NCBI GenBank assembly: GCA_945889195.1
Contig: CAMDBB010000003.1
Coordinates: 62,001-126,000, forward strand
Direction: 5' to 3'
Source: Bifidobacterium breve
GTDB lineage: Bacteria > Actinomycetota > Actinomycetes > Nanopelagicales > Nanopelagicaceae
Length of the DNA: 64,000 nt
This document shows, in pieces, positions 1 through 64,000 of this stretch. The first letter of the stretch is position 1; each line of letters opens with the position of its first letter. The position numbers and the translations under genes are program-made. Below the pieces are notes generated by a model. The model ran no database searches, was not told where the DNA came from, and saw only the letters and a list, made by a program, of their open reading frames with translations.

Positions 1-190
1 CCTCCAAAGTTGTGAGGTCAACCATCGAAATTGCGGTATCAATCGCCCAACGCTTACTCGTTGTCTTGATGGAGCGCGTTGCCAACATGGCAGCGCGTGA
101 CTCTGCACCTACTTGATCAACGCCAGAAAGTTGGTTGAGAAAGTTGAGAAGTGATTTCTCACTTCCATCAACTAGGCCATAGAAGCTCAC
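1..190 (-). CDS. deoC: Deoxyribose-phosphate aldolase, N-terminal part (continues off the left edge)
   Basis: Reverse translation contains ...SRAAMLATRSIKTTSKRWAIDTAISMVDLTTLEG, the actinobacterial DeoC N-terminal pattern; GTG start overlaps the TGA of the downstream gene. Confidence 0.8.
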   Translation of the reverse strand, partial: MSFYGLVDGSEKSLLNFLNQLSGVDQVGAESRAAMLATRSIKTTSKRWAIDTAISMVDLTTLE

Positions 191-1803
191 GAGAGGAATT
201 CTTTCAGAGGTCCGCGTATCTCGTCGAGCAATTTCTGTGATTCCGCTGACGTAGCTGTGATGACCTCGATATAACACTTCATCTTCGCCTCAGTTCCTGA
301 TGGGCGGACAATGATGCGGATATCTCCATCGAGCCAGATGCGAAGTCCATCTGTTGGTGGCAGCCCATCTTGAGGGGCTGCTAAGTCATCAATAGATTTC
401 ACAGCACGGCCAGCAATTTCACGTGGAGGACTCTTTCGTAGCCCATTAAGAAGACGGGCAATTGAACTCATATCGGCTACGCGAATTGAAATCTGTTCAG
501 TCCCATGGAAACCATGCCGACCCCACACTTCATTGAGAAGATCAGTAAGGGTCAGTCCACTCTTAGTTAAATCTGATGCAATCTGAGCTAAGAAGATGGC
601 GGCAGAGATTCCATCTTTATCGTTGACCGTCTTTGAATCTACTGAATATCCGATGGCTTCTTCGTAACCAAAGGCAAGATCTTCAATCTTGGCGAGCCAT
701 TTGAATCCGGTGAGGACCTCTTGGAAATTGATTCCGTAATGTGCGCAGATCTTTCGTAGCGCAGATGATGAGACGATGGAATTTCCAAAGGTGCCTTTTG
801 GATGCGTGCGGGCAATCCATTCGCCGAAGATGATTCCTAGTTCATCACCACGCAGCATGCGCCAGCCCACGACTGGGTCGTTAATTGCAGCAGCGCATCG
901 GTCGGCGTCAGGATCATTGGCAATGACGAGATCTGCATCTACTTCCCGCGCTTTAGCAAGGGCTAGATCGATGGCACCTGGTTCTTCAGGATTCGGAAAG
1001 GCAACGGTTGGAAAATCTGGATCTGGCGAGCACTGCTCGTCAACAGTAATGAGGTTGTTAAAACCTGCTTGAGTAAAGACTTTCTTTAGAGTCTCTGTAC
1101 CAACGCCATGCATCGCGGTGTAGACGATTTTGATATCACTTGGGCGTGGAGCGAGAGCGCTCGTGCGTTTGATGTACTCATCTACCTCTTCTTCGCCCAA
1201 GACGGTCCACTCAGAGCCGCGTGGTTGTGATTTGAGAGAAGCAACTGCAGCAATATCGCTAGCAATAAATCCATCAGTAGGGTTAATGATTTGTGATGCT
1301 GCGTAATCGATTCCATCTGCAACTGGGCCGATATAAACCTTGTAGCCATTATCTTCTGGAGGATTATGGCTAGCAGTGACCATGATGCCGATGTCGCACT
1401 TTAACGCAGAGGTTGCAAAAGCTAATACGGGAGTTGGTAGCGGGCGAGGAAGGATAAATACCTTCATGCCAGCACCGCTCATGATTTCTGCGGTTTCAAA
1501 GGTGAAATCCTCAGAGCCATAACGTGCATCTCGTCCGATAACAACAGAATTCATTCCACGTTTCTTCATATAGGCCGCAATTCCAGCAGCTGTGCGCCCA
1601 ACTACAGCGCGATTCATACACGATGGGCCCGGTCCTATCGGTCCACGGAGCCCAGCAGTTCCAAATTGGAGAAAGCCGCTGAAATATTTGCGCAGCGTTT
1701 CTTCATCACCACGGTTAACAAGCTCGGTTAAGGCAAGTGCAGTCGCTGGGTCAGGATCGTCAGCAATCCAATTTTCAACTTCTTGCTTGAGCGCTGCATC
1801 CAT
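187..1803 (-). CDS. Phosphomannomutase/phosphoglucomutase family protein (PmmB-like)
   Basis: VTASHNPPEDNGYKVY active-site motif, DPDADR metal-binding motif, RPSGTEAKMK. Confidence 0.93.
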   Translation of the reverse strand: MDAALKQEVENWIADDPDPATALALTELVNRGDEETLRKYFSGFLQFGTAGLRGPIGPGPSCMNRAVVGRTAAGIAAYMKKRGMNSVVIGRDARYGSEDFTFETAEIMSGAGMKVFILPRPLPTPVLAFATSALKCDIGIMVTASHNPPEDNGYKVYIGPVADGIDYAASQIINPTDGFIASDIAAVASLKSQPRGSEWTVLGEEEVDEYIKRTSALAPRPSDIKIVYTAMHGVGTETLKKVFTQAGFNNLITVDEQCSPDPDFPTVAFPNPEEPGAIDLALAKAREVDADLVIANDPDADRCAAAINDPVVGWRMLRGDELGIIFGEWIARTHPKGTFGNSIVSSSALRKICAHYGINFQEVLTGFKWLAKIEDLAFGYEEAIGYSVDSKTVNDKDGISAAIFLAQIASDLTKSGLTLTDLLNEVWGRHGFHGTEQISIRVADMSSIARLLNGLRKSPPREIAGRAVKSIDDLAAPQDGLPPTDGLRIWLDGDIRIIVRPSGTEAKMKCYIEVITATSAESQKLLDEIRGPLKEFLS

Positions 1804-1819
1804 AAGAGGAGATTAACGC

Positions 1820-2653
1820 TTATGAGATGAGTTTAGGAATAGTTGATTTCAGCAGTGCGCCCATACGATCTGCGGCAGCTTTACCTGCTGCAATCACTTC
1901 TTCGTGGTTGAGCTTTTCGCCAGTAATACCTGCCGCTGCATTTGTGACAAGTGAAATACCTAAGACTTCGGCTCCAAGTGCATGTGCTGCAATTGCCTCA
2001 GGGACAGTAGACATACCCACTAAATCTGCCCCCATCGTGCGCATCATGGCAATTTCTGCTGGAGTTTCGTAGGTAGGTCCGCGCCAATGCACGTAGACAC
2101 CTTCAGCAAGAGATGAATCTTCGCTCTTTACAATCGCGCGAATTCGCTTGCTATATAAATCTGTTAAGTCCACAAAAGTTGCACCTGATAACGGCGAAGC
2201 AGCGGTTAATGAGATGTGATCGCGAATTAGTACCGGCTGCCCAACTTTAAATGATGTGTTAATCCCACCGCAGGCGTTGGTCAGAATAATGACCTTGCAA
2301 CCAGCCTTAACTGCTGTACGGACTCCATGCACCACAGGCTCCATGCCTTTACCTTCATAGAGGTGAGTACGTCCGAGAAAGACGAGAGCGCGAAGAGTTT
2401 TTCCACCTTCAGAGATTTCGTAAGAACGAACCTTTCCAGAGTGACCTTCGACAGCTGGAGCAAAGAAACCGGTTAGTTCGTGCGCATCGCATTCGTAAGC
2501 TGGCGTTCCCAACGCATCGGCTGCTGTTACCCAACCAGAACCCATCACGAGCGCTACATCGTGTGATGCCACGCCTGTGCGTTCTGCGATTTCTGCTGCC
2601 GCTGCAGTTGCAGCAGCGAGGGGATCTGAATACAGGAGCTCAGTAGATGTCAT
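1820..2653 (-). CDS. Purine nucleoside phosphorylase
   Basis: [23 protein letters not shown] and [16 protein letters not shown] motifs of the trimeric PNP family. Confidence 0.92.
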
Positions 2654-4368
2654 GCCTCAATAATGTCACAGAGAACTGTTGCCGCTGCAACAGTCTCACC
2701 AATTACAGCCTTTAGGTTCTTAATCACACCATCTCGATGCGCATTTAGGGGTTGTTCCATCTTCATCGCTTCCAGAACGATTATTAAGTCGCCGGCAGAA
2801 ACCTGCTGACCTTCTGTCACAGCAATCTTTACCACCGTACCCTGCATTGGACTAGCTAAACCAGTCCCTGATGCCCCAGCGGCAGATGCTTGTTTTGCGC
2901 GATGGCGCTTTACAACAGGTTCAGGGGCATGAACGAGAATTTCAAAGCGTTTTCCATTGACCTCAGCAACCAATTTCTCAGCAGCAACCTTTGTCTGTAC
3001 ATCTGCAACTGCGCTCTGGAAAGCTGGAATGTCATTCTTAAATTCATTTTCGATGTAGCTGGTGTAGATCTTGAAATTCTCGGTATAGGCGGGATCTTCC
3101 AAGATGGCTCTGTGGAAAGGAATTGCCGTTGCTAGCCCGCCAACTTCGAATTCGGCAAGAGCGCGTCGGGCGCGCTCGATAGCTTCTTTTCGAGTAGCTC
3201 CGGTGACAATCAACTTCGCTAACAGTGAATCAAAGTTGCCGCCGATGACATCGCCATTTCTAAAGCCAGCATCTACTCGAACACCTGGACCGGTCGGTAA
3301 ATTCCAGGAAGTGATTCGACCGGGAGCAGGTAAGAAGGAGCGCCCTGGATCTTCGCCATTAATGCGGAATTCAAGTGAGTGGCCGCGAATAATTGGATCA
3401 TCGAAACCTAAACTTTCACCCATCGCAATTCTAAATTGTTCACGGACGAGATCGATTCCAGTAACTTCTTCAGATACCGGATGCTCAACTTGAAGTCGGG
3501 TATTTACCTCTAAGAATGAGATTGTTCCATCCACGCCCACTAAGAATTCGCAGGTACCAGCGCCGATGTAACCGGCCTCTTTCATAATTGCCTTACTTGA
3601 ACGGTATAACTCTTCGTTCTGAGCGTCAGTCAGGAATGGCGCTGGAGCTTCTTCGACCAGCTTCTGATGACGACGCTGTAGCGAGCAGTCGCGGGTTGAA
3701 ACAACAACAGCATGTCCATGTTGATCAACCAAGACCTGAGTCTCTACGTGGCGCGGTTTATCTAAATAACGCTCTACGAAACATTCTCCGCGACCAAAAC
3801 CGGCAATAGCTTCACGAACGGCAGATGCATAGAGCTCGGGGATTTCTTCCATAGTGCGAGCGACCTTGAGTCCGCGTCCACCACCACCGAAGGCTGCCTT
3901 AATGGCAACCGGTAAACCATGCTCTTTTGCGAATGCCAACACTTCGTCATGTCCTGTGACTGGATCTTTAGTTCCAGCTACAAGTGGTGCACCGGCAAGG
4001 GCGGCAATGCGACGTGCTGAAACCTTGTCACCCAGTGCGCTAATTGCAGATGGAGGAGGGCCAATCCAAATCAACCCAGCATCAATGACAGCTTGAGCGA
4101 AGTCTGCATTCTCAGAGAGAAAACCATAACCAGGATGCACTGCATCGGCTCCGGACTCTTTTGCAAGAGCGATGATCTTTGGAATATTCAGGTATGTATC
4201 TTTAGCAACAGTTCCATTGAGTGAATATGCGTAATCAGCGCTCTTGGCATGTAGCGCATCACGATCTTCTTCAGAGTAAACCGCGACGGATTCCAAACCA
4301 TGGTCTTTACATGCGCGAATAACGCGCAGAGCAATCTCGCCTCGATTTGCAATCAGCACGCGCTTCAT
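2650..4368 (-). CDS. Acyl-CoA carboxylase alpha subunit (biotin carboxylase + BCCP)
   Basis: [19 protein letters not shown] start, biotin-carboxylase ATP-grasp motifs, C-terminal EAMKMEQP biotinylation motif; ATGA overlap with maf gives start 4368. Confidence 0.95.
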
Positions 4369-4967
4369 GACATCTCCTTCACCTGTGGCCAAGAGTAGCC
4401 AAGTTGTTTCATGGCGCTGCGAAGAAATGGCATCGATATTCCTACAACGTTGGTGTAATCGCCTTCAATAACCGGAATAAAGGGAGAGCCAAAACCATCA
4501 AGGGTAAATCCTCCTGCTACATGAAGAGGTTCACCGGATGCGATGTAGTCATCAATCTCAAGATCGCTCATCTCGGAGAAGGTAACTTTTGTCGTTACTC
4601 GGTCTGCAATCTCAATACCTTTCTCGGTATCGATAATGCAATGGCCTGTATGTAATAGCCCTGAGCGGCCACTAATCTTCTTGGCGCGTTCGCGTGCAAC
4701 ATCGGCGGTTCCTGGCTTACCGAATGAGACCCCATCGACATCAAATGTTGAATCGCAACCAATAATCAGCGCTGGGTAATCAACCAACTCTCGCACGGTA
4801 TGCGCCTTGGAAATTGCTAGGGCAATGACCATATCTTCTGGGTTCATAGCGTTGAAGAAATCGGTTTCTTCATCGACGTTACTCACGATGATGGTCGGCT
4901 TGAGACCGGCATCTTCCAGCAACCTTCTGCGGGATTGAGATTGAGAAGCAAGAACTATGCGCGGCAT
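4365..4967 (-). CDS. maf: Maf-like nucleoside triphosphate pyrophosphatase
   Basis: [17 protein letters not shown]-terminus; position between acc subunits as in Mycobacterium. Confidence 0.9.
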
Positions 4968-5150
4968 TTACTCAAACTTTCGCGCGCCAAAAGTAATTTG
5001 GTGAGGTAGCGGTTGACGTAGTTGTGGCAATCCAAAGACGCTCTGCTTGATCACAGGTGTAAGTTCGACCGCTTTGTGATTAGCCAAAACAGCCTGCAAG
5101 GCGACGAGCTCTTCAGGTGTGGGATGTCCTGCAGTGACAGTAAATTTCAT
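4968..5150 (-). CDS. Acyl-CoA carboxylase epsilon-subunit-like small protein
   Basis: 60 aa, GHPTPEELVALQAVLA motif, directly downstream of the carboxyltransferase subunit. Confidence 0.75.
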   Translation of the reverse strand: MKFTVTAGHPTPEELVALQAVLANHKAVELTPVIKQSVFGLPQLRQPLPHQITFGARKFE

Positions 5151-5152
5151 TG

Positions 5153-6724
5153 TTACAGAGGGATATTTCCGTGCTTACGTGCAGGCAGCGTATCTCGCTT
5201 GGTCTTGAGAGTACGGAATGCCTTAGTGATGTATTGGCGAGAATCTTCAGGCTCAATAACGCTATCGATGGTGCCGCGCTCTGCAGCAAGATATGGATTT
5301 GAAAACTTTTCAGTGTATTCAGTGATTAACTCTGCGCGCTTTGCATCTTGATCCTTAGCTTCAGCTAAATCTTTACGGTACAAGATATTGACCGCACCTT
5401 GTGCGCCCATCACAGCAATCTCAGCACTTGGCCAGGCGAAGTTGATATCGCTGCCTAAGTACTTAGATCCCATCACGATAAAGGCGCCGCCATAGGCTTT
5501 GCGAGTAATCAGAGTGACAAGTGGCACGGAAGCTTCAGCGTAGGCGTAGAGCAACTTTGCACCACGACGAATGATGCCGTTCCACTCTTGTTCGGTGCCA
5601 GGCATAAATCCTGGAACATCAACGAGGGTGAGAATTGGAATATTAAATGCATCGCAGAAACGTAAGAAACGAGCGGCTTTTTCAGATGAGTTGATATCGA
5701 GCGTGCCCGCTAGCTGTGAAGGTTGATTTGCAATAACGCCAATGGATTGGCCTTCGATACGTGCAAAGCCAACAACAATATTTGGGGCATAGAGAGCATG
5801 AACTTCGAGGAACTCACCCTCATCAACCAGCGCCTGGATCAGCGACTTCATATCGTATGGCTGATTTGGGCTATCGGGGATCAAAGTGTTGAGCGCAACA
5901 TCTGCGGTTGATTTATCTAGGGTTTGTGTTGCAGGAAGAACAGGGGAGCCATCCAGATTATTTGATGGAAGATATGACAGAAGCGCTTTTACATAATCAA
6001 TAGCATCGGCTTCAGAGTCAGCCATGTAATGAGCATTTCCAGATTTAGTGTTGTGCGTAAAGGCTCCGCCGAGTTCTTCCATATCTACATCTTCACCAGT
6101 GACAGTCTTGATGACATCTGGGCCAGTGATAAACATATTTGAAGTCTCTTTCACCATTACGGTGAAGTCAGTCAGAGCTGGCGAATAGGCAGATCCGCCT
6201 GCGCAGGGCCCAAGAATGAGCGAAATCTGAGGAATGACGCCAGATGAGCGAGTGTTGAGCCTAAAGATTTTTCCATAACCATTGAGTGAGGCGACGCCTT
6301 CTTGGATGCGCGCTCCACCTGAATCATTAATGCCAATCAATGGAATTCCAGATTTAAGGGCAAACTCAGCAATCTTTACAATTTTCTCGGCATGTACTTC
6401 ACCGAGGGATCCACCAAAGACTGTGAAGTCTTGTGAATACAAGGCGATTGGTCTTCCATCAACTGTGGCGGTACCGATAACTACGCCATCTCCGTATGGA
6501 CGGTTCTTCTCCATGCCGAAGTTCTGTGCGCGATGGCGGGCAAACTCATCAATTTCTGTAAATGAATCTGGGTCAACCAGCATCTCGATTCGCTCGCGCG
6601 CTGTGCCCTTACCCTTTGCATGTTGCTTCTCAACTGCACGGGCAGATCCAGCGTGCACAGCTTCATCAATACGCTCACGAAGGTCTTCAATTTTGCCGGC
6701 AGTAGTGTGCAGATCTGGGCTCAT
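5153..6724 (-). CDS. Acyl-CoA carboxylase beta subunit (carboxyltransferase)
   Basis: [69 protein letters not shown]; start 6724 or 6730. Confidence 0.95.
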
Positions 6725-6742
6725 GAACATAAGGTACTAGTC

Positions 6743-7510
6743 GTGAGCACACTTGCGCCAAGACCACCGCTAGATAGTTCGGTGATCTCAGAAAAAATCT
6801 CGCAGTACTGGCGAGTAAGCGTGGTTGAAGTCACGGGGTCGACTCAAGATGACTTAACTCAATTAGTTGCAGATAAAAAAGCGAGTAATGGCGATGTCAT
6901 TGCAACAGAATTTCAAAGCGCAGGTCGCGGTCGCCTCGATAGAAAATTCGATGCACCAGCAACTTCTGCTCTCATGTTCTCGTTCTATATCGAACCACAA
7001 AGTGAAAAATCTGATTGGTCCTTCTTTCCTCTTCTTACCGGGCTCGCTGCAATCTTTGCACTTACAAAGTTAGATCCTCAATCTTCGCCCACTCTTAAAT
7101 GGCCCAATGACATTCTCTTAAGTGACGGAAAGGTCGGCGGAATCATCGCGCAAGTAAGTGGTGATGGAGTCACTATTGGAGTTGGCATCAATGTTGGAAT
7201 GACAGAGGAAGAGTTACCTGTTGCTCACGCTACGTCACTCGCTCTTCAACAATTTTCAAACCTTGATCGCAATCTGATTCTCTCTACATTCCTGACGACA
7301 TTTGAGGAGCTCTTCACAAGGTGGCAGAACGGCGAAGATCTTCGCCATCTCTACAACGAGCGCTCGGCGACGATTGGCCACGATATTCGTATTGAACATC
7401 CAGATGGCAGTCATAAGAACGCAAAAGCTGTCGATGTCACGCCTGCGGGCGAACTCATTCTCGAAGATGGTTCTCGAGTGACAGTAGGAGACATCGTTCA
7501 TCTACGATAG
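6743..7510 (+). CDS. birA: Biotin--[acetyl-CoA-carboxylase] ligase
   Basis: TQDDL...QSAGRGRLDRKF, KWPNDIL, KVGGIIAQ motifs; GTG start 6743 preceded by TAAGGT-N7. Confidence 0.9.
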   Translation: MSTLAPRPPLDSSVISEKISQYWRVSVVEVTGSTQDDLTQLVADKKASNGDVIATEFQSAGRGRLDRKFDAPATSALMFSFYIEPQSEKSDWSFFPLLTGLAAIFALTKLDPQSSPTLKWPNDILLSDGKVGGIIAQVSGDGVTIGVGINVGMTEEELPVAHATSLALQQFSNLDRNLILSTFLTTFEELFTRWQNGEDLRHLYNERSATIGHDIRIEHPDGSHKNAKAVDVTPAGELILEDGSRVTVGDIVHLR

Positions 7511-7514
7511 GCGC

Positions 7515-8627
7515 GTGAATGAAAGATTCCCTCGCGTTGGCGTCATAGGCGCAGGGCAATTAGCGCGCATGATGGTTGCGCCAGCTACAGCTCTTGGAAT
7601 CGATCTCCATCTCTTTGCTGCGAGCCCTCAAGATTCAGGCGCACAACTCACACACCATGTTGTGGGTGATTACACCGATCTAGAAGCTCTCAAAGAATTT
7701 GCAGCTAGCTGCGATGTCATCACCTTTGAACATGAGTTAGTCCCGCTCTCGGTGATTAAGGGGCTGGAAGCTGCAGGTATTCGCGTTTATCCACCTGCTA
7801 GCGCATTTATCTATTCGCAAGATAAGGCGCAGATGCGCGAGAAGTTAAGCGCCTATCCATCACCAGAGTGGAAGGTGGTTACATCAACGAAAGAGATTGA
7901 AAGATATCCACTGATTGCCAAAGCTATATCTGGCGGTTATGACGGACGTGGAGTCTGGAAGATTAATTCTCAGGATGAATTGGCAGAAGTGCTCAGAACT
8001 AATCCCAAGCTACTGATTGAAGAGCTGATTTCATTTGACTCTGAAATCGCAGTAATGGTGGCTCGCTCTCCTCATGGTCAGGCTACGAGTTGGAGTCCTA
8101 CTGAGACAGTGCAAGAAGATGGAATCTGTACCCTCACAATTTCACCTGCACAATGCATTACACCAGAGTTGGCTGAAAGAGCACAGAAACTAGCGCTCGA
8201 TATTGCGCAAGAGGTTGGTGTCGTTGGTGTGATGGCAGTTGAGATGTTTGTTAAAGGTGAGAAGATTTTTATCAATGAGTTAGCGATGCGCCCTCATAAT
8301 TCTGGACATTGGACGATTGATGGTGCGCGCACCAGCCAATTTGAACAACATCTTCGCGCCATTCTTGATTTACCGCTCGGGGACCCCGCTATGACAGCTG
8401 AGTATTCAGTCATGGGAAATATCTTGGGTGGCGAGAAGACCGACATGTATCGCCCCTATCTTCACTTGATGGCTCGTAACCCAGAGCTGAAATTCCATCA
8501 ATATAAGAAGGAAGTTCGCCCTGGTCGCAAGATTGGACATGTCACCGCTGTTGGTTCTGACCTTCTACAATTAACCACTGATGTGCAGCATGCACGTGAC
8601 TATATGAGCGGAGCTATCGATGAGTGA
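7515..8627 (+). CDS. purK: N5-carboxyaminoimidazole ribonucleotide synthase
   Basis: [13 protein letters not shown] start, ATP-grasp fold motifs ([17 protein letters not shown]), adjacent purE. Confidence 0.95.
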
Positions 8628-9135
8628 TCGTAAAGATGTAGCAATCATCATGGGCTCGGACTCTGATTGGCCAGTCATAGAAGAAGCTGCCAAGGCACTT
8701 GATTCATTTGGAATTAGCTACAGCGCAGATGTTGTTTCAGCCCATCGCATGCCAGAAGAGATGGTCGAATTTGCAAAGAGCGCGGCATCCAAAGGTTACA
8801 AAGTAATTATTGCTGGAGCCGGGGGAGCAGCTCACCTTCCCGGAATGGTGGCATCCCTGACAACACTTCCAGTTATTGGAGTTCCTGTTTCGCTAAAGAA
8901 CTTAGATGGAATGGATTCACTCCTTTCTATCGTGCAGATGCCTGGTGGAGTTCCAGTTGCGACCGTTGGTATCGATAACGCAAAGAACGCTGGAATTTTG
9001 GCAGCGCGCATTATTGGATCAGCAGATCCAGCAGTTGCGAAGAAGATTGAAGCTCAGCTCTCAGAGCTATCTACTGAGGCAAAAGCAAAGGGCGCCCAAT
9101 TGAGCGCCCGTCGCAATACTAAAACTGGTTTTTAG
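8620..9135 (+). CDS. purE: N5-carboxyaminoimidazole ribonucleotide mutase
   Basis: [32 protein letters not shown] motifs. Confidence 0.96.
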
Positions 9136-10442
9136 TCAGTTCTACCTAGCGCATGTACGCGCCATCCAGCTGCTCGCCAGAGGTTGCGATCCAAGGCATT
9201 GCGCCCATCAATCAGGAACTTGGACTTTACAAGCTGGCCAATAACTGAAGGATCTAGCTCGCGGTATTCCTTCCATTCGGTCAAGTGCAAAATCGCATCG
9301 GCGCCTTTAACAGCATCTGCAACCTTCTCTTGATAATCCAAATTAGGGAAACGCTTACGCGCTGGCTCAATGCCTTTTGGATCATGAACAACAACTTGCG
9401 CTCCTGCTGCCTGTAACTGCGCTGCAATATCGAGAGCTGGAGAATCGCGCACATCATCACTATCAGGCTTAAATGTTGCACCGAGTACAGCAATTTTATA
9501 TTGAGTGAGATCTTCTGAAAGGTCTGCACGAACTACATCAATGACGCGCTGACGTGCACGAAGGTTGATTGCATCAATCTCGCGTAAGAATTCGAGCGCT
9601 TGATCTGCGCCAAGTTCTTGAGCGCGCGCCATAAAGGCACGGATATCTTTTGGAAGACAGCCTCCACCGAATCCAATACCTGCCTGTAAGAAGCGACTTC
9701 CGATTCGTGGGTCATATCCAATTGCCTTGGCAAGAACGGTGACATCTCCGCCAGCTGCTTCACAAACTTCAGCCATAGCGTTGATAAATGAAATCTTTGT
9801 CGCAAGGAAAGAGTTTGCAGCAACCTTGACGAGTTCAGCTGTTGGAAGATCGGCGCGAATCCAAGGAGTTCCAAGGTCGATGACTGGCTTATAAACCTCT
9901 TTAAGAATCTCTTCAGCGCGATCATTGGCAACGCCAACAACCAATCGATTAGGCGTCAGGGTATCTTCGACAGCAAAGCCTTCGCGTAAGAATTCAGGGT
10001 TCCATGCCAAATCAGCCTGTGGAGCAGAGGTTGCTAACTGTTCGCGCAACAACTGAGCTGTTCCAACTGGGACTGTCGACTTTCCGACTACGAGAGCGCC
10101 ATCTTTAAGAAAAGGTGCAATCGCTGCAACTGATGACTTTACGTAGGTCAAATCTGCGGCCAATCCATCTTTACTTTGTGGAGTACCTACACAGATGAAG
10201 TGAACATCTGCATCCTTTACAGAAGAAAAGTCAGTGCTAAATGAGAGGCGCCCTGTCTTCATCTCGGCCGCCAGCAAGGTATCTAGCCCTGGTTCGTAGA
10301 ATGGAAGTTCGCCTTTAGAGAGTAGATCAACTTTATTTTGATCAGTATCGATACCAACTACTTCAAATCCAAGTGAGGACATACATGCTGCGTGGGTGGC
10401 GCCGAGATAACCGCAGCCAATTACTGAGAGCTTCAGAGTCAT
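9132..10442 (-). CDS. UDP-glucose/GDP-mannose dehydrogenase family (UDP-glucose 6-dehydrogenase)
   Basis: [39 protein letters not shown] catalytic motif. Confidence 0.93.
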
Positions 10443-11548
10443 GCGCGAGAGTCTATTGCAGCGCAAGGATTATCTGCGGCTGTCTTTGTCTTGAATTTAT
10501 CGATTGTGACAGGCTTCGCTGAAGCGCTCGCCGTTGGCTTAACGGTCTCAAGTAAGGCTTCATCGTTACGGATCTTGATCCATAGGTTAGCCGCTAGGGC
10601 ATCATCCCAAATCACTACCGATCCTGCGGTGGGATGGCGCCCGTTGGGATTTGAAATTGGGACTGTAAGAGTTCGTACATTTCCAGAGGAGAGATTACGA
10701 AGCTGCTTAGCAAGTGTGAGTAGATCATTCTTGGTAACACCGGCATCCATCTTCACGCTAGAGATCGCTGCGTTATAAAAATTAGTGAGCTTGATTGGGT
10801 TAAGTAGTACACCGGAACTTGTAGCTTTGCGAAGCACGGCGCCAACAAACTGCTGCTGACGTTCCATGCGACCGATATCGCCACGTCCATCAAAGTCACG
10901 AGTACGGACATATTTCAACGCTTCAATTCCACCGAGGGTATGCGTACCTGCCGCCATTACCAGGTGGCTCTTGGGGTCATTGATTGCAACTTTAGAACAG
11001 ACTTCAATTCCACCAAGCGCATCAACAATTCCGGTAAAGCCAGCAAAACTCACTTCAATGTAATGGTCAATCTGCAAATTTGTTTTCTCTTCAATAGTTT
11101 GGATAAGAAGTGGTGCGCCACCGAATGCATATGCTGCATTGATCTTGCCTGGAAGCGGCGGAATATCGCGAGTTCCATCTTGGCTTCTATGGGCTGGAAC
11201 CGTGACCAAAGTATCGCGAGGTATAGAGACGATATAGGCAGAATCGCGTGACTTGCTGATGTGCACAAGCAGCATCGTGTCTGATCGCCCACCTGCCGCA
11301 ACCTTGGTGCTTCCAACACGTAGAGCTTTAATCTGTTCTTTGGTAAGACCCTCGCGATTATCTGATCCCACAACGAGGTAGTTGAGCGCCTGCGAAGTTT
11401 TCTCTGGGCGGTCTTTGAGGTTGGCAAAGACATCGATACGAGAAATCTGTCCACTGACTTGGCCCAATCCGAGCCAAGAAAGGGATGCAATCGCGACAAC
11501 ACCCACAGAGAGTGATGTAATAATTCGAATTGCACGAGAAGATTTCAC
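10439..11548 (-). CDS. LytR-CpsA-Psr (LCP) family cell-envelope ligase
   Basis: NYLVVGSDNR, GGRSDTMLLVHI, SIPRDTLV, GKINAAYAFGG, RTRDFDGRGDIGRMERQQQ; GTG start preceded by TACCCT-N6. Confidence 0.93.
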   Translation of the reverse strand: MKSSRAIRIITSLSVGVVAIASLSWLGLGQVSGQISRIDVFANLKDRPEKTSQALNYLVVGSDNREGLTKEQIKALRVGSTKVAAGGRSDTMLLVHISKSRDSAYIVSIPRDTLVTVPAHRSQDGTRDIPPLPGKINAAYAFGGAPLLIQTIEEKTNLQIDHYIEVSFAGFTGIVDALGGIEVCSKVAINDPKSHLVMAAGTHTLGGIEALKYVRTRDFDGRGDIGRMERQQQFVGAVLRKATSSGVLLNPIKLTNFYNAAISSVKMDAGVTKNDLLTLAKQLRNLSSGNVRTLTVPISNPNGRHPTAGSVVIWDDALAANLWIKIRNDEALLETVKPTASASAKPVTIDKFKTKTAADNPCAAIDSRA

Positions 11549-11584
11549 ATCCGTAGGGTACTTGCACGATAGCGTGGAGGGGTT

Positions 11585-12586
11585 ATGGCGACACCGATAC
11601 CTGAGTTAATTGGCTCACCGCTGCCTGCAATTAGCGTCATTCTCCCAGTTCTCAATGAAGAGTCACATTTAGAGGGCGCAGTTCTCTCGGTACTTTCTCA
11701 GGATTACCGTGGACCACTTGAAATCATCTTGGCGCTAGGTCCTTCGCGTGATCGTACGAATGAAATTGCAACAAAGTTAGCATCGCACGATAACCGCGTT
11801 AAATTACTTGATAGCCCTACAGGCAAGACTGCAGCTGGCCTTAACTTAGCGCTCGCTGCATCAACGAGCCCAGTAATAGTGCGCGTCGATGGCCATGCAC
11901 AAATTCCAAAGGATTACATCTCACTTATTGTCGAAATACTAAATAAGACTGGTGCGGTCAATGTTGGTGGCGTTATGGCCGCAGTTGGTACTACTGCATT
12001 TGAACGAGCCGTGGCTGGTGCGATGAGAAGTCCATTAGGCGTTGGCGCATCACGCTTTCATACAGGTGGCGAAGCCGGTGAAGTAGATACCGTCTATCTC
12101 GGCGCATTTAGACGCGAGGCTCTCGCTGCGATTGGTGGATTTGATGAACGCTTTACCCGCGCACAAGATTGGGAACTCAACTTTAGGTTGCGTGAAAATG
12201 GGGGAGTTATCTACTTTGATCCTCGTTTGCACGTTACCTATCGACCACGTTCTAGCATTGGCGCACTTGCCAAGCAGTATTTTGAATATGGACGTTGGCG
12301 CCGAGTAGTTTCTCGTCGCCATTCTGGAACGATAAATTATCGCTACCTGGCACCGCCCTTTGCCTTACTTGGTTTTAACGCCTCGCTCGTTCTTGGAATT
12401 GCGCTCTCTTCAATCTTCTTTATTCCAGCGCTTGTCTATCTTCTCTTTGTTGTACTTGCATCGTTAAAGATTTCAACCTCAATTCGTGAATATCTACTTC
12501 TTCTTCTCGTAATTCCGACTATGCACTTCGCGTGGGGTGCGGGATTTATCTTTTCACCAAAGACTCTCGTACCGGCTTCTCAATGA
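11585..12586 (+). CDS. Glycosyltransferase family 2 with C-terminal TM helices
   Basis: ISVILPVLNEESHLEGAVLSVLSQDYRG, VDGHAQIP, QDWELNFRLRENGG. Confidence 0.88.
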   Translation: MATPIPELIGSPLPAISVILPVLNEESHLEGAVLSVLSQDYRGPLEIILALGPSRDRTNEIATKLASHDNRVKLLDSPTGKTAAGLNLALAASTSPVIVRVDGHAQIPKDYISLIVEILNKTGAVNVGGVMAAVGTTAFERAVAGAMRSPLGVGASRFHTGGEAGEVDTVYLGAFRREALAAIGGFDERFTRAQDWELNFRLRENGGVIYFDPRLHVTYRPRSSIGALAKQYFEYGRWRRVVSRRHSGTINYRYLAPPFALLGFNASLVLGIALSSIFFIPALVYLLFVVLASLKISTSIREYLLLLLVIPTMHFAWGAGFIFSPKTLVPASQ

Positions 12587-12616
12587 GGCCTGCACTACTG
12601 CGGTAGCCTTTCGCAC

Positions 12617-13444
12617 GTGGATAAGCCAGTAGTCGTCTATGAGCCGTTTCGTGCGGGTCTGCCACCCATGCGTGATTATCTGCGCACCTTGTGGGGACGT
12701 CGAACCTTTATCGCTGAATTCTCTCGCTCAGAGCTAAGAGAGAAGAATTACGGAACTGTCTTTGGCCAACTCTGGCTAGTCCTCAACCCATTATTGCTCT
12801 CTGGAGTTTACTTCCTTCTGATTTATGTCATTAAGGGTAGTAATGACGCCAATAGATTTGGGCATCTGACTGCGACACTTTTTCTCTTCTACCTCATCGC
12901 CAATAGTTTGACCGGCGGAGTCAAGGCGATAACCTCTGGCCAGCGACTTATTCTCAATACCTCTTTCCCGCGCGTGATGCTGCCAATCTCAGCAACGGTA
13001 ATTGCCCTCTTTAAATTTGTTCCTACCTTGATTGTCTTTGCTGCAATCCATCTACTCATTGGTTTGCCATATTCATGGCAGATGTTCTGGGCCATTCCTA
13101 TCTTTTTGATTGCTCTACTCATGGGGCTGGGAATGTCTATCTTGATCTCCTGCATCAATGTGTACTTCCGAGATGTATCTAGCATGCTTCCATACCTGAC
13201 TCGCAGCCTTCTTTACTTGTCACCAATACTCTATGAAGCAAGTAGCGTCTCAGATGAAATCAAATCACTAGAAATTATCAACCCACTCTTTTACTTACTT
13301 GATTCTTGGTCGCGGGTCGTCGTGTATGCGCAAGCCCCAACAACCTTTGGTCTACTTCATTCGCTGATTTGGGCGCTCACCATCTTTATTGTGGGCACGT
13401 ACTTCTTCTTATCGAGGGAGCGTGATTTCGCTGTCCGACTATAA
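12617..13444 (+). CDS. Polysaccharide/teichoic-acid-type ABC transporter permease (Wzm/TagG-like)
   Basis: RDLL-type ABC2 membrane protein, six predicted TM segments, adjacent Wzt-like ATPase; GTG start preceded by TAGCCT-N7. Confidence 0.88.
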   Translation: MDKPVVVYEPFRAGLPPMRDYLRTLWGRRTFIAEFSRSELREKNYGTVFGQLWLVLNPLLLSGVYFLLIYVIKGSNDANRFGHLTATLFLFYLIANSLTGGVKAITSGQRLILNTSFPRVMLPISATVIALFKFVPTLIVFAAIHLLIGLPYSWQMFWAIPIFLIALLMGLGMSILISCINVYFRDVSSMLPYLTRSLLYLSPILYEASSVSDEIKSLEIINPLFYLLDSWSRVVVYAQAPTTFGLLHSLIWALTIFIVGTYFFLSRERDFAVRL

Positions 13445-14228
13445 CCACCCACATTCTCCTCACAGCTTGGCCGTTTCTGTCAAAGATTTGGGGCTCACTT
13501 ACACAACTTCAATCGATAAGAAGCCAACTCTCAAGGCGCGCCTACGTACTTTGGGTAGAGGTAAGAAACATACGAGAGTTGTGAACGCACTAAGTGATGT
13601 CAATATTGATGTGCACTACGGAGCGGTACTTGGAGTTATTGGTTCCAATGGAGCTGGAAAATCATCGCTCATGCGCGTTATCTCAGGAATTGTTCCGCCG
13701 ACTAAAGGAAGAGTTGAAGTCTACGGAAGCGTCAGCACGCTCCTTGCGCTGGGAGTTGGATTTAACCCAGCAATGACTGGTCGCGACAACGTTTATCTCG
13801 GCGGGCTAGCTGCAGGTATGTCGCGCGAAGATATCGATCAAAACTTTGATGCCATCGCTGATTTCTCTGAGCTAGGAGAAGCTATCGATGCTCCGATGCG
13901 TACTTATTCATCGGGCATGTATGCGCGTTTAGCTTTTTCTGTAGCTGCAGTCGTCGAGCCAGATATTCTCATTATCGATGAAGCGCTCAGCACAGGAGAT
14001 GCCAAGTTTAAAGAGAAGAGCCTAAATCGAATCAAAGAGTTGCGATCATCTGATCGTGCACTGATTTTGGTAAGCCACGCGCTGGCAACCATCGAAGATG
14101 TCTGCAATGAAGTGGTTTGGTTGAATAAGGGCACTCTTATGGCGCGGGGAAATCCATCTGAAGTAATTGCGCAATACCGCACCTTTGTAAATGCCAGAAA
14201 GAGCGCATCCTCTGATGAGGACGTTTAA
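13422..14228 (+). CDS. Polysaccharide ABC transporter ATP-binding protein (Wzt/TagH-like)
   Basis: GSNGAGKSSLMRVISGI Walker A, YSSGMYARLAFSVA, DILIIDEALSTGDAKF Walker B. Confidence 0.92.
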   Translation: MISLSDYNHPHSPHSLAVSVKDLGLTYTTSIDKKPTLKARLRTLGRGKKHTRVVNALSDVNIDVHYGAVLGVIGSNGAGKSSLMRVISGIVPPTKGRVEVYGSVSTLLALGVGFNPAMTGRDNVYLGGLAAGMSREDIDQNFDAIADFSELGEAIDAPMRTYSSGMYARLAFSVAAVVEPDILIIDEALSTGDAKFKEKSLNRIKELRSSDRALILVSHALATIEDVCNEVVWLNKGTLMARGNPSEVIAQYRTFVNARKSASSDEDV

Positions 14229-15411
14229 AGCTTTTTCACTAACAACAATTCTGATTATCTCCTCCCTCTCTTCTGCTCGCGCTGAAGCCCCCGCCTCATT
14301 CTCATTTACAGGTTCTGGCTATGGACACGGCGTAGGTATGAGCCAAATTGGTGCGAAGGTACGGGCACTTGCCGGAGAAAGTGCAACGGCAATCTTGAAT
14401 TACTACTACAAAGATGTCGTCATTGCACCGATAGTTGATACACATACAGTACGCGTCAATCTCGCACATGCTGTTCGCGCTGCATCATTTGTCACCGCCA
14501 CCCCTGAATCAATTATTGAAATCTTTGCTGGCGATATTGGCGATAGCCAAGAAGTCTTACCGATTGCAACGCTACAGAACCGTCAAAAGGCTACTTTCAG
14601 AGTTCAGGCAGGGCTAGCAACATATGGTGCGTTATCTGGGACTGCATTCACGATTCGCTGGAAAGGGCCAAGCGCTGTGATCACGGTGGGCCATCCGGGC
14701 GAGACTGCGCGATATCGATATGGACAGATTCAAATCAAAATCGTAAAAGGTGCGATGGAAGTTACCAACTCTTTGAGCATGCATGATGAGTATCTACTCG
14801 GCATTAGTGAGGTGCCATCGAGTTGGCCGATGGCGGCCCTTGAAGCACAAGCGATAGCTTCTCGATCTTATGCGCTCTCAAAGTTAGGCCCAGTAAGAAC
14901 TTCATGCGATTGCCATGTTTATGACCATATCTCTGATCAGAATTTTGTTGGATACTCAAAAGAGATAGAGCCGCGCTTTGGAAAGTTTTGGAGGGCGGCT
15001 GTGATTAACACTCACATTGATTCAACAACTAGTTTGGCAATTCTGGCAGCTGGCAAACCAGTACAGGCCTATTACTTCTCTTCCTCAGGAGGCGCAACGC
15101 AGACAACGAGAGATGCGTGGGGCCAAGCCACCAGCTACACGCAATCGGTGCCAGACCTAGGAAGTCTCGATATTAAACACAATCCACGCTTTGTGAACTG
15201 GAAGGCAAGTGCCACTCAGGCGCTTGTTGCGAAAGCATTCTTACTTCCAGAAATTGTTGAACTAGAAATAATTTCGCGTAACTCGGCAGGTGCTGTCACC
15301 AGCATTAAAGGAATCGCCAGCGATGGTTCTTACAAGATTTTGCGCGGGGATACCTTTAGAAGTCGTGCAAAGATTCCTTCGCCTTACTTCTCGTTAGCTA
15401 CGTCTGCGTAA
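14215..15411 (+). CDS. SpoIID/LytB-domain secreted protein
   Basis: Signal peptide; GYGHGVGMSQIGA, LEAQAIASRSYAL, SSSGGATQ motifs. Confidence 0.85.
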   Translation: MRTFKAFSLTTILIISSLSSARAEAPASFSFTGSGYGHGVGMSQIGAKVRALAGESATAILNYYYKDVVIAPIVDTHTVRVNLAHAVRAASFVTATPESIIEIFAGDIGDSQEVLPIATLQNRQKATFRVQAGLATYGALSGTAFTIRWKGPSAVITVGHPGETARYRYGQIQIKIVKGAMEVTNSLSMHDEYLLGISEVPSSWPMAALEAQAIASRSYALSKLGPVRTSCDCHVYDHISDQNFVGYSKEIEPRFGKFWRAAVINTHIDSTTSLAILAAGKPVQAYYFSSSGGATQTTRDAWGQATSYTQSVPDLGSLDIKHNPRFVNWKASATQALVAKAFLLPEIVELEIISRNSAGAVTSIKGIASDGSYKILRGDTFRSRAKIPSPYFSLATSA

Positions 15412-15423
15412 TTAACTGTTGCC

Positions 15424-16341
15424 TTAATTGGCATGCAGAACAGAGTTAAGCCCACCCCATGTGCCGGTGCGTAAGACAACTTCAAGTCCACCCGTCAATG
15501 AGTTTCGGCGAAAGAGAAGATTATGAGCGCCTGATAGCGATCCAGCCTTTACAACTTCACCATCAGGAAGAGTGACTTTTGCAGCAGCGGTGATGTAAGT
15601 ACCAGCTTCAATCACACAGTTATCACCGAGAGAGATTCCAAGACCAGAGTTCGCTCCAAGCAGACATTTTTGCCCAACTGAGATGACTTCTTTCCCGCCA
15701 CCGCTGAGAGTGCCCATGATTGATGCGCCGCCACCAACATCAGATCCATCTCCTACGACCACGCCGGCTGAAATTCGACCTTCAACCATCGATGTACCAA
15801 GTGTTCCTGCGTTGAAATTTACAAATCCTTCGTGCATAACCGTTGTTCCAGATGCTAGGTGCGCGCCGAGTCTTACGCGATCAGCATCTGCGATACGAAC
15901 TCCACTTGGCATCACGTAATCAACCATGCGTGGGAATTTATCGACAGCAAAGACAGTTACATGGCCATAGCGTGCACGTAGCCCAGCGCGTACCTTTTCA
16001 AAACCATCAACTGCGCACGGTCCAGATGAAGTCCATACAACATTGGCCAATAGCCCAAAGATTCCTTCAAGTGATTGTCCATGAGGTTTTACTAGGCGGT
16101 GAGAAAGTAGATGCAATCTTAAGTAGACATCCTTGGCATCTTGTGGCGCCTTTGTTAGGTCAATCTCTATCGATACTAATTCACGAGTAATTCCACGAAC
16201 ATCATCTTTTCCGACAAGAGCTGACAGAGTTGCATCGGGTGCACCTTGTAGAGCTCCCAGCGCTGGCGCTGGGTACCAAACATCGAGCACGGTAGTGCCA
16301 GCGAGAGTTGCAATTCCATGGCCATGAGCGAGAGACGACAT
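15424..16341 (-). CDS. dapD: 2,3,4,5-tetrahydropyridine-2,6-dicarboxylate N-succinyltransferase
   Basis: Left-handed beta-helix hexapeptide repeats; DKFPRMVDYVMPSGVRIADADRVRLGAHLASGTTVMHEGFVNFNAGTLG motif. Confidence 0.93.
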   Translation of the reverse strand: MSSLAHGHGIATLAGTTVLDVWYPAPALGALQGAPDATLSALVGKDDVRGITRELVSIEIDLTKAPQDAKDVYLRLHLLSHRLVKPHGQSLEGIFGLLANVVWTSSGPCAVDGFEKVRAGLRARYGHVTVFAVDKFPRMVDYVMPSGVRIADADRVRLGAHLASGTTVMHEGFVNFNAGTLGTSMVEGRISAGVVVGDGSDVGGGASIMGTLSGGGKEVISVGQKCLLGANSGLGISLGDNCVIEAGTYITAAAKVTLPDGEVVKAGSLSGAHNLLFRRNSLTGGLEVVLRTGTWGGLNSVLHAN

Positions 16342-16371
16342 GCGCTAAGCCTAACCCCTATCCTGTCCCTC

Positions 16372-16908
16372 ATGCGTATTGCAGTCTTCTGTTCGTCATC
16401 GCCAACCATCGACTCTAAATTTATCGACCTGGCATTTGAACTCGGTGCCGAAATTGCATCGCAGGGCTCTGATTTAGTTTCAGGCGGCGGACATATCTCA
16501 GCGATGGGTGCAATTTCTCGAGGTGCTCGTAGCAAGGGTGGAAAGACGATTGGAATCATTCCGCAGAAGTTGGTAGATATTGAATTTGCCGATCACGATA
16601 GCGACGAACTTATTGTTGTCGACTCGATGCGTACTCGTAAGGCGAAAATCGAAGATCTAGCCGATGCCTTTATCACTTTGCCTGGCGGGCTTGGCACCCT
16701 AGAAGAGCTCTTTGAAATCTGGGTTGGGCGCTACCTAGAGTTTCATAAGAAGCCAGTCATCATTCTCGACCCACATGGAATTTATGAACCTCTCCATGCG
16801 CTGGTCGAGCATTTAGAGACACATAATTTTGTTAAGCCGGGCATGCGCGATTTAATCTATTGGGCAACTTCCACCGAAGATGCTGTAGCAAAAGCTTTAG
16901 GAAGATAA
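16372..16908 (+). CDS. LOG/TIGR00730 family Rossmann-fold protein
   Basis: SGGGHISAMGAISRGA, MRTRKAKIEDLADAFITLPGGLGTLEELFE (PGGxGTxxE). Confidence 0.92.
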   Translation: MRIAVFCSSSPTIDSKFIDLAFELGAEIASQGSDLVSGGGHISAMGAISRGARSKGGKTIGIIPQKLVDIEFADHDSDELIVVDSMRTRKAKIEDLADAFITLPGGLGTLEELFEIWVGRYLEFHKKPVIILDPHGIYEPLHALVEHLETHNFVKPGMRDLIYWATSTEDAVAKALGR

Positions 16909-16911
16909 GAA

Positions 16912-17358
16912 ATGAAGTCCAACACTCTTCGCATCTCATTTACAGTTAATGCTCCATGCGAACAAGTCTGGGAAAAGATTGCAGATTGGCCATCGCAAGG
17001 TGATTGGATGTTGCAAACTAAAGTCTGGGTAACGAGCGATCAGCGTGAAGGAGTTGGAACTTCCATCGCAGCATTTACTGGGCCGCTGTACTTTATCTAT
17101 CCTCGTTTTAAATCTTTTGGCCTCCTTGATCTGATGACAGTCACACATTGGCAACCGCCCCATCGCTGCGATGTGGAACATATTGGCAAGATTCTCAAAG
17201 GTAGCGGTAGCTTTCTGCTGACTCCACTTTCAGCGACCAAGACACGATTTGACTGGTCAGAGACTGTGGCTGCGCCAAGGGCGCTCTTTCTCTTGGTTGC
17301 GCCATTCTTATACGTGGGCGTGCGTATCTCTCTCGCTCGATTTGCTCGACTATTTTAA
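16912..17358 (+). CDS. SRPBCC/polyketide-cyclase-like protein
   Basis: N-terminal FTVNAPCEQVWEKIADWPSQGDW and overall START-like pattern. Confidence 0.75.
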   Translation: MKSNTLRISFTVNAPCEQVWEKIADWPSQGDWMLQTKVWVTSDQREGVGTSIAAFTGPLYFIYPRFKSFGLLDLMTVTHWQPPHRCDVEHIGKILKGSGSFLLTPLSATKTRFDWSETVAAPRALFLLVAPFLYVGVRISLARFARLF

Positions 17359-17383
17359 TTCGCAAGCGAGTAACCTTTATTCT

Positions 17384-17575
17384 GTGAGCAACCAAGAGAC
17401 CATCGCGCAGTTGCTCGCATCTTTGCCAGAAGAAGAGCGCATTATCTTGACGCTGCACTATCTGCGAGGTAAATCAAGTGGCGATATTGCAATCCTGCTG
17501 CAAGTCCCTGAACGCGCTGTTATTGCTGTCATTTCATCAGGAAAATCCCGCTTAAAGGGCCATCTCGGAATCTAG
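17384..17575 (+). CDS. Stand-alone sigma-70 region 4-like HTH protein (63 aa)
   Basis: LASLPEEERIILTLHYLRGKSSGDIAILLQVPERAVIAVISSGKSRLKGHL; no region 2 in frame; GTG start preceded by TAACCT-N7. Confidence 0.75.
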   Translation: MSNQETIAQLLASLPEEERIILTLHYLRGKSSGDIAILLQVPERAVIAVISSGKSRLKGHLGI

Positions 17576-17697
17576 CGAAAGCGCCTTCGCTACCCCCTTT
17601 GGCTCGATTTCACCCGCGCCCGATTCTGCGAGATACTTCTCCCTGCACTACTCGACCTCACCGTCCCCGGCAGTTTCGACAACAAGGAGTCCCCACC

Positions 17698-17877
17698 ATG
17701 GCAGCTATGAAACCCCGTACAGGTGATGGACCGATGGAAGTTACCAAGGAAGCCCGCTCACTAGTGATGCGCATTCCACTCGAAGGTGGCGGACGTCTCG
17801 TAGTCGAGCTCAACCCACAGGAAGCAAATAACCTCAGCGCAGCCCTTGAAGCCGCTGTAGCGCTGATCAAAAAGTAG
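17698..17877 (+). CDS. DUF3117 domain-containing protein
   Basis: MAAMKPRTGDGPMEVTKEARSLVMRIPLEGGGRLVVEL; actinobacterial signature, AAGGAG SD upstream. Confidence 0.95.
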   Translation: MAAMKPRTGDGPMEVTKEARSLVMRIPLEGGGRLVVELNPQEANNLSAALEAAVALIKK

Positions 17878-17891
17878 AGTGGGATAAAAAG

Positions 17892-19373
17892 ATTCTTGCA
17901 GTAGTTTCGCCAGAGATTGATTCAATTGTTGGCGCCGATATTCTCGCTCTTGGCTATATCAAGAATAAAGATGAGAAATTTGAATTCACAGCCGACTCTC
18001 GGCTAATCGCAAAACTCGAGAAATACTTTGAAGTCAGCTTTCTCGACGAGATTAATTTCTTCGATGCCTCGGGAAAAGCCGGGGAGCTCTTTGAAATCCC
18101 AGTTGCTCATGAAGATGCTGAAGTAGATCGCATCTATCTCATCGGCGTAGGGGATAACTCCTTAACTTCTCTTCGTACAGCAGGTGCGGCCCTTGGCAAG
18201 AAAGTTCGAGGCAAGGCCCTCTCGCTCGTCTCGCTCTGCGCACAGAGCGCTGCTGAAATTAAAGCTCATGGTGTTTCGCTGACCCTAGGTGCTTACCAAT
18301 GGAGTTTAAAGACTGGAAAGACTCCGGAGATTCCACAATTCTTAATTGCCACAAAAGACGGAGCGCCCGTCAAAGCTGCGCACACGATTGCGCGCGCTCT
18401 GTACACCGCTCGCGACTTGATACTTACTCCATCAAATATCAAGAACCCTCTTTGGATGGCGCAAGAGGCGCAGACAATTGCCGACGAGATGGGGCTATCG
18501 ATTCGCATCCTTGCTGGAAAAGACCTTGCCAAGTTCGGCGGTCTACGCGCTGTCGGTAACTCATCTCCTAAACCTGGGCCGCGCTTTATCGAAATTACAT
18601 ATGTCCCACGAGGTAAAGCAAAGTCAGCAGCCTCGCTTCCGCATGTTGTCATCGTTGGAAAAGGAATCACATTTGATACAGGTGGCGTCTCACTGAAGCG
18701 ACCATATGAATTTATGACAGCTATGAAGAGCGATATGGCAGGAGCTGCAGCAGCTCTTGCAACGCTGAGCGCTCTGCCTGATTTACAACCACAAGTAAAA
18801 GTAACTGTGCTATTAATGTGTGCAGAGAATGCGCTTTCGGGAACTGCGCAGCGCCCATCTGATGTGATTACTCAATATGACGGAACTACAGTCGAAATCA
18901 TCAATACCGATGCTGAAGGTCGCCTAGTTCTTGCAGATGGCCTGGGTTACGCCCTCGAAAATCTTGATCCAGATTATTTGATTGATATTGCGACCCTTAC
19001 AGGATCAGCAACCTTAGGTTTAGGTCGACAGTATGCAGCGATGTATACCCGTGATGAAAAGTTAGCGCGAGAACTTGTTGCTATCGGAGAATCAAGCGGT
19101 GAACGTGTCTGGCATATGCCATTGGTTGATGACTATCGAGATTCGCTCGATAGCGATGTTGCAGATCTCAACCATGCAGCGGATAAGGGCGACTATTCCG
19201 CAGGTTCAGTGACTGCAGCCCTTTATCTTGAGCATTTTGTTGGAGATTCGCGATGGGTACACCTAGATATTGCAGGTCCGGCGCGGAGCGAGACTGATGC
19301 AGGTGAAAATGTGAAGGGCGGCACAGGTTTCGGCGTGCGCTTGCTACTCGATTGGATAGTGTCTCTCTCGTGA
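17892..19373 (+). CDS. pepA: Leucyl aminopeptidase (M17), full-length frame; start codon unresolved
   Basis: M17 motifs VVIVGKGITFDTGGVSLK, MKSDMAGAA, NTDAEGRLVLADGL; the N-terminal domain is open upstream of the ORF-track start (18417), but there is no in-frame ATG/GTG/TTG before it; 17892 (ATT) is provisional. Confidence 0.85.
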   Translation: MLAVVSPEIDSIVGADILALGYIKNKDEKFEFTADSRLIAKLEKYFEVSFLDEINFFDASGKAGELFEIPVAHEDAEVDRIYLIGVGDNSLTSLRTAGAALGKKVRGKALSLVSLCAQSAAEIKAHGVSLTLGAYQWSLKTGKTPEIPQFLIATKDGAPVKAAHTIARALYTARDLILTPSNIKNPLWMAQEAQTIADEMGLSIRILAGKDLAKFGGLRAVGNSSPKPGPRFIEITYVPRGKAKSAASLPHVVIVGKGITFDTGGVSLKRPYEFMTAMKSDMAGAAAALATLSALPDLQPQVKVTVLLMCAENALSGTAQRPSDVITQYDGTTVEIINTDAEGRLVLADGLGYALENLDPDYLIDIATLTGSATLGLGRQYAAMYTRDEKLARELVAIGESSGERVWHMPLVDDYRDSLDSDVADLNHAADKGDYSAGSVTAALYLEHFVGDSRWVHLDIAGPARSETDAGENVKGGTGFGVRLLLDWIVSLS

Positions 19374-19996
19374 ACATCAACCCGCACGATTATGCCGAAG
19401 GCTTTATTTCTGAAGATTCCGTAAAGAGCGCAGCGCGTGCCCGTGGAGTTGAAATCGGAACACATGATGTTTCACCAGGCACAGGCTCATATCTCAGGCA
19501 CCTGGCACAACTATTGAGCGCACAATCTGTTGTTGAGATTGGAACTGGTTCAGGCGTTGGTTCACTCTGGCTCCTTGAAGGAATGATTAAGAGCGGAACG
19601 TTGACATCAATCGATGATGAGATGGAACATTCCAGCATCGCAAAGCTCGCCTTTGCTCAAGCTGAAATCGAAGCTCCGCGCTTTCGTCTGATTACCAATT
19701 CAGTGATGGATGTAATGACCAAGTTGGCCGACCGCGCCTATGACTTAGTTGTCTTCCGCCACAATCCAGAAGATCTTAATTTTGCTATCTCTGAAGCGCA
19801 TCGCGTGCTTCGAAGCGGTGGCGTTTTTGTCATTGATAACTTCTTTGGTGGAGCAAAGGTGCCAGATCCAGCGCAGAGAGATCCTAAGACCATTGCGCTA
19901 CGCGAAGCGGGTAAAGCGATCAAGGCAGATTCAGAATCTTGGATGAGCGTTCTTATTACAACTGGCGATGGTTTATTACTCGCCACAAAACTCTAG
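19370..19996 (+). CDS. O-methyltransferase (class I SAM)
   Basis: VVEIGTGSGVGSLWLLEGM, LTSIDDE; GTG overlaps pepA stop. Confidence 0.9.
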   Translation: MNINPHDYAEGFISEDSVKSAARARGVEIGTHDVSPGTGSYLRHLAQLLSAQSVVEIGTGSGVGSLWLLEGMIKSGTLTSIDDEMEHSSIAKLAFAQAEIEAPRFRLITNSVMDVMTKLADRAYDLVVFRHNPEDLNFAISEAHRVLRSGGVFVIDNFFGGAKVPDPAQRDPKTIALREAGKAIKADSESWMSVLITTGDGLLLATKL

Positions 19997-20016
19997 AGAA
20001 AGCACAATCGAGTCTG

Positions 20017-21153
20017 ATGAGTAATTGGAATGAGAGTGGCCATCGCAACGATGGACCATGGTGGGTTGCGCCAAGTCAGAGCGGGCTAGGTCACTCGATT
20101 TCACTGCGCACTGCAATCTTGATTGCCCTGGTCGTTGGAGTTGTTGGTGGCGCATTTGGCGCTTCATCTTCAGGTTCACTCTTTGGTCGTTCCGTTAACT
20201 TGGTAAAGACAACCTCTGCTATCGAAAGACCAGCGGGATCAGTGGCTGAAATTGCGCAGAGAGTTCTTCCATCAGTTGTCTCGATTGAGGCGCAATCAGG
20301 TCGTGGCGGTTCAACTGGTTCAGGATTTATCATCGATAGCACTGGATATATTTTGACCAATAACCACGTAATTGCCTCATCAGCTATGAGTGGCGGCGAT
20401 ATTCGAGTCCGTCTCAATGATGGATTTTCATATGATGCCAAGGTAATTGGGCGCGATAGCTCTTACGATCTCGCTGTCATTAAAATCGTGGCCCCTAATC
20501 TAAAGGCGTTGCAATTTGGAGATAGCGACCAGGTCGCAGTTGGCGATTCTGTCATCGCAATCGGTTCACCGCTTGGCTTATCAGGCACTGTAACTTTAGG
20601 AATCATTAGCGCGAAAGATCGCGCTGTTACTGCAGGAGAAAATGATGCAGAGAGCGCATTTATCAACGCGCTCCAAACTGATGCAGCAATCAACCCTGGA
20701 AACTCAGGTGGACCACTTGTAAATTCAACAGGTGCAGTCATTGGGGTTAACTCAGCGATCGCATCTCTTGGAACATCTTTTAGCGGCCAGACAGGTTCTA
20801 TTGGACTTGGTTTTGCGATTCCCATCAATCAAGCGCGTAAGACTGCAGATCAACTGATCAAGAACGGCAAGGCAACGTATCCGGTTATGGGTATCTCAGT
20901 TGATATGAATTACTCAGGTGATGGAGCGATGATTGCCAAGACTGGCGTTGCTATCGTCCCAGGGGGAGCTGCTGCAAAGGCGGGCTTAAAGGCTGGTGAC
21001 ATCATTACCGAAATCGATGGTCGAGCAGTCACATCTTCAGAAGAGTTGATAGTCGCAATTCGCTCCCATAACGTTGGCGAGAAAATTGAGGTCACATATA
21101 AACGTGGCGGCACTAGCAAGACGGTAACCCTGACACTGTCGGCATCGAAATAG
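20017..21153 (+). CDS. htrA: HtrA/DegP-like membrane-anchored serine protease with PDZ domain
   Basis: GSGFIIDSTGYILTNNHVI, DLAVIKI, NPGNSGGPLVN, C-terminal PDZ. Confidence 0.95.
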   Translation: MSNWNESGHRNDGPWWVAPSQSGLGHSISLRTAILIALVVGVVGGAFGASSSGSLFGRSVNLVKTTSAIERPAGSVAEIAQRVLPSVVSIEAQSGRGGSTGSGFIIDSTGYILTNNHVIASSAMSGGDIRVRLNDGFSYDAKVIGRDSSYDLAVIKIVAPNLKALQFGDSDQVAVGDSVIAIGSPLGLSGTVTLGIISAKDRAVTAGENDAESAFINALQTDAAINPGNSGGPLVNSTGAVIGVNSAIASLGTSFSGQTGSIGLGFAIPINQARKTADQLIKNGKATYPVMGISVDMNYSGDGAMIAKTGVAIVPGGAAAKAGLKAGDIITEIDGRAVTSSEELIVAIRSHNVGEKIEVTYKRGGTSKTVTLTLSASK

Positions 21154-21173
21154 CCGAGTAAGGTAGAGCCACT

Positions 21174-21488
21174 ATGTTCTTTGATTTTGGTGCAGGCGAA
21201 CTCATTGGTCTGGCGATTCTCGCCATGGTGCTCGTTGGTCCTGAGCGCCTTCCTCGCCTTGCCGTCGATGCAGCAAAGTTTGTGAAGAAGGCGCGTGATT
21301 TTGCGTCTCATGCCACAAATGAGCTTAAGTCAAACCTTGGTCCAGGCTTTGAAGATCTTGACGCCACCGATCTCAATCCTAAGAACTTTATCAAGAAGCA
21401 GATTGGCAACGTTCTCGACGATGATTCGCCAAAATCAACGAAGTATCCATCTAGCTTCGCATACGCAATAGACCCTGATCTACTATGA
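21174..21488 (+). CDS. tatB: Twin-arginine translocation subunit TatB-like
   Basis: MFFDFGAGELIGLAILAMVLVGPERLPRLA; htrA-tatB-mrp order. Confidence 0.88.
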   Translation: MFFDFGAGELIGLAILAMVLVGPERLPRLAVDAAKFVKKARDFASHATNELKSNLGPGFEDLDATDLNPKNFIKKQIGNVLDDDSPKSTKYPSSFAYAIDPDLL

Positions 21489-22603
21489 CAACGCTCGAAT
21501 TAGTTAACGCAGCTCTTGCAACAGTGCAAGACCCTGAACTTCACCGTGCACTTCCTGAGCTCGGCATGGTCAAATCTGTAAACATAAATGGCGATGTTGC
21601 CGAATTAGAAATCTTGCTCACCATCTCAGGTTGCCCGATGCGCGATCGATTAACGCGCGACATTGAAGCTGCGGTAACAGCAGTCGAAGGTATTGCTCGA
21701 GCAGAAATCACCTTTGGCGTCATGGATGAAGAACAGCGCGCAAATATTAAGAAGCTACTGCGCAATGGCCGCGAAAGCTTCATCTCATTTGCCCAGAAAG
21801 ATTCACTCACTCGAGTCATCGGCGTTGCATCAGGCAAAGGCGGAGTCGGAAAGTCTTCTCTGACTGCCAACTTGGCTGTGGCTTCAGCGCAGCGCGGCCT
21901 GCGCGTCGGCATCTTGGATGCAGATGTTTATGGACACTCAATTCCTCGCCTGATGGGTTTGATTGGTCAGCGACCTACAGCGATTGATCAGATGTTTATT
22001 CCACTTGAATCCTATGGAGTCAAAGTTGTCTCGATGGAGATGTTTAAGCCTGAACGCAGCGATGCAATTGCTTATCGTGGACCGTTACTTCACCGCGTCC
22101 TAGAACAACTTCTCTCTGATGCCTACTGGGGCGATTTAGATCTTCTCTATATTGATCTACCTCCCGGCACCGGAGATTTAGCAATTTCACTGGGCCAGCT
22201 AGTGCCATCATCTGAAATTCTCGTTGTCACAACTCCACAAATTGCTGCAGCAGAAGTTGCCGAACGAGCCGGCAGAATTGCGCATCAGATACACCAGAGA
22301 GTTATTGGCGTTATCGAAAATATGTCAGCGTATCCATGCGGTAAGTGCGGTGAACTCACCTCACTCTTTGGTGAAGGTGGCGGCGAAGAGACTTCTAAAC
22401 GACTTTCACAGTTGATTGGTGGAGATGTTCCACTTCTTGGAAAGATTCCATTTAGCCCAGATTTACGTGAAGGTGGAGATGCTGGTGCACCTGTAGTGAT
22501 CTCGGCACCAGATAGTCCAAGTGCTCAAGCAATCGATGAGATTATTGCCAAACTGATTGTGCGCGAAAAATCGTTACTTGGAGTCCGACTCGGGCTTGCG
22601 TAG
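21485..22603 (+). CDS. mrp: Mrp/NBP35 (ApbC) iron-sulfur carrier ATPase
   Basis: GVASGKGGVGKSSLTANLAVA, DADVYGHSIPRLMG, DLPPGTGD, CGKCG. Confidence 0.95.
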   Translation: MTTLELVNAALATVQDPELHRALPELGMVKSVNINGDVAELEILLTISGCPMRDRLTRDIEAAVTAVEGIARAEITFGVMDEEQRANIKKLLRNGRESFISFAQKDSLTRVIGVASGKGGVGKSSLTANLAVASAQRGLRVGILDADVYGHSIPRLMGLIGQRPTAIDQMFIPLESYGVKVVSMEMFKPERSDAIAYRGPLLHRVLEQLLSDAYWGDLDLLYIDLPPGTGDLAISLGQLVPSSEILVVTTPQIAAAEVAERAGRIAHQIHQRVIGVIENMSAYPCGKCGELTSLFGEGGGEETSKRLSQLIGGDVPLLGKIPFSPDLREGGDAGAPVVISAPDSPSAQAIDEIIAKLIVREKSLLGVRLGLA

Positions 22604-23068
22604 CTCTTCGACAATCTCTTTGGCGATATCGCCAAGTTCATTCCGCAAGTAATCACGCGTTGCCACATCCCCTAGTGCGATACGTAAGCTAGCCAATTCG
22701 CGAGTTAGATACTCAGTGTCAGCGATACTGCGCGCATTTTGGGCACGGTCTTCATTGAGCGCAATACGATCGCGATCTGCTTGACGATTTTGGGCCAAGA
22801 GAATAAGCGGGGCTGCATATGAAGCCTGTAGCGAAAGGATGAGCGTGAGAAAGATAAATGGAAACTCGTCATATCTCAGGCTGGCAGGTCCCAAGGTGTT
22901 CCAAAGAACCCAACTCAAGACAAAAGCGCTCATGTAGACAAGAAAGCGCGCGGTTCCTAGCGCGCGTGCAAAACGTTCAGAGAGGCGACCAAAAGTCTCT
23001 GGATCAATGTTGCCGCGGAGTGAGCGACGTGTCTCTCGTGGTGTGTCTAGTCGATAGCTACGAGCCAT
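22574..23068 (-). CDS. DUF1003 domain-containing membrane protein
   Basis: FLVYMSAFVLSWVLWNTLG, FIFLTLILSLQASYAAPLILLAQNRQADRDR. Confidence 0.9.
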   Translation of the reverse strand: MARSYRLDTPRETRRSLRGNIDPETFGRLSERFARALGTARFLVYMSAFVLSWVLWNTLGPASLRYDEFPFIFLTLILSLQASYAAPLILLAQNRQADRDRIALNEDRAQNARSIADTEYLTRELASLRIALGDVATRDYLRNELGDIAKEIVEELRKPESDSK

Positions 23069-23070
23069 GG

Positions 23071-24384
23071 TTAGACCTCCTTCGCAAAATCAGTATCGAT
23101 GCTCTCAAGAGCTGCAGATGTTGCAGCACTATGTGTTGCAGAATCTCTATGGTCATGTCGCCAGTTTTCAGGTAACAAGTGATCGAGCACATCGTCAACA
23201 GTTACGGCGCCAAGTAAGCGATCGTTTGCATCTATAACAGGCAGTGAGAGCAAGTTATAACTAGCTAAGTATGACGAAACTGCATGTAAAGATGCGTCGG
23301 GATTAACGCCCTTTGTATTGGTATCCACGATTGAGCCGAGCAAAGTAGCTGGCGGTTCGCGCAATAAACGCTGGTAATGGACCATACCGATAAATCGGCC
23401 GGTAGGAGTTTCGAGTGGCTGGCGGGTAATGAAGACTTGTGATGCCAGGGCTGGTGATTTTTCGCTCTGTCGCACTGCAGCAAGTGCATCCGCGACTGTG
23501 TAATCTGCTGACATCACGATTGGTTCAGTTGTCATCATTCCGCCCGCTGAATAATCTTCATATGTCATCAGGCGAAGAACATCTTCGGCATCCTCAGGAT
23601 CCATCAACCCAATCAATTCTTGTGCACGCTCTTCGCCGATTTCACGGAGCAAGTCAGCTGCATCATCCGGATCCATCTCTTCTAGAACATCAGCTGCGCG
23701 TTCTCCTTCAAGTTCTGCCAGCAGAGCCACGCGCTCTGATTCATCCATCTCTTCAAGTACATCTGCAAGTCGCTCATCATCGAGCGCGCGGGCTACTTCA
23801 ACGCGACGTTTTGGAGAAAGATCCTGGATAACGGCGGCTAAATCTGCAGCTCTTAAGTTTCCAATTGTCGAAAGCAAATTTGATACACCTTGATTGGTCT
23901 CGTTTTGAGCAAAGCCGGTGACTTCTTCCCAAGCAACAGTTGAGGTTGCACCTTTTCGTCGCAGCCCACGTCCCTTCCGCATGATGTGAACGCGGTTGAT
24001 GAGCCAATCTCCGGTGCGAGTTTCTTCCATCGCCATATCTTCGACAAGAACCGGCTGACCATCCTCAACGAGCGCTACCGAGCGATCCAGTAAATCGCCA
24101 AGTACCAACATCTCACCAGCGCGAGGTTCAAAACGTCGCATGTTGAGTAGGCCTGTGATTACTACTGCACCTGATTCAATCGAGGTCACGCGAGTGATTG
24201 GAACAAAGACGCGACGGCGAAGTGGAACTTCAACGACCAAACCTAGAATTCTGGGTGGCTGATTATTAGAGCGCAGGGTCGCAACAGCATCGCGCACCTT
24301 GCCAACTGGATCACCATTAGGGTCAAAGACCGCTGTGCCTGCAAGACGGGCGAGAAATATACGATTGATGTTATTTCCGCTCAT
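23071..24384 (-). CDS. PRC-barrel / MgtE N-domain / CBS-pair protein (no MgtE transport domain)
   Basis: MgtE N repeats (LEEMDPDDAADLLREI), CBS pair, N-terminal PRC-like domain; no TM helices. Confidence 0.88.
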   Translation of the reverse strand: MSGNNINRIFLARLAGTAVFDPNGDPVGKVRDAVATLRSNNQPPRILGLVVEVPLRRRVFVPITRVTSIESGAVVITGLLNMRRFEPRAGEMLVLGDLLDRSVALVEDGQPVLVEDMAMEETRTGDWLINRVHIMRKGRGLRRKGATSTVAWEEVTGFAQNETNQGVSNLLSTIGNLRAADLAAVIQDLSPKRRVEVARALDDERLADVLEEMDESERVALLAELEGERAADVLEEMDPDDAADLLREIGEERAQELIGLMDPEDAEDVLRLMTYEDYSAGGMMTTEPIVMSADYTVADALAAVRQSEKSPALASQVFITRQPLETPTGRFIGMVHYQRLLREPPATLLGSIVDTNTKGVNPDASLHAVSSYLASYNLLSLPVIDANDRLLGAVTVDDVLDHLLPENWRHDHRDSATHSAATSAALESIDTDFAKEV

Positions 24385-24425
24385 GGGATAAGAGTAACGC
24401 GTGCACCATCGGCTAGGTTTGCCCT

Positions 24426-25340
24426 ATGTCCGTATCCCCGCGTAATGAATCAGTGCATAACCACACTGCTCTTCCTGCGCGACCTGACCTCATCCGCTTG
24501 ATTATTGGAATTTTCGGTGTGGGGTCATCGGGTCCACTCATTGCCCTCAGTGTAATGCCAGTGCCCACTCTGATTTTCTGGAGAAATCTCGGCGGCTCTC
24601 TTATCACTCTGCCCTTTGCGCTTGGCCATAAAGTAGATCGCACCGGTGCGAAGTGGGCGATATTGGCCGGCATATTTCTCTCCTTTCATTTCATGGGCTT
24701 CTTCTTAGCGATGAGAATGACAAGCGTCGCTGCAGGTACAGCAATTGCAGCGCTCCAACCGATCTTTGCAGCGCTCTTCCTCAGAGTTAGAGGTGGATTT
24801 ATTCCCAATAAAGCTTGGCTAGGTATGTTCGTGAGCTTCATGGGTGTTCTTGTAGTAACTGGCATCGATATTCAATTAGACCGTCGCTCATTCCTTGGAG
24901 ATTTAGCAGCGCTACTTTCTGGTGCGCTCGCCGCTGCATATATGTTGATTGGTTCGCACGCACAAAAGACTTTACAGACAACCACATACACATCAATCTG
25001 TTATCTGACCTGTGCGCTCACGGCTCTTCCGATTACCTTGATTGCAGGTTACGAGCTCTTCTCATTCTCAACGAGAGAGTGGATTATCCTGCTTGGGTTG
25101 ATTATCGGCGCTCAACTACTTGGCCACACCATGTTTAACATCACCTTAAAGCGCGTTTCACCTGCCGTTGTCTCGCTGATTGTCTTCTTTGAAGTTCCTA
25201 TTGCAGCGTTCTTGGCATCAATCTTCGGAGTCGGAAAGCAACCTTCACCGAGTATCTACTTAGGCGTGCTTTTGATTCTTATCGGCTGTATCTTCTTTGT
25301 CACTCGTACTAAAACAGAGAATGTGATGACCGTTGAATGA
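24426..25340 (+). CDS. EamA/DMT-family transporter
   Basis: About ten hydrophobic helices, FWRNLGGSLITLPF, ALQPIFAALF pattern. Confidence 0.85.
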   Translation: MSVSPRNESVHNHTALPARPDLIRLIIGIFGVGSSGPLIALSVMPVPTLIFWRNLGGSLITLPFALGHKVDRTGAKWAILAGIFLSFHFMGFFLAMRMTSVAAGTAIAALQPIFAALFLRVRGGFIPNKAWLGMFVSFMGVLVVTGIDIQLDRRSFLGDLAALLSGALAAAYMLIGSHAQKTLQTTTYTSICYLTCALTALPITLIAGYELFSFSTREWIILLGLIIGAQLLGHTMFNITLKRVSPAVVSLIVFFEVPIAAFLASIFGVGKQPSPSIYLGVLLILIGCIFFVTRTKTENVMTVE

Positions 25341-26182
25341 TTGACCTACATACCCACACCACTGCAAGTGATGGAACTGACTCACCTTTTGCGCTCGTTA
25401 AGAAGGCTTTAGCAACTGGCGTCACAATCCTTGGAATCACCGATCACGATTCAACTGCCGGATGGGCAGAGGCAATTACGGCGATTCAACCTCAGATTCA
25501 ATTGGTCCTTGGTGCAGAAGTTTCTTGCCTGACTACTGATGGAATAAGTGTGCATATGTTGGGGCTGCTCTTTGATGGCGAAGATCAACAGATGCAACAG
25601 ATGCTCTCTGATTCTCGCGATACTCGACTTCCGCGAATGCGTAAGATGGTGGCGCTCCTGCAAGCAGATGGCTTTGATATCTCGCTCGAAGATGTCTACC
25701 AAGCGGCCCCAGATCAAGCCACCATCGGGCGCCCACATCTAGCTGATGCGCTCGTTGCCAAGAAGATAGTGGCAACACGTGATGAAGCCTTTGCCGATTT
25801 ACTTCATAACGAATCTAAGTACTACGTCACTCATGCAGCACCGACTCCCGCTGATGCCATCGCAACTATTAAAAGAGCTGGGGGAGTCGCTGTCATTGCA
25901 CATCCTTTTGCATCTCGACGCGGTCAGATTCTGACAGCAGATACTTTTCAAGATTTGGTAGCTGCTGGCCTTGATGGAATAGAAGTGCACCATCGCGATC
26001 AAAACGCAGCAGAGCAACAAGTGCTTACTGAAATCGCAGGTGAGTTACATCTCGTCACCACCGGTGCAAGTGATTATCACGGAACCGGAAAACTTAATGC
26101 GATGGCAGAGAACACCACTCATCCGGCACAATGGGAAGCCTTAGAAGCGCGCGCAAGCGCACGAAGGGTTGTAAAGCTATGA
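25337..26182 (+). CDS. PHP-domain metal-dependent phosphoesterase
   Basis: MIDLHTHTTASDGTDSP, GITDHDSTAGWAEA, GASDYHGTGK. Confidence 0.92.
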   Translation: MIDLHTHTTASDGTDSPFALVKKALATGVTILGITDHDSTAGWAEAITAIQPQIQLVLGAEVSCLTTDGISVHMLGLLFDGEDQQMQQMLSDSRDTRLPRMRKMVALLQADGFDISLEDVYQAAPDQATIGRPHLADALVAKKIVATRDEAFADLLHNESKYYVTHAAPTPADAIATIKRAGGVAVIAHPFASRRGQILTADTFQDLVAAGLDGIEVHHRDQNAAEQQVLTEIAGELHLVTTGASDYHGTGKLNAMAENTTHPAQWEALEARASARRVVKL

Positions 26183-26790
26183 ATTCAACAGGGGCACTCA
26201 CTTTTGCAGCCCAAGCATTTGTCACACTCTTTGTCATTATGGATCCGCCAGGAGCCACTCCTATCTTTCTAGGACTTGTCAAAGATAAGACACCGCGCGA
26301 ACGTGTGCGCCTTGCTTGGCAGGCAGCAGGCGTCTCACTCTTTGTGATTGCTAGCTTTGCCATCTTTGGACAGTTAATCCTTGATTACATGCACGTATCA
26401 ATAGAGGCGCTGCAAGCAGCAGGTGGACTTCTCCTTCTCTATGTTGCACTTCAACTGCTTACCGGTGCATCCAAGGGTGGGGCTGAACAGAAGAGCGACA
26501 ATATTGGAATGGTTCCACTAGGAACTCCGCTCCTTGCCGGCCCTGGTGCAATTGTGGCAACGATGATTTATGTGCAGCAGGCCGATACCAATACTCAAAT
26601 CCTTGGGTTAGCGCTAGCAATCATCGCTGTGCATCTCATTATCGGTACAGTGTTGATGGCCTCAACGAAGATTGTTGGGCTTATTAAAGAATCAGGTGTG
26701 ACCCTTCTTGCCAGCATTGCTGGTCTGCTATTAGCAGCGATTGCAGTGCAGATGCTTGCCAATGCAATTAAGGCTTTTGCGGCTAGCTAG
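26179..26790 (+). CDS. MarC family membrane protein
   Basis: FVTLFVIMDPPGATPIFLGL, MVPLGTPLLAGPGAIVATMIY. Confidence 0.9.
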   Translation: MNSTGALTFAAQAFVTLFVIMDPPGATPIFLGLVKDKTPRERVRLAWQAAGVSLFVIASFAIFGQLILDYMHVSIEALQAAGGLLLLYVALQLLTGASKGGAEQKSDNIGMVPLGTPLLAGPGAIVATMIYVQQADTNTQILGLALAIIAVHLIIGTVLMASTKIVGLIKESGVTLLASIAGLLLAAIAVQMLANAIKAFAAS

Positions 26791-28114
26791 AAATTCTCTT
26801 GGTGCGTGTGCGCTCTCGCTTCACGCGAGGTGCGCTCTCTTGCTTTGCAGCAGCTGGCTTAGCAGCCTTCGGAGCGACAGCAGCAGCTGGTTTAGCTTTA
26901 ACAATGCGCCCAGTTGAACCGGCAGGAATATTGAGCATCTCGTAGAGATGCTCTGAGGATGAGTAAGTCTCTAGCGGCTCTGGTAGACCTAGAACGAGCG
27001 CTGTATCAATCATCTTCCAGCGAGCAAGTTCATCCCAATCAACAAATGTGACTGCAATCCCGTGAGCGCCAGCGCGCGCAGTACGTCCGATACGGTGAAC
27101 GTAGGTCTTCTCATCTTCTGGGCACTGGTAATTAATGACGTGGGTAATTCCATCGATATCAATTCCGCGCGCTGCAACATCAGTTGCAATCAGAACGTCA
27201 GATTTACCAGCTTTGAAATCGTTGAGCGCCTTTTCGCGTGCAGATTGTCCGAGATCTCCGTGGATAGTTGCTGCTCTAAAGCCTCGCTCGGCTAGGTCAT
27301 CAGAAGTTTTTTGGGCTGTGCGCTTGGTGCGGCAGAATACAATCGTTGGTCCACGGCCGTCAGCCTGCAAGATTCTTGCCAACATTTCAATCTTATCCAT
27401 CGCATGTGCGCGAACTACATGTTGTTCGATACGAGAAACAACGGCACCTTCATCTTCATTATCTTGCGTGCGGATATGAACTGGTTGATTCATGAAACGT
27501 CGCGCTAGCGCAATAATGTCGCCCGGCATCGTTGCCGAAAAGAGCATGGTCTGTTGACGCGCAGGAGTACTTGTAAAAATCTTCTCAACATCAGGCAAGA
27601 AGCCCAGATCAAGCATTTCATCGGCTTCATCAAGAACTACGCGCGAGACATGCTTTAAGCGCAGTTGCCCCTGGCGATAAAGGTCTAAGAGACGCCCTGG
27701 AGTTCCTACAACAATTTCAACGCCTGCTTGTAGCGCCTCAATCTGTGGCTCGAAGGCGCGACCACCATAGACAGCAAGTGTGCGTATGCCGCGATTGAAG
27801 GAGAGTTCTTCAATATCTTTTGTTACCTGAACGCAGAGTTCGCGAGTAGGAACAACGATAAGAACTTGTGGATCGCCTTGGTTGGCGAGATCTTTCCAAT
27901 CGGCATCGTTAGGCGCAATTACTCGTTCAATAACGGGGATACCAAAGGCCAGAGTCTTTCCAGTTCCAGTCTTCGCCTGACCAATGACATCGCCATCAGC
28001 TAGCGCGATAGGCATGACCTGCTCTTGAATAGGAAAGGGCGAAGTAAATCCATGTTCCGCGAGAGCGGCGATAGTTTCCTTACGAAGAGGAAGATCTGCG
28101 AATGTCAGAGCCAC
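26783..28114 (-). CDS. DEAD-box RNA helicase
   Basis: Q motif, AKTGTGKTLAF, PTRELCVQV, VLDEADEMLDLGF, HRIGRTARAG. Confidence 0.95.
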   Translation of the reverse strand: MALTFADLPLRKETIAALAEHGFTSPFPIQEQVMPIALADGDVIGQAKTGTGKTLAFGIPVIERVIAPNDADWKDLANQGDPQVLIVVPTRELCVQVTKDIEELSFNRGIRTLAVYGGRAFEPQIEALQAGVEIVVGTPGRLLDLYRQGQLRLKHVSRVVLDEADEMLDLGFLPDVEKIFTSTPARQQTMLFSATMPGDIIALARRFMNQPVHIRTQDNEDEGAVVSRIEQHVVRAHAMDKIEMLARILQADGRGPTIVFCRTKRTAQKTSDDLAERGFRAATIHGDLGQSAREKALNDFKAGKSDVLIATDVAARGIDIDGITHVINYQCPEDEKTYVHRIGRTARAGAHGIAVTFVDWDELARWKMIDTALVLGLPEPLETYSSSEHLYEMLNIPAGSTGRIVKAKPAAAVAPKAAKPAAAKQESAPRVKRERTRTKRISS

Positions 28115-28366
28115 TTACACAACGCCGAAACCGACGCGACGTTCAGTTGGTTCGCCGATTTCGACATAACCAATTTTGTCGGCAGGGACGATAATTTCGT
28201 GTCCCTGAACATCTTGAAGAGTGAGGGGAGTCTGAGCCGAAAGGGCAGCAGCAACCGCCGCCTTAATTTCAGCTGGGGTAGAAGGGCAGTCAAAATTCAG
28301 TTCGCTTCCTACATTAGTAATGGAGATACGAACTTTTGATGCCTTTTCACTTTTCTTAGAACTCAT
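28115..28366 (-). CDS. DUF3107 domain-containing protein
   Basis: KVRISITNVGSELNFDCPSTPAEIKAAV...GFGVV; neighbours TetR and MoeZ. Confidence 0.9.
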   Translation of the reverse strand: MSSKKSEKASKVRISITNVGSELNFDCPSTPAEIKAAVAAALSAQTPLTLQDVQGHEIIVPADKIGYVEIGEPTERRVGFGVV

Positions 28367-28382
28367 GTGCCTATCTTATTCG

Positions 28383-29018
28383 CTATGAGTCAGTACGGGG
28401 AAATCCAGATATGCCTCGCCACATGAGGTTCTCGACAAGTTCCATCGCCTGTTGACGAGTTAGCTTGCTATCACGCTCAAGCCAGTGACGTGCTGTGACT
28501 TGGACATATCCGATCAATCCCACACCAAGCATCATCGCGGCCTCTTTGGGAAGGCCAGTGTCATTTGAAATTACACCACTCACAGCCGCAGCACAGTCAT
28601 AGGTCATGCGATTGAGGCGTTCACGAACTTGTGGCTCAACGTTCATATCACTTTCAAAGAGCAATCTAAATGCTTCGCCTTCATTTTCAATAAAATTAAA
28701 GTACGCCTCGATTGTGACGTGAACGCGTTGTTCGTTATCTGGAGTTGAAGAGATTGCTTTTTGAATCTCAAAGACAAGTGAATCGATATGCAGATCTAAG
28801 ACCGCTAGGTAGAGATCTAACTTTGAAGGAAAGTGTTGGTAGAGAACTGGCTTGCTAACATTTGCGCGATCTGCAATTTCATCCATTGCGGCGGAGTGAT
28901 ATCCAGCCGCGGTGAAGACTTCAAGGGCTGCCGATAAAAGAATTGCGCGGCGCTCATCGCGAGGGAGTCGAGATTTATCTGTTCGCGAACTGTTTGCAGA
29001 AACTGAATCTGTAGTCAT
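28383..29018 (-). CDS. TetR family transcriptional regulator
   Basis: AALEVFTAAGYHSAAMDEIADRANVSKPVLYQHFPSKLDLYLAVL; start 29018 supported by TACGAT-N7-ATG. Confidence 0.92.
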   Translation of the reverse strand: MTTDSVSANSSRTDKSRLPRDERRAILLSAALEVFTAAGYHSAAMDEIADRANVSKPVLYQHFPSKLDLYLAVLDLHIDSLVFEIQKAISSTPDNEQRVHVTIEAYFNFIENEGEAFRLLFESDMNVEPQVRERLNRMTYDCAAAVSGVISNDTGLPKEAAMMLGVGLIGYVQVTARHWLERDSKLTRQQAMELVENLMWRGISGFPRTDS

Positions 29019-29074
29019 TGTGAGCATCGTATAAGAATTCGCTTCGATTGGCACTGTACGGCAGAATTGGCGCC

Positions 29075-30256
29075 ATGAAGACCCCTCCGCTAGTAACTCC
29101 AGGCCCTGCTCTATCTGTCGATGAAGTCCGTCGATATAGCCGCCATCTGATCATCCCTGATGTGGCGATGGCAGGACAACAGCGCATGATGAATGCAAAG
29201 GTGCTCTGCGTTGGTGCTGGTGGATTGGGCTCTCCTGCTCTTATGTATTTAGCAGCAGCAGGAATCGGCACACTTGGAATTGTTGAGTTCGATACTGTCG
29301 ATGAATCAAATTTGCAGCGCCAAATTATTCATGGCCAATCAGATATCGGAAAGAGCAAAGCCCTGAGTGCGAAAGAGAAGATTGCTGAAATCAATCCTTT
29401 TGTAAATGTTATTTTGCACGAGACCCGTCTTGATAACTCAAATGTGATGGAAATTTTTTCACAGTACGACATCATCGTTGACGGTACAGATAACTTTGCA
29501 ACACGCTACCTAGTTAACGATGCCTGCGTACTTCTTAAGAAGCCATATGTATGGGGTTCTATCTATCGCTTTGATGGTCAAGCTAGCGTCTTCTGGGCAG
29601 AGTACGGTCCTTGCTACCGCTGCTTGTATCCAGAACCACCACCTCCCGGAATGGTGCCAAGTTGCGCCGAAGGTGGAGTGCTCGGAGTTCTCTGTGCAAC
29701 CATCGGATCGATTCAAACAACAGAGGCGATTAAAGTCTTAACTGGCGTTGGTGAACCTCTCATTGGTTCGCTCATGGTCTACGACGCGCTTGATATGACA
29801 TTCCGTAAGATCAAAGTTCGTAAAGATCCTAACTGCCCATTGTGTAGCGAGAACCCGCGCCAGACTGCGCTCTTACCTGATTACGAAGCTTTCTGCGGTG
29901 TTCTCTCTGAGGCAGCCGCTGAAGCGAGCACTGGTTCAACAATCACAGTGCAGGAGCTGAAGACAAAGATTGATGCGCACGAAGATTATTACCTCATTGA
30001 TGTGCGCGAACCAAGTGAATTCGACATAGTTCGAATTCCAACCTCGCACCTGATTCCTAAGCAAGGCTTTATCGATGGCTCAGTCCTGGCAACTTTGCCG
30101 CAAGATAAGCCAATCATCTTGCACTGCAAGAGCGGTGTGAGATCAGCTGAGTGCTTGGCAATACTTAAGAGCGCAGGTTTTGCTGACGCATCACATGTAT
30201 CCGGTGGAGTAGTTGCCTGGGCTAAGCAGATTGATACATCTCTTCCGGTGTATTAA
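29075..30256 (+). CDS. moeZ: MoeB/ThiF adenylyltransferase with C-terminal rhodanese domain (MoeZ-like)
   Basis: [44 protein letters not shown]-terminal [11 protein letters not shown] rhodanese loop. Confidence 0.93.
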
Positions 30257-31122
30257 TGCGCGATAGTTATCAGGGCTTTCGCGTTCTCTTAGTGCATGCT
30301 CATCCTGATGATGAGACCATCAACAACGGTGCAACCATGGCTATGTATGCAGCTCTTGGCGCATCAGTAACTCTGGTTACCTGCACCCGCGGTGAAGAAG
30401 GCGAAGTACTTATCCCTGAGCTTGCTCATTTAGCTGCAAGTGCTACCGATTCTCTGGGCCAACATCGCATTACTGAGTTGGCGCTGGCGATGAAAGAGCT
30501 AGGAGTTACCGACCATCGCTTCCTTGGAGAAGGCGTAAAGCTCTATCGAGATAGCGGAATGATGGGAACCGAACCGAATAATCGACCAGATGTATTCTGG
30601 CAAGCAGATTTAGATGAAGCTGCAGATTTGCTTGTACGAGTCATTGATGAAGTCAAACCTCACGTTCTCATCACATATGACGAATTTGGTGGCTATGGCC
30701 ATCCAGACCACATTCAGGCTCATCGAGTTGCGATGCGGGCAGCCGAAAAGTCAGAGTGGGATATCCCAAAGATTTATTGGAATGTCATGCCCGTCTCGGT
30801 AATCCAAGAAGGCATTGATGCCATGAAAGGAATTGGCTCTGATTTCTGGGGGGCTGAAAAGGCTGAAGATCTTCCCTTTGCCAAAGATGATTCCTTTGTA
30901 CATGCGCTGGTAGATGGCAATGCCTATGTTGAAAAGAAGATGAACGCTATGAAGGCGCACTCCACGCAGATTGCAGTCGATGGACCATTCTTTGCGCTCT
31001 CTAATAACGTTGGGCTACAAGTGTGGGGTAATGAGTACTACACGTTGGTCAAGGGCGAGAAGAGCGCACCGCTCAATGAAAAGGGCTACGAGAGCGATCT
31101 CTTTGCAGGAATTTCGCTGTGA
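30256..31122 (+). CDS. mshB: MshB-like PIG-L deacetylase (mycothiol biosynthesis)
   Basis: [40 protein letters not shown]. Confidence 0.85.
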
Positions 31123-31430
31123 AATTTCTTTATGCGATTGCACTGGGCGCAGCTACTGCGCTCGGCGCAACGCTGATTCACCAAACTCTTCCTCCATTTG
31201 GAGTTGCTCTCGGAATTTTCACAACCTACGTCATGATTTGGTGGGTTGGCCGTTACTGTGGCAAACGCCGCTATCGCGTCTTTGCACTCGCCGCTTGGTT
31301 CTTTGTGATTGCCCGCGCTGGATCTTTTGGCGCTGGCCAAGAACTTCTCATTCAAGGCGATAACGCAGGAAGTGCGCTACTGACGCTGGGATTCTTTGCC
31401 GGCGTTGCTGCGCTCTTTCGTAAGCTCTAA
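31119..31430 (+). CDS. Small integral membrane protein
   Basis: 103 aa with several hydrophobic helices, coupled to mshB by 4-nt overlap. Confidence 0.65.
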
Positions 31431-31431
31431 C

Positions 31432-33024
31432 TTATCTCCAGCTCCAACTTTGTCCGGTTGGCCCATCGCTAATTTCTAGACCTGCCTCTTCTAACTGTGC
31501 ACGCAATTGATCACTAGCAGACCAGTTCTTATCAGCGCGAGCTTGCGCGCGTTGCGTAAGGAGAGATTCAATCTCTGGGGTCAGAGCCTTCTGTATCTCG
31601 ACTCTGGTTAGGTCTAGGCCCAAGACTTGATCTGCAAAGAGGAAGATGGCGCGCTTATCGAGTGCGCCAATAGCAGGATCTTTTTCAATAGCACGAAGGC
31701 GTTGCACCGCGCGTGGTGTATCAAGATCATTTGTTAGCGCATCAATGACCTCTTGATCAAATTTAAGATCGTCTGCAGAACCCCATTGCGCCATAGCTGT
31801 GCGCCAACGACGCAGAGTCGCATGTGCTGCCTCCAGAGATGCCCAACTTAAATCCATCTGTGACCGGTATCGGTTTTCCAGGAGCGAGAATCGAAGCGCA
31901 AGTGGATCAAGGCCGCGATCGATTACATCTTGCAGAAGAACGACGTTGCCTGCGCTCTTAGACATCTTCCGTCCTTCAAAGAGGAGATGTTCTCCATGGA
32001 CCCACATATCGACTGTCTCTTGCGCGGTTAGAGCATTTGATTGAGCGCGCTCATTTTCATGGTGAGGAAAGCGCAGATCGATTCCTCCTACATGCACATT
32101 CACGTGCGACTGTAAGAGATTGATGGACATCACGCTGCACTCGATATGCCAACCCGGAAATCCTGGACCCCAAGGGGAGTCCCAAATCATTTGCGTGCGC
32201 CCGCCGGCAACTTTCCAGAGCGCCCAATCTGCGTGAAACTTCTTTCCACCTTCATCGGTGTATTCATAGCGATGGCCTGGTTTGAGCGAATCTAATTTAT
32301 TTCCACTTATTGCTCCGTAGCTCGCGCACGATGCTGCATCAAAGTAGACAGAGCCATCACTACCAACATAGGCGCTCTTGTTGGCGATGAGCTCTTCGAT
32401 TGCCACAATCATCTCGGGCATATTTTCAGAAGCTTTTGGATAGAAATCTGCAGGAATAACATTGAGCCTTGCTAAATCTTGGTGGAACCTATCTTCGTAT
32501 CGCCGCGCAATTTCAAAGGGATCAGTATTTGTGCGCTTTGATTCAGCCAACATCTTGTCGCCTTCAGCGCCGTCTTCCTGAAAATCATCGGCCATGTGCC
32601 CTACATCGGTAATGTTCTGAATCAACTGGACGTCCAGCCCGGTCAGAACAATGGTGCGCGCAATCAGATCGGCAAGAAGAAAGGTTCGTAGATTGCCAAC
32701 ATGTGCATCGCGATAGACGGTAGGTCCGCAGCAATACATCGTGACTAATCCATCTATCTGAGTAATCTCCTTCACGGAGCGGCTCATGGTGTCGTAGATG
32801 GATAAACTCCCATGCGAGATATCGCGGCGATTAAAGACTGGAATAACCCGCATGACGGCAATATCGTCTGGGTTGAATGTGATCAATTCACCGCGACGAT
32901 TGAGTAGCTCTGTCTCACTCTGTAAAACTCCGACAATATCCCGGAAGCCTCCATCGCTATCTCGCAGGCGCAAGGTGGCTCGTTTACCAAGGGCCTCGGC
33001 CACCTCGCCACGAAAGTCGTTCAC
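31432..33024 (-). CDS. Cysteinyl-tRNA synthetase-like protein with N-terminal SH3-like extension
   Basis: CCGPTVYRDAHVGN (HIGH), GWHIECS, FPHHENERAQS, GRKMSKSAGN (KMSKS); residues 1-72 extra relative to E. coli CysRS; GTG start preceded by TAGTGT-N6. Confidence 0.88.
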   Translation of the reverse strand: MNDFRGEVAEALGKRATLRLRDSDGGFRDIVGVLQSETELLNRRGELITFNPDDIAVMRVIPVFNRRDISHGSLSIYDTMSRSVKEITQIDGLVTMYCCGPTVYRDAHVGNLRTFLLADLIARTIVLTGLDVQLIQNITDVGHMADDFQEDGAEGDKMLAESKRTNTDPFEIARRYEDRFHQDLARLNVIPADFYPKASENMPEMIVAIEELIANKSAYVGSDGSVYFDAASCASYGAISGNKLDSLKPGHRYEYTDEGGKKFHADWALWKVAGGRTQMIWDSPWGPGFPGWHIECSVMSINLLQSHVNVHVGGIDLRFPHHENERAQSNALTAQETVDMWVHGEHLLFEGRKMSKSAGNVVLLQDVIDRGLDPLALRFSLLENRYRSQMDLSWASLEAAHATLRRWRTAMAQWGSADDLKFDQEVIDALTNDLDTPRAVQRLRAIEKDPAIGALDKRAIFLFADQVLGLDLTRVEIQKALTPEIESLLTQRAQARADKNWSASDQLRAQLEEAGLEISDGPTGQSWSWR

Positions 33025-33108
33025 GTGATAACACTAATCGTGCAATGCCCGCCCTGCAGGGTTAGAATTACCGCCATCTGTTAAGGAAAGCCAACTGGAG
33101 GATTCTTC

Positions 33109-33429
33109 GTGACATATGTGATTGCCGAACCATGCGTTGATGTGAAAGATAAGTCCTGCCGTGAAGAATGTCCGGTGGATTGCATCTACGACGGCGCTCG
33201 AATGCTCTATATCCAGCCTGATGAATGCGTCGATTGCGGAGCCTGCGAACCGGTCTGCCCAGTGGAAGCGATCTATTACGAAGATGATGTCCCTGGCCAG
33301 TGGCAGAACTACAAGAAGATTAATACTGAGTTTTTCATTGAGCTCGGTTCACCTGGAGGAGCATCAAAGGTCGGGGAGACAAATACCGATCATGCAGATG
33401 TAACGGTTCTTGCGCCAAAAACTTCCTGA
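33109..33429 (+). CDS. fdxA: 7Fe ferredoxin
   Basis: MTYVIAEPCVDVKDKSCREECPVDCIY...CVDCGACEPVCPVEAIYYEDDVP; SD GGAGG. Confidence 0.96.
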   Translation: MTYVIAEPCVDVKDKSCREECPVDCIYDGARMLYIQPDECVDCGACEPVCPVEAIYYEDDVPGQWQNYKKINTEFFIELGSPGGASKVGETNTDHADVTVLAPKTS

Positions 33430-34486
33430 TTTTCCTTGGGATGCGCTCGCTCCTTACGGAGTAATTGCGCGCTCGCATCCAGAGGGTGCAATCGATCTAT
33501 CGGTTGGCACTCCTGTAGATGCAACTCCTGAATCTATTCAGTCAGCTCTACAACAGGCAGCCAATTCTCCGGGCTATCCCGTCACAGCGGGAACTCCACA
33601 ATTACGTGAAGCAATTGAAAAGTGGGCGCGCACGCAACTTGGTGCAACTGGAGATTTTGGAGTTCTTCCACTCATCGGTTCTAAAGAATTTGTGGCTTGG
33701 TTACCAACTCTCGTTGAAGCAAAGAGTGTTCTCTATCCGAAGGTTGCCTATCCAACATACTTAGTGGGCGCGCTCCTTGCTCAAGCTGATGCCACAGCGG
33801 TAGAGATAGATCCCACCACGTGGCAGAGCGCGGATATGGCTTGGGTTAACTCACCATCTAATCCAACTGGCCGTGTCCATTCAGAGAGTGAATTGCGCGC
33901 TGCAATCGCGTGGGCGCGCGAGCACCAATCGTTAGTTGTATCGGATGAATGCTATTTCGAGTTCGGCGATGGCGTGGTGCCCACATCAATCTTGAAATTC
34001 ACCGATGGCGACAATCGCAATATCTTGGCTGTTCACTCGCTATCCAAGCGCTCATCTATGGCCGGCTATCGCGCCGCCTTTGTTATCGGTGACCCTGCTC
34101 TGATTGCGCAGATATTGGAAGTGCGCAAGCACGCTGGAATGATTGTGCCTTTGCCGGTACAACAGGCGATGGTGGCAGCGCTTTCGGATAGCGCACATGT
34201 CGCAGAGCAGCGCAGTAGATATAACGCACGTCGCAGCGTTCTCCGCCCGGCACTTGAAGCAGCTGGCTTCACCATTGAAGATTCTGTTGCAGGTCTTTAC
34301 ATCTGGGCTACTCGCCAAGAAAGTGCTTGGGATTCAGTTGCCTGGCTTGCTGAATTAGGAATCTTGGCAACCCCCGGCGTCTTCTATGGCGATGCCGGCG
34401 CACAACACATTCGCGTTGCGATGACAGCAACAGATGACCAGATTAAAAGCGCTGCAGCGCGACTTGATGCAAAGGTGCGTGGATAA
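33410..34486 (+). CDS. dapC: Succinyldiaminopimelate transaminase (PLP aminotransferase)
   Basis: VNSPSNPTGRVHSESEL, SLSKRSSMAGYRAAF; TTG start overlapping fdxA. Confidence 0.88.
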   Translation: MRQKLPDFPWDALAPYGVIARSHPEGAIDLSVGTPVDATPESIQSALQQAANSPGYPVTAGTPQLREAIEKWARTQLGATGDFGVLPLIGSKEFVAWLPTLVEAKSVLYPKVAYPTYLVGALLAQADATAVEIDPTTWQSADMAWVNSPSNPTGRVHSESELRAAIAWAREHQSLVVSDECYFEFGDGVVPTSILKFTDGDNRNILAVHSLSKRSSMAGYRAAFVIGDPALIAQILEVRKHAGMIVPLPVQQAMVAALSDSAHVAEQRSRYNARRSVLRPALEAAGFTIEDSVAGLYIWATRQESAWDSVAWLAELGILATPGVFYGDAGAQHIRVAMTATDDQIKSAAARLDAKVRG

Positions 34487-35443
34487 ATGGCCGTTGGCAT
34501 CTTGCTCGTCGGTGGTTTTGGCACTCGCCTGAAACCCCTTACCAATGAATCTCCGAAACCGATGTTGCCAGTTGCTGGCCTTCCCGTTACCGAGCATCAG
34601 ATTCTTGCGGCAAAGAAAGCTGGAATACATACCTTGGTTTTGGCCACTTCATATCTGGCAGAAGTTTTCACTCCTTACTTCGGAGATGGATCGCAGTGGG
34701 GAATGAAGATTCTCTATGCTGTTGAGAAAGAACCTTTGGGTACAGGTGGGGCAATTCGCAATGCAGCGCAGCTACTTGGGCGCGATGAAGAAATCGTCAT
34801 TTTCAATGGCGATGTCCTGAGCCGTCATTCAATTGCAGATCAACTGGCATTTCATCAGCAGCACAAAGCCGATGTCACGCTCCACCTGATTAAAGTCGAT
34901 GATGCCCGCGCCTTCGGTTGTGTACCGATTGATAGCGAAGGTCGCGTCACGGCATTTCTTGAGAAGATGGAAAATCCTGTCACCAATCTCATCAATGCCG
35001 GCTGCTACATCTTCTCTCCTGAAGTCATCGATCGCATTCCACTGGATACCGTTGTTAGCGTAGAACGCGAAACTTTCCCCGCGCTCGTTGCAGAACAGCG
35101 CCCAATCTTTGGTTATCACGAGCAGGCATATTGGTTGGATGTAGGCACTCCTGCTGCACTCTTTAAAGGATCGCGCGATTTAGTTGTTGGTGATTTTCAC
35201 GCCATGGCTGATTGTGTGATTGCACCAGATGCCACAATCACAGGTGGAACTTCGATTGGGGCCCGCTGCCAGATCGGGGCTGGCGCCACTATTGATGATT
35301 GCATTATTGGCGATGACGTCACGATCGGGGCTGACGCATCTTTGACGAGATCTTTTCTGGCACATGGCGCAGCAGTTGCTCCAGGCGCTGTATTTCTAGA
35401 GAGATATCTATCAAAGCGCGCAGATTTACCGATTTCGCTCTAA
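34487..35443 (+). CDS. NDP-sugar pyrophosphorylase (mannose-1-phosphate guanylyltransferase-like)
   Basis: LLVGGFGTRLKPLTNESPKPMLPVAG, GTGGAIRNA, C-terminal hexapeptide repeats. Confidence 0.9.
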   Translation: MAVGILLVGGFGTRLKPLTNESPKPMLPVAGLPVTEHQILAAKKAGIHTLVLATSYLAEVFTPYFGDGSQWGMKILYAVEKEPLGTGGAIRNAAQLLGRDEEIVIFNGDVLSRHSIADQLAFHQQHKADVTLHLIKVDDARAFGCVPIDSEGRVTAFLEKMENPVTNLINAGCYIFSPEVIDRIPLDTVVSVERETFPALVAEQRPIFGYHEQAYWLDVGTPAALFKGSRDLVVGDFHAMADCVIAPDATITGGTSIGARCQIGAGATIDDCIIGDDVTIGADASLTRSFLAHGAAVAPGAVFLERYLSKRADLPISL

Positions 35444-35448
35444 TTTTT

Positions 35449-35481
35449 CCCACTTTTTAACGAAATCAGCCTAAAAGTGGG
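35449..35481. repeat. 9-bp perfect inverted repeat (CCCACTTTT/AAAAGTGGG) upstream of whiB2-like gene
   Basis: CCCACTTTT at 35449-35457, AAAAGTGGG at 35473-35481; no U-tract. Confidence 0.7.
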
Positions 35482-35491
35482 CACCCTGGGG

Positions 35492-35520
35492 TTGACTCCG
35501 AGGGATTACACGGGTGTAAT
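35492..35520 (+). promoter_or_regulatory. Sigma-70-type promoter with overlapping operator-like palindrome
   Basis: TTGACT (35492-35497), 17-bp spacer, TGTAAT (35515-35520); ATTACAC-GG-GTGTAAT palindrome 35505-35520. Confidence 0.75.
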
Positions 35521-35580
35521 TCTCTTCTAGAGCGCGTGATTATTTAGAAATCATCGCCTATGACTTGAGGAGATTTGCGA

Positions 35581-35889
35581 ATGCCAATCCGCCCAGAAGG
35601 AACATCGACTGGCAAGCCATCAGCCCCCACTGCTGGACCAACTATTCAACTCGCTAGCGGAGAGAACTTAGAGCTCTCCTGGCAGGAGCGCTCACTCTGT
35701 GCGCAGACTGACCCTGAAGCTTTCTTCCCTGAAAAGGGTGGCTCTACACGTGAAGCCAAGCGCGTCTGCCTCTCATGCGAGGTTCGCCAAGAGTGCCTCG
35801 AATACGCCCTCGCTCATGATGAGCGATTTGGTATCTGGGGTGGACTCTCTGAGCGTGAGCGTCGTCGCCTCAAGCGACGTCCTGCTTAA
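35581..35889 (+). CDS. WhiB-family Fe-S transcription factor (WhiB2/WhmD-like)
   Basis: CAQTDPEAFFPEKGGSTREAKRVCLSCEVRQECLEYALAHDERFGIWGGLSERERRRLKRR. Confidence 0.96.
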   Translation: MPIRPEGTSTGKPSAPTAGPTIQLASGENLELSWQERSLCAQTDPEAFFPEKGGSTREAKRVCLSCEVRQECLEYALAHDERFGIWGGLSERERRRLKRRPA

Positions 35890-35930
35890 CTCACCATTTA
35901 TATCCGAACCTCACGCGATAAGTTTCCTTT

Positions 35931-38900
35931 ATGAGTACGCAACGCGTTACTGCGATTCTCGTTGTTCATGATGGAGCAACGTGGTTGCCAGAGGTTGTGA
36001 CTTCTCTTGCAACACAGACTCGTGGCGCCGATCGCATCATGGCAGTTGATACTGGCTCTCTTGATTCATCTGCAAAGTTACTCAAAGGCGCACGTATCCC
36101 CACTATCTCCCTCGATCGCGAAATAGGTTTTGGAGAAGCAATCTCTTTTGCAGTCGGACAGTTACCGCCAACAACAGATCCGCTTAATGAATGGATCTGG
36201 GTTCTGCATGATGATTGTGCATTTGAAAAAAATGCACTTGAGAATTTACTTACTGCCGTTTCAGAACGTCCTAACGTTGCGATGGCTGGACCGAAGTTAC
36301 TTGGCTGGCACGATAGAACGCACCTGCTTGAAGTGGGAATTAGCTTAGCTACCAATGGCGCTCGCTGGACTGGGTTAGAGCAAGCTGAGTATGACCAAGG
36401 ACAGCGCGATGGAGTGCATGAAGTCCTGGCAGTGAGCACCGCTGGTGCGCTTATTCGACGCGATGTGTATGAAGAGCTCGGCGGCTTCGATAAAAATCTA
36501 GAACTCTTCCGTGATGATGTTGATTTTGGCTGGCGTGCACGAGTTGCTGGCCACTCTGTCATTGTCGCCACCGATGCAGTCGGCTACCACGCGCAGGCCG
36601 CCGCCTCTGAACGTCGCACAGTCGACGTTAAAGGCGCGCTACTCCATAGACCTTTACTACTCGATCGCCGAAATGCAGCCTACGTTCTCCTAGCCAATGC
36701 AAGTGTGTGGGCGCTTCCCATGTTGTCGCTACAACTTCTCGCTGGCGCACTTTTCCGTTCCGTTGGTTACCTCTTTGCAAAACTTCCTGGTTACGCCAGC
36801 GATGAGATATTGGCGATCCTTACGTTGATTATTCACCCGACAGAATTACTCGCTGCACGGAGAGCAAGGAAGAAGAGCAGATTTATCTCAGGTGCTGCAG
36901 TCAAAGCATTTATTCCGTCACGTTTTCAACAGATTCGCAGCTCTGTGGCGCGTGCTATTGATGCGCTACGTGAAAGCGTCATTCCAGATCGCGAAGAGAC
37001 GGTAGTTAACAGCGCGCTAGAGATTAATGAAGATGAAGATTTATTGACCCCATCAAGTCAACGTTCTTGGTTACTTCTCTTTACGCGCCCCATCATTGCT
37101 ATGGCATCGGCCCTTGTTGTCATCACATTGTTATGGAGCCGACATCGCTGGGGATCAATCTCAGGTGGTGCGCTAGCGATGGCGCCAGAGAGCGCACAAG
37201 ATCTCTTTAAACTCTATATCGCTAGTTGGCATGACATCGGTATGGGAAGTGGGCTTTCCACACCAGTCTGGGTACCGATTGTCGGCGCGGCTTCTTTCCT
37301 CACCTTTGGAAACGTTGCCGCCTTTATCTCACTCTTCTTTCTGCTGGCACCATTTGCCCTTCTCTTTGCAGCCCATCGATATCTCAAGAGCTTCACCTCA
37401 AATAGCTGGTTAGCTGCCGGCGCTGCGCTGTTCTATGCACTGTCTCCTGTTGCAATCTCGGCAGTGAATTCAGGGCGTCTTGGTCTGCTTCTCTTTCTTA
37501 TCTTGTTGCCCTTCACCCTGCCTCTCCTTAAAAACTGGGCAGAGATTCACACATGGAAGGTGCGACGAATCAGCGCAATAGCGCTTTTGATTGGGCTGCT
37601 TTCTGCCTTCAATCCATCTGTGATTTTGGTGCTCCTTGGAGTAGTTGCATATTCAGCAACGCGTGATTTCTTAGCTGCTAATAAGAATTTTAAAGATACG
37701 CTCTTTCTCCAACGAGCTGCTCGCTATGCCACGTTATTACTCGCACCAATACTGCTCTCTGCTCCAAGTTCCTTCGAATTCTTTATGCGACCACAGCTAC
37801 TGATGACTGAAATTGGTTTTACCGTTGCCGGGGGTGGGCCAAACCTTGCAATCATAGGTAATCCAGGCGGCCCTGGATCGCTGCCATGGTGGTCAATCAG
37901 CCCAATCACAGTTGTCTTGCTGGTCACCTATTTCTCATCGACTGCAGCCCGAAAGTTTGCAACACCTGGAGTTGTTTTCCTCCTGAGTGGCGCACTTGTC
38001 TCGGCACTGGTTATTTCAGGAAATGGATCATCTTCTACAACGCGTGCTAGCGCTGGAGTTTTTATCGCCGTTGCAACTCTCTTTGCTATAGCTGCAGCGG
38101 TAATTATGTTCGACAAAATCAAATCACGCCTTGAGCAATCTCATGTTAATTACCGCCACATCTCCATCGCCTTGGTGCTCCTCCTGACTGTTGGCTACAC
38201 AGCAACTTCAACGTTCTGGCTCGCAACTGCAGGTTCTGATTCACCAGTCAGAACTACTCAAACTGAGATCCTTCCCGCCTTTTTAGCCATTGAAAAAGGC
38301 GCCAAGACTGTAGTGATTCGCCCTTATCGACAGAAAGGCGAACAGACACTTGCGTATTACATTTCTCGAGGACGTGAAGTCACCTTAGGTGAGCCTGATA
38401 TTGCACCAAGAGATACCGCAATCATTTCGCGAGCTATTGAGGGCCTGGTCGATAACACCGGAGTGACATCGAGCAATATTCTTTCCACATATGGCATCAA
38501 ATATGTCTTCTTGAAGAGCCCTGTGAGCCAAGACGTTGTACAAACAATCGATGGTCTGGGTGGCTTTAGTAGAACTTCCGCGACTGAAGCTGGAATTGTC
38601 TGGAAAGTGCTGAAGGATACGGGGCGAATCAAGTTCACCAACTATTCGGGTCGTGAGTACGTACTTGAATCAAAGGGCGTGCGTGCATTTGTACCGGCCC
38701 CGGGAGCGCTCTTGCTTGCCGAGACATACAGCGATTCGTGGCAGGTTTTCCAAAATGGTTATCGTCTCGCCAAAGTGGAAGATGCAAATGGCCTTCCAAC
38801 ATTTGAAGTGACTGAAGCAGGCGAGATTTCTATCGTTCATGATGGGCGAGCCCGCCGTGCTTGGATCTCCGTCTTCATTATCGCCATCGTAACTCTCATT

Positions 38901-38960
38901 GTGCTGGCGCTACCTGGCGGCCGCCGTAAAGCTGAGATTTCCGATAAGGAGATCGCATGA
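35931..38960 (+). CDS. Large multi-TM glycosyltransferase family 2 protein (1009 aa)
   Basis: N-terminal GT2 (VTAILVVHDGATWLPEVVTSLATQTRGADRIMAVDTGS, FRDDVDFGWRARVAGH) plus long multi-TM C-terminal portion. Confidence 0.9.
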   Translation: MSTQRVTAILVVHDGATWLPEVVTSLATQTRGADRIMAVDTGSLDSSAKLLKGARIPTISLDREIGFGEAISFAVGQLPPTTDPLNEWIWVLHDDCAFEKNALENLLTAVSERPNVAMAGPKLLGWHDRTHLLEVGISLATNGARWTGLEQAEYDQGQRDGVHEVLAVSTAGALIRRDVYEELGGFDKNLELFRDDVDFGWRARVAGHSVIVATDAVGYHAQAAASERRTVDVKGALLHRPLLLDRRNAAYVLLANASVWALPMLSLQLLAGALFRSVGYLFAKLPGYASDEILAILTLIIHPTELLAARRARKKSRFISGAAVKAFIPSRFQQIRSSVARAIDALRESVIPDREETVVNSALEINEDEDLLTPSSQRSWLLLFTRPIIAMASALVVITLLWSRHRWGSISGGALAMAPESAQDLFKLYIASWHDIGMGSGLSTPVWVPIVGAASFLTFGNVAAFISLFFLLAPFALLFAAHRYLKSFTSNSWLAAGAALFYALSPVAISAVNSGRLGLLLFLILLPFTLPLLKNWAEIHTWKVRRISAIALLIGLLSAFNPSVILVLLGVVAYSATRDFLAANKNFKDTLFLQRAARYATLLLAPILLSAPSSFEFFMRPQLLMTEIGFTVAGGGPNLAIIGNPGGPGSLPWWSISPITVVLLVTYFSSTAARKFATPGVVFLLSGALVSALVISGNGSSSTTRASAGVFIAVATLFAIAAAVIMFDKIKSRLEQSHVNYRHISIALVLLLTVGYTATSTFWLATAGSDSPVRTTQTEILPAFLAIEKGAKTVVIRPYRQKGEQTLAYYISRGREVTLGEPDIAPRDTAIISRAIEGLVDNTGVTSSNILSTYGIKYVFLKSPVSQDVVQTIDGLGGFSRTSATEAGIVWKVLKDTGRIKFTNYSGREYVLESKGVRAFVPAPGALLLAETYSDSWQVFQNGYRLAKVEDANGLPTFEVTEAGEISIVHDGRARRAWISVFIIAIVTLIVLALPGGRRKAEISDKEIA

Positions 38961-40258
38961 GAAACCGAAGAGCTTTAATTCTGATAATTGCTATTACAGC
39001 TGTGATGTTCCTCAGCAATATCTTGAACTTCACTGTCTCAACCAACCGCTTTAATGAGTCATATCCAGCAGTTGTATGTCCTCCCAATACAAGTGGTTTA
39101 AGTACGGCAATTTCATTGACCTCACCAAATACATTGGCGCGCAAGACAGGTAGCGCATCGATGAAGTCGACAGAGGTTGGATTTAGACGTTATGCAGTTG
39201 CTGCGCAATCAGCGGTCATTGAATCTGGAAAGGTTACCCCGCTAGTCTGGCAAGTACGCAAGGGCGTATGGGCAGGTGCAATTGCATGCAGCGCACCAGC
39301 TGCGGCACAGTGGTTTGTCGGAGCATCTGCTGATATCACTGCGAAAGGTTCATTGCATATCGTCAATAGCGGACTTGGTCGCGCGCTCGTTGAAGTAACT
39401 GTCTTTACTGAAAATGGTGAGCTGGCTCCACGTAATGTCTCTATTCGAGCCAACTCCTACACCTCACTCTCATTAGCCTCTCTTGCGCCAGGTTCTAAGA
39501 AGATCGCTATCTACCTTCTTCCACGCGCTGGTCGAATAAATGGTTTCCTCATTGATGAACGTGGCAAGGGGCTTACATCTCTTGGTGGTGACTTGGTTAA
39601 CCCAACGCAAGCAGCGACAACCAAACTACAAATCCCTGCGATTCCACAACAAGTGGGGCGCGGTGGAACTACTCCGCACACGCTTCGTCTTCTTGTGCCG
39701 GGCGATGTGGACGCACGCATCACTGCAGAGATTAGATCTACTGACGGAACCTTTGCGCCGGTCGGAATCACCGATCGCGTTATTGCACATAAGAAGGTCA
39801 TTGAGTTGCCAATGGATATCACAATGGCTGCCGGTAAGTTTGCGTTACATATCTCCTCAGATCAGCCGATCTTAGGTTCAGTCTTTTCGCCAACGAATGC
39901 ACAAGGCAAGCGCGACTTTGTCTGGAGCACTGCGGCAGAGGACCTCACCGAATTTACGATGGCAACAACTGGGCTCGCCCCAATCTTGGTCTTCACCGGC
40001 CGCGATGTTCGAGTTACCTTGGAGCTCACCTTCACAAATGGCAAGAGCAGGAAAGTTAACGTTGCTGAAGAAGATATTGCGACATTTAAGGTGCCAGATT
40101 CAGTTCGCTCTGTCGCATTTACCGGAATTTCTAAGGGAACGTCGGGCGCTGCACTCATTGCATCAAAGAGTGGTTATGGCTACGTCCCGCTGAACCCCGG
40201 CAGTGAATTGACCAAATATTCAGTCCCAGCATCAAATATTCGAGTGCTCAATCCATAA
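38957..40258 (+). CDS. DUF5719-like secreted/anchored protein
   Basis: N-terminal TM anchor, AAQWFVGASADITAKGSLHIVNSG pattern, gene order after GT2. Confidence 0.75.
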   Translation: MRNRRALILIIAITAVMFLSNILNFTVSTNRFNESYPAVVCPPNTSGLSTAISLTSPNTLARKTGSASMKSTEVGFRRYAVAAQSAVIESGKVTPLVWQVRKGVWAGAIACSAPAAAQWFVGASADITAKGSLHIVNSGLGRALVEVTVFTENGELAPRNVSIRANSYTSLSLASLAPGSKKIAIYLLPRAGRINGFLIDERGKGLTSLGGDLVNPTQAATTKLQIPAIPQQVGRGGTTPHTLRLLVPGDVDARITAEIRSTDGTFAPVGITDRVIAHKKVIELPMDITMAAGKFALHISSDQPILGSVFSPTNAQGKRDFVWSTAAEDLTEFTMATTGLAPILVFTGRDVRVTLELTFTNGKSRKVNVAEEDIATFKVPDSVRSVAFTGISKGTSGAALIASKSGYGYVPLNPGSELTKYSVPASNIRVLNP

Positions 40259-40290
40259 CTTTTACCACTTAGCCCACTAACCTATTTGAC

Positions 40291-40662
40291 ATGGTTCCAC
40301 AGTCACGTCATGGTCGCGCTTGCTCGCGCGTCTCTTGTCGATCTATTGCAACCATGACACTTACCTACATTTACGCCGATTCAACGGCGGTACTAGGACC
40401 TCTTGCAACATTTGCAGAACCACACTCTTATGATCTCTGCGATAAGCACTCTGCACGATTAACAGTTCCTAATGGCTGGGAAGTAATTCGCCATGTAGCA
40501 GATTCGAGCGCAGCAGGACCAAGCGATGATGATTTGATGGCGATTGCAGATGCAGTACGCGAGGCGGCTTCTGCGAATCTTCAACCTTCACAGTCGGATG
40601 TTGCTCAAGTAGCGCACTCCAGCGTAGGTCGACGCGGACACCTGCGAGCCGTTCCTTCGTAA
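40291..40662 (+). CDS. DUF3499 family protein
   Basis: CSRVSCRSIATMTLTYIYADSTAVLGPLATFAEPHSYDLCDKHSARLTVPNGWEVIRH. Confidence 0.92.
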   Translation: MVPQSRHGRACSRVSCRSIATMTLTYIYADSTAVLGPLATFAEPHSYDLCDKHSARLTVPNGWEVIRHVADSSAAGPSDDDLMAIADAVREAASANLQPSQSDVAQVAHSSVGRRGHLRAVPS

Positions 40663-40699
40663 TTTCGCATTTCATCCTAAATCTCTTTACGATACTTAT

Positions 40700-42079
40700 A
40701 TGAGCGCTTCCATATTTAAGGCCTACGATATTCGCGGCCTTGTTGATAAAGAACTCACCCCAGATTTTGCCTTTGCCACAGGCATTGCCGTTGCGCGCTT
40801 TCTAGAACAAGAGCGGGAACCAGGCACCGTAGTAATCGGCGAAGATATGCGTCCATCTTCACCGACGCTCGCCACAGCTTTTGCAGCAGGCGTTACATCA
40901 CAAGGGTTAGATGTCATTCGAATCGGCTTAGCCTCAACCGATATGTTGTATTTCGCCTCCGGAAAACTCAATCTTCCGGGTGCAATGTTTACCGCCAGCC
41001 ACAATCCTGCCGAATACAACGGCATCAAGCTCTGCCTGAGCGGTGCAAGGCCGATCGGTAAAGAATCAGGTTTGGTCGTCATTGAAAATTATGTTCGAGA
41101 TGGCGCACCTATGGCGATGCGCAACGTTGGAGTTGAGAAACAGCAATCAATGTTGGCCGATTATGTAGATCACTTACTGACGCTGGTAGATGTTTCTGCA
41201 ATCCGACCATTGAAGATAGTCATTGATGCCGGTAATGGAATGGGTGGATACACCGCCCCCGCTGTCTTTGAGCGACTTAACGCCGAAGTTGTAGAACTCT
41301 ACTTTGAGCTCGATGGGACATTTCCTAACCACGAAGCAAACCCCATCGAACCAGCAAACTTAGTTGATCTGCAGAAGGCAGTGAAGAAACATAAAGCTGA
41401 TATTGGGCTGGCTTTTGATGGCGATGCTGACCGCTGCTTCCTCGTTGATGAAAAGGGTGCGTTGGTAAATCCTTCGGCTCTGACCGCTCTCATTGCAACT
41501 CGTGAACTTGCCAAGAACCCAGGCGCGTCCATCATCTATAACTTAATTTCATCGAGAGCCGTTAAAGAAGTAGTTGAAGAAAATGGCGGCACCGCTATTC
41601 GTTCTCGCGTTGGGCACTCATATATTAAGAAGCAGATGGCTGAAACAAATGCAGTCTTTGGCGGTGAGCATTCTGGCCACTTCTATTTCCGTGACTTTTG
41701 GCGCGCAGATTCTGGAATGCTGGCTGCGCTTCATGCGATTGCAGCACTTGGTGAAACTAAGACAACGCTTTCAGAGCTACTTAAAACATTTAATCGATAT
41801 CACTCAAGTGGTGAAATCAATTCAACTGTCTCGGATGCAAAGTCAGCTATGGATCAGATTGAAAAAATCTATGGCAAGAAAGAGGGAGTTGAAGTCGATT
41901 ACCTCGATGGACTTACAGTTAGCCACGCCGATTGGTGGTTCAATCTCAGGGCCTCAAATACTGAGCCGCTCCTTCGACTCAACGTTGAGGCTTCATCGGA
42001 AGCCCGCATGAAGAAGGTCCGAGATGATGTACTTAACACGATCCGTGGGGACCTCGACATCCTCGTATTAATCCCTTAA
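40700..42079 (+). CDS. manB: Phosphomannomutase/phosphoglucomutase
   Basis: FKAYDIRGLV, MFTASHNPAEYNGIKLC, FDGDADRCF, GGEHSGHFYFRDF. Confidence 0.94.
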   Translation: MSASIFKAYDIRGLVDKELTPDFAFATGIAVARFLEQEREPGTVVIGEDMRPSSPTLATAFAAGVTSQGLDVIRIGLASTDMLYFASGKLNLPGAMFTASHNPAEYNGIKLCLSGARPIGKESGLVVIENYVRDGAPMAMRNVGVEKQQSMLADYVDHLLTLVDVSAIRPLKIVIDAGNGMGGYTAPAVFERLNAEVVELYFELDGTFPNHEANPIEPANLVDLQKAVKKHKADIGLAFDGDADRCFLVDEKGALVNPSALTALIATRELAKNPGASIIYNLISSRAVKEVVEENGGTAIRSRVGHSYIKKQMAETNAVFGGEHSGHFYFRDFWRADSGMLAALHAIAALGETKTTLSELLKTFNRYHSSGEINSTVSDAKSAMDQIEKIYGKKEGVEVDYLDGLTVSHADWWFNLRASNTEPLLRLNVEASSEARMKKVRDDVLNTIRGDLDILVLIP

Positions 42080-42173
42080 CTAGTAGGCTAACCCCATAGC
42101 CGACTAGCACAGTAGAGCCCTACGCCGAAGGTCAAGCGAACAAACAGCCGTTTATCTAGGGAGATATATCTAA
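42080..42173 (+). promoter_or_regulatory. ahcY leader: putative -10 plus structured 5' UTR
   Basis: TAGGCT at 42083-42088; hairpin CTAGTAGGCT/AGCCGACTAG (42080-42107); GTAG-AGCC-CTAC (42112-42123); AAAC-AGCC-GTTT (42142-42153); GGGAG SD near 42159-42163. Confidence 0.5.
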
Positions 42174-43454
42174 ATGACACCTGTCACAACAATTCCAAAG
42201 CACGATATTGCAGATGCATCACTTGCTGAAGCTGGCCGCAAGAAGATTGAATGGGCAGAACGCAACATGCCTGTACTTGCACAGATCCGCGAACGCTTCG
42301 AGAAGTCACAGCCATTTACTGGTGTGCGTATCGCAGCTTGTATGCACGTCACCACTGAGACCGCTAACTTGATGCGCGTTCTCAAGGCCGGTGGAGCTGA
42401 AATCGCACTCTGTGCTTCAAACCCACTTTCAACACAAGATGACACAGCAGCGGCTCTTGTTCACGAATACGGCATTTCAGTATTCGCTCGCAACGCAGTT
42501 GATCGCGATGGTTACTACGCGCACATCAATGCCGCACTTGATATCAATCCGCACCAAGTCTTCGATGATGGTTGCGACCTCGTCAACACGCTTCACACAA
42601 CCCGCAAAGAACTTCTTCCTAACATTGCCGGTGGTTGCGAAGAGACAACAACAGGCGTTATCCGTCTTAATCAGATGGCAAAAGATGGCGCACTCACATT
42701 CCCAATGATTGCTGTCAATGACACTGATACAAAGCACATGTTCGATAACCGTTACGGAACAGGTCAATCAACTCTTGATGCCGTATTCCGTGCAACTAAC
42801 TTCCTTCTAGCAGGACGCATCGTCGTCGTGGCTGGATTTGGTTACTGCGGTAAGGGCGTTGCAGAACGCGCTAAGGGCATGGGCGCCGATGTCATCGTTA
42901 CAGAAATTGATCCAACTAAGGCACTTGATGCGATGATGCAGGGCTTCCGCGTTATGCCAATGCTCGATGCTGCCAAGGTCGGCGATGTGTTCATCACAGT
43001 AACCGGTAACCGCGATGTACTTCGCGATGAACACTTTGCAGCGATGAAGGATGGCGCAATCATGGCTAACTCAGGCCACTTCGATATTGAAATCGATGTA
43101 GCTTGGCTTGAGCAGAACTCAGTAATGAAGAATGAAAAGATGCGCCACCAGACTGATGAATATGTCATGAAGGATGGACGTCGCCTACTTCTTCTTGCAG
43201 AAGGTCGCCTTGTAAACCTTGGAGCTGCAGAAGGACACCCAGCATCAGTTATGGATATGTCATTCTCGGATCAGGCACTCACCGCTGAATACCTTGTTAA
43301 GGAAGCGAAGAATCTTCCTGCTGGCGTTCACGAAGTTCCTACCTATATCGACAAGGAAGTTGCTTCACTCAAGCTCAAGTCAATGGGTGGACGTATCGAT
43401 GTATTAACACCTGCTCAAGATATGTACCTCAACTCTTGGGAGCACGGTTCATAA
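42174..43454 (+). CDS. ahcY: Adenosylhomocysteinase
   Basis: [55 protein letters not shown]. Confidence 0.97.
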
Positions 43455-44135
43455 ATGGCACTGGTTATGGTCGTCGATGACGACCAAGACCTTGCAGAAA
43501 TGCTCGGAATTGTCTTAACAAGTTCGGGTTTCGATGTAGATCTTGTCAGTCGAGGAGATGAGGCGCTGGAGGTATTTAGAAATAATCCTCCAGACCTCGT
43601 CTTGCTTGATGTGATGTTGCCAGGAATAGATGGCATTGAGGTCTGCAGATTGATTAGACAAGAATCTATGGTTCCTATCGTGATGTTAAGCGCAAAAGGC
43701 GAGACGCAAGATATTGTCCGCGGCCTTGAGGCTGGCGCTGATGACTATATGCAGAAGCCTTTTCGCGATAAGGCTGAACTCATTGCTCGCATTCGCACTC
43801 GTCTGCGTCGCACCAATGCCGATGTCACAGGCCTACTGACAATTGGCGATCTGACCATTGATGTAACCGCTCATGAAGTCCAACGCGGTGCAACGCTGAT
43901 TCAACTTACTCGCCTTGAATTCGACTTGCTGGTGGCCCTTGCTAAAGATCCCGGCCGAGTATTTACACGTGATGCGCTCTTGAGTGAAGTTTGGGGCTAT
44001 CGCCACAGTACAGACACCCGATTGGTAAACGTTCACGTGCAGCGCCTACGTTCTAAAGTTGAGCATGATCCAGAGCATCCCGAAATTGTTATGACCGTGC
44101 GCGGAGTTGGTTATAAGGCGGGCGGCCCAGCGTAA
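43455..44135 (+). CDS. mtrA: OmpR-family response regulator MtrA
   Basis: MALVMVVDDDQDLAEMLGIVLTSSGFDV, winged-helix C-terminus, partner kinase downstream, ahcY neighbour. Confidence 0.92.
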   Translation: MALVMVVDDDQDLAEMLGIVLTSSGFDVDLVSRGDEALEVFRNNPPDLVLLDVMLPGIDGIEVCRLIRQESMVPIVMLSAKGETQDIVRGLEAGADDYMQKPFRDKAELIARIRTRLRRTNADVTGLLTIGDLTIDVTAHEVQRGATLIQLTRLEFDLLVALAKDPGRVFTRDALLSEVWGYRHSTDTRLVNVHVQRLRSKVEHDPEHPEIVMTVRGVGYKAGGPA

Positions 44136-44149
44136 AGGGCGCATTCACC

Positions 44150-45718
44150 ATGAGGGGAATAAGAAAGACGTTGGCGCAATCACTTGCGACCAAAGTTATT
44201 CTTTCAACAACCCTTCTCTCATTGGGCGTCATTAGCCTTACTGGTTCAGCCCTTAATTCGCGCCTATCTGATGGTATTCGCTCCGTAAGTCTAGATTCAG
44301 CGCTCACGGAGGCTCGCTTCACCTTCTTTAACGCGCAGTACCAATTAATTCTTTCACAAGGCAAAACTGTCGAAGAGCGCAAACAAGTGATTGCAGGTTT
44401 GGTTGTTGAAGCGACAACTCAGGATGTAAACGAAGATAGTCGCGACATCATTCTTCTCAAGTTTCCGAATGAGGAGAGCGCCCAGGTTTCATATGAAATG
44501 GCCTCGGCGCTGGTGGATCCAAAATCTGTCCCAGAGTCACTGCGCGAGAGGGTAAGGGCATCTAAAGAATCACAGTATGAATACGCCCAGAATCGTTATC
44601 TCAACTCACTCACTACTGATGCGCTCTTTGTTGGAGAACCCATCAAAATTCCTGGTGGGGGAATGTATGAAATGTATGTTGTCTTCACCCTCAATACTCA
44701 AGCTGAGACCCTTACTCTTATTCGAAATTCACTCATCTTTACCGGATTCGCACTAATTTTCCTCATTGGTTTAATTACATGGTTAGTAGTTCGACAAGTC
44801 GTGCGACCTGTGCGTGATGCCGCTCGCGTGGCAACTCAATTTACCGACGGCGACTTTAGCCAGCGCATGAAAGTAGAGTCACAAGATGAGATGGCAACCC
44901 TTGCCCAGTCCTATAACGAGATGGCTGAGTCAATTGAACGTCAGATTTCACGTCTAGAGAATTTATCGCGTGTTCAACAGAGATTCGTATCAGATGTTTC
45001 TCATGAATTACGTACGCCCTTGACTACTTTACGTATGGCCTCTGAAGTTATCTACAACCAGCGCACATCATTCGATCCAGTTGTCGCACGTAGCTCTGAA
45101 CTTCTTGCTGCACAGATTGATCGCTTCGAAAGACTTCTTGAAGATCTCCTTGAGGTAAGTCGCTTTGATGCCGAGGTAGCAGTACTTGAACCAGTTGATT
45201 TCGATGTTGTTAACTTGGTAAAGCGCTGCGTTGCAGATTTCGAGTTAGGTGAAGTTCCTACAGATTCTGGTATCCGTATTGAGTCAGAATCACCATCTGT
45301 ACAGATAAAAGCTGATATCCGCCGCGTAGAGCGCATTCTGCGTAACTTGCTCTCAAATGCGCTCGACCATGCTGATGGCAAGGAAATTGTTGTCACCATC
45401 CTCGCCACTGAGACTGAGATGGCAATTGGCGTCCGTGACTTTGGGCCAGGACTTGATCAATCTGCGCTCATTCGCGTCTTCGATAGATTCTGGCGCGCGG
45501 ATCCTTCCCGTGCACGTATCCGTGGCGGTACCGGCCTTGGGCTCTCTATCTCGCTTGAAGATGCACGCCTGCATAATGGCGAGCTCGATGCTTGGGGAAG
45601 GCCTGACAAAGGCGCTCACTTTGTCCTGACCTTGCCACGCGTTGCCGGAGAACAGATTCAGTCAAGACCTATCAAAGCTACCCCGTTAGATTTCCACGAG
45701 GAGAATTTCTACCTCTAA
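44150..45718 (+). CDS. mtrB: Sensor histidine kinase MtrB
   Basis: HAMP, FVSDVSHELRTPLTTLRMA, NLLSNALDH, GGTGLGLSI; adjacent to mtrA. Confidence 0.92.
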   Translation: MRGIRKTLAQSLATKVILSTTLLSLGVISLTGSALNSRLSDGIRSVSLDSALTEARFTFFNAQYQLILSQGKTVEERKQVIAGLVVEATTQDVNEDSRDIILLKFPNEESAQVSYEMASALVDPKSVPESLRERVRASKESQYEYAQNRYLNSLTTDALFVGEPIKIPGGGMYEMYVVFTLNTQAETLTLIRNSLIFTGFALIFLIGLITWLVVRQVVRPVRDAARVATQFTDGDFSQRMKVESQDEMATLAQSYNEMAESIERQISRLENLSRVQQRFVSDVSHELRTPLTTLRMASEVIYNQRTSFDPVVARSSELLAAQIDRFERLLEDLLEVSRFDAEVAVLEPVDFDVVNLVKRCVADFELGEVPTDSGIRIESESPSVQIKADIRRVERILRNLLSNALDHADGKEIVVTILATETEMAIGVRDFGPGLDQSALIRVFDRFWRADPSRARIRGGTGLGLSISLEDARLHNGELDAWGRPDKGAHFVLTLPRVAGEQIQSRPIKATPLDFHEENFYL

Positions 45719-45741
45719 ATCTTTAGCTATAACGATGCAGA

Positions 45742-46389
45742 ATGCGCGCCATGAAAAGTATTCGCGCGTTACAAGAAATCATCTTTCCGAGTCGCTGCTT
45801 AGGATGTGGGCAACTTGGGCTTGAAATCTGTTCGTTGTGTCGCAAGAACTGGCATCCACACATTTATCGCCAGTGGTCGCAACATCTGCCGACTTTTCCG
45901 ATCTATTCCGCTGTTACATACTCGCCAATTGCAGGAAAGGTTCTGCTTGCTGCAAAAGAGAACAATCTAGTAATCGCCGATCAGCTCATCTACAAAGCGC
46001 TCGGTCATGCATTGACTTTTGCACTGCGAGAAATTGGTGGAGATTTTCTCATTCCAATTCCCTCGCGTAGATCAGTTGCCCGTTCACGCGGGCGACAATT
46101 TATAGCTGCGTTGACATATCAGCTCAGCGCAGAGACTGGGCTGCCGGCACATGAAAATTTAGAACATATACGTCGGGTCCGCGATCAATCTTCGCTCGAT
46201 GCGAAATCTAGATTTCATAATTTAGATGGCTCTATGAAATCCCTGAATTTTCTGAGTGGAAAGGCCATTGTTATTGACGACCTCGTCACAACGGGGGCCA
46301 CGCTTCAGGAAGCCGTGCGGGCCCTTCGGGATAGGGGAATTGAGGTGGCCGCTGCTGTAACTGCCTGCGTTGCAGAACCCCTACGATAA
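45742..46389 (+). CDS. ComF-family phosphoribosyltransferase-like protein
   Basis: CLGCGQLGLEICSLC zinc finger, KAIVIDDLVTTGATLQEA PRPP motif. Confidence 0.9.
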   Translation: MRAMKSIRALQEIIFPSRCLGCGQLGLEICSLCRKNWHPHIYRQWSQHLPTFPIYSAVTYSPIAGKVLLAAKENNLVIADQLIYKALGHALTFALREIGGDFLIPIPSRRSVARSRGRQFIAALTYQLSAETGLPAHENLEHIRRVRDQSSLDAKSRFHNLDGSMKSLNFLSGKAIVIDDLVTTGATLQEAVRALRDRGIEVAAAVTACVAEPLR

Positions 46390-46425
46390 GACCCTCTGTA
46401 CGGGCATATGCGGAAGGTAGTTGCA

Positions 46426-49098
46426 ATGGCTTCAATTCTTGATCGACTCATGCGCGCTGGCGAAGGCAAGATCCTTCGCGACCTCAGCAAGATCGTCGAC
46501 AAGGTCAACGGCTTTGAACCCAACATTTCATCTCTCTCAGATGAGCAATTGCGCGCCAAGACTGATGAATTTAAATCTCGCCTTGCCCAAGGTCAGACCC
46601 TTGATGATTTACTTCCCGAAGCTTTCGCTGTTGTTCGCGAAGCTGCCAAGCGCACACTTGGTCAGCGCCACTATGACGTGCAGATCATGGGTGGAGCAGC
46701 GCTGCACAAAGGCAATATTGCAGAAATGCGTACCGGTGAAGGAAAGACTCTCGTTGCAACCCTTCCTTCTTATCTCAACGCTCTGGCTGGTCGCGGCGTA
46801 CACGTTGTTACCGTCAATGATTATTTGGCAGAACGCGATAGCGAATGGATGGGTCGTATCCACCGCTTCCTTGGACTATCTGTTGGTGTCATTCTCAACA
46901 GCATGACTCCCGCTGAACGCCGCGCTGCTTACTTATCTGACATCACATACGGCACAAATAATGAATATGGTTTCGATTATCTACGCGACAACATGGCTTG
47001 GTCGCTCGAAGATTGCGTTCAGCGCGACCACTTCTTCGCTGTTGTGGACGAAGTCGACTCAATTCTGATTGACGAAGCACGTACTCCTTTGATCATCAGT
47101 GGTCCTGCCGACAAGGCCACCAAGTGGTACGAAGAATTTGCCAATATCGCTACCAAATTGCAGCGAGATGTTCACTACGAGGTAGATGAGAAGAAGAAGA
47201 CCATTGGAATTCTTGAAGATGGCGTCACCAAGGTAGAAGAACTTCTCAAGATTGAGAACCTCTATGAGGCTGCCAACACCACGCTTATTGGCTATCTCAA
47301 TAACTCAGTCCGCGCGAAAGAGCTTTTTAAGCGCGATAAAGATTATGTAGTTATGAATGGCGAGCTATTAATTGTTGATGAACACACTGGCCGTATGTTG
47401 GCTGGTCGTCGCTACAGCGAAGGTCTACACCAGGCGCTGGAAGCGAAAGAACGTATTGAAATTAAGGATGAGAACCAGACGCTGGCAACCATCACGCTAC
47501 AGAACTACTTCCGTCTCTACGAAACCATCTCAGGTATGACTGGTACTGCGATGACAGAGGCTTCTGAATTCCACCAAATCTACAAACTTGGCGTTGTTCC
47601 AATTCCTACCAACCGAGATATGCAACGTATTGACCAGCCAGATCTGGTCTACAAATCAGAGAATGGAAAGTTTGCAGCCGTTACTCTCGATATCGTCGAG
47701 CGCCACCGTAAGGGCCAACCAGTTCTGGTCGGTACCGTCAGCGTAGAAAAATCGGAAGAGCTTTCAGCATTCCTTAAGAAGGCGGGCGTTCCACACGAAG
47801 TCTTGAACGCTAAGCATCACGAACGTGAAGCAGCGATCGTTGCTCGCGCAGGTACCAAGGGCGCCGTCACTGTTGCAACAAATATGGCAGGTCGCGGTAC
47901 CGACATCATGCTCGGTGGAAACCCAGAGTTTATGGCTGACTTCGAACTACAGCGTCGTGGAATTTCGCCAGTTGATAATGCACCTGAATACGAAGCGGCT
48001 TGGCCGGCAGAGATTGCAAAGCAGAAGGAAGCAATCTCAAAGGAACACGAAGAAGTGGTTTCACTCGGCGGCCTCTATGTTCTTGGTACCGAACGCCACG
48101 AATCACGCCGTATCGATAATCAGTTGCGCGGTCGCTCTGGTCGCCAAGGCGATCCAGGTGAATCACGTTTTTATCTCTCATTACAAGATGATTTAATGCG
48201 CCGCTTCAACTCTGGAATTGTCGAGCGCGTACTGTCAGCGGCTGGTTTACCTGAAGATGAACCAATTGAATCCAAGATGGTCTCTAACGCTATTCGCTCA
48301 GCGCAGACACAGGTAGAAGCTCAAAACTTTGAGATTCGTAAGAACGTCCTTAAGTACGACGATGTCATGAACCGCCAGCGCGAAGTTATCTACGGCGAGC
48401 GACGTTTGGTTCTAGAAGGTAAAGATCTAGGCGAACAAGTCGGCGACTTTGTTGCAGATACTGTCTCTGCCTACGTACATGCAGCAGCAGCGCAGGGATA
48501 TGCCGAAGAGTGGGATCTTGAGAAGTTATGGACTGCCCTCAAGCTCGTCTATCCAATCTCATTTACCCCAGAAGATTTAATTGCAGAAGTCGGCTCAAAA
48601 GATGCGATGGATGTTGATTATCTAGAGTCAAAGATTCTTGAAGATGCAAAGCAGGCATATAAGAAGCGCGAAGATGAACTCGGCGCTGATGTTTTGCGCG
48701 AGCTAGAACGTCGTGTTCTGCTCTCAGTTCTTGACCGTAAATGGCGTGAGCATCTCTATGAGATGGATTATCTACAAGAAGGAATTGGCTTGCGTGCTAT
48801 GGCGCAACGCGATCCACTTGTTGAGTATCAGCGCGAAGGCTACGAACTCTTTGCTGCAATGATGGATGCCATCAAAGAAGAGCTTGCCAGCCTGGTCTTT
48901 AATGTGCAGGTCACGATTGAAGGAGATGGCAGCGGTATCAAGGCGCAAGGCGTTGACGATAAGCCTGCGCAGAGCCAACCACTTCGCTATTCAGCAGCCG
49001 ATGAAAACGGCGTAGTGACAAGTGGAGATGTTTCACGTAATAGCCAATGCCCTTGCGGTTCTGGAAAGAAATATAAGCGCTGCCACGGCGCCGCCTAA
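46426..49098 (+). CDS. secA: Preprotein translocase ATPase SecA
   Basis: [54 protein letters not shown]-terminal [14 protein letters not shown] zinc motif; start 46408 or 46426. Confidence 0.97.
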
Positions 49099-49104
49099 TA
49101 TTCT

Positions 49105-49632
49105 TTACAACAAGTGCAGAGCGGTACATAACCAACGACCGTCTACGCCTTCAAAGCGAATAACTGCAGATCGATAACGCGCGCCAAATCGGATAACTAC
49201 CGTTGACTCACAGATTCCATCAAAGGGCTCTGATTGATGGATGCTCTTAATCTTTCCGATCTCTCTCTGAGTTCCAGCGCTCTTCAGTAGCTCCATATAG
49301 ATAACGCGATGGCACCAGCGAATAAGTTGTGCCGGCTGCCGTCTTCCGCCCCACACTTCAACAACGCTGACAATGAACTTCATCGTCCAAGCATGCAGTT
49401 CAGGTAACTCTGATGCTGAAGTGGGAATAGGCATCTCATCGGCTTCTAGGTCTTCACCAAAGGTGGATGGAACGAGATAGAGCTTTGCTTTCTGCGCCGG
49501 AACTTCTCGTGTAGGAGGTGCGAAGATGTCGAGCACTGGATGTTCCCAGAGCGAGCGATCTTCGGTACTAGATACCAATTGCAGAAAAGAGTGGCGATTT
49601 TCAGTGAGGGTATGTGTAGTTTCTGTAGTCAT
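49105..49632 (-). CDS. Rv3235-family-like conserved hypothetical
   Basis: Position after secA; LHAWTMKFIVSVVEVWGGRRQPAQLIRWCHRVIYMELLK, VRFGARYRSAVIRFEGVDGRWLCTALHLL. Confidence 0.7.
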   Translation of the reverse strand: MTTETTHTLTENRHSFLQLVSSTEDRSLWEHPVLDIFAPPTREVPAQKAKLYLVPSTFGEDLEADEMPIPTSASELPELHAWTMKFIVSVVEVWGGRRQPAQLIRWCHRVIYMELLKSAGTQREIGKIKSIHQSEPFDGICESTVVIRFGARYRSAVIRFEGVDGRWLCTALHLL

Positions 49633-49674
49633 GGCGCGATATTTCAGCCTCATGCGCATTTTCAAATCAGCCAC

Positions 49675-49697
49675 AAGTATGAGCACATCTCATACTT
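49675..49697. repeat. Perfect 9-bp inverted repeat in divergent promoter region
   Basis: AAGTATGAG-CACAT-CTCATACTT. Confidence 0.85.
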
Positions 49698-49755
49698 AAG
49701 TTCTACTGTGGAGAAGTAAGGCTTGCGCCATAGCGCGTACTTTTACCGTGCGCCC

Positions 49756-50352
49756 ATGGCCGTGAAGAAGAAATCCCAAACTCGTCTCTATCTCTCAATT
49801 GCTCTCTGTCTTGGGGCGTTGCTCGCCTCATTTTTGATGACGCGCGCTGCAAATACACATGAGAGTTATTGGGTGGTCCTGCGCCCAATGGCAGCAGGCA
49901 CTCAGATTGGAGCCAACGATCTGGGCTACCGATCTGTAGCGCTCGGGGCTGCGGCAAAGAACTACCTTGCAGCATCGACCAATCCCATTGGGTCAATCAC
50001 TCGCCGGCGCTTAGTTGCGGGTGAATTGTTGCAAGGTAGTTCGCTGACAGATGATGCAAGAGCGCTGACACATCAAGAGATTTCACTAAGCATCAGAGCG
50101 GTAGATATTCCCATCGAAGTTGCAGTAGGTGAGCTCATTTCGCTCTATCAACTCCATGATGTGCGCGAGTCAAAGATAACTATCGCTCCAGAGTTCATTG
50201 TCAGTGGCGCTTTTGTGACATCTATCGATCGCAAAGGAAGCAACTTTGGTGGGGAAGTGGCGCTCGGTCTTGCACTTGATCGAGTAGATATTGCAACGGT
50301 CTTATCTGCATCCACGAGCGGTCGTTTAGTGGTTGTGCGCGCCCGTGGGTGA
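49756..50352 (+). CDS. SAF-domain, CpaB/RcpC-like protein
   Basis: N-terminal TM followed by PMAAGTQIGANDLGYRSVALG...IGSITRRRLVAGELLQGSSL SAF pattern. Confidence 0.8.
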   Translation: MAVKKKSQTRLYLSIALCLGALLASFLMTRAANTHESYWVVLRPMAAGTQIGANDLGYRSVALGAAAKNYLAASTNPIGSITRRRLVAGELLQGSSLTDDARALTHQEISLSIRAVDIPIEVAVGELISLYQLHDVRESKITIAPEFIVSGAFVTSIDRKGSNFGGEVALGLALDRVDIATVLSASTSGRLVVVRARG

Positions 50353-51430
50353 AGTCGCTAACTCTGCAATCACCGGAATACGCGATCCAGAGCGCGAAGG
50401 ATTTATTGCCAGTACTCTCTTTTCGCAAGGATGGAATATCACTCTGCGAGCCCTAGATTTTGATCAGATAGATCAGCTCTGTAGCAAAGAAGCAGCAGAT
50501 AAGGCAACAATTATTCTGGCTACTGATTTAGAAGGCTTAACCCCTGCAGCGATCGCAGAGTTGAAATCTCGAGGGTATCCAGTCTTTCTCTTTGCCCCCA
50601 AAGACTCCACACCTTCATCATTTGCTGGCGCACAAGAGTTTCCTACAACTGCGCTCGAACTTATCTCGCTCATGCGCGGATCACTACGTGCACCGATGCT
50701 CAGGGCGCAAGCGCAGAGCGCTTCAGCCCGAGCACACACGATTGCACTTGCTGCATCAGCTGGCTCTTCGGGCTGCACTCTGACTGCGATTAATCTTGCG
50801 ACAGAGTTGAGTTTGTTGGGCAAGAGAACGCTCTTAGTCGATGCACATGCTCAAGCTCCTGCTATCTCATCACTCCTTGGCCAGCGAGGTCTACGCGCCA
50901 GCGTTCGCCATCCGCAGATTTCAGAGAACCTTTGGGGAATGGAGATTTCGCAAGCGAATCTAGAGAGTGATTTGGGGCAGCTACACAGCGCTCGTTCTGA
51001 ATTTGATTTCATTGTTATTGATCTTGGAACCTTACGAAATATCGCAGCGCAATTGACCGGCAAGAGATGGGAGAGCGAAGCATTTATCTGGAGCTCCACA
51101 TATGCAGATGAGCTCTGGCTGCTATCGAAGGGCGATCAACTTTCTCTTGAGCGTTTACGCGAACTTTTGCGTGAGCTGTCACAGAATTCAATAAAGCCAG
51201 CAATTGTCGGCGTGCAGAGCATGCGGACTCCTGGAAAGAAGAATTCACCACTTGACCAATCATTTACTCAGAGCATGAGTGCGATTAAACCGGCGCGTGT
51301 GATTGCCCTGCCCGTCGATAGTCGCAGCGTCTTACGCGCTGAGAGTGAGCGCAGTAGCCTCTATGAAGTCAATGAACGTAGCCACTTACGCCGTTGCCTC
51401 GCAGAAATTGCAGGTCAGCTCATCTCTTAA
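50345..51430 (+). CDS. CpaE/MinD-like P-loop ATPase-related protein
   Basis: ALAASAGSSGCTLTAINLATELSLLGKRTLLVDAHAQAPAISSLLG; follows SAF gene. Confidence 0.78.
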   Translation: MGEVANSAITGIRDPEREGFIASTLFSQGWNITLRALDFDQIDQLCSKEAADKATIILATDLEGLTPAAIAELKSRGYPVFLFAPKDSTPSSFAGAQEFPTTALELISLMRGSLRAPMLRAQAQSASARAHTIALAASAGSSGCTLTAINLATELSLLGKRTLLVDAHAQAPAISSLLGQRGLRASVRHPQISENLWGMEISQANLESDLGQLHSARSEFDFIVIDLGTLRNIAAQLTGKRWESEAFIWSSTYADELWLLSKGDQLSLERLRELLRELSQNSIKPAIVGVQSMRTPGKKNSPLDQSFTQSMSAIKPARVIALPVDSRSVLRAESERSSLYEVNERSHLRRCLAEIAGQLIS

Positions 51431-51449
51431 ATTCTTATAGGCTTAGCGC

Positions 51450-51845
51450 ATGCGTGGATATGCGGCTATGACAGCCCAAGAAGTCTCTGACTTTGCGAGC
51501 TCTGAGACTCTCGATATTTCAGATATCTATGCACCGACTGCAAGTTTCTTAGCAGCACACCCAGATCTTGATGAAGAAGAGATCGAATTTACCCTTTCTA
51601 TGGTGGCAGCAGAAGATGCGCAAGAGATGAAGAGCGCCGGAACAGGCGCTGCCTGCGTATTGGCCTTTGAAATTCCACAATCACTCATCTCTGAAAGCCA
51701 TGAGATGTCGGTTTCTCTTTCTGGCGCACTATCTTGGAGCGATTTGCAATGCCTCTTTGAAGTATCTGCCGATGGTCAAGAGCTCACCTGGTTTGCCACT
51801 CAAGAGATTTCACAGAATCTTTCCACTTGGTTGAAGCAGGTATAA
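51450..51845 (+). CDS. DUF6912-like conserved hypothetical
   Basis: MRGYAAMTAQEVSDF... acidic small protein; start supported by TAGGCT-N6-ATG. Confidence 0.55.
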   Translation: MRGYAAMTAQEVSDFASSETLDISDIYAPTASFLAAHPDLDEEEIEFTLSMVAAEDAQEMKSAGTGAACVLAFEIPQSLISESHEMSVSLSGALSWSDLQCLFEVSADGQELTWFATQEISQNLSTWLKQV

Positions 51846-53315
51846 ATGGCTGCCATCGAAGATTATGTGCAGGGCAGAAGCCCGCTCTCTCCAGATCAGA
51901 TTCACCGCTTACGCGAACTAATTGCCGATTGGCAGCTCCTCTCTGATTTATCTTTTGCTGATCTCATCTTGTGGGTTCCGCTGCGAAAAGATTTTAAGAG
52001 TTGGCCGACAGGCTATGTCGCAGTGGCACATATCCGCCCGACAACTGCGGCCACTCTCTTTCCACTCGATGTCATTGGTGATGAAATTTCACATGGCAAA
52101 CGTCCTCACATTGACCAAGCGCTTTCTAGTGCAGAAATCGTTCGTGATACTCAACCAGAACAGATGGGGGAGTACCTCGTTAAAGAGGAGACCATCCCGG
52201 TGATGTTTGATGGACATGTCATTGGCGTAATTTCGCGACATCGAAATGCAGAGCTGATGCGTCAACCATCTCGCCTCGAACTCAACTATCGCGAAATTGC
52301 ACACAAGCTCTATCGCATGATCTCTGAAGGAACATTTCCTTACCCAGATGCAGGTTCACTCTTTGATCCTGCACCTCGCGTAGGAGATGGCCTTATTCGA
52401 CTTGATGTTAACGGAGTTGTCTCATATGCCAGCCCTAATGCGCGCTCTGCCTTTAGTCGACTTGGTTGGATGAGTGAAGTAGAAGGACATAATTTAGGTG
52501 AAGTTGCACAATCACTTGCGCGCGTGAAGCCTGATGCACAAGAAGAAACGATTGCGATGGGCCTTACTGGGAAAGCGCTGAAGCGAGTAGAGATTGAGAA
52601 TTCAGGCGGAACGATTGATTTCACTGTGCTGCCGTTACTGCAAGAAACCAATCGCGTAGGTGCAATTGTTCTCCTTAATAACGTCACCGAACTCCGTCGC
52701 CGCGAGCGAGAGTTGGTGACAAAAGATGCAACCATCCGCGAGATTCATCACCGAGTAAAGAACAATCTTCAGACTGTTTCAGCGCTCTTACGTTTACAAG
52801 CCCGTCGCATTGAAGATCCTGGTGCCAGCGCTGCGCTCAATGAAGCGGTGCGTCGCATCGCCTCAATAGCGCTCGTCCACGAGACGCTCTCTAGTAGCCG
52901 CGACTCATCCGTTGACTTTGATGATGTCCTAGATAACCTGGTATCGCATGCCCTTGAGCTCAGTCCGCGCATGGGCGAACTTCATATCGAACGTACCGGC
53001 ACATTCGGTTCTCTTGAACCGCGCATCGCAACTCCGCTGGCGCTGGTGGTCACGGAACTAATCCATAATGCGCTCGAACATGGTTTAGCTGAAGAAGGAT
53101 CCGCACTGGGTATTCACGCTACTCTCAACGGCCGAGAGTTAGTAGTAACAATTAGTGATGATGGCGTAGGTTTTCCTGAAGGTTTTGATATTGCGACTTC
53201 ACCAAATCTCGGTCTGCAGATTGTGCGCACACTGACTGAGAATGAGCTCCGTGGTGAGTTGCAGTTAATTACAGATGATCAGCAGACGAGAGCGACCTTA
53301 ACTTTCCCGGTCTAG
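51846..53315 (+). CDS. PdtaS-like sensor histidine kinase (HisKA_2)
   Basis: EIHHRVKNNLQTVSALLRLQARR H-box, ELIHNALEHG, adjacent WhiB1-like gene as in Mycobacterium. Confidence 0.9.
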   Translation: MAAIEDYVQGRSPLSPDQIHRLRELIADWQLLSDLSFADLILWVPLRKDFKSWPTGYVAVAHIRPTTAATLFPLDVIGDEISHGKRPHIDQALSSAEIVRDTQPEQMGEYLVKEETIPVMFDGHVIGVISRHRNAELMRQPSRLELNYREIAHKLYRMISEGTFPYPDAGSLFDPAPRVGDGLIRLDVNGVVSYASPNARSAFSRLGWMSEVEGHNLGEVAQSLARVKPDAQEETIAMGLTGKALKRVEIENSGGTIDFTVLPLLQETNRVGAIVLLNNVTELRRRERELVTKDATIREIHHRVKNNLQTVSALLRLQARRIEDPGASAALNEAVRRIASIALVHETLSSSRDSSVDFDDVLDNLVSHALELSPRMGELHIERTGTFGSLEPRIATPLALVVTELIHNALEHGLAEEGSALGIHATLNGRELVVTISDDGVGFPEGFDIATSPNLGLQIVRTLTENELRGELQLITDDQQTRATLTFPV

Positions 53316-53325
53316 CTAAAGATTT

Positions 53326-53592
53326 TTAGGAGTTTGCTTGATCAGCCAGGCGGGCGCGGTTACGTGCAGCGCGACGCTTTAAGGCGCGACGTTCATCTTC
53401 TGAGAGACCGCCCCAGACTCCGGCATCTTGGCCTGATTCCAGCGCCCATGCCAGGCATGGCTCTTTGACGATGCAGCGATTACAGACCTTCTTCGCCTCT
53501 TCGATCTGGGTAATGGCGGGGCCGGTATTGCCCACAGGGAAGAAGAGCTCAGGATCTTCATCGCGGCAGGCCGACTGATGTCTCCAATCCAT
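53326..53592 (-). CDS. WhiB-family transcription factor (WhiB1-like)
   Basis: MDWRHQSACRDEDPELFFPVGNTGPAITQIEEAKKVCNRCIVKEPCLAWALESGQDAGVWGGLSEDERRALKRR. Confidence 0.96.
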   Translation of the reverse strand: MDWRHQSACRDEDPELFFPVGNTGPAITQIEEAKKVCNRCIVKEPCLAWALESGQDAGVWGGLSEDERRALKRRAARNRARLADQANS

Positions 53593-53755
53593 GGCTATCC
53601 CCTTCCTGTAATCGATTTAGTGACTGCGCAAAGAACGCGCACAAGAGGGTAATTCTCCCTGTAACTCTCAAGTTAAACAAGAAGGTACGAGAAAAGATTT
53701 CGTTAATGAGGGTGATTTGCATCCCTTTAGTGAATTTATCTTTTGAATTGAGAGG

Positions 53756-53827
53756 TGCCCCCGACAGGAATCGAACCTGTGCACCTGCCTCCGGAGGGCA
53801 GTGCTCTATCCCCTGAGCTACGGGGGC
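53756..53827 (-). tRNA. tRNA-Arg (anticodon CCG)
   Basis: Reverse complement GCCCCCGTAGCTCAGGGGATAGAGCACTGCCCTCCGGAGGCAGGTGCACAGGTTCGAATCCTGTCGGGGGCA folds as a cloverleaf; anticodon loop CTCCGGA. Confidence 0.95.
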
Positions 53828-53854
53828 GCAGGTAGAAGGGTAGGTTATATGACT

Positions 53855-54385
53855 ATGAGTACTTCTGAGAAAGCTTTTTTTGCGACAGGTTGTTTCTGGG
53901 GCGCAGAGCGCCGTTTCTGGAATCTCGATGGTGTAATCGCAACCAGCGTTGGATATATGGGCGGCGCTCGACCTAATCCGAGCTATGAACAAGTCTGCAC
54001 CGGTGTCACAGGACATGCTGAGACTGTAGAAGTTGATTTCGATCCAGCAAAAGTTTCTTACCGCCGCTTACTTGAAGAGTTTTGGGTTATGCATGATCCA
54101 ACCTCGCTCAATCGCCAAGGTGGAGATATTGGAACTCAATATCGCAGCGCAATTTTCACAACGACTGCGGCGCAGCAGTTACAGGCAGAGGTCACCCGAG
54201 ATGTATACCAAGCAGCGCTTACGCGCGATGGCATCGGTCCGATTGTCACTGAAATTGTGAGCGCCGAAGGGGTTCCATATTTCTTAGCTGAGGAATACCA
54301 CCAGAAGTACCTCAAGAAGAATCCCAATGGTTATGACTGCCACTCCAGCACGGGAGTAACTTTTCCGCAGTTGAGTAACTCTTAA
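53855..54385 (+). CDS. msrA: Peptide-methionine (S)-S-oxide reductase
   Basis: FFATGCFWGAERRFW, GYMGGARPNPSYEQVCTGVTGHAE; ATG at 53849 or 53855. Confidence 0.95.
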   Translation: MSTSEKAFFATGCFWGAERRFWNLDGVIATSVGYMGGARPNPSYEQVCTGVTGHAETVEVDFDPAKVSYRRLLEEFWVMHDPTSLNRQGGDIGTQYRSAIFTTTAAQQLQAEVTRDVYQAALTRDGIGPIVTEIVSAEGVPYFLAEEYHQKYLKKNPNGYDCHSSTGVTFPQLSNS

Positions 54386-55014
54386 CCCAGCGCTCGCCAG
54401 CAGTACCAGGCCACCACGCTTCGGTAAGGACGAAACTTCTCACCCTTCTTCTCTAGCGCAGCAGGGGTGATCTCTTCACTGAGGCGATAAATTTTTTCGT
54501 ACCCTCGTCTCACACCTAAATCCCCAGTAGGCCAGATATCTAAGCGCCCCAGCTGGAACATCATAAACATGTCAACTGTCCATGGTCCGATTCCCCAGAG
54601 ACCAGTGAGCTGTTGAAAAATCTCTTCATCGTTATCCACTTTATGGAGCTGATTAATCTTTATCTTTTTCGTGAGAGCTGCATCTGCTAGCCCCTGAATA
54701 GTTTTGAATTTGGCTCCCGAAACGCCTGCTGCGCGCATATCTTTCTCAGATATAGCAGCAATGCGCGCAGGTACTACTCGACCCTGCGCCAGCGCCGTAA
54801 CCCTGCCATAGATTGTGTCTGCAGCCTTGACTGCTAACTGCTGTGAAATAACAGATTCGACGAGCGCCTCAAAGTGGCTGACCGGCTCTGGATTTCTACC
54901 GATTGTGCAGAGTGGATGTGCATCTATCACCTTTGCAAAGCGCGCATCACGTCTGGCCAAATCCGCAACGATCTTCTTCATCTGCGAAGCTGTAATCGTC
55001 ATATTCGCGGTCAT
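54382..55014 (-). CDS. DNA-3-methyladenine glycosylase II-like (HhH-GPD)
   Basis: ALVESVISQQLAVKAADTIYGRV, LTGLWGIGPWTVDMFMMFQLGRLDIWPTGDLGVRRG; start supported by TACGCT-N6-ATG. Confidence 0.88.
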   Translation of the reverse strand: MTANMTITASQMKKIVADLARRDARFAKVIDAHPLCTIGRNPEPVSHFEALVESVISQQLAVKAADTIYGRVTALAQGRVVPARIAAISEKDMRAAGVSGAKFKTIQGLADAALTKKIKINQLHKVDNDEEIFQQLTGLWGIGPWTVDMFMMFQLGRLDIWPTGDLGVRRGYEKIYRLSEEITPAALEKKGEKFRPYRSVVAWYCWRALG

Positions 55015-55048
55015 AGATAAAGCGTATTGTCGGTGACATACTAAGTCC

Positions 55049-56227
55049 ATGAGTGAGAAGAGCGGTTTCGAACTTCGCGCACTCGACTTGAGTGAACTCA
55101 AAACCCATCGCAGCGAAAAGTGGCGCTCCTTCCCTGAAGATGTCTTGCCGCTTCCCGTTGCTGAAATGGATTTTCCGGTAGCAGAGCCCATTCGAAGAAT
55201 TTTGCGAGAGATGGTCGACACTTCAGATCTTGGTTACCTCGGCCCAATTCCTGAACTTGGCAGGGCATTTAGCGTATTTGCCGAACGTCGCTGGGGCTGG
55301 AAGGCAGATGCTGCGCAGGTTCGCATCGCCGCCGATGTTGGTGTTGGCGTAGTTGAAGTTCTTCGCGTTATCACCCAACCCGGTGACAGGATTCTTATCA
55401 ACTCACCGGTCTACCCAAATTTCTGGACGTGGTCTGCTGAGACCAAGTTAGAGCAGGTTGATGTTCCATTTTCGCAAGCGCCTGAGGAAGTAGATGGCAG
55501 CCATTGGGTTCTAGATTGGGATGGAATTGAAAAGGCTTATGCCTCTGGCATCAAAGCACATCTGATTAGCAATCCACATAACCCGCTCGGTAAAGTCTTT
55601 ACCCGCCAAGAACTAACGCGCTTTGCCGACCTTGCCAAGAAATACGGCGTTTATGTCTTAAGCGATGAGATCCATGCACCGCTCACATTTAGCGAACAAG
55701 CCTTCACGCCATTCTTGGCAATCTCTGATGCAGCTCGCGAAGTCGGAATCACCATTACTTCATCGAGCAAGGGATGGAATATCGCAGGTCTGAAATGCGC
55801 CATCATCGTCACTGAAAACGAGAAGCTGCATGAGAAGTTAAACGCTATTGCGCCAGCTACCCACTACCGGGCATCGCTTCTAGGCGGTTTTGCATCTGTT
55901 GCAGCCTTTGAAGAGGGCGAGCCTTGGCTCGATGCCCTGATGGTCAACCTTGATCACAATCGCACACTGGTCGCAGATTTGATTGCAGAGTTAGCCCCTG
56001 AGATTGGCTATCTCATTCCGCATTGCTCATACCTGGCATGGCTTGATCTATCGGCCCTTAAGTTAGGTGATGACCCAGCGGCCGTTCTTGTTGAGAAGGC
56101 AAAGGTCGCCTTTGTTCCAGGAGTTCGTTTTGGTCAGCAATCATCGCAATTTGTTCGCCTTAACTTTGCAACTAGCCCTGAAATTATTCGAGAAGCGATA
56201 ACACGGATCGCCTCGCTGAGGTCTTAA
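55049..56227 (+). CDS. MalY/PatB-type aminotransferase (C-S lyase-like)
   Basis: RSEKWRSFPEDVLPLPVAEMDFPVA, LISNPHNPLGKVFTRQEL, SSSKGWNIAGLKCA. Confidence 0.92.
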   Translation: MSEKSGFELRALDLSELKTHRSEKWRSFPEDVLPLPVAEMDFPVAEPIRRILREMVDTSDLGYLGPIPELGRAFSVFAERRWGWKADAAQVRIAADVGVGVVEVLRVITQPGDRILINSPVYPNFWTWSAETKLEQVDVPFSQAPEEVDGSHWVLDWDGIEKAYASGIKAHLISNPHNPLGKVFTRQELTRFADLAKKYGVYVLSDEIHAPLTFSEQAFTPFLAISDAAREVGITITSSSKGWNIAGLKCAIIVTENEKLHEKLNAIAPATHYRASLLGGFASVAAFEEGEPWLDALMVNLDHNRTLVADLIAELAPEIGYLIPHCSYLAWLDLSALKLGDDPAAVLVEKAKVAFVPGVRFGQQSSQFVRLNFATSPEIIREAITRIASLRS

Positions 56228-56264
56228 CGCGCAAAAGTGCACAAACTGGAGTATTTTTATACCT

Positions 56265-56414
56265 ATGAAAGCGCTACGTAGACTCATCGCCGCAGTTACT
56301 GTGGCAATTCTGGCCTTTCGCGCTGTCGGTTCATTCCTTTCATGGGTTGAGAAGCAAGATGACTCCAACACTGATGCCTGGATAGATGAAGATGAATTTG
56401 AAGATGCGAAATGA
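56265..56414 (+). CDS. 49-aa single-TM microprotein (not in ORF track)
   Basis: MKALRRLIAAVTVAILAFRAVGSFLSWVEKQDDSNTDAWIDEDEFEDAK; ATGA overlap with next gene. Confidence 0.7.
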   Translation: MKALRRLIAAVTVAILAFRAVGSFLSWVEKQDDSNTDAWIDEDEFEDAK

Positions 56415-56797
56415 GCGCTGATACATATATCCCCGGTACCTGCAATATTGGCAAAGGTGAAGTTCGCCGTCGCCAAGTAGTTGCGCTCATCGGAGCCGCC
56501 TTGAGCGTCTTCACTTTGGTCGGTCTCATCTCAACAAGTGCAGCCCCTGGTGCTCGACTAGGAATCTTTATTCCATTATCTGTGGCCTCTATTGGCTGGG
56601 TGCAGTCACGGAAGAAATTCTGTTTAGCCTATGGCTTTATGGGCACCTTTAACTTTGGAAAGTTAGGAGAGCTTTCTAAGGTCGCTGACAAGAGCTCGCT
56701 AGCGGCAGATCGTAAAACTGCCTTCTCAATCTTGGGGCAATCGGTATCACTGGCGGCGATTCTGACCCTCATTGTTTATCTGCTACCTCTCACTTAA
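56411..56797 (+). CDS. Conserved hypothetical membrane protein (DUF4395/thiol-like family not assigned)
   Basis: Two hydrophobic hairpins, 128 aa. Confidence 0.6.
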   Translation: MSADTYIPGTCNIGKGEVRRRQVVALIGAALSVFTLVGLISTSAAPGARLGIFIPLSVASIGWVQSRKKFCLAYGFMGTFNFGKLGELSKVADKSSLAADRKTAFSILGQSVSLAAILTLIVYLLPLT

Positions 56798-56843
56798 CTT
56801 CTTAGCTCTTACAATTTCTGTCACTTAGTGCCATTGTGTACTT

Positions 56844-57191
56844 GTGAAAATCATTATCCACACCCGGCATGCAGAACTTGCAAGTGACTTTAAATCAATC
56901 GCTGAAGAGAAACTCCTTTCAATGGAGCGCTTTAGCGTCACCATCGACCGTGTAGAAGTCGAAGTGATGCACGAGGCAAACCCACGTCAAGGAAAGAACT
57001 CTCATCGCGTCATCATCACCTCACACGGATCAGGGCCGCTTCTGCGAGCTGAAGAGACTGGCTTTAATGATCTGGCAGCATTTGACGGCGCCATTAAAAG
57101 TATCGAACTACAGATTCGCCGTATTCATGAGAAGACTAAAAGCCATGGACGAAAAACGCTACGGACTATGGAAGTAGATGTCAGCGAATAG
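56844..57191 (+). CDS. Short HPF/RaiA-type ribosome hibernation factor
   Basis: MKIIIHTRHAELASDFKSIAEEKLLSMERF...DLAAFDGAIKSIELQIRRIHEKTKSHG; lacks the C-terminal domain of long HPF. Confidence 0.78.
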   Translation: MKIIIHTRHAELASDFKSIAEEKLLSMERFSVTIDRVEVEVMHEANPRQGKNSHRVIITSHGSGPLLRAEETGFNDLAAFDGAIKSIELQIRRIHEKTKSHGRKTLRTMEVDVSE

Positions 57192-57641
57192 TTAACGCTT
57201 AGCTCTACCTTTTTGTTCTGACTTTTGGTCAGCTTTTTCAGAATTTAACTTTTCGGGCTTTGCTGGGGGAGTTGGCATTGGCCCTAAAGCAAGTACTGCT
57301 GCATCGCGCAGAGTGATTGCAAGTGCAACGGCGTTACGACGAGCCGACCATGTAGAAGTCTTCTGTTCTGGAGTTATTGCATTGAGCATTGCGGCTCTGG
57401 CATCTGCATTTGCCTTATCAACTGAGTTCTTAAAGATTGCATTAATTACGCGCATCCTAGAACCTCGATCTTTTAGAGCTTGCTGATACTCATCGCGATC
57501 GAGTTTGTACTGCTCTAGTGGAGTTTTGTAAGCGTCAGCTGTCGCAGTTGGAGATGGGGTTGGCTCCGCTTGTGCTGGAGTTGAAGCCGCGAGCGTAAAG
57601 AGAAGCAGCGTTGCTGCGGTTAATTCTCGACGCTTTTGCAT
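57192..57641 (-). CDS. Small secreted/anchored hypothetical protein
   Basis: Signal peptide MQKRRELTAATLLLFTLAASTPAQA; basic C-terminus; start supported by TACTAT-N6-ATG. Confidence 0.65.
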   Translation of the reverse strand: MQKRRELTAATLLLFTLAASTPAQAEPTPSPTATADAYKTPLEQYKLDRDEYQQALKDRGSRMRVINAIFKNSVDKANADARAAMLNAITPEQKTSTWSARRNAVALAITLRDAAVLALGPMPTPPAKPEKLNSEKADQKSEQKGRAKR

Positions 57642-57665
57642 GAGTAAATAGTAGATGCGAAGGGG

Positions 57666-57714
57666 TGTGAATATTCTGTGAAAGGGCTCATGAGTCCGTG
57701 TGCAAGGGTGTGAT
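57666..57714 (+). promoter_or_regulatory. Phased TGTGNA direct-repeat array (putative response-regulator box)
   Basis: TGTGAA 57666, TGTGAA 57677, TGTGCA 57699, TGTGAT 57709: offsets 11, 22, 10 bp. Confidence 0.5.
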
Positions 57715-57753
57715 TTGGTAGCAAACTCGCATAGAGCGTGGCAGGGTATAGCC

Positions 57754-58440
57754 ATGAGCCAACTAATCATGATTATTGATGACGAAGCGGGTATGCGCGA
57801 TTTATTGGGGGATGCGCTAAAGCTGGCCGGCTTCGAGACTGTAACAGCCGCAGATGCCATGATTGCTCAGACGCTTTTGCGTACAACCAAGCCCGATCTT
57901 CTCATTGTCGATATCAATATGCCGCTGATGGATGGTTTTGAATTTATTGAGCGTATTCGTAGTAACGGTGATAACACCCCTGCGCTGATGCTCAGTGCGC
58001 GTGGTGATCGCGCAGATATCACTAAGGGTCTAACTCTAGGGGCGGATGATTACGTCACTAAACCTTTTGGGCTCGAAGAGTTGGTCTTACGTATTAAGGC
58101 GATTCTCCGCCGTTCGCAATTCACTGTAGAAACGGCCACAAATTTAAGTAGTGGGCCGATCACCTTAGATAGCGATACTCATCAAGTCACCTTTAAAGAC
58201 GAAGTTGTTGATTTATCGCCGACAGAGTTCCGCCTTCTACATGTACTGCTTGAGAGCAAAGGTCGAGTCTTGAGTAAAACTTATCTTCTCGATGAAGTCT
58301 GGGGAATCACCTTTGAATCTGAAAGTACTGTGGTTGATACCTACATTTCGTACTTGAGAAAGAAGCTTCATCGCGACGGATATGAGGGAATTAAGACTAT
58401 TCGAGGAGTTGGATTTCAGCTGCAGCCGGAGAAGCAGTGA
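57754..58440 (+). CDS. OmpR/PhoB-family response regulator
   Basis: IMIIDDEAGMRDLLGDAL, LLIVDINMPLMDG, KPFGLEELVLRIKAILRR, winged helix. Confidence 0.93.
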   Translation: MSQLIMIIDDEAGMRDLLGDALKLAGFETVTAADAMIAQTLLRTTKPDLLIVDINMPLMDGFEFIERIRSNGDNTPALMLSARGDRADITKGLTLGADDYVTKPFGLEELVLRIKAILRRSQFTVETATNLSSGPITLDSDTHQVTFKDEVVDLSPTEFRLLHVLLESKGRVLSKTYLLDEVWGITFESESTVVDTYISYLRKKLHRDGYEGIKTIRGVGFQLQPEKQ

Positions 58441-59654
58441 AGTTATCTCAAACTTCTCGAGTTAGTTTCTTTACTGTATTACTTCTTACCCTCTTTACCG
58501 TTGGAATCGGTGGAATTACCGTCAAGCACTCACTCGATGTCGAAGTACAAAAAGTCGATCAAAGCCTAGGTTTTGTTGCTCTGAGCGCCTACGAGAATCC
58601 TGGTCAGGCTGTAGGTGCTGCGCTCTTTGCCATCGAGCAATCAAATTTAGATGCAACCCTTACCTTGCTGGCGCGCGATGGTTCAGAGACACTTATTAAT
58701 GAATCGACTCTGCAATATCCGGGCGCTCCAGCGCTTAGAGAGGTAGAGAAAGCGGTACGTAGCGCAGTTCGAGTATCTGCCGAAACGCCCTTTCGCATCC
58801 GCACAGTTCCGCTTGAGGGTGGAGATTTCATCATCATCGCTCTTTCGACGAGCGAGATAGATGCCAACTTCATTTCAGATCTACAGTACTTGGCACTTGT
58901 TACGCTGATTCTTAACTCATTTGCATCAGGCCTTCTCTTCCTCTACTTCCGACGTGAACGTCGTACCGCAGATTCCGCGTCCTTGGCTCGTATGCAAGAA
59001 TTTTTGGGTGATGCCTCGCACGAACTTCGCACCCCACTGACTGTCATCAAGGGCTATGTTGAAATGCTCAGTAAAGATCAGTTAACTGCGCCGGCAGATA
59101 AATCCCGCGCCTTTAACCGCGTGGGTAGCGAAATTACTCGTATGGAGACTTTGATTCAAGACCTGCTACTTCTTGCTGAACTAGGCGAAAGTGGAGCTCG
59201 CGATATCGAGACCATTGACTTAAGTGAGATTGTTACGGCTCATGGAACTGATTTCACAACGCTGAATCCAGATCGCACCGTAGGTCTACAAGTAACACCG
59301 GGCCTCTTTATCGTGGGCTCTCGCGATTACATCTCGCGATTTATTCAAAATGCGCTGACCAATATTGTGCGCCATACCGGTTCGCGCGATTCGGTACGGA
59401 TAACTCTGGTCAAGAGCGGAAAACAGATTGAGCTAAAGATTGAAGATTCAGGGCCTGGATTACCCGATAGCGCTTACCGCGAGGATATTCGCTCGCTCAA
59501 TAGATTTGATAAGTCGCGCTCACGTGAAAATGGTGGCTCAGGCTTAGGTATGAGCATCATGTCGGCTGTTATTGAAAAGCTCGATGGCAAGTTTTCGCTT
59601 CGCAAGAGTGAAATGGGTGGGCTTGCCATAGTTGCGCAACTGCCGATTGCTTAA
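58437..59654 (+). CDS. Sensor histidine kinase
   Basis: FLGDASHELRTPLTVIKGYVEML, FIQNALTNIVRHT, GGSGLGMSI. Confidence 0.93.
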   Translation: MKLSQTSRVSFFTVLLLTLFTVGIGGITVKHSLDVEVQKVDQSLGFVALSAYENPGQAVGAALFAIEQSNLDATLTLLARDGSETLINESTLQYPGAPALREVEKAVRSAVRVSAETPFRIRTVPLEGGDFIIIALSTSEIDANFISDLQYLALVTLILNSFASGLLFLYFRRERRTADSASLARMQEFLGDASHELRTPLTVIKGYVEMLSKDQLTAPADKSRAFNRVGSEITRMETLIQDLLLLAELGESGARDIETIDLSEIVTAHGTDFTTLNPDRTVGLQVTPGLFIVGSRDYISRFIQNALTNIVRHTGSRDSVRITLVKSGKQIELKIEDSGPGLPDSAYREDIRSLNRFDKSRSRENGGSGLGMSIMSAVIEKLDGKFSLRKSEMGGLAIVAQLPIA

Positions 59655-60550
59655 ACTTTTTTGCGGGTAGCAATCAAGCTAGTAACAGTGGCTGTTCCGA
59701 TACATAACACAATGACGCTCAAGCTCTGGGTAATTGTAATCTCTGGAATATGAATGCCCGCGATCTCGTGCCAGCCAACTGCATGGCAGGCGTGGAAGAT
59801 AAGTTTGACTCCAATAAAGCCAAGGACAACTGAAAGCCCACGACCAATATGGATAAGTCTCTCCATCAACCCACCGATGAGGAAGTAGAGCTGGCGTAGA
59901 CCCATCAGCGCAAAGACATTTGCAGTGATGACGATATAAACATTTTGTGTCAGACCGAAGATTGCCGGGATTGAATCGAGAGCAAAGAGCAGATCTGTCA
60001 TTCCGAGTGCAATCAGCGCGATAGTAAATGGCTTTACTCCACGTTCCTGGAGCGCGCGAATGATTCCACTCTCTTTCTCATCTTCTCCGTGGGTCGCACT
60101 TTCGGCATAAAGTTGAATTGCTGTGTAGAGCAAGAAAGCACCGAAGACGAAGAAGACTGCTTCAAATCGTGCAATCACTGCAGCTCCTACGCTGATGGCG
60201 ATAATGCGAAGAACCAGCGCAATAACAATTCCTATAAGCAAAGCTAGTTGCTGGCGCTCTTTAGAAATTTTGAGCTTGGTCAGAATGATGACAAAGACAA
60301 AGAGATTGTCGAATGAGAGTGAGTATTCGGTGAGCCAGCCAGCAAAGAATTCCTGTTGAGCTTGCGAATCAACCCATCCACCAAGTGAAATACCGAATCC
60401 GATTGCCAGGCTGACATAAAAGGCGGTCCACATGAGCACTTCTCGCATGGAGGTTTCTTTATTGCGATTCTTAATAGCCCAAGTGAAGTCAAAGGTGAGG
60501 ATTGCAAGGAGTGCAATTATCGTTATCAGCCACTCAGTAGTCGAAACCAT
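59651..60550 (-). CDS. TerC family integral membrane protein
   Basis: FFAGWLTEYSLSFDNLFVFVIIL, GMTDLLFALDSIPAIFGLTQ. Confidence 0.93.
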   Translation of the reverse strand: MVSTTEWLITIIALLAILTFDFTWAIKNRNKETSMREVLMWTAFYVSLAIGFGISLGGWVDSQAQQEFFAGWLTEYSLSFDNLFVFVIILTKLKISKERQQLALLIGIVIALVLRIIAISVGAAVIARFEAVFFVFGAFLLYTAIQLYAESATHGEDEKESGIIRALQERGVKPFTIALIALGMTDLLFALDSIPAIFGLTQNVYIVITANVFALMGLRQLYFLIGGLMERLIHIGRGLSVVLGFIGVKLIFHACHAVGWHEIAGIHIPEITITQSLSVIVLCIGTATVTSLIATRKKV

Positions 60551-60574
60551 TGCGGCAGACTAGCATTCTCTCTC

Positions 60575-63579
<3,005 letters not shown>

Positions 63580-63590
63580 TTCTGAAAGAG

Positions 63591-64000
63591 TTACTTCTTC
63601 TTAAACCAGACTGTTGTCCCTGCTGGAATCTTTCCATTCACAAGCGGTTTGGATGAGATCAAAATTTCACCCTTAGGCATGGTGTATTCCTGTGCTCTAA
63701 AGTTGGTGATGCAGTTCCACCCATTGGGTCTTGAGAAGTGAAGAACTGATACATCGCTGGTCTTATGCCACTTAATCTCTTCCTTCGTCTGCAAATCCTT
63801 ACGTAGCTCTAACGCGCGGCGATAGATAGCAAGAGGTGAGTGTGCATCCTTCTCTTCGACTTCTACTGAGTAATCGCCAAACCAATTTGGTTGCGGCAAG
63901 TGCGCACTGCCTGTACCAAAGCCAAATGATGAACCTGATTTTGTCCATGGCAGCGGCACTCGGCAGCCATCGCGACCCTTATCAATCTTGTGGTTACGCA
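63591..64000 (-). CDS. GH13 alpha-glucosidase, C-terminal part (continues off the right edge)
   Basis: RDGCRVPLPWTKSGSSFGFGTG...PNWFGDYSVEVEEKDAHSPLAIYRRALELRK. Confidence 0.85.
   Translation of the reverse strand, partial: RNHKIDKGRDGCRVPLPWTKSGSSFGFGTGSAHLPQPNWFGDYSVEVEEKDAHSPLAIYRRALELRKDLQTKEEIKWHKTSDVSVLHFSRPNGWNCITNFRAQEYTMPKGEILISSKPLVNGKIPAGTTVWFKKK

What the first reader, a model, noticed from the sequence alone, without database searches (positions are those of the whole stretch)
31432..33024. Cysteinyl-tRNA synthetase-like enzyme fused to an N-terminal SH3-like domain, at the fdxA-dapC locus
Residues about 73-530 match CysRS from N- to C-terminus (HIGH-type HVGN, zinc ligands, KMSKS, C-terminal DGPTGQSW). 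Residues 1-70 (GKRATLRLRDSDGGFRDIVGVLQSETELLNRRGELITFNPDDIAVMRVIPV) are absent from E. coli CysRS. They resemble the small N-terminal domain that precedes GNAT acetyltransferases (Rv0428c-like) which, from memory, sit next to fdxA in other actinobacteria. This looks like a domain swap in which the GNAT half was replaced by CysRS. The NITDVGHMADD motif also departs from the canonical NITDIDDKI. Mycothiol chemistry (mshB nearby; MshC is a CysRS paralogue) gives a possible functional context.
Basis: partly seen in the sequence, partly recalled or inferred. Interest (0 to 1): 0.66.

Follow-up and report, generated by a model that had tools for sequence, protein, structure and literature searches.

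The report
Repeated SH3-barrel fusion to second CysRS
In small freshwater actinobacteria a spare cysteine-tRNA-charging enzyme has been fused at least four separate times to a tiny barrel-shaped domain left behind when its neighbour gene, an acetyltransferase, was lost; the tiny domain persists even where both neighbours are gone, so it probably has an unknown job of its own.

Summary
Window 31432-33024(-) encodes a 530-aa CysRS-like protein with a real, selected N-terminal small beta-barrel of the SH3_Rv0428c family. The "domain swap with the fdxA-linked GNAT" idea is largely right but can be sharpened. The ancestral locus in this order (Nanopelagicales; the genus includes Ca. Planktophila) is fdxA <- -> [SH3-GNAT][CysRS2], two separate adjacent genes. 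The GNAT half was lost repeatedly. The SH3 part survives as a free 60-80-aa gene, as a fusion to CysRS2 (four independent events; one origin rejected, AU p=6e-41), or alone after CysRS2 was lost as well. It is under purifying selection (dN/dS about 0.05-0.3). SH3 is found in 101/108 good genomes of the order; the seven without appear to be one genus. Across the wider class it still sits beside fdxA. CysRS2 is a complete second CysRS of the widespread "NITDxGH" clade, beside a canonical CysRS and MshC; the NITDVGH motif is normal for its clade. Mycothiol ligation is not supported. Best reading: a second cysteinyl-tRNA synthetase carrying an autonomous barrel module. What the module binds is unknown; RNA binding is a guess from fold.

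The parts
31432..33024 (-). fused gene SH3-CysRS2 (CYSL), 530 aa, GTG start
   Evidence: orthologous fusions
32836..33024 (-). N-terminal small beta-barrel (SH3_Rv0428c-type), residues 1-63: helix 4-10 plus five strands
   Evidence: PF24551 E=0.0037; order-wide profile; AF2 pLDDT 93.3, pTM 0.78; dN/dS 0.05-0.22
32806..32841 (-). linker, residues 62-73 (PVFNRRDISHGS region); low pLDDT at 65-68; VFNRRD mostly shared by both fused subclades of the genus
31441..32805 (-). CysRS core, residues 74-528
   Evidence: TIGR00435 379 bits; top fold matches are CysRS-tRNACys 1u0b and other CysRS/MshC
32692..32703 (-). HIGH-type signature HVGN, residues 108-111
   Evidence: H108, G110, N111 invariant in 64-row alignment
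31954..31968 (-). KMSKS, residues 353-357 (KMSKS in 52, KMAKS in 12 of 64 rows)
31444..31587 (-). CysS_C anticodon-binding domain, residues 480-527
   Evidence: PF23493 43.4 bits, cut-off 23
33109..33429 (+). fdxA (ferredoxin), divergent neighbour; conserved partner of the SH3 gene across the class
33025..33108 (.). 84-bp divergent intergenic region; GATTA-GTTAT sequence just upstream of the start has counterparts in many relatives
   Evidence: promoter role inferred
30256..31122 (+). mshB/LmbE-like deacetylase, neighbour (context only; used for an independent tree)

Best explanation
The gene encodes a second, complete cysteinyl-tRNA synthetase (CysRS2) of the NITDxGH clade carrying an autonomous small beta-barrel (SH3/Sm-like) at its N-terminus. 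Shown by sequence: in relatives the barrel is the N-terminal domain of a GNAT gene transcribed away from fdxA and directly upstream of CysRS2; the GNAT part was lost, leaving the barrel as a free gene or joined in frame to CysRS2, and fusion occurred in four lineages. Inferred: CysRS2 charges the single tRNA-Cys(GCA) alongside the housekeeping CysRS. Also inferred: the barrel has its own selected function (possibly RNA or partner binding) and is kept next to or fused with CysRS2 so that both are made together; it may help CysRS2 bind tRNA.
For: Five locus states across about 180 loci: SH3-GNAT+CYSL, SH3-only+CYSL, fused, SH3-only without CYSL, CYSL without SH3, plus SH3-GNAT without CYSL. The fusion label needs four changes on the CYSL tree, all forced by well-supported branches; a single origin is rejected, AU p=5.6e-41. 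Linkers differ by lineage. The mshB tree nests the SH3-only/no-CYSL loci within SH3-only+CYSL loci. dN/dS mostly 0.05-0.27 for free and fused barrels. SH3 in 255/296 genomes, 101/108 high-quality, almost always one copy; CYSL in 245/296. CysRS hallmarks and anticodon domain intact. One tRNA-Cys among 44 tRNAs. All single-contig genomes tested have canonical CysRS besides CYSL.
Against: No activity data. CysRS2 is dispensable: some near-complete relatives have lost it and live with the canonical CysRS only. The barrel is kept without CysRS2, so it is not simply a CysRS2 subunit; one genus keeps CysRS2 without the barrel. The barrel is not strongly basic (mean net charge 0 to +1.7) and has no significant fold match (best E 0.025), so RNA binding is only a guess.
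Confidence: 0.62

Rival explanations
1. The barrel is functionally unrelated to CysRS2. It is a free-standing fdxA-locus protein, and fusion is a by-product of genome streamlining (adjacent or overlapping genes joined by small deletions or indels) that mainly couples expression.
For: Barrel retained without CYSL and without GNAT; conserved neighbour across the class is fdxA (15 of 16 class-level loci shown); genes already overlap by a few bases in the free state; flexible low-confidence linker.
Against: Four independent fusions, always to CYSL; SH3-only genes directly before CYSL also in other families of the class (L037, L039, L342, L343). Fusion only to the immediate downstream gene is, however, what chance joining would also give.
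Confidence: 0.3
2. CysRS2 does not charge tRNA but donates cysteine to a small molecule, like MshC, in a thiol pathway at the mshB locus.
For: mshB is two genes away; MshC is a CysRS paralogue; a GNAT (MshD is also a GNAT) was the ancestral neighbour.
Against: Separate mshC present; MshC model 243.7 against cut-off 485; anticodon-binding domain kept and conserved, whereas MshC lacks it (general knowledge); the tree places it in the NITDxGH CysRS clade, apart from MshC.
Confidence: 0.05
3. CysRS2 mainly makes cysteine persulfide (CPERS activity of CysRS, PMC5660078).
For: CysRS can have this activity; sulfur-related neighbours moeZ and mshB.
Against: The KIIK lysine pair needed in E. coli is only half present: DKML-type, one lysine (motif role from PMC5660078).
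Confidence: 0.03

Closest known systems
NITDxGH-type bacterial CysRS (TIGR00435 members; solved example 6ujd, Elizabethkingia)
   Same: Catalytic core, zinc-ligand positions, HxGN, KMSKS, C-terminal anticodon domain, NITDxGH motif; nearest kin are Chloroflexi/Dormibacterota and deep actinobacterial enzymes
   Different: Has an N-terminal SH3-type barrel; is a second CysRS in the complete genomes tested, beside a canonical one
SH3_Rv0428c-GNAT proteins (PF24551 + PF24553; CG3035 N-acetylglutamate synthase family)
   Same: N-terminal barrel and position at fdxA
   Different: GNAT domain absent in the window genome; barrel joined to CysRS
MshC
   Same: CysRS-derived catalytic fold
   Different: MshC lacks the anticodon domain, scores apart and is a different gene in the same genome
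CysRS* of Desulfobacterales (reviewed in PMC9437257)
   Same: A second CysRS beside the normal one
   Different: CysRS* lacks the anticodon domain and pairs with SelC*; here the anticodon domain is kept, only one tRNA-Cys was found and no SelC-type tRNA among the tRNAs read

Membership tests
Cysteinyl-tRNA synthetase | TIGR00435 cysS equivalog score over cut-off | tested here: met
   379.2 against 340
Cysteinyl-tRNA synthetase | HIGH and KMSKS signatures, zinc ligands (two Cys, His, Glu) | tested here: met
   H108/G110/N111, C99, C296, H321/H322, E323/E325, K353/M354/K356/S357 invariant in relatives
Cysteinyl-tRNA synthetase | C-terminal anticodon-binding domain | tested here: met
   PF23493 43.4 bits, cut-off 23; best fold match 1u0b, CysRS with tRNACys
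Cysteinyl-tRNA synthetase | Aminoacylates tRNA-Cys | not testable with these tools
   needs an assay
SH3_Rv0428c domain (PF24551) | Curated score cut-off for the window protein itself | tested here: not met
   17.7 bits against 27, using residues 1-70
SH3_Rv0428c domain (PF24551) | Clear homology to SH3 domains of family members | tested here: met
   45-56% identity to the N-terminus of SH3-GNAT neighbours; profile E 2e-26; L037 homologue 42.7 bits, over the cut-off. Assigned through intermediates, not by the curated score
MshC | TIGR03447 cut-off; no anticodon domain | tested here: not met
   243.7 against 485.1; anticodon domain present
CG3035 N-acetylglutamate synthase | GNAT domain | tested here: not met
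   Absent from the window gene; no SH3-GNAT elsewhere in the genome
CysRS-type persulfide synthase (CPERS) | KIIK and KMSK lysine motifs | tested here: not met
   KMSK present, KIIK reduced to one lysine

The most novel reading that the evidence does not exclude
The SH3_Rv0428c barrel is an autonomous, previously unrecognised small protein of Actinomycetes genetically tied to fdxA, and GNAT and CysRS2 are exchangeable partners that it delivers to a shared target such as tRNA, the ribosome or the ferredoxin. CysRS2 is then a specialised, condition-dependent supplier of Cys-tRNA.
Probability: 0.25. Interest if true: 0.72.

Novelty: new variant of a known kind. Interest (0 to 1): 0.52.

Why it matters
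Very small genomes rarely keep two full CysRS genes (general expectation), and here one of them has gained the same extra domain four times. The natural series of states (with GNAT, free barrel, fused, barrel alone, no barrel) is a ready-made experiment for asking what this barrel does. The barrel is annotated so far only as the N-terminus of an acetyltransferase, yet stand-alone copies exist in several actinobacterial families, and those tested in this order are under purifying selection, so it may be an overlooked conserved protein.

Tried and rejected
MshC-like function: scored and rejected. Aberrant NITD motif: rejected, it is clade-typical. Mis-called start: rejected by conservation and dN/dS. 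Single fusion event inherited everywhere: rejected (AU p=5.6e-41). The two fused subclades of the window genus looked separate in FastTree; they are not split by supported branches under the mixture model (four changes in total), group together in the mshB tree (support 92) and mostly share the VFNRRD linker, so I count one event there. A barrel that is a dedicated CysRS2 subunit: weakened by loci with the barrel but no CYSL. A second tRNA-Cys as reason for CysRS2: none found (the first pattern search found no tRNA and was uninformative). Sequence search of the barrel against PDB gave nothing significant. The Python copy of the whole genome was not available. Literature searches gave no earlier description of this fusion or of a second CysRS in these bacteria; the library lacks many subscription papers.

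Full report
Observation. The 530-aa ORF at 31432-33024(-) is real. Its residues 74-528 are a full CysRS: TIGR00435 379 bits over a cut-off of 340, tRNA-synt_1e and the CysS_C anticodon-binding domain. The AlphaFold2 model (mean pLDDT 88) has as best solved match the CysRS-tRNACys complex 1u0b. Residues 1-63 are a separate domain: PF24551 SH3_Rv0428c, weak with the curated model (E=0.0037, below its cut-off) but 2e-26 with a profile built from this protein and relatives. It is modelled with high confidence as a short helix plus five strands (pLDDT 93.3).

The genome. It is a 1.43-Mb assembly (97.6% complete). It has three CysRS-type genes: the housekeeping cysS with ispDF-like and rlmB-like neighbours (L001), mshC (L003) and the window gene. 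It has 44 tRNA matches and one tRNA-Cys(GCA).

Where the domain comes from. In relatives the same locus holds two genes: an SH3-GNAT (about 315-340 aa, Rv0428c_C family, related to the CG3035 N-acetylglutamate synthase family but below that model's cut-off) and, overlapping or abutting its end, a CysRS of about 455 aa orthologous to the window's residues 74-530. No SH3-GNAT remains in the window genome.

Locus states. Classifying all fetched loci (some are the same genome fetched twice) gave 59 SH3-GNAT+CYSL, 56 SH3-only+CYSL, 45 fused, 14 CYSL without SH3 and 8 SH3-only without CYSL. The SH3-only genes in the order are mostly 60-81 aa and typically overlap or abut the CYSL start. In eight genomes of the same genus both GNAT and CYSL are gone and only a 66-72-aa SH3 gene remains between fdxA and the next gene. 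Some genomes of a sister genus have SH3-GNAT and no CYSL. Over the order, SH3 was found in 255 of 296 genomes (101 of 108 of high quality) and CYSL in 245 (93 of 108). By my reading of the lists, the seven high-quality genomes without SH3 are all from one genus (g31), which keeps CYSL.

Number of fusions. On a CYSL-only tree under a mixture model the fused state needs four changes, all forced by supported branches: the window genus, and genera coded g34, g36 and g27. Holding all fused rows as one clade is rejected with p=5.6e-41; g1+g34 p=0.002, g34+g27 p=0.018. Linkers differ: VIPVFNRRD in the window genus, a KVVPS...GIFLYDT type in g34, other and mostly longer ones in g36 and g27. In g34 and g27 the nearest relatives have the free SH3 gene, in the window genus and g36 the full SH3-GNAT, which suggests two routes (joining of a free mini-gene; direct deletion of GNAT). 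The routes are inference. An mshB tree independently groups the 25 fused window-genus loci (support 92) and nests the SH3-only/no-CYSL loci among SH3-only+CYSL loci, so CYSL was probably lost there while SH3 stayed.

Selection. Pairwise dN/dS is 0.05-0.22 for the barrel in the fused clade, 0.07-0.27 for the lone SH3 gene, and 0.05-0.22 for SH3-only next to CYSL (simple NG86 estimates, several pairs near saturation). The barrel is therefore a selected protein in each of these states. Two positions (D29, G32) are invariant and G13, R15, R19, R28, L34, G45, F50 nearly so.

Wider class. SH3 is found in 107 of 148 sampled genomes of the class. In 15 of 16 inspected class-level loci fdxA is the neighbour, divergent, and family f17 (genomes of 3.6-10.7 Mb) mostly has stand-alone SH3 genes of about 76-135 aa open frame. 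CYSL occurs in 7 of the 23 other families of the class sampled.

What CysRS2 is. In a 108-row tree CYSL sits in the NITDxGH CysRS group, next to deep actinobacterial, Chloroflexi and Dormibacterota enzymes and far from the canonical actinobacterial CysRS and MshC. That fits an old acquisition or retention of a different CysRS lineage; direction of transfer is not shown. All single-contig genomes tested carry canonical CysRS besides CYSL, so it is a second enzyme.

Mechanism. I commit to: CysRS2 charges tRNA-Cys, and the barrel is an autonomous module co-expressed with it. Fold neighbours of the barrel include Hfq/LSm, RimP and the GatD barrel (1.8 A over 58 columns), but no match is significant (best E 0.025) and the domain is not strongly basic, so RNA binding is a weak inference. 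The rival that the barrel has nothing to do with CysRS2 and is simply joined by streamlining is serious, because the barrel survives without CysRS2.

Verdict. A new architectural variant of a known enzyme, with good evidence for recurrent fusion and for an overlooked small conserved protein at the fdxA locus; function unproven.

Noticed in passing
L332, L334-L336, L339-L341, L347 (class-level genomes, family f17): Stand-alone SH3_Rv0428c genes of roughly 76-135 aa open frame sit divergent to fdxA in genomes of 3.6-10.7 Mb without a GNAT domain attached.
   Followed up: partly
window 33025-33060 and upstream of SH3 starts in L034, L045, L073, L184, L241-L249: A recurrent sequence like GGTTTATCGTTG or GATTA-GTTAT lies a few bases before the start codon; it could be a -10 element of a leaderless transcript.
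   Followed up: partly
L080-L082, L084, L086, L092, L095, L116, L120 (Chloroflexi, Dormibacterota and similar): NITDVGHMRQE-type CysRS ORFs of about 660-820 aa, some 200-350 aa longer than usual, suggest a C-terminal extension or fusion.
   Followed up: no
G257 (about 98% complete draft, close relative of the window genome): No canonical CysRS hit, only the fused CysRS2 and MshC; may be an assembly gap or a genome living on CysRS2.
   Followed up: no
G000:C4:76658-76731 (L294): tRNA-like gene with an odd four-base anticodon call (gacg) by ARAGORN.
   Followed up: no
L057, L059, L061, L072: MAG records titled Bifidobacterium breve carry this freshwater-actinobacterial locus; the labels look wrong.
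   Followed up: no
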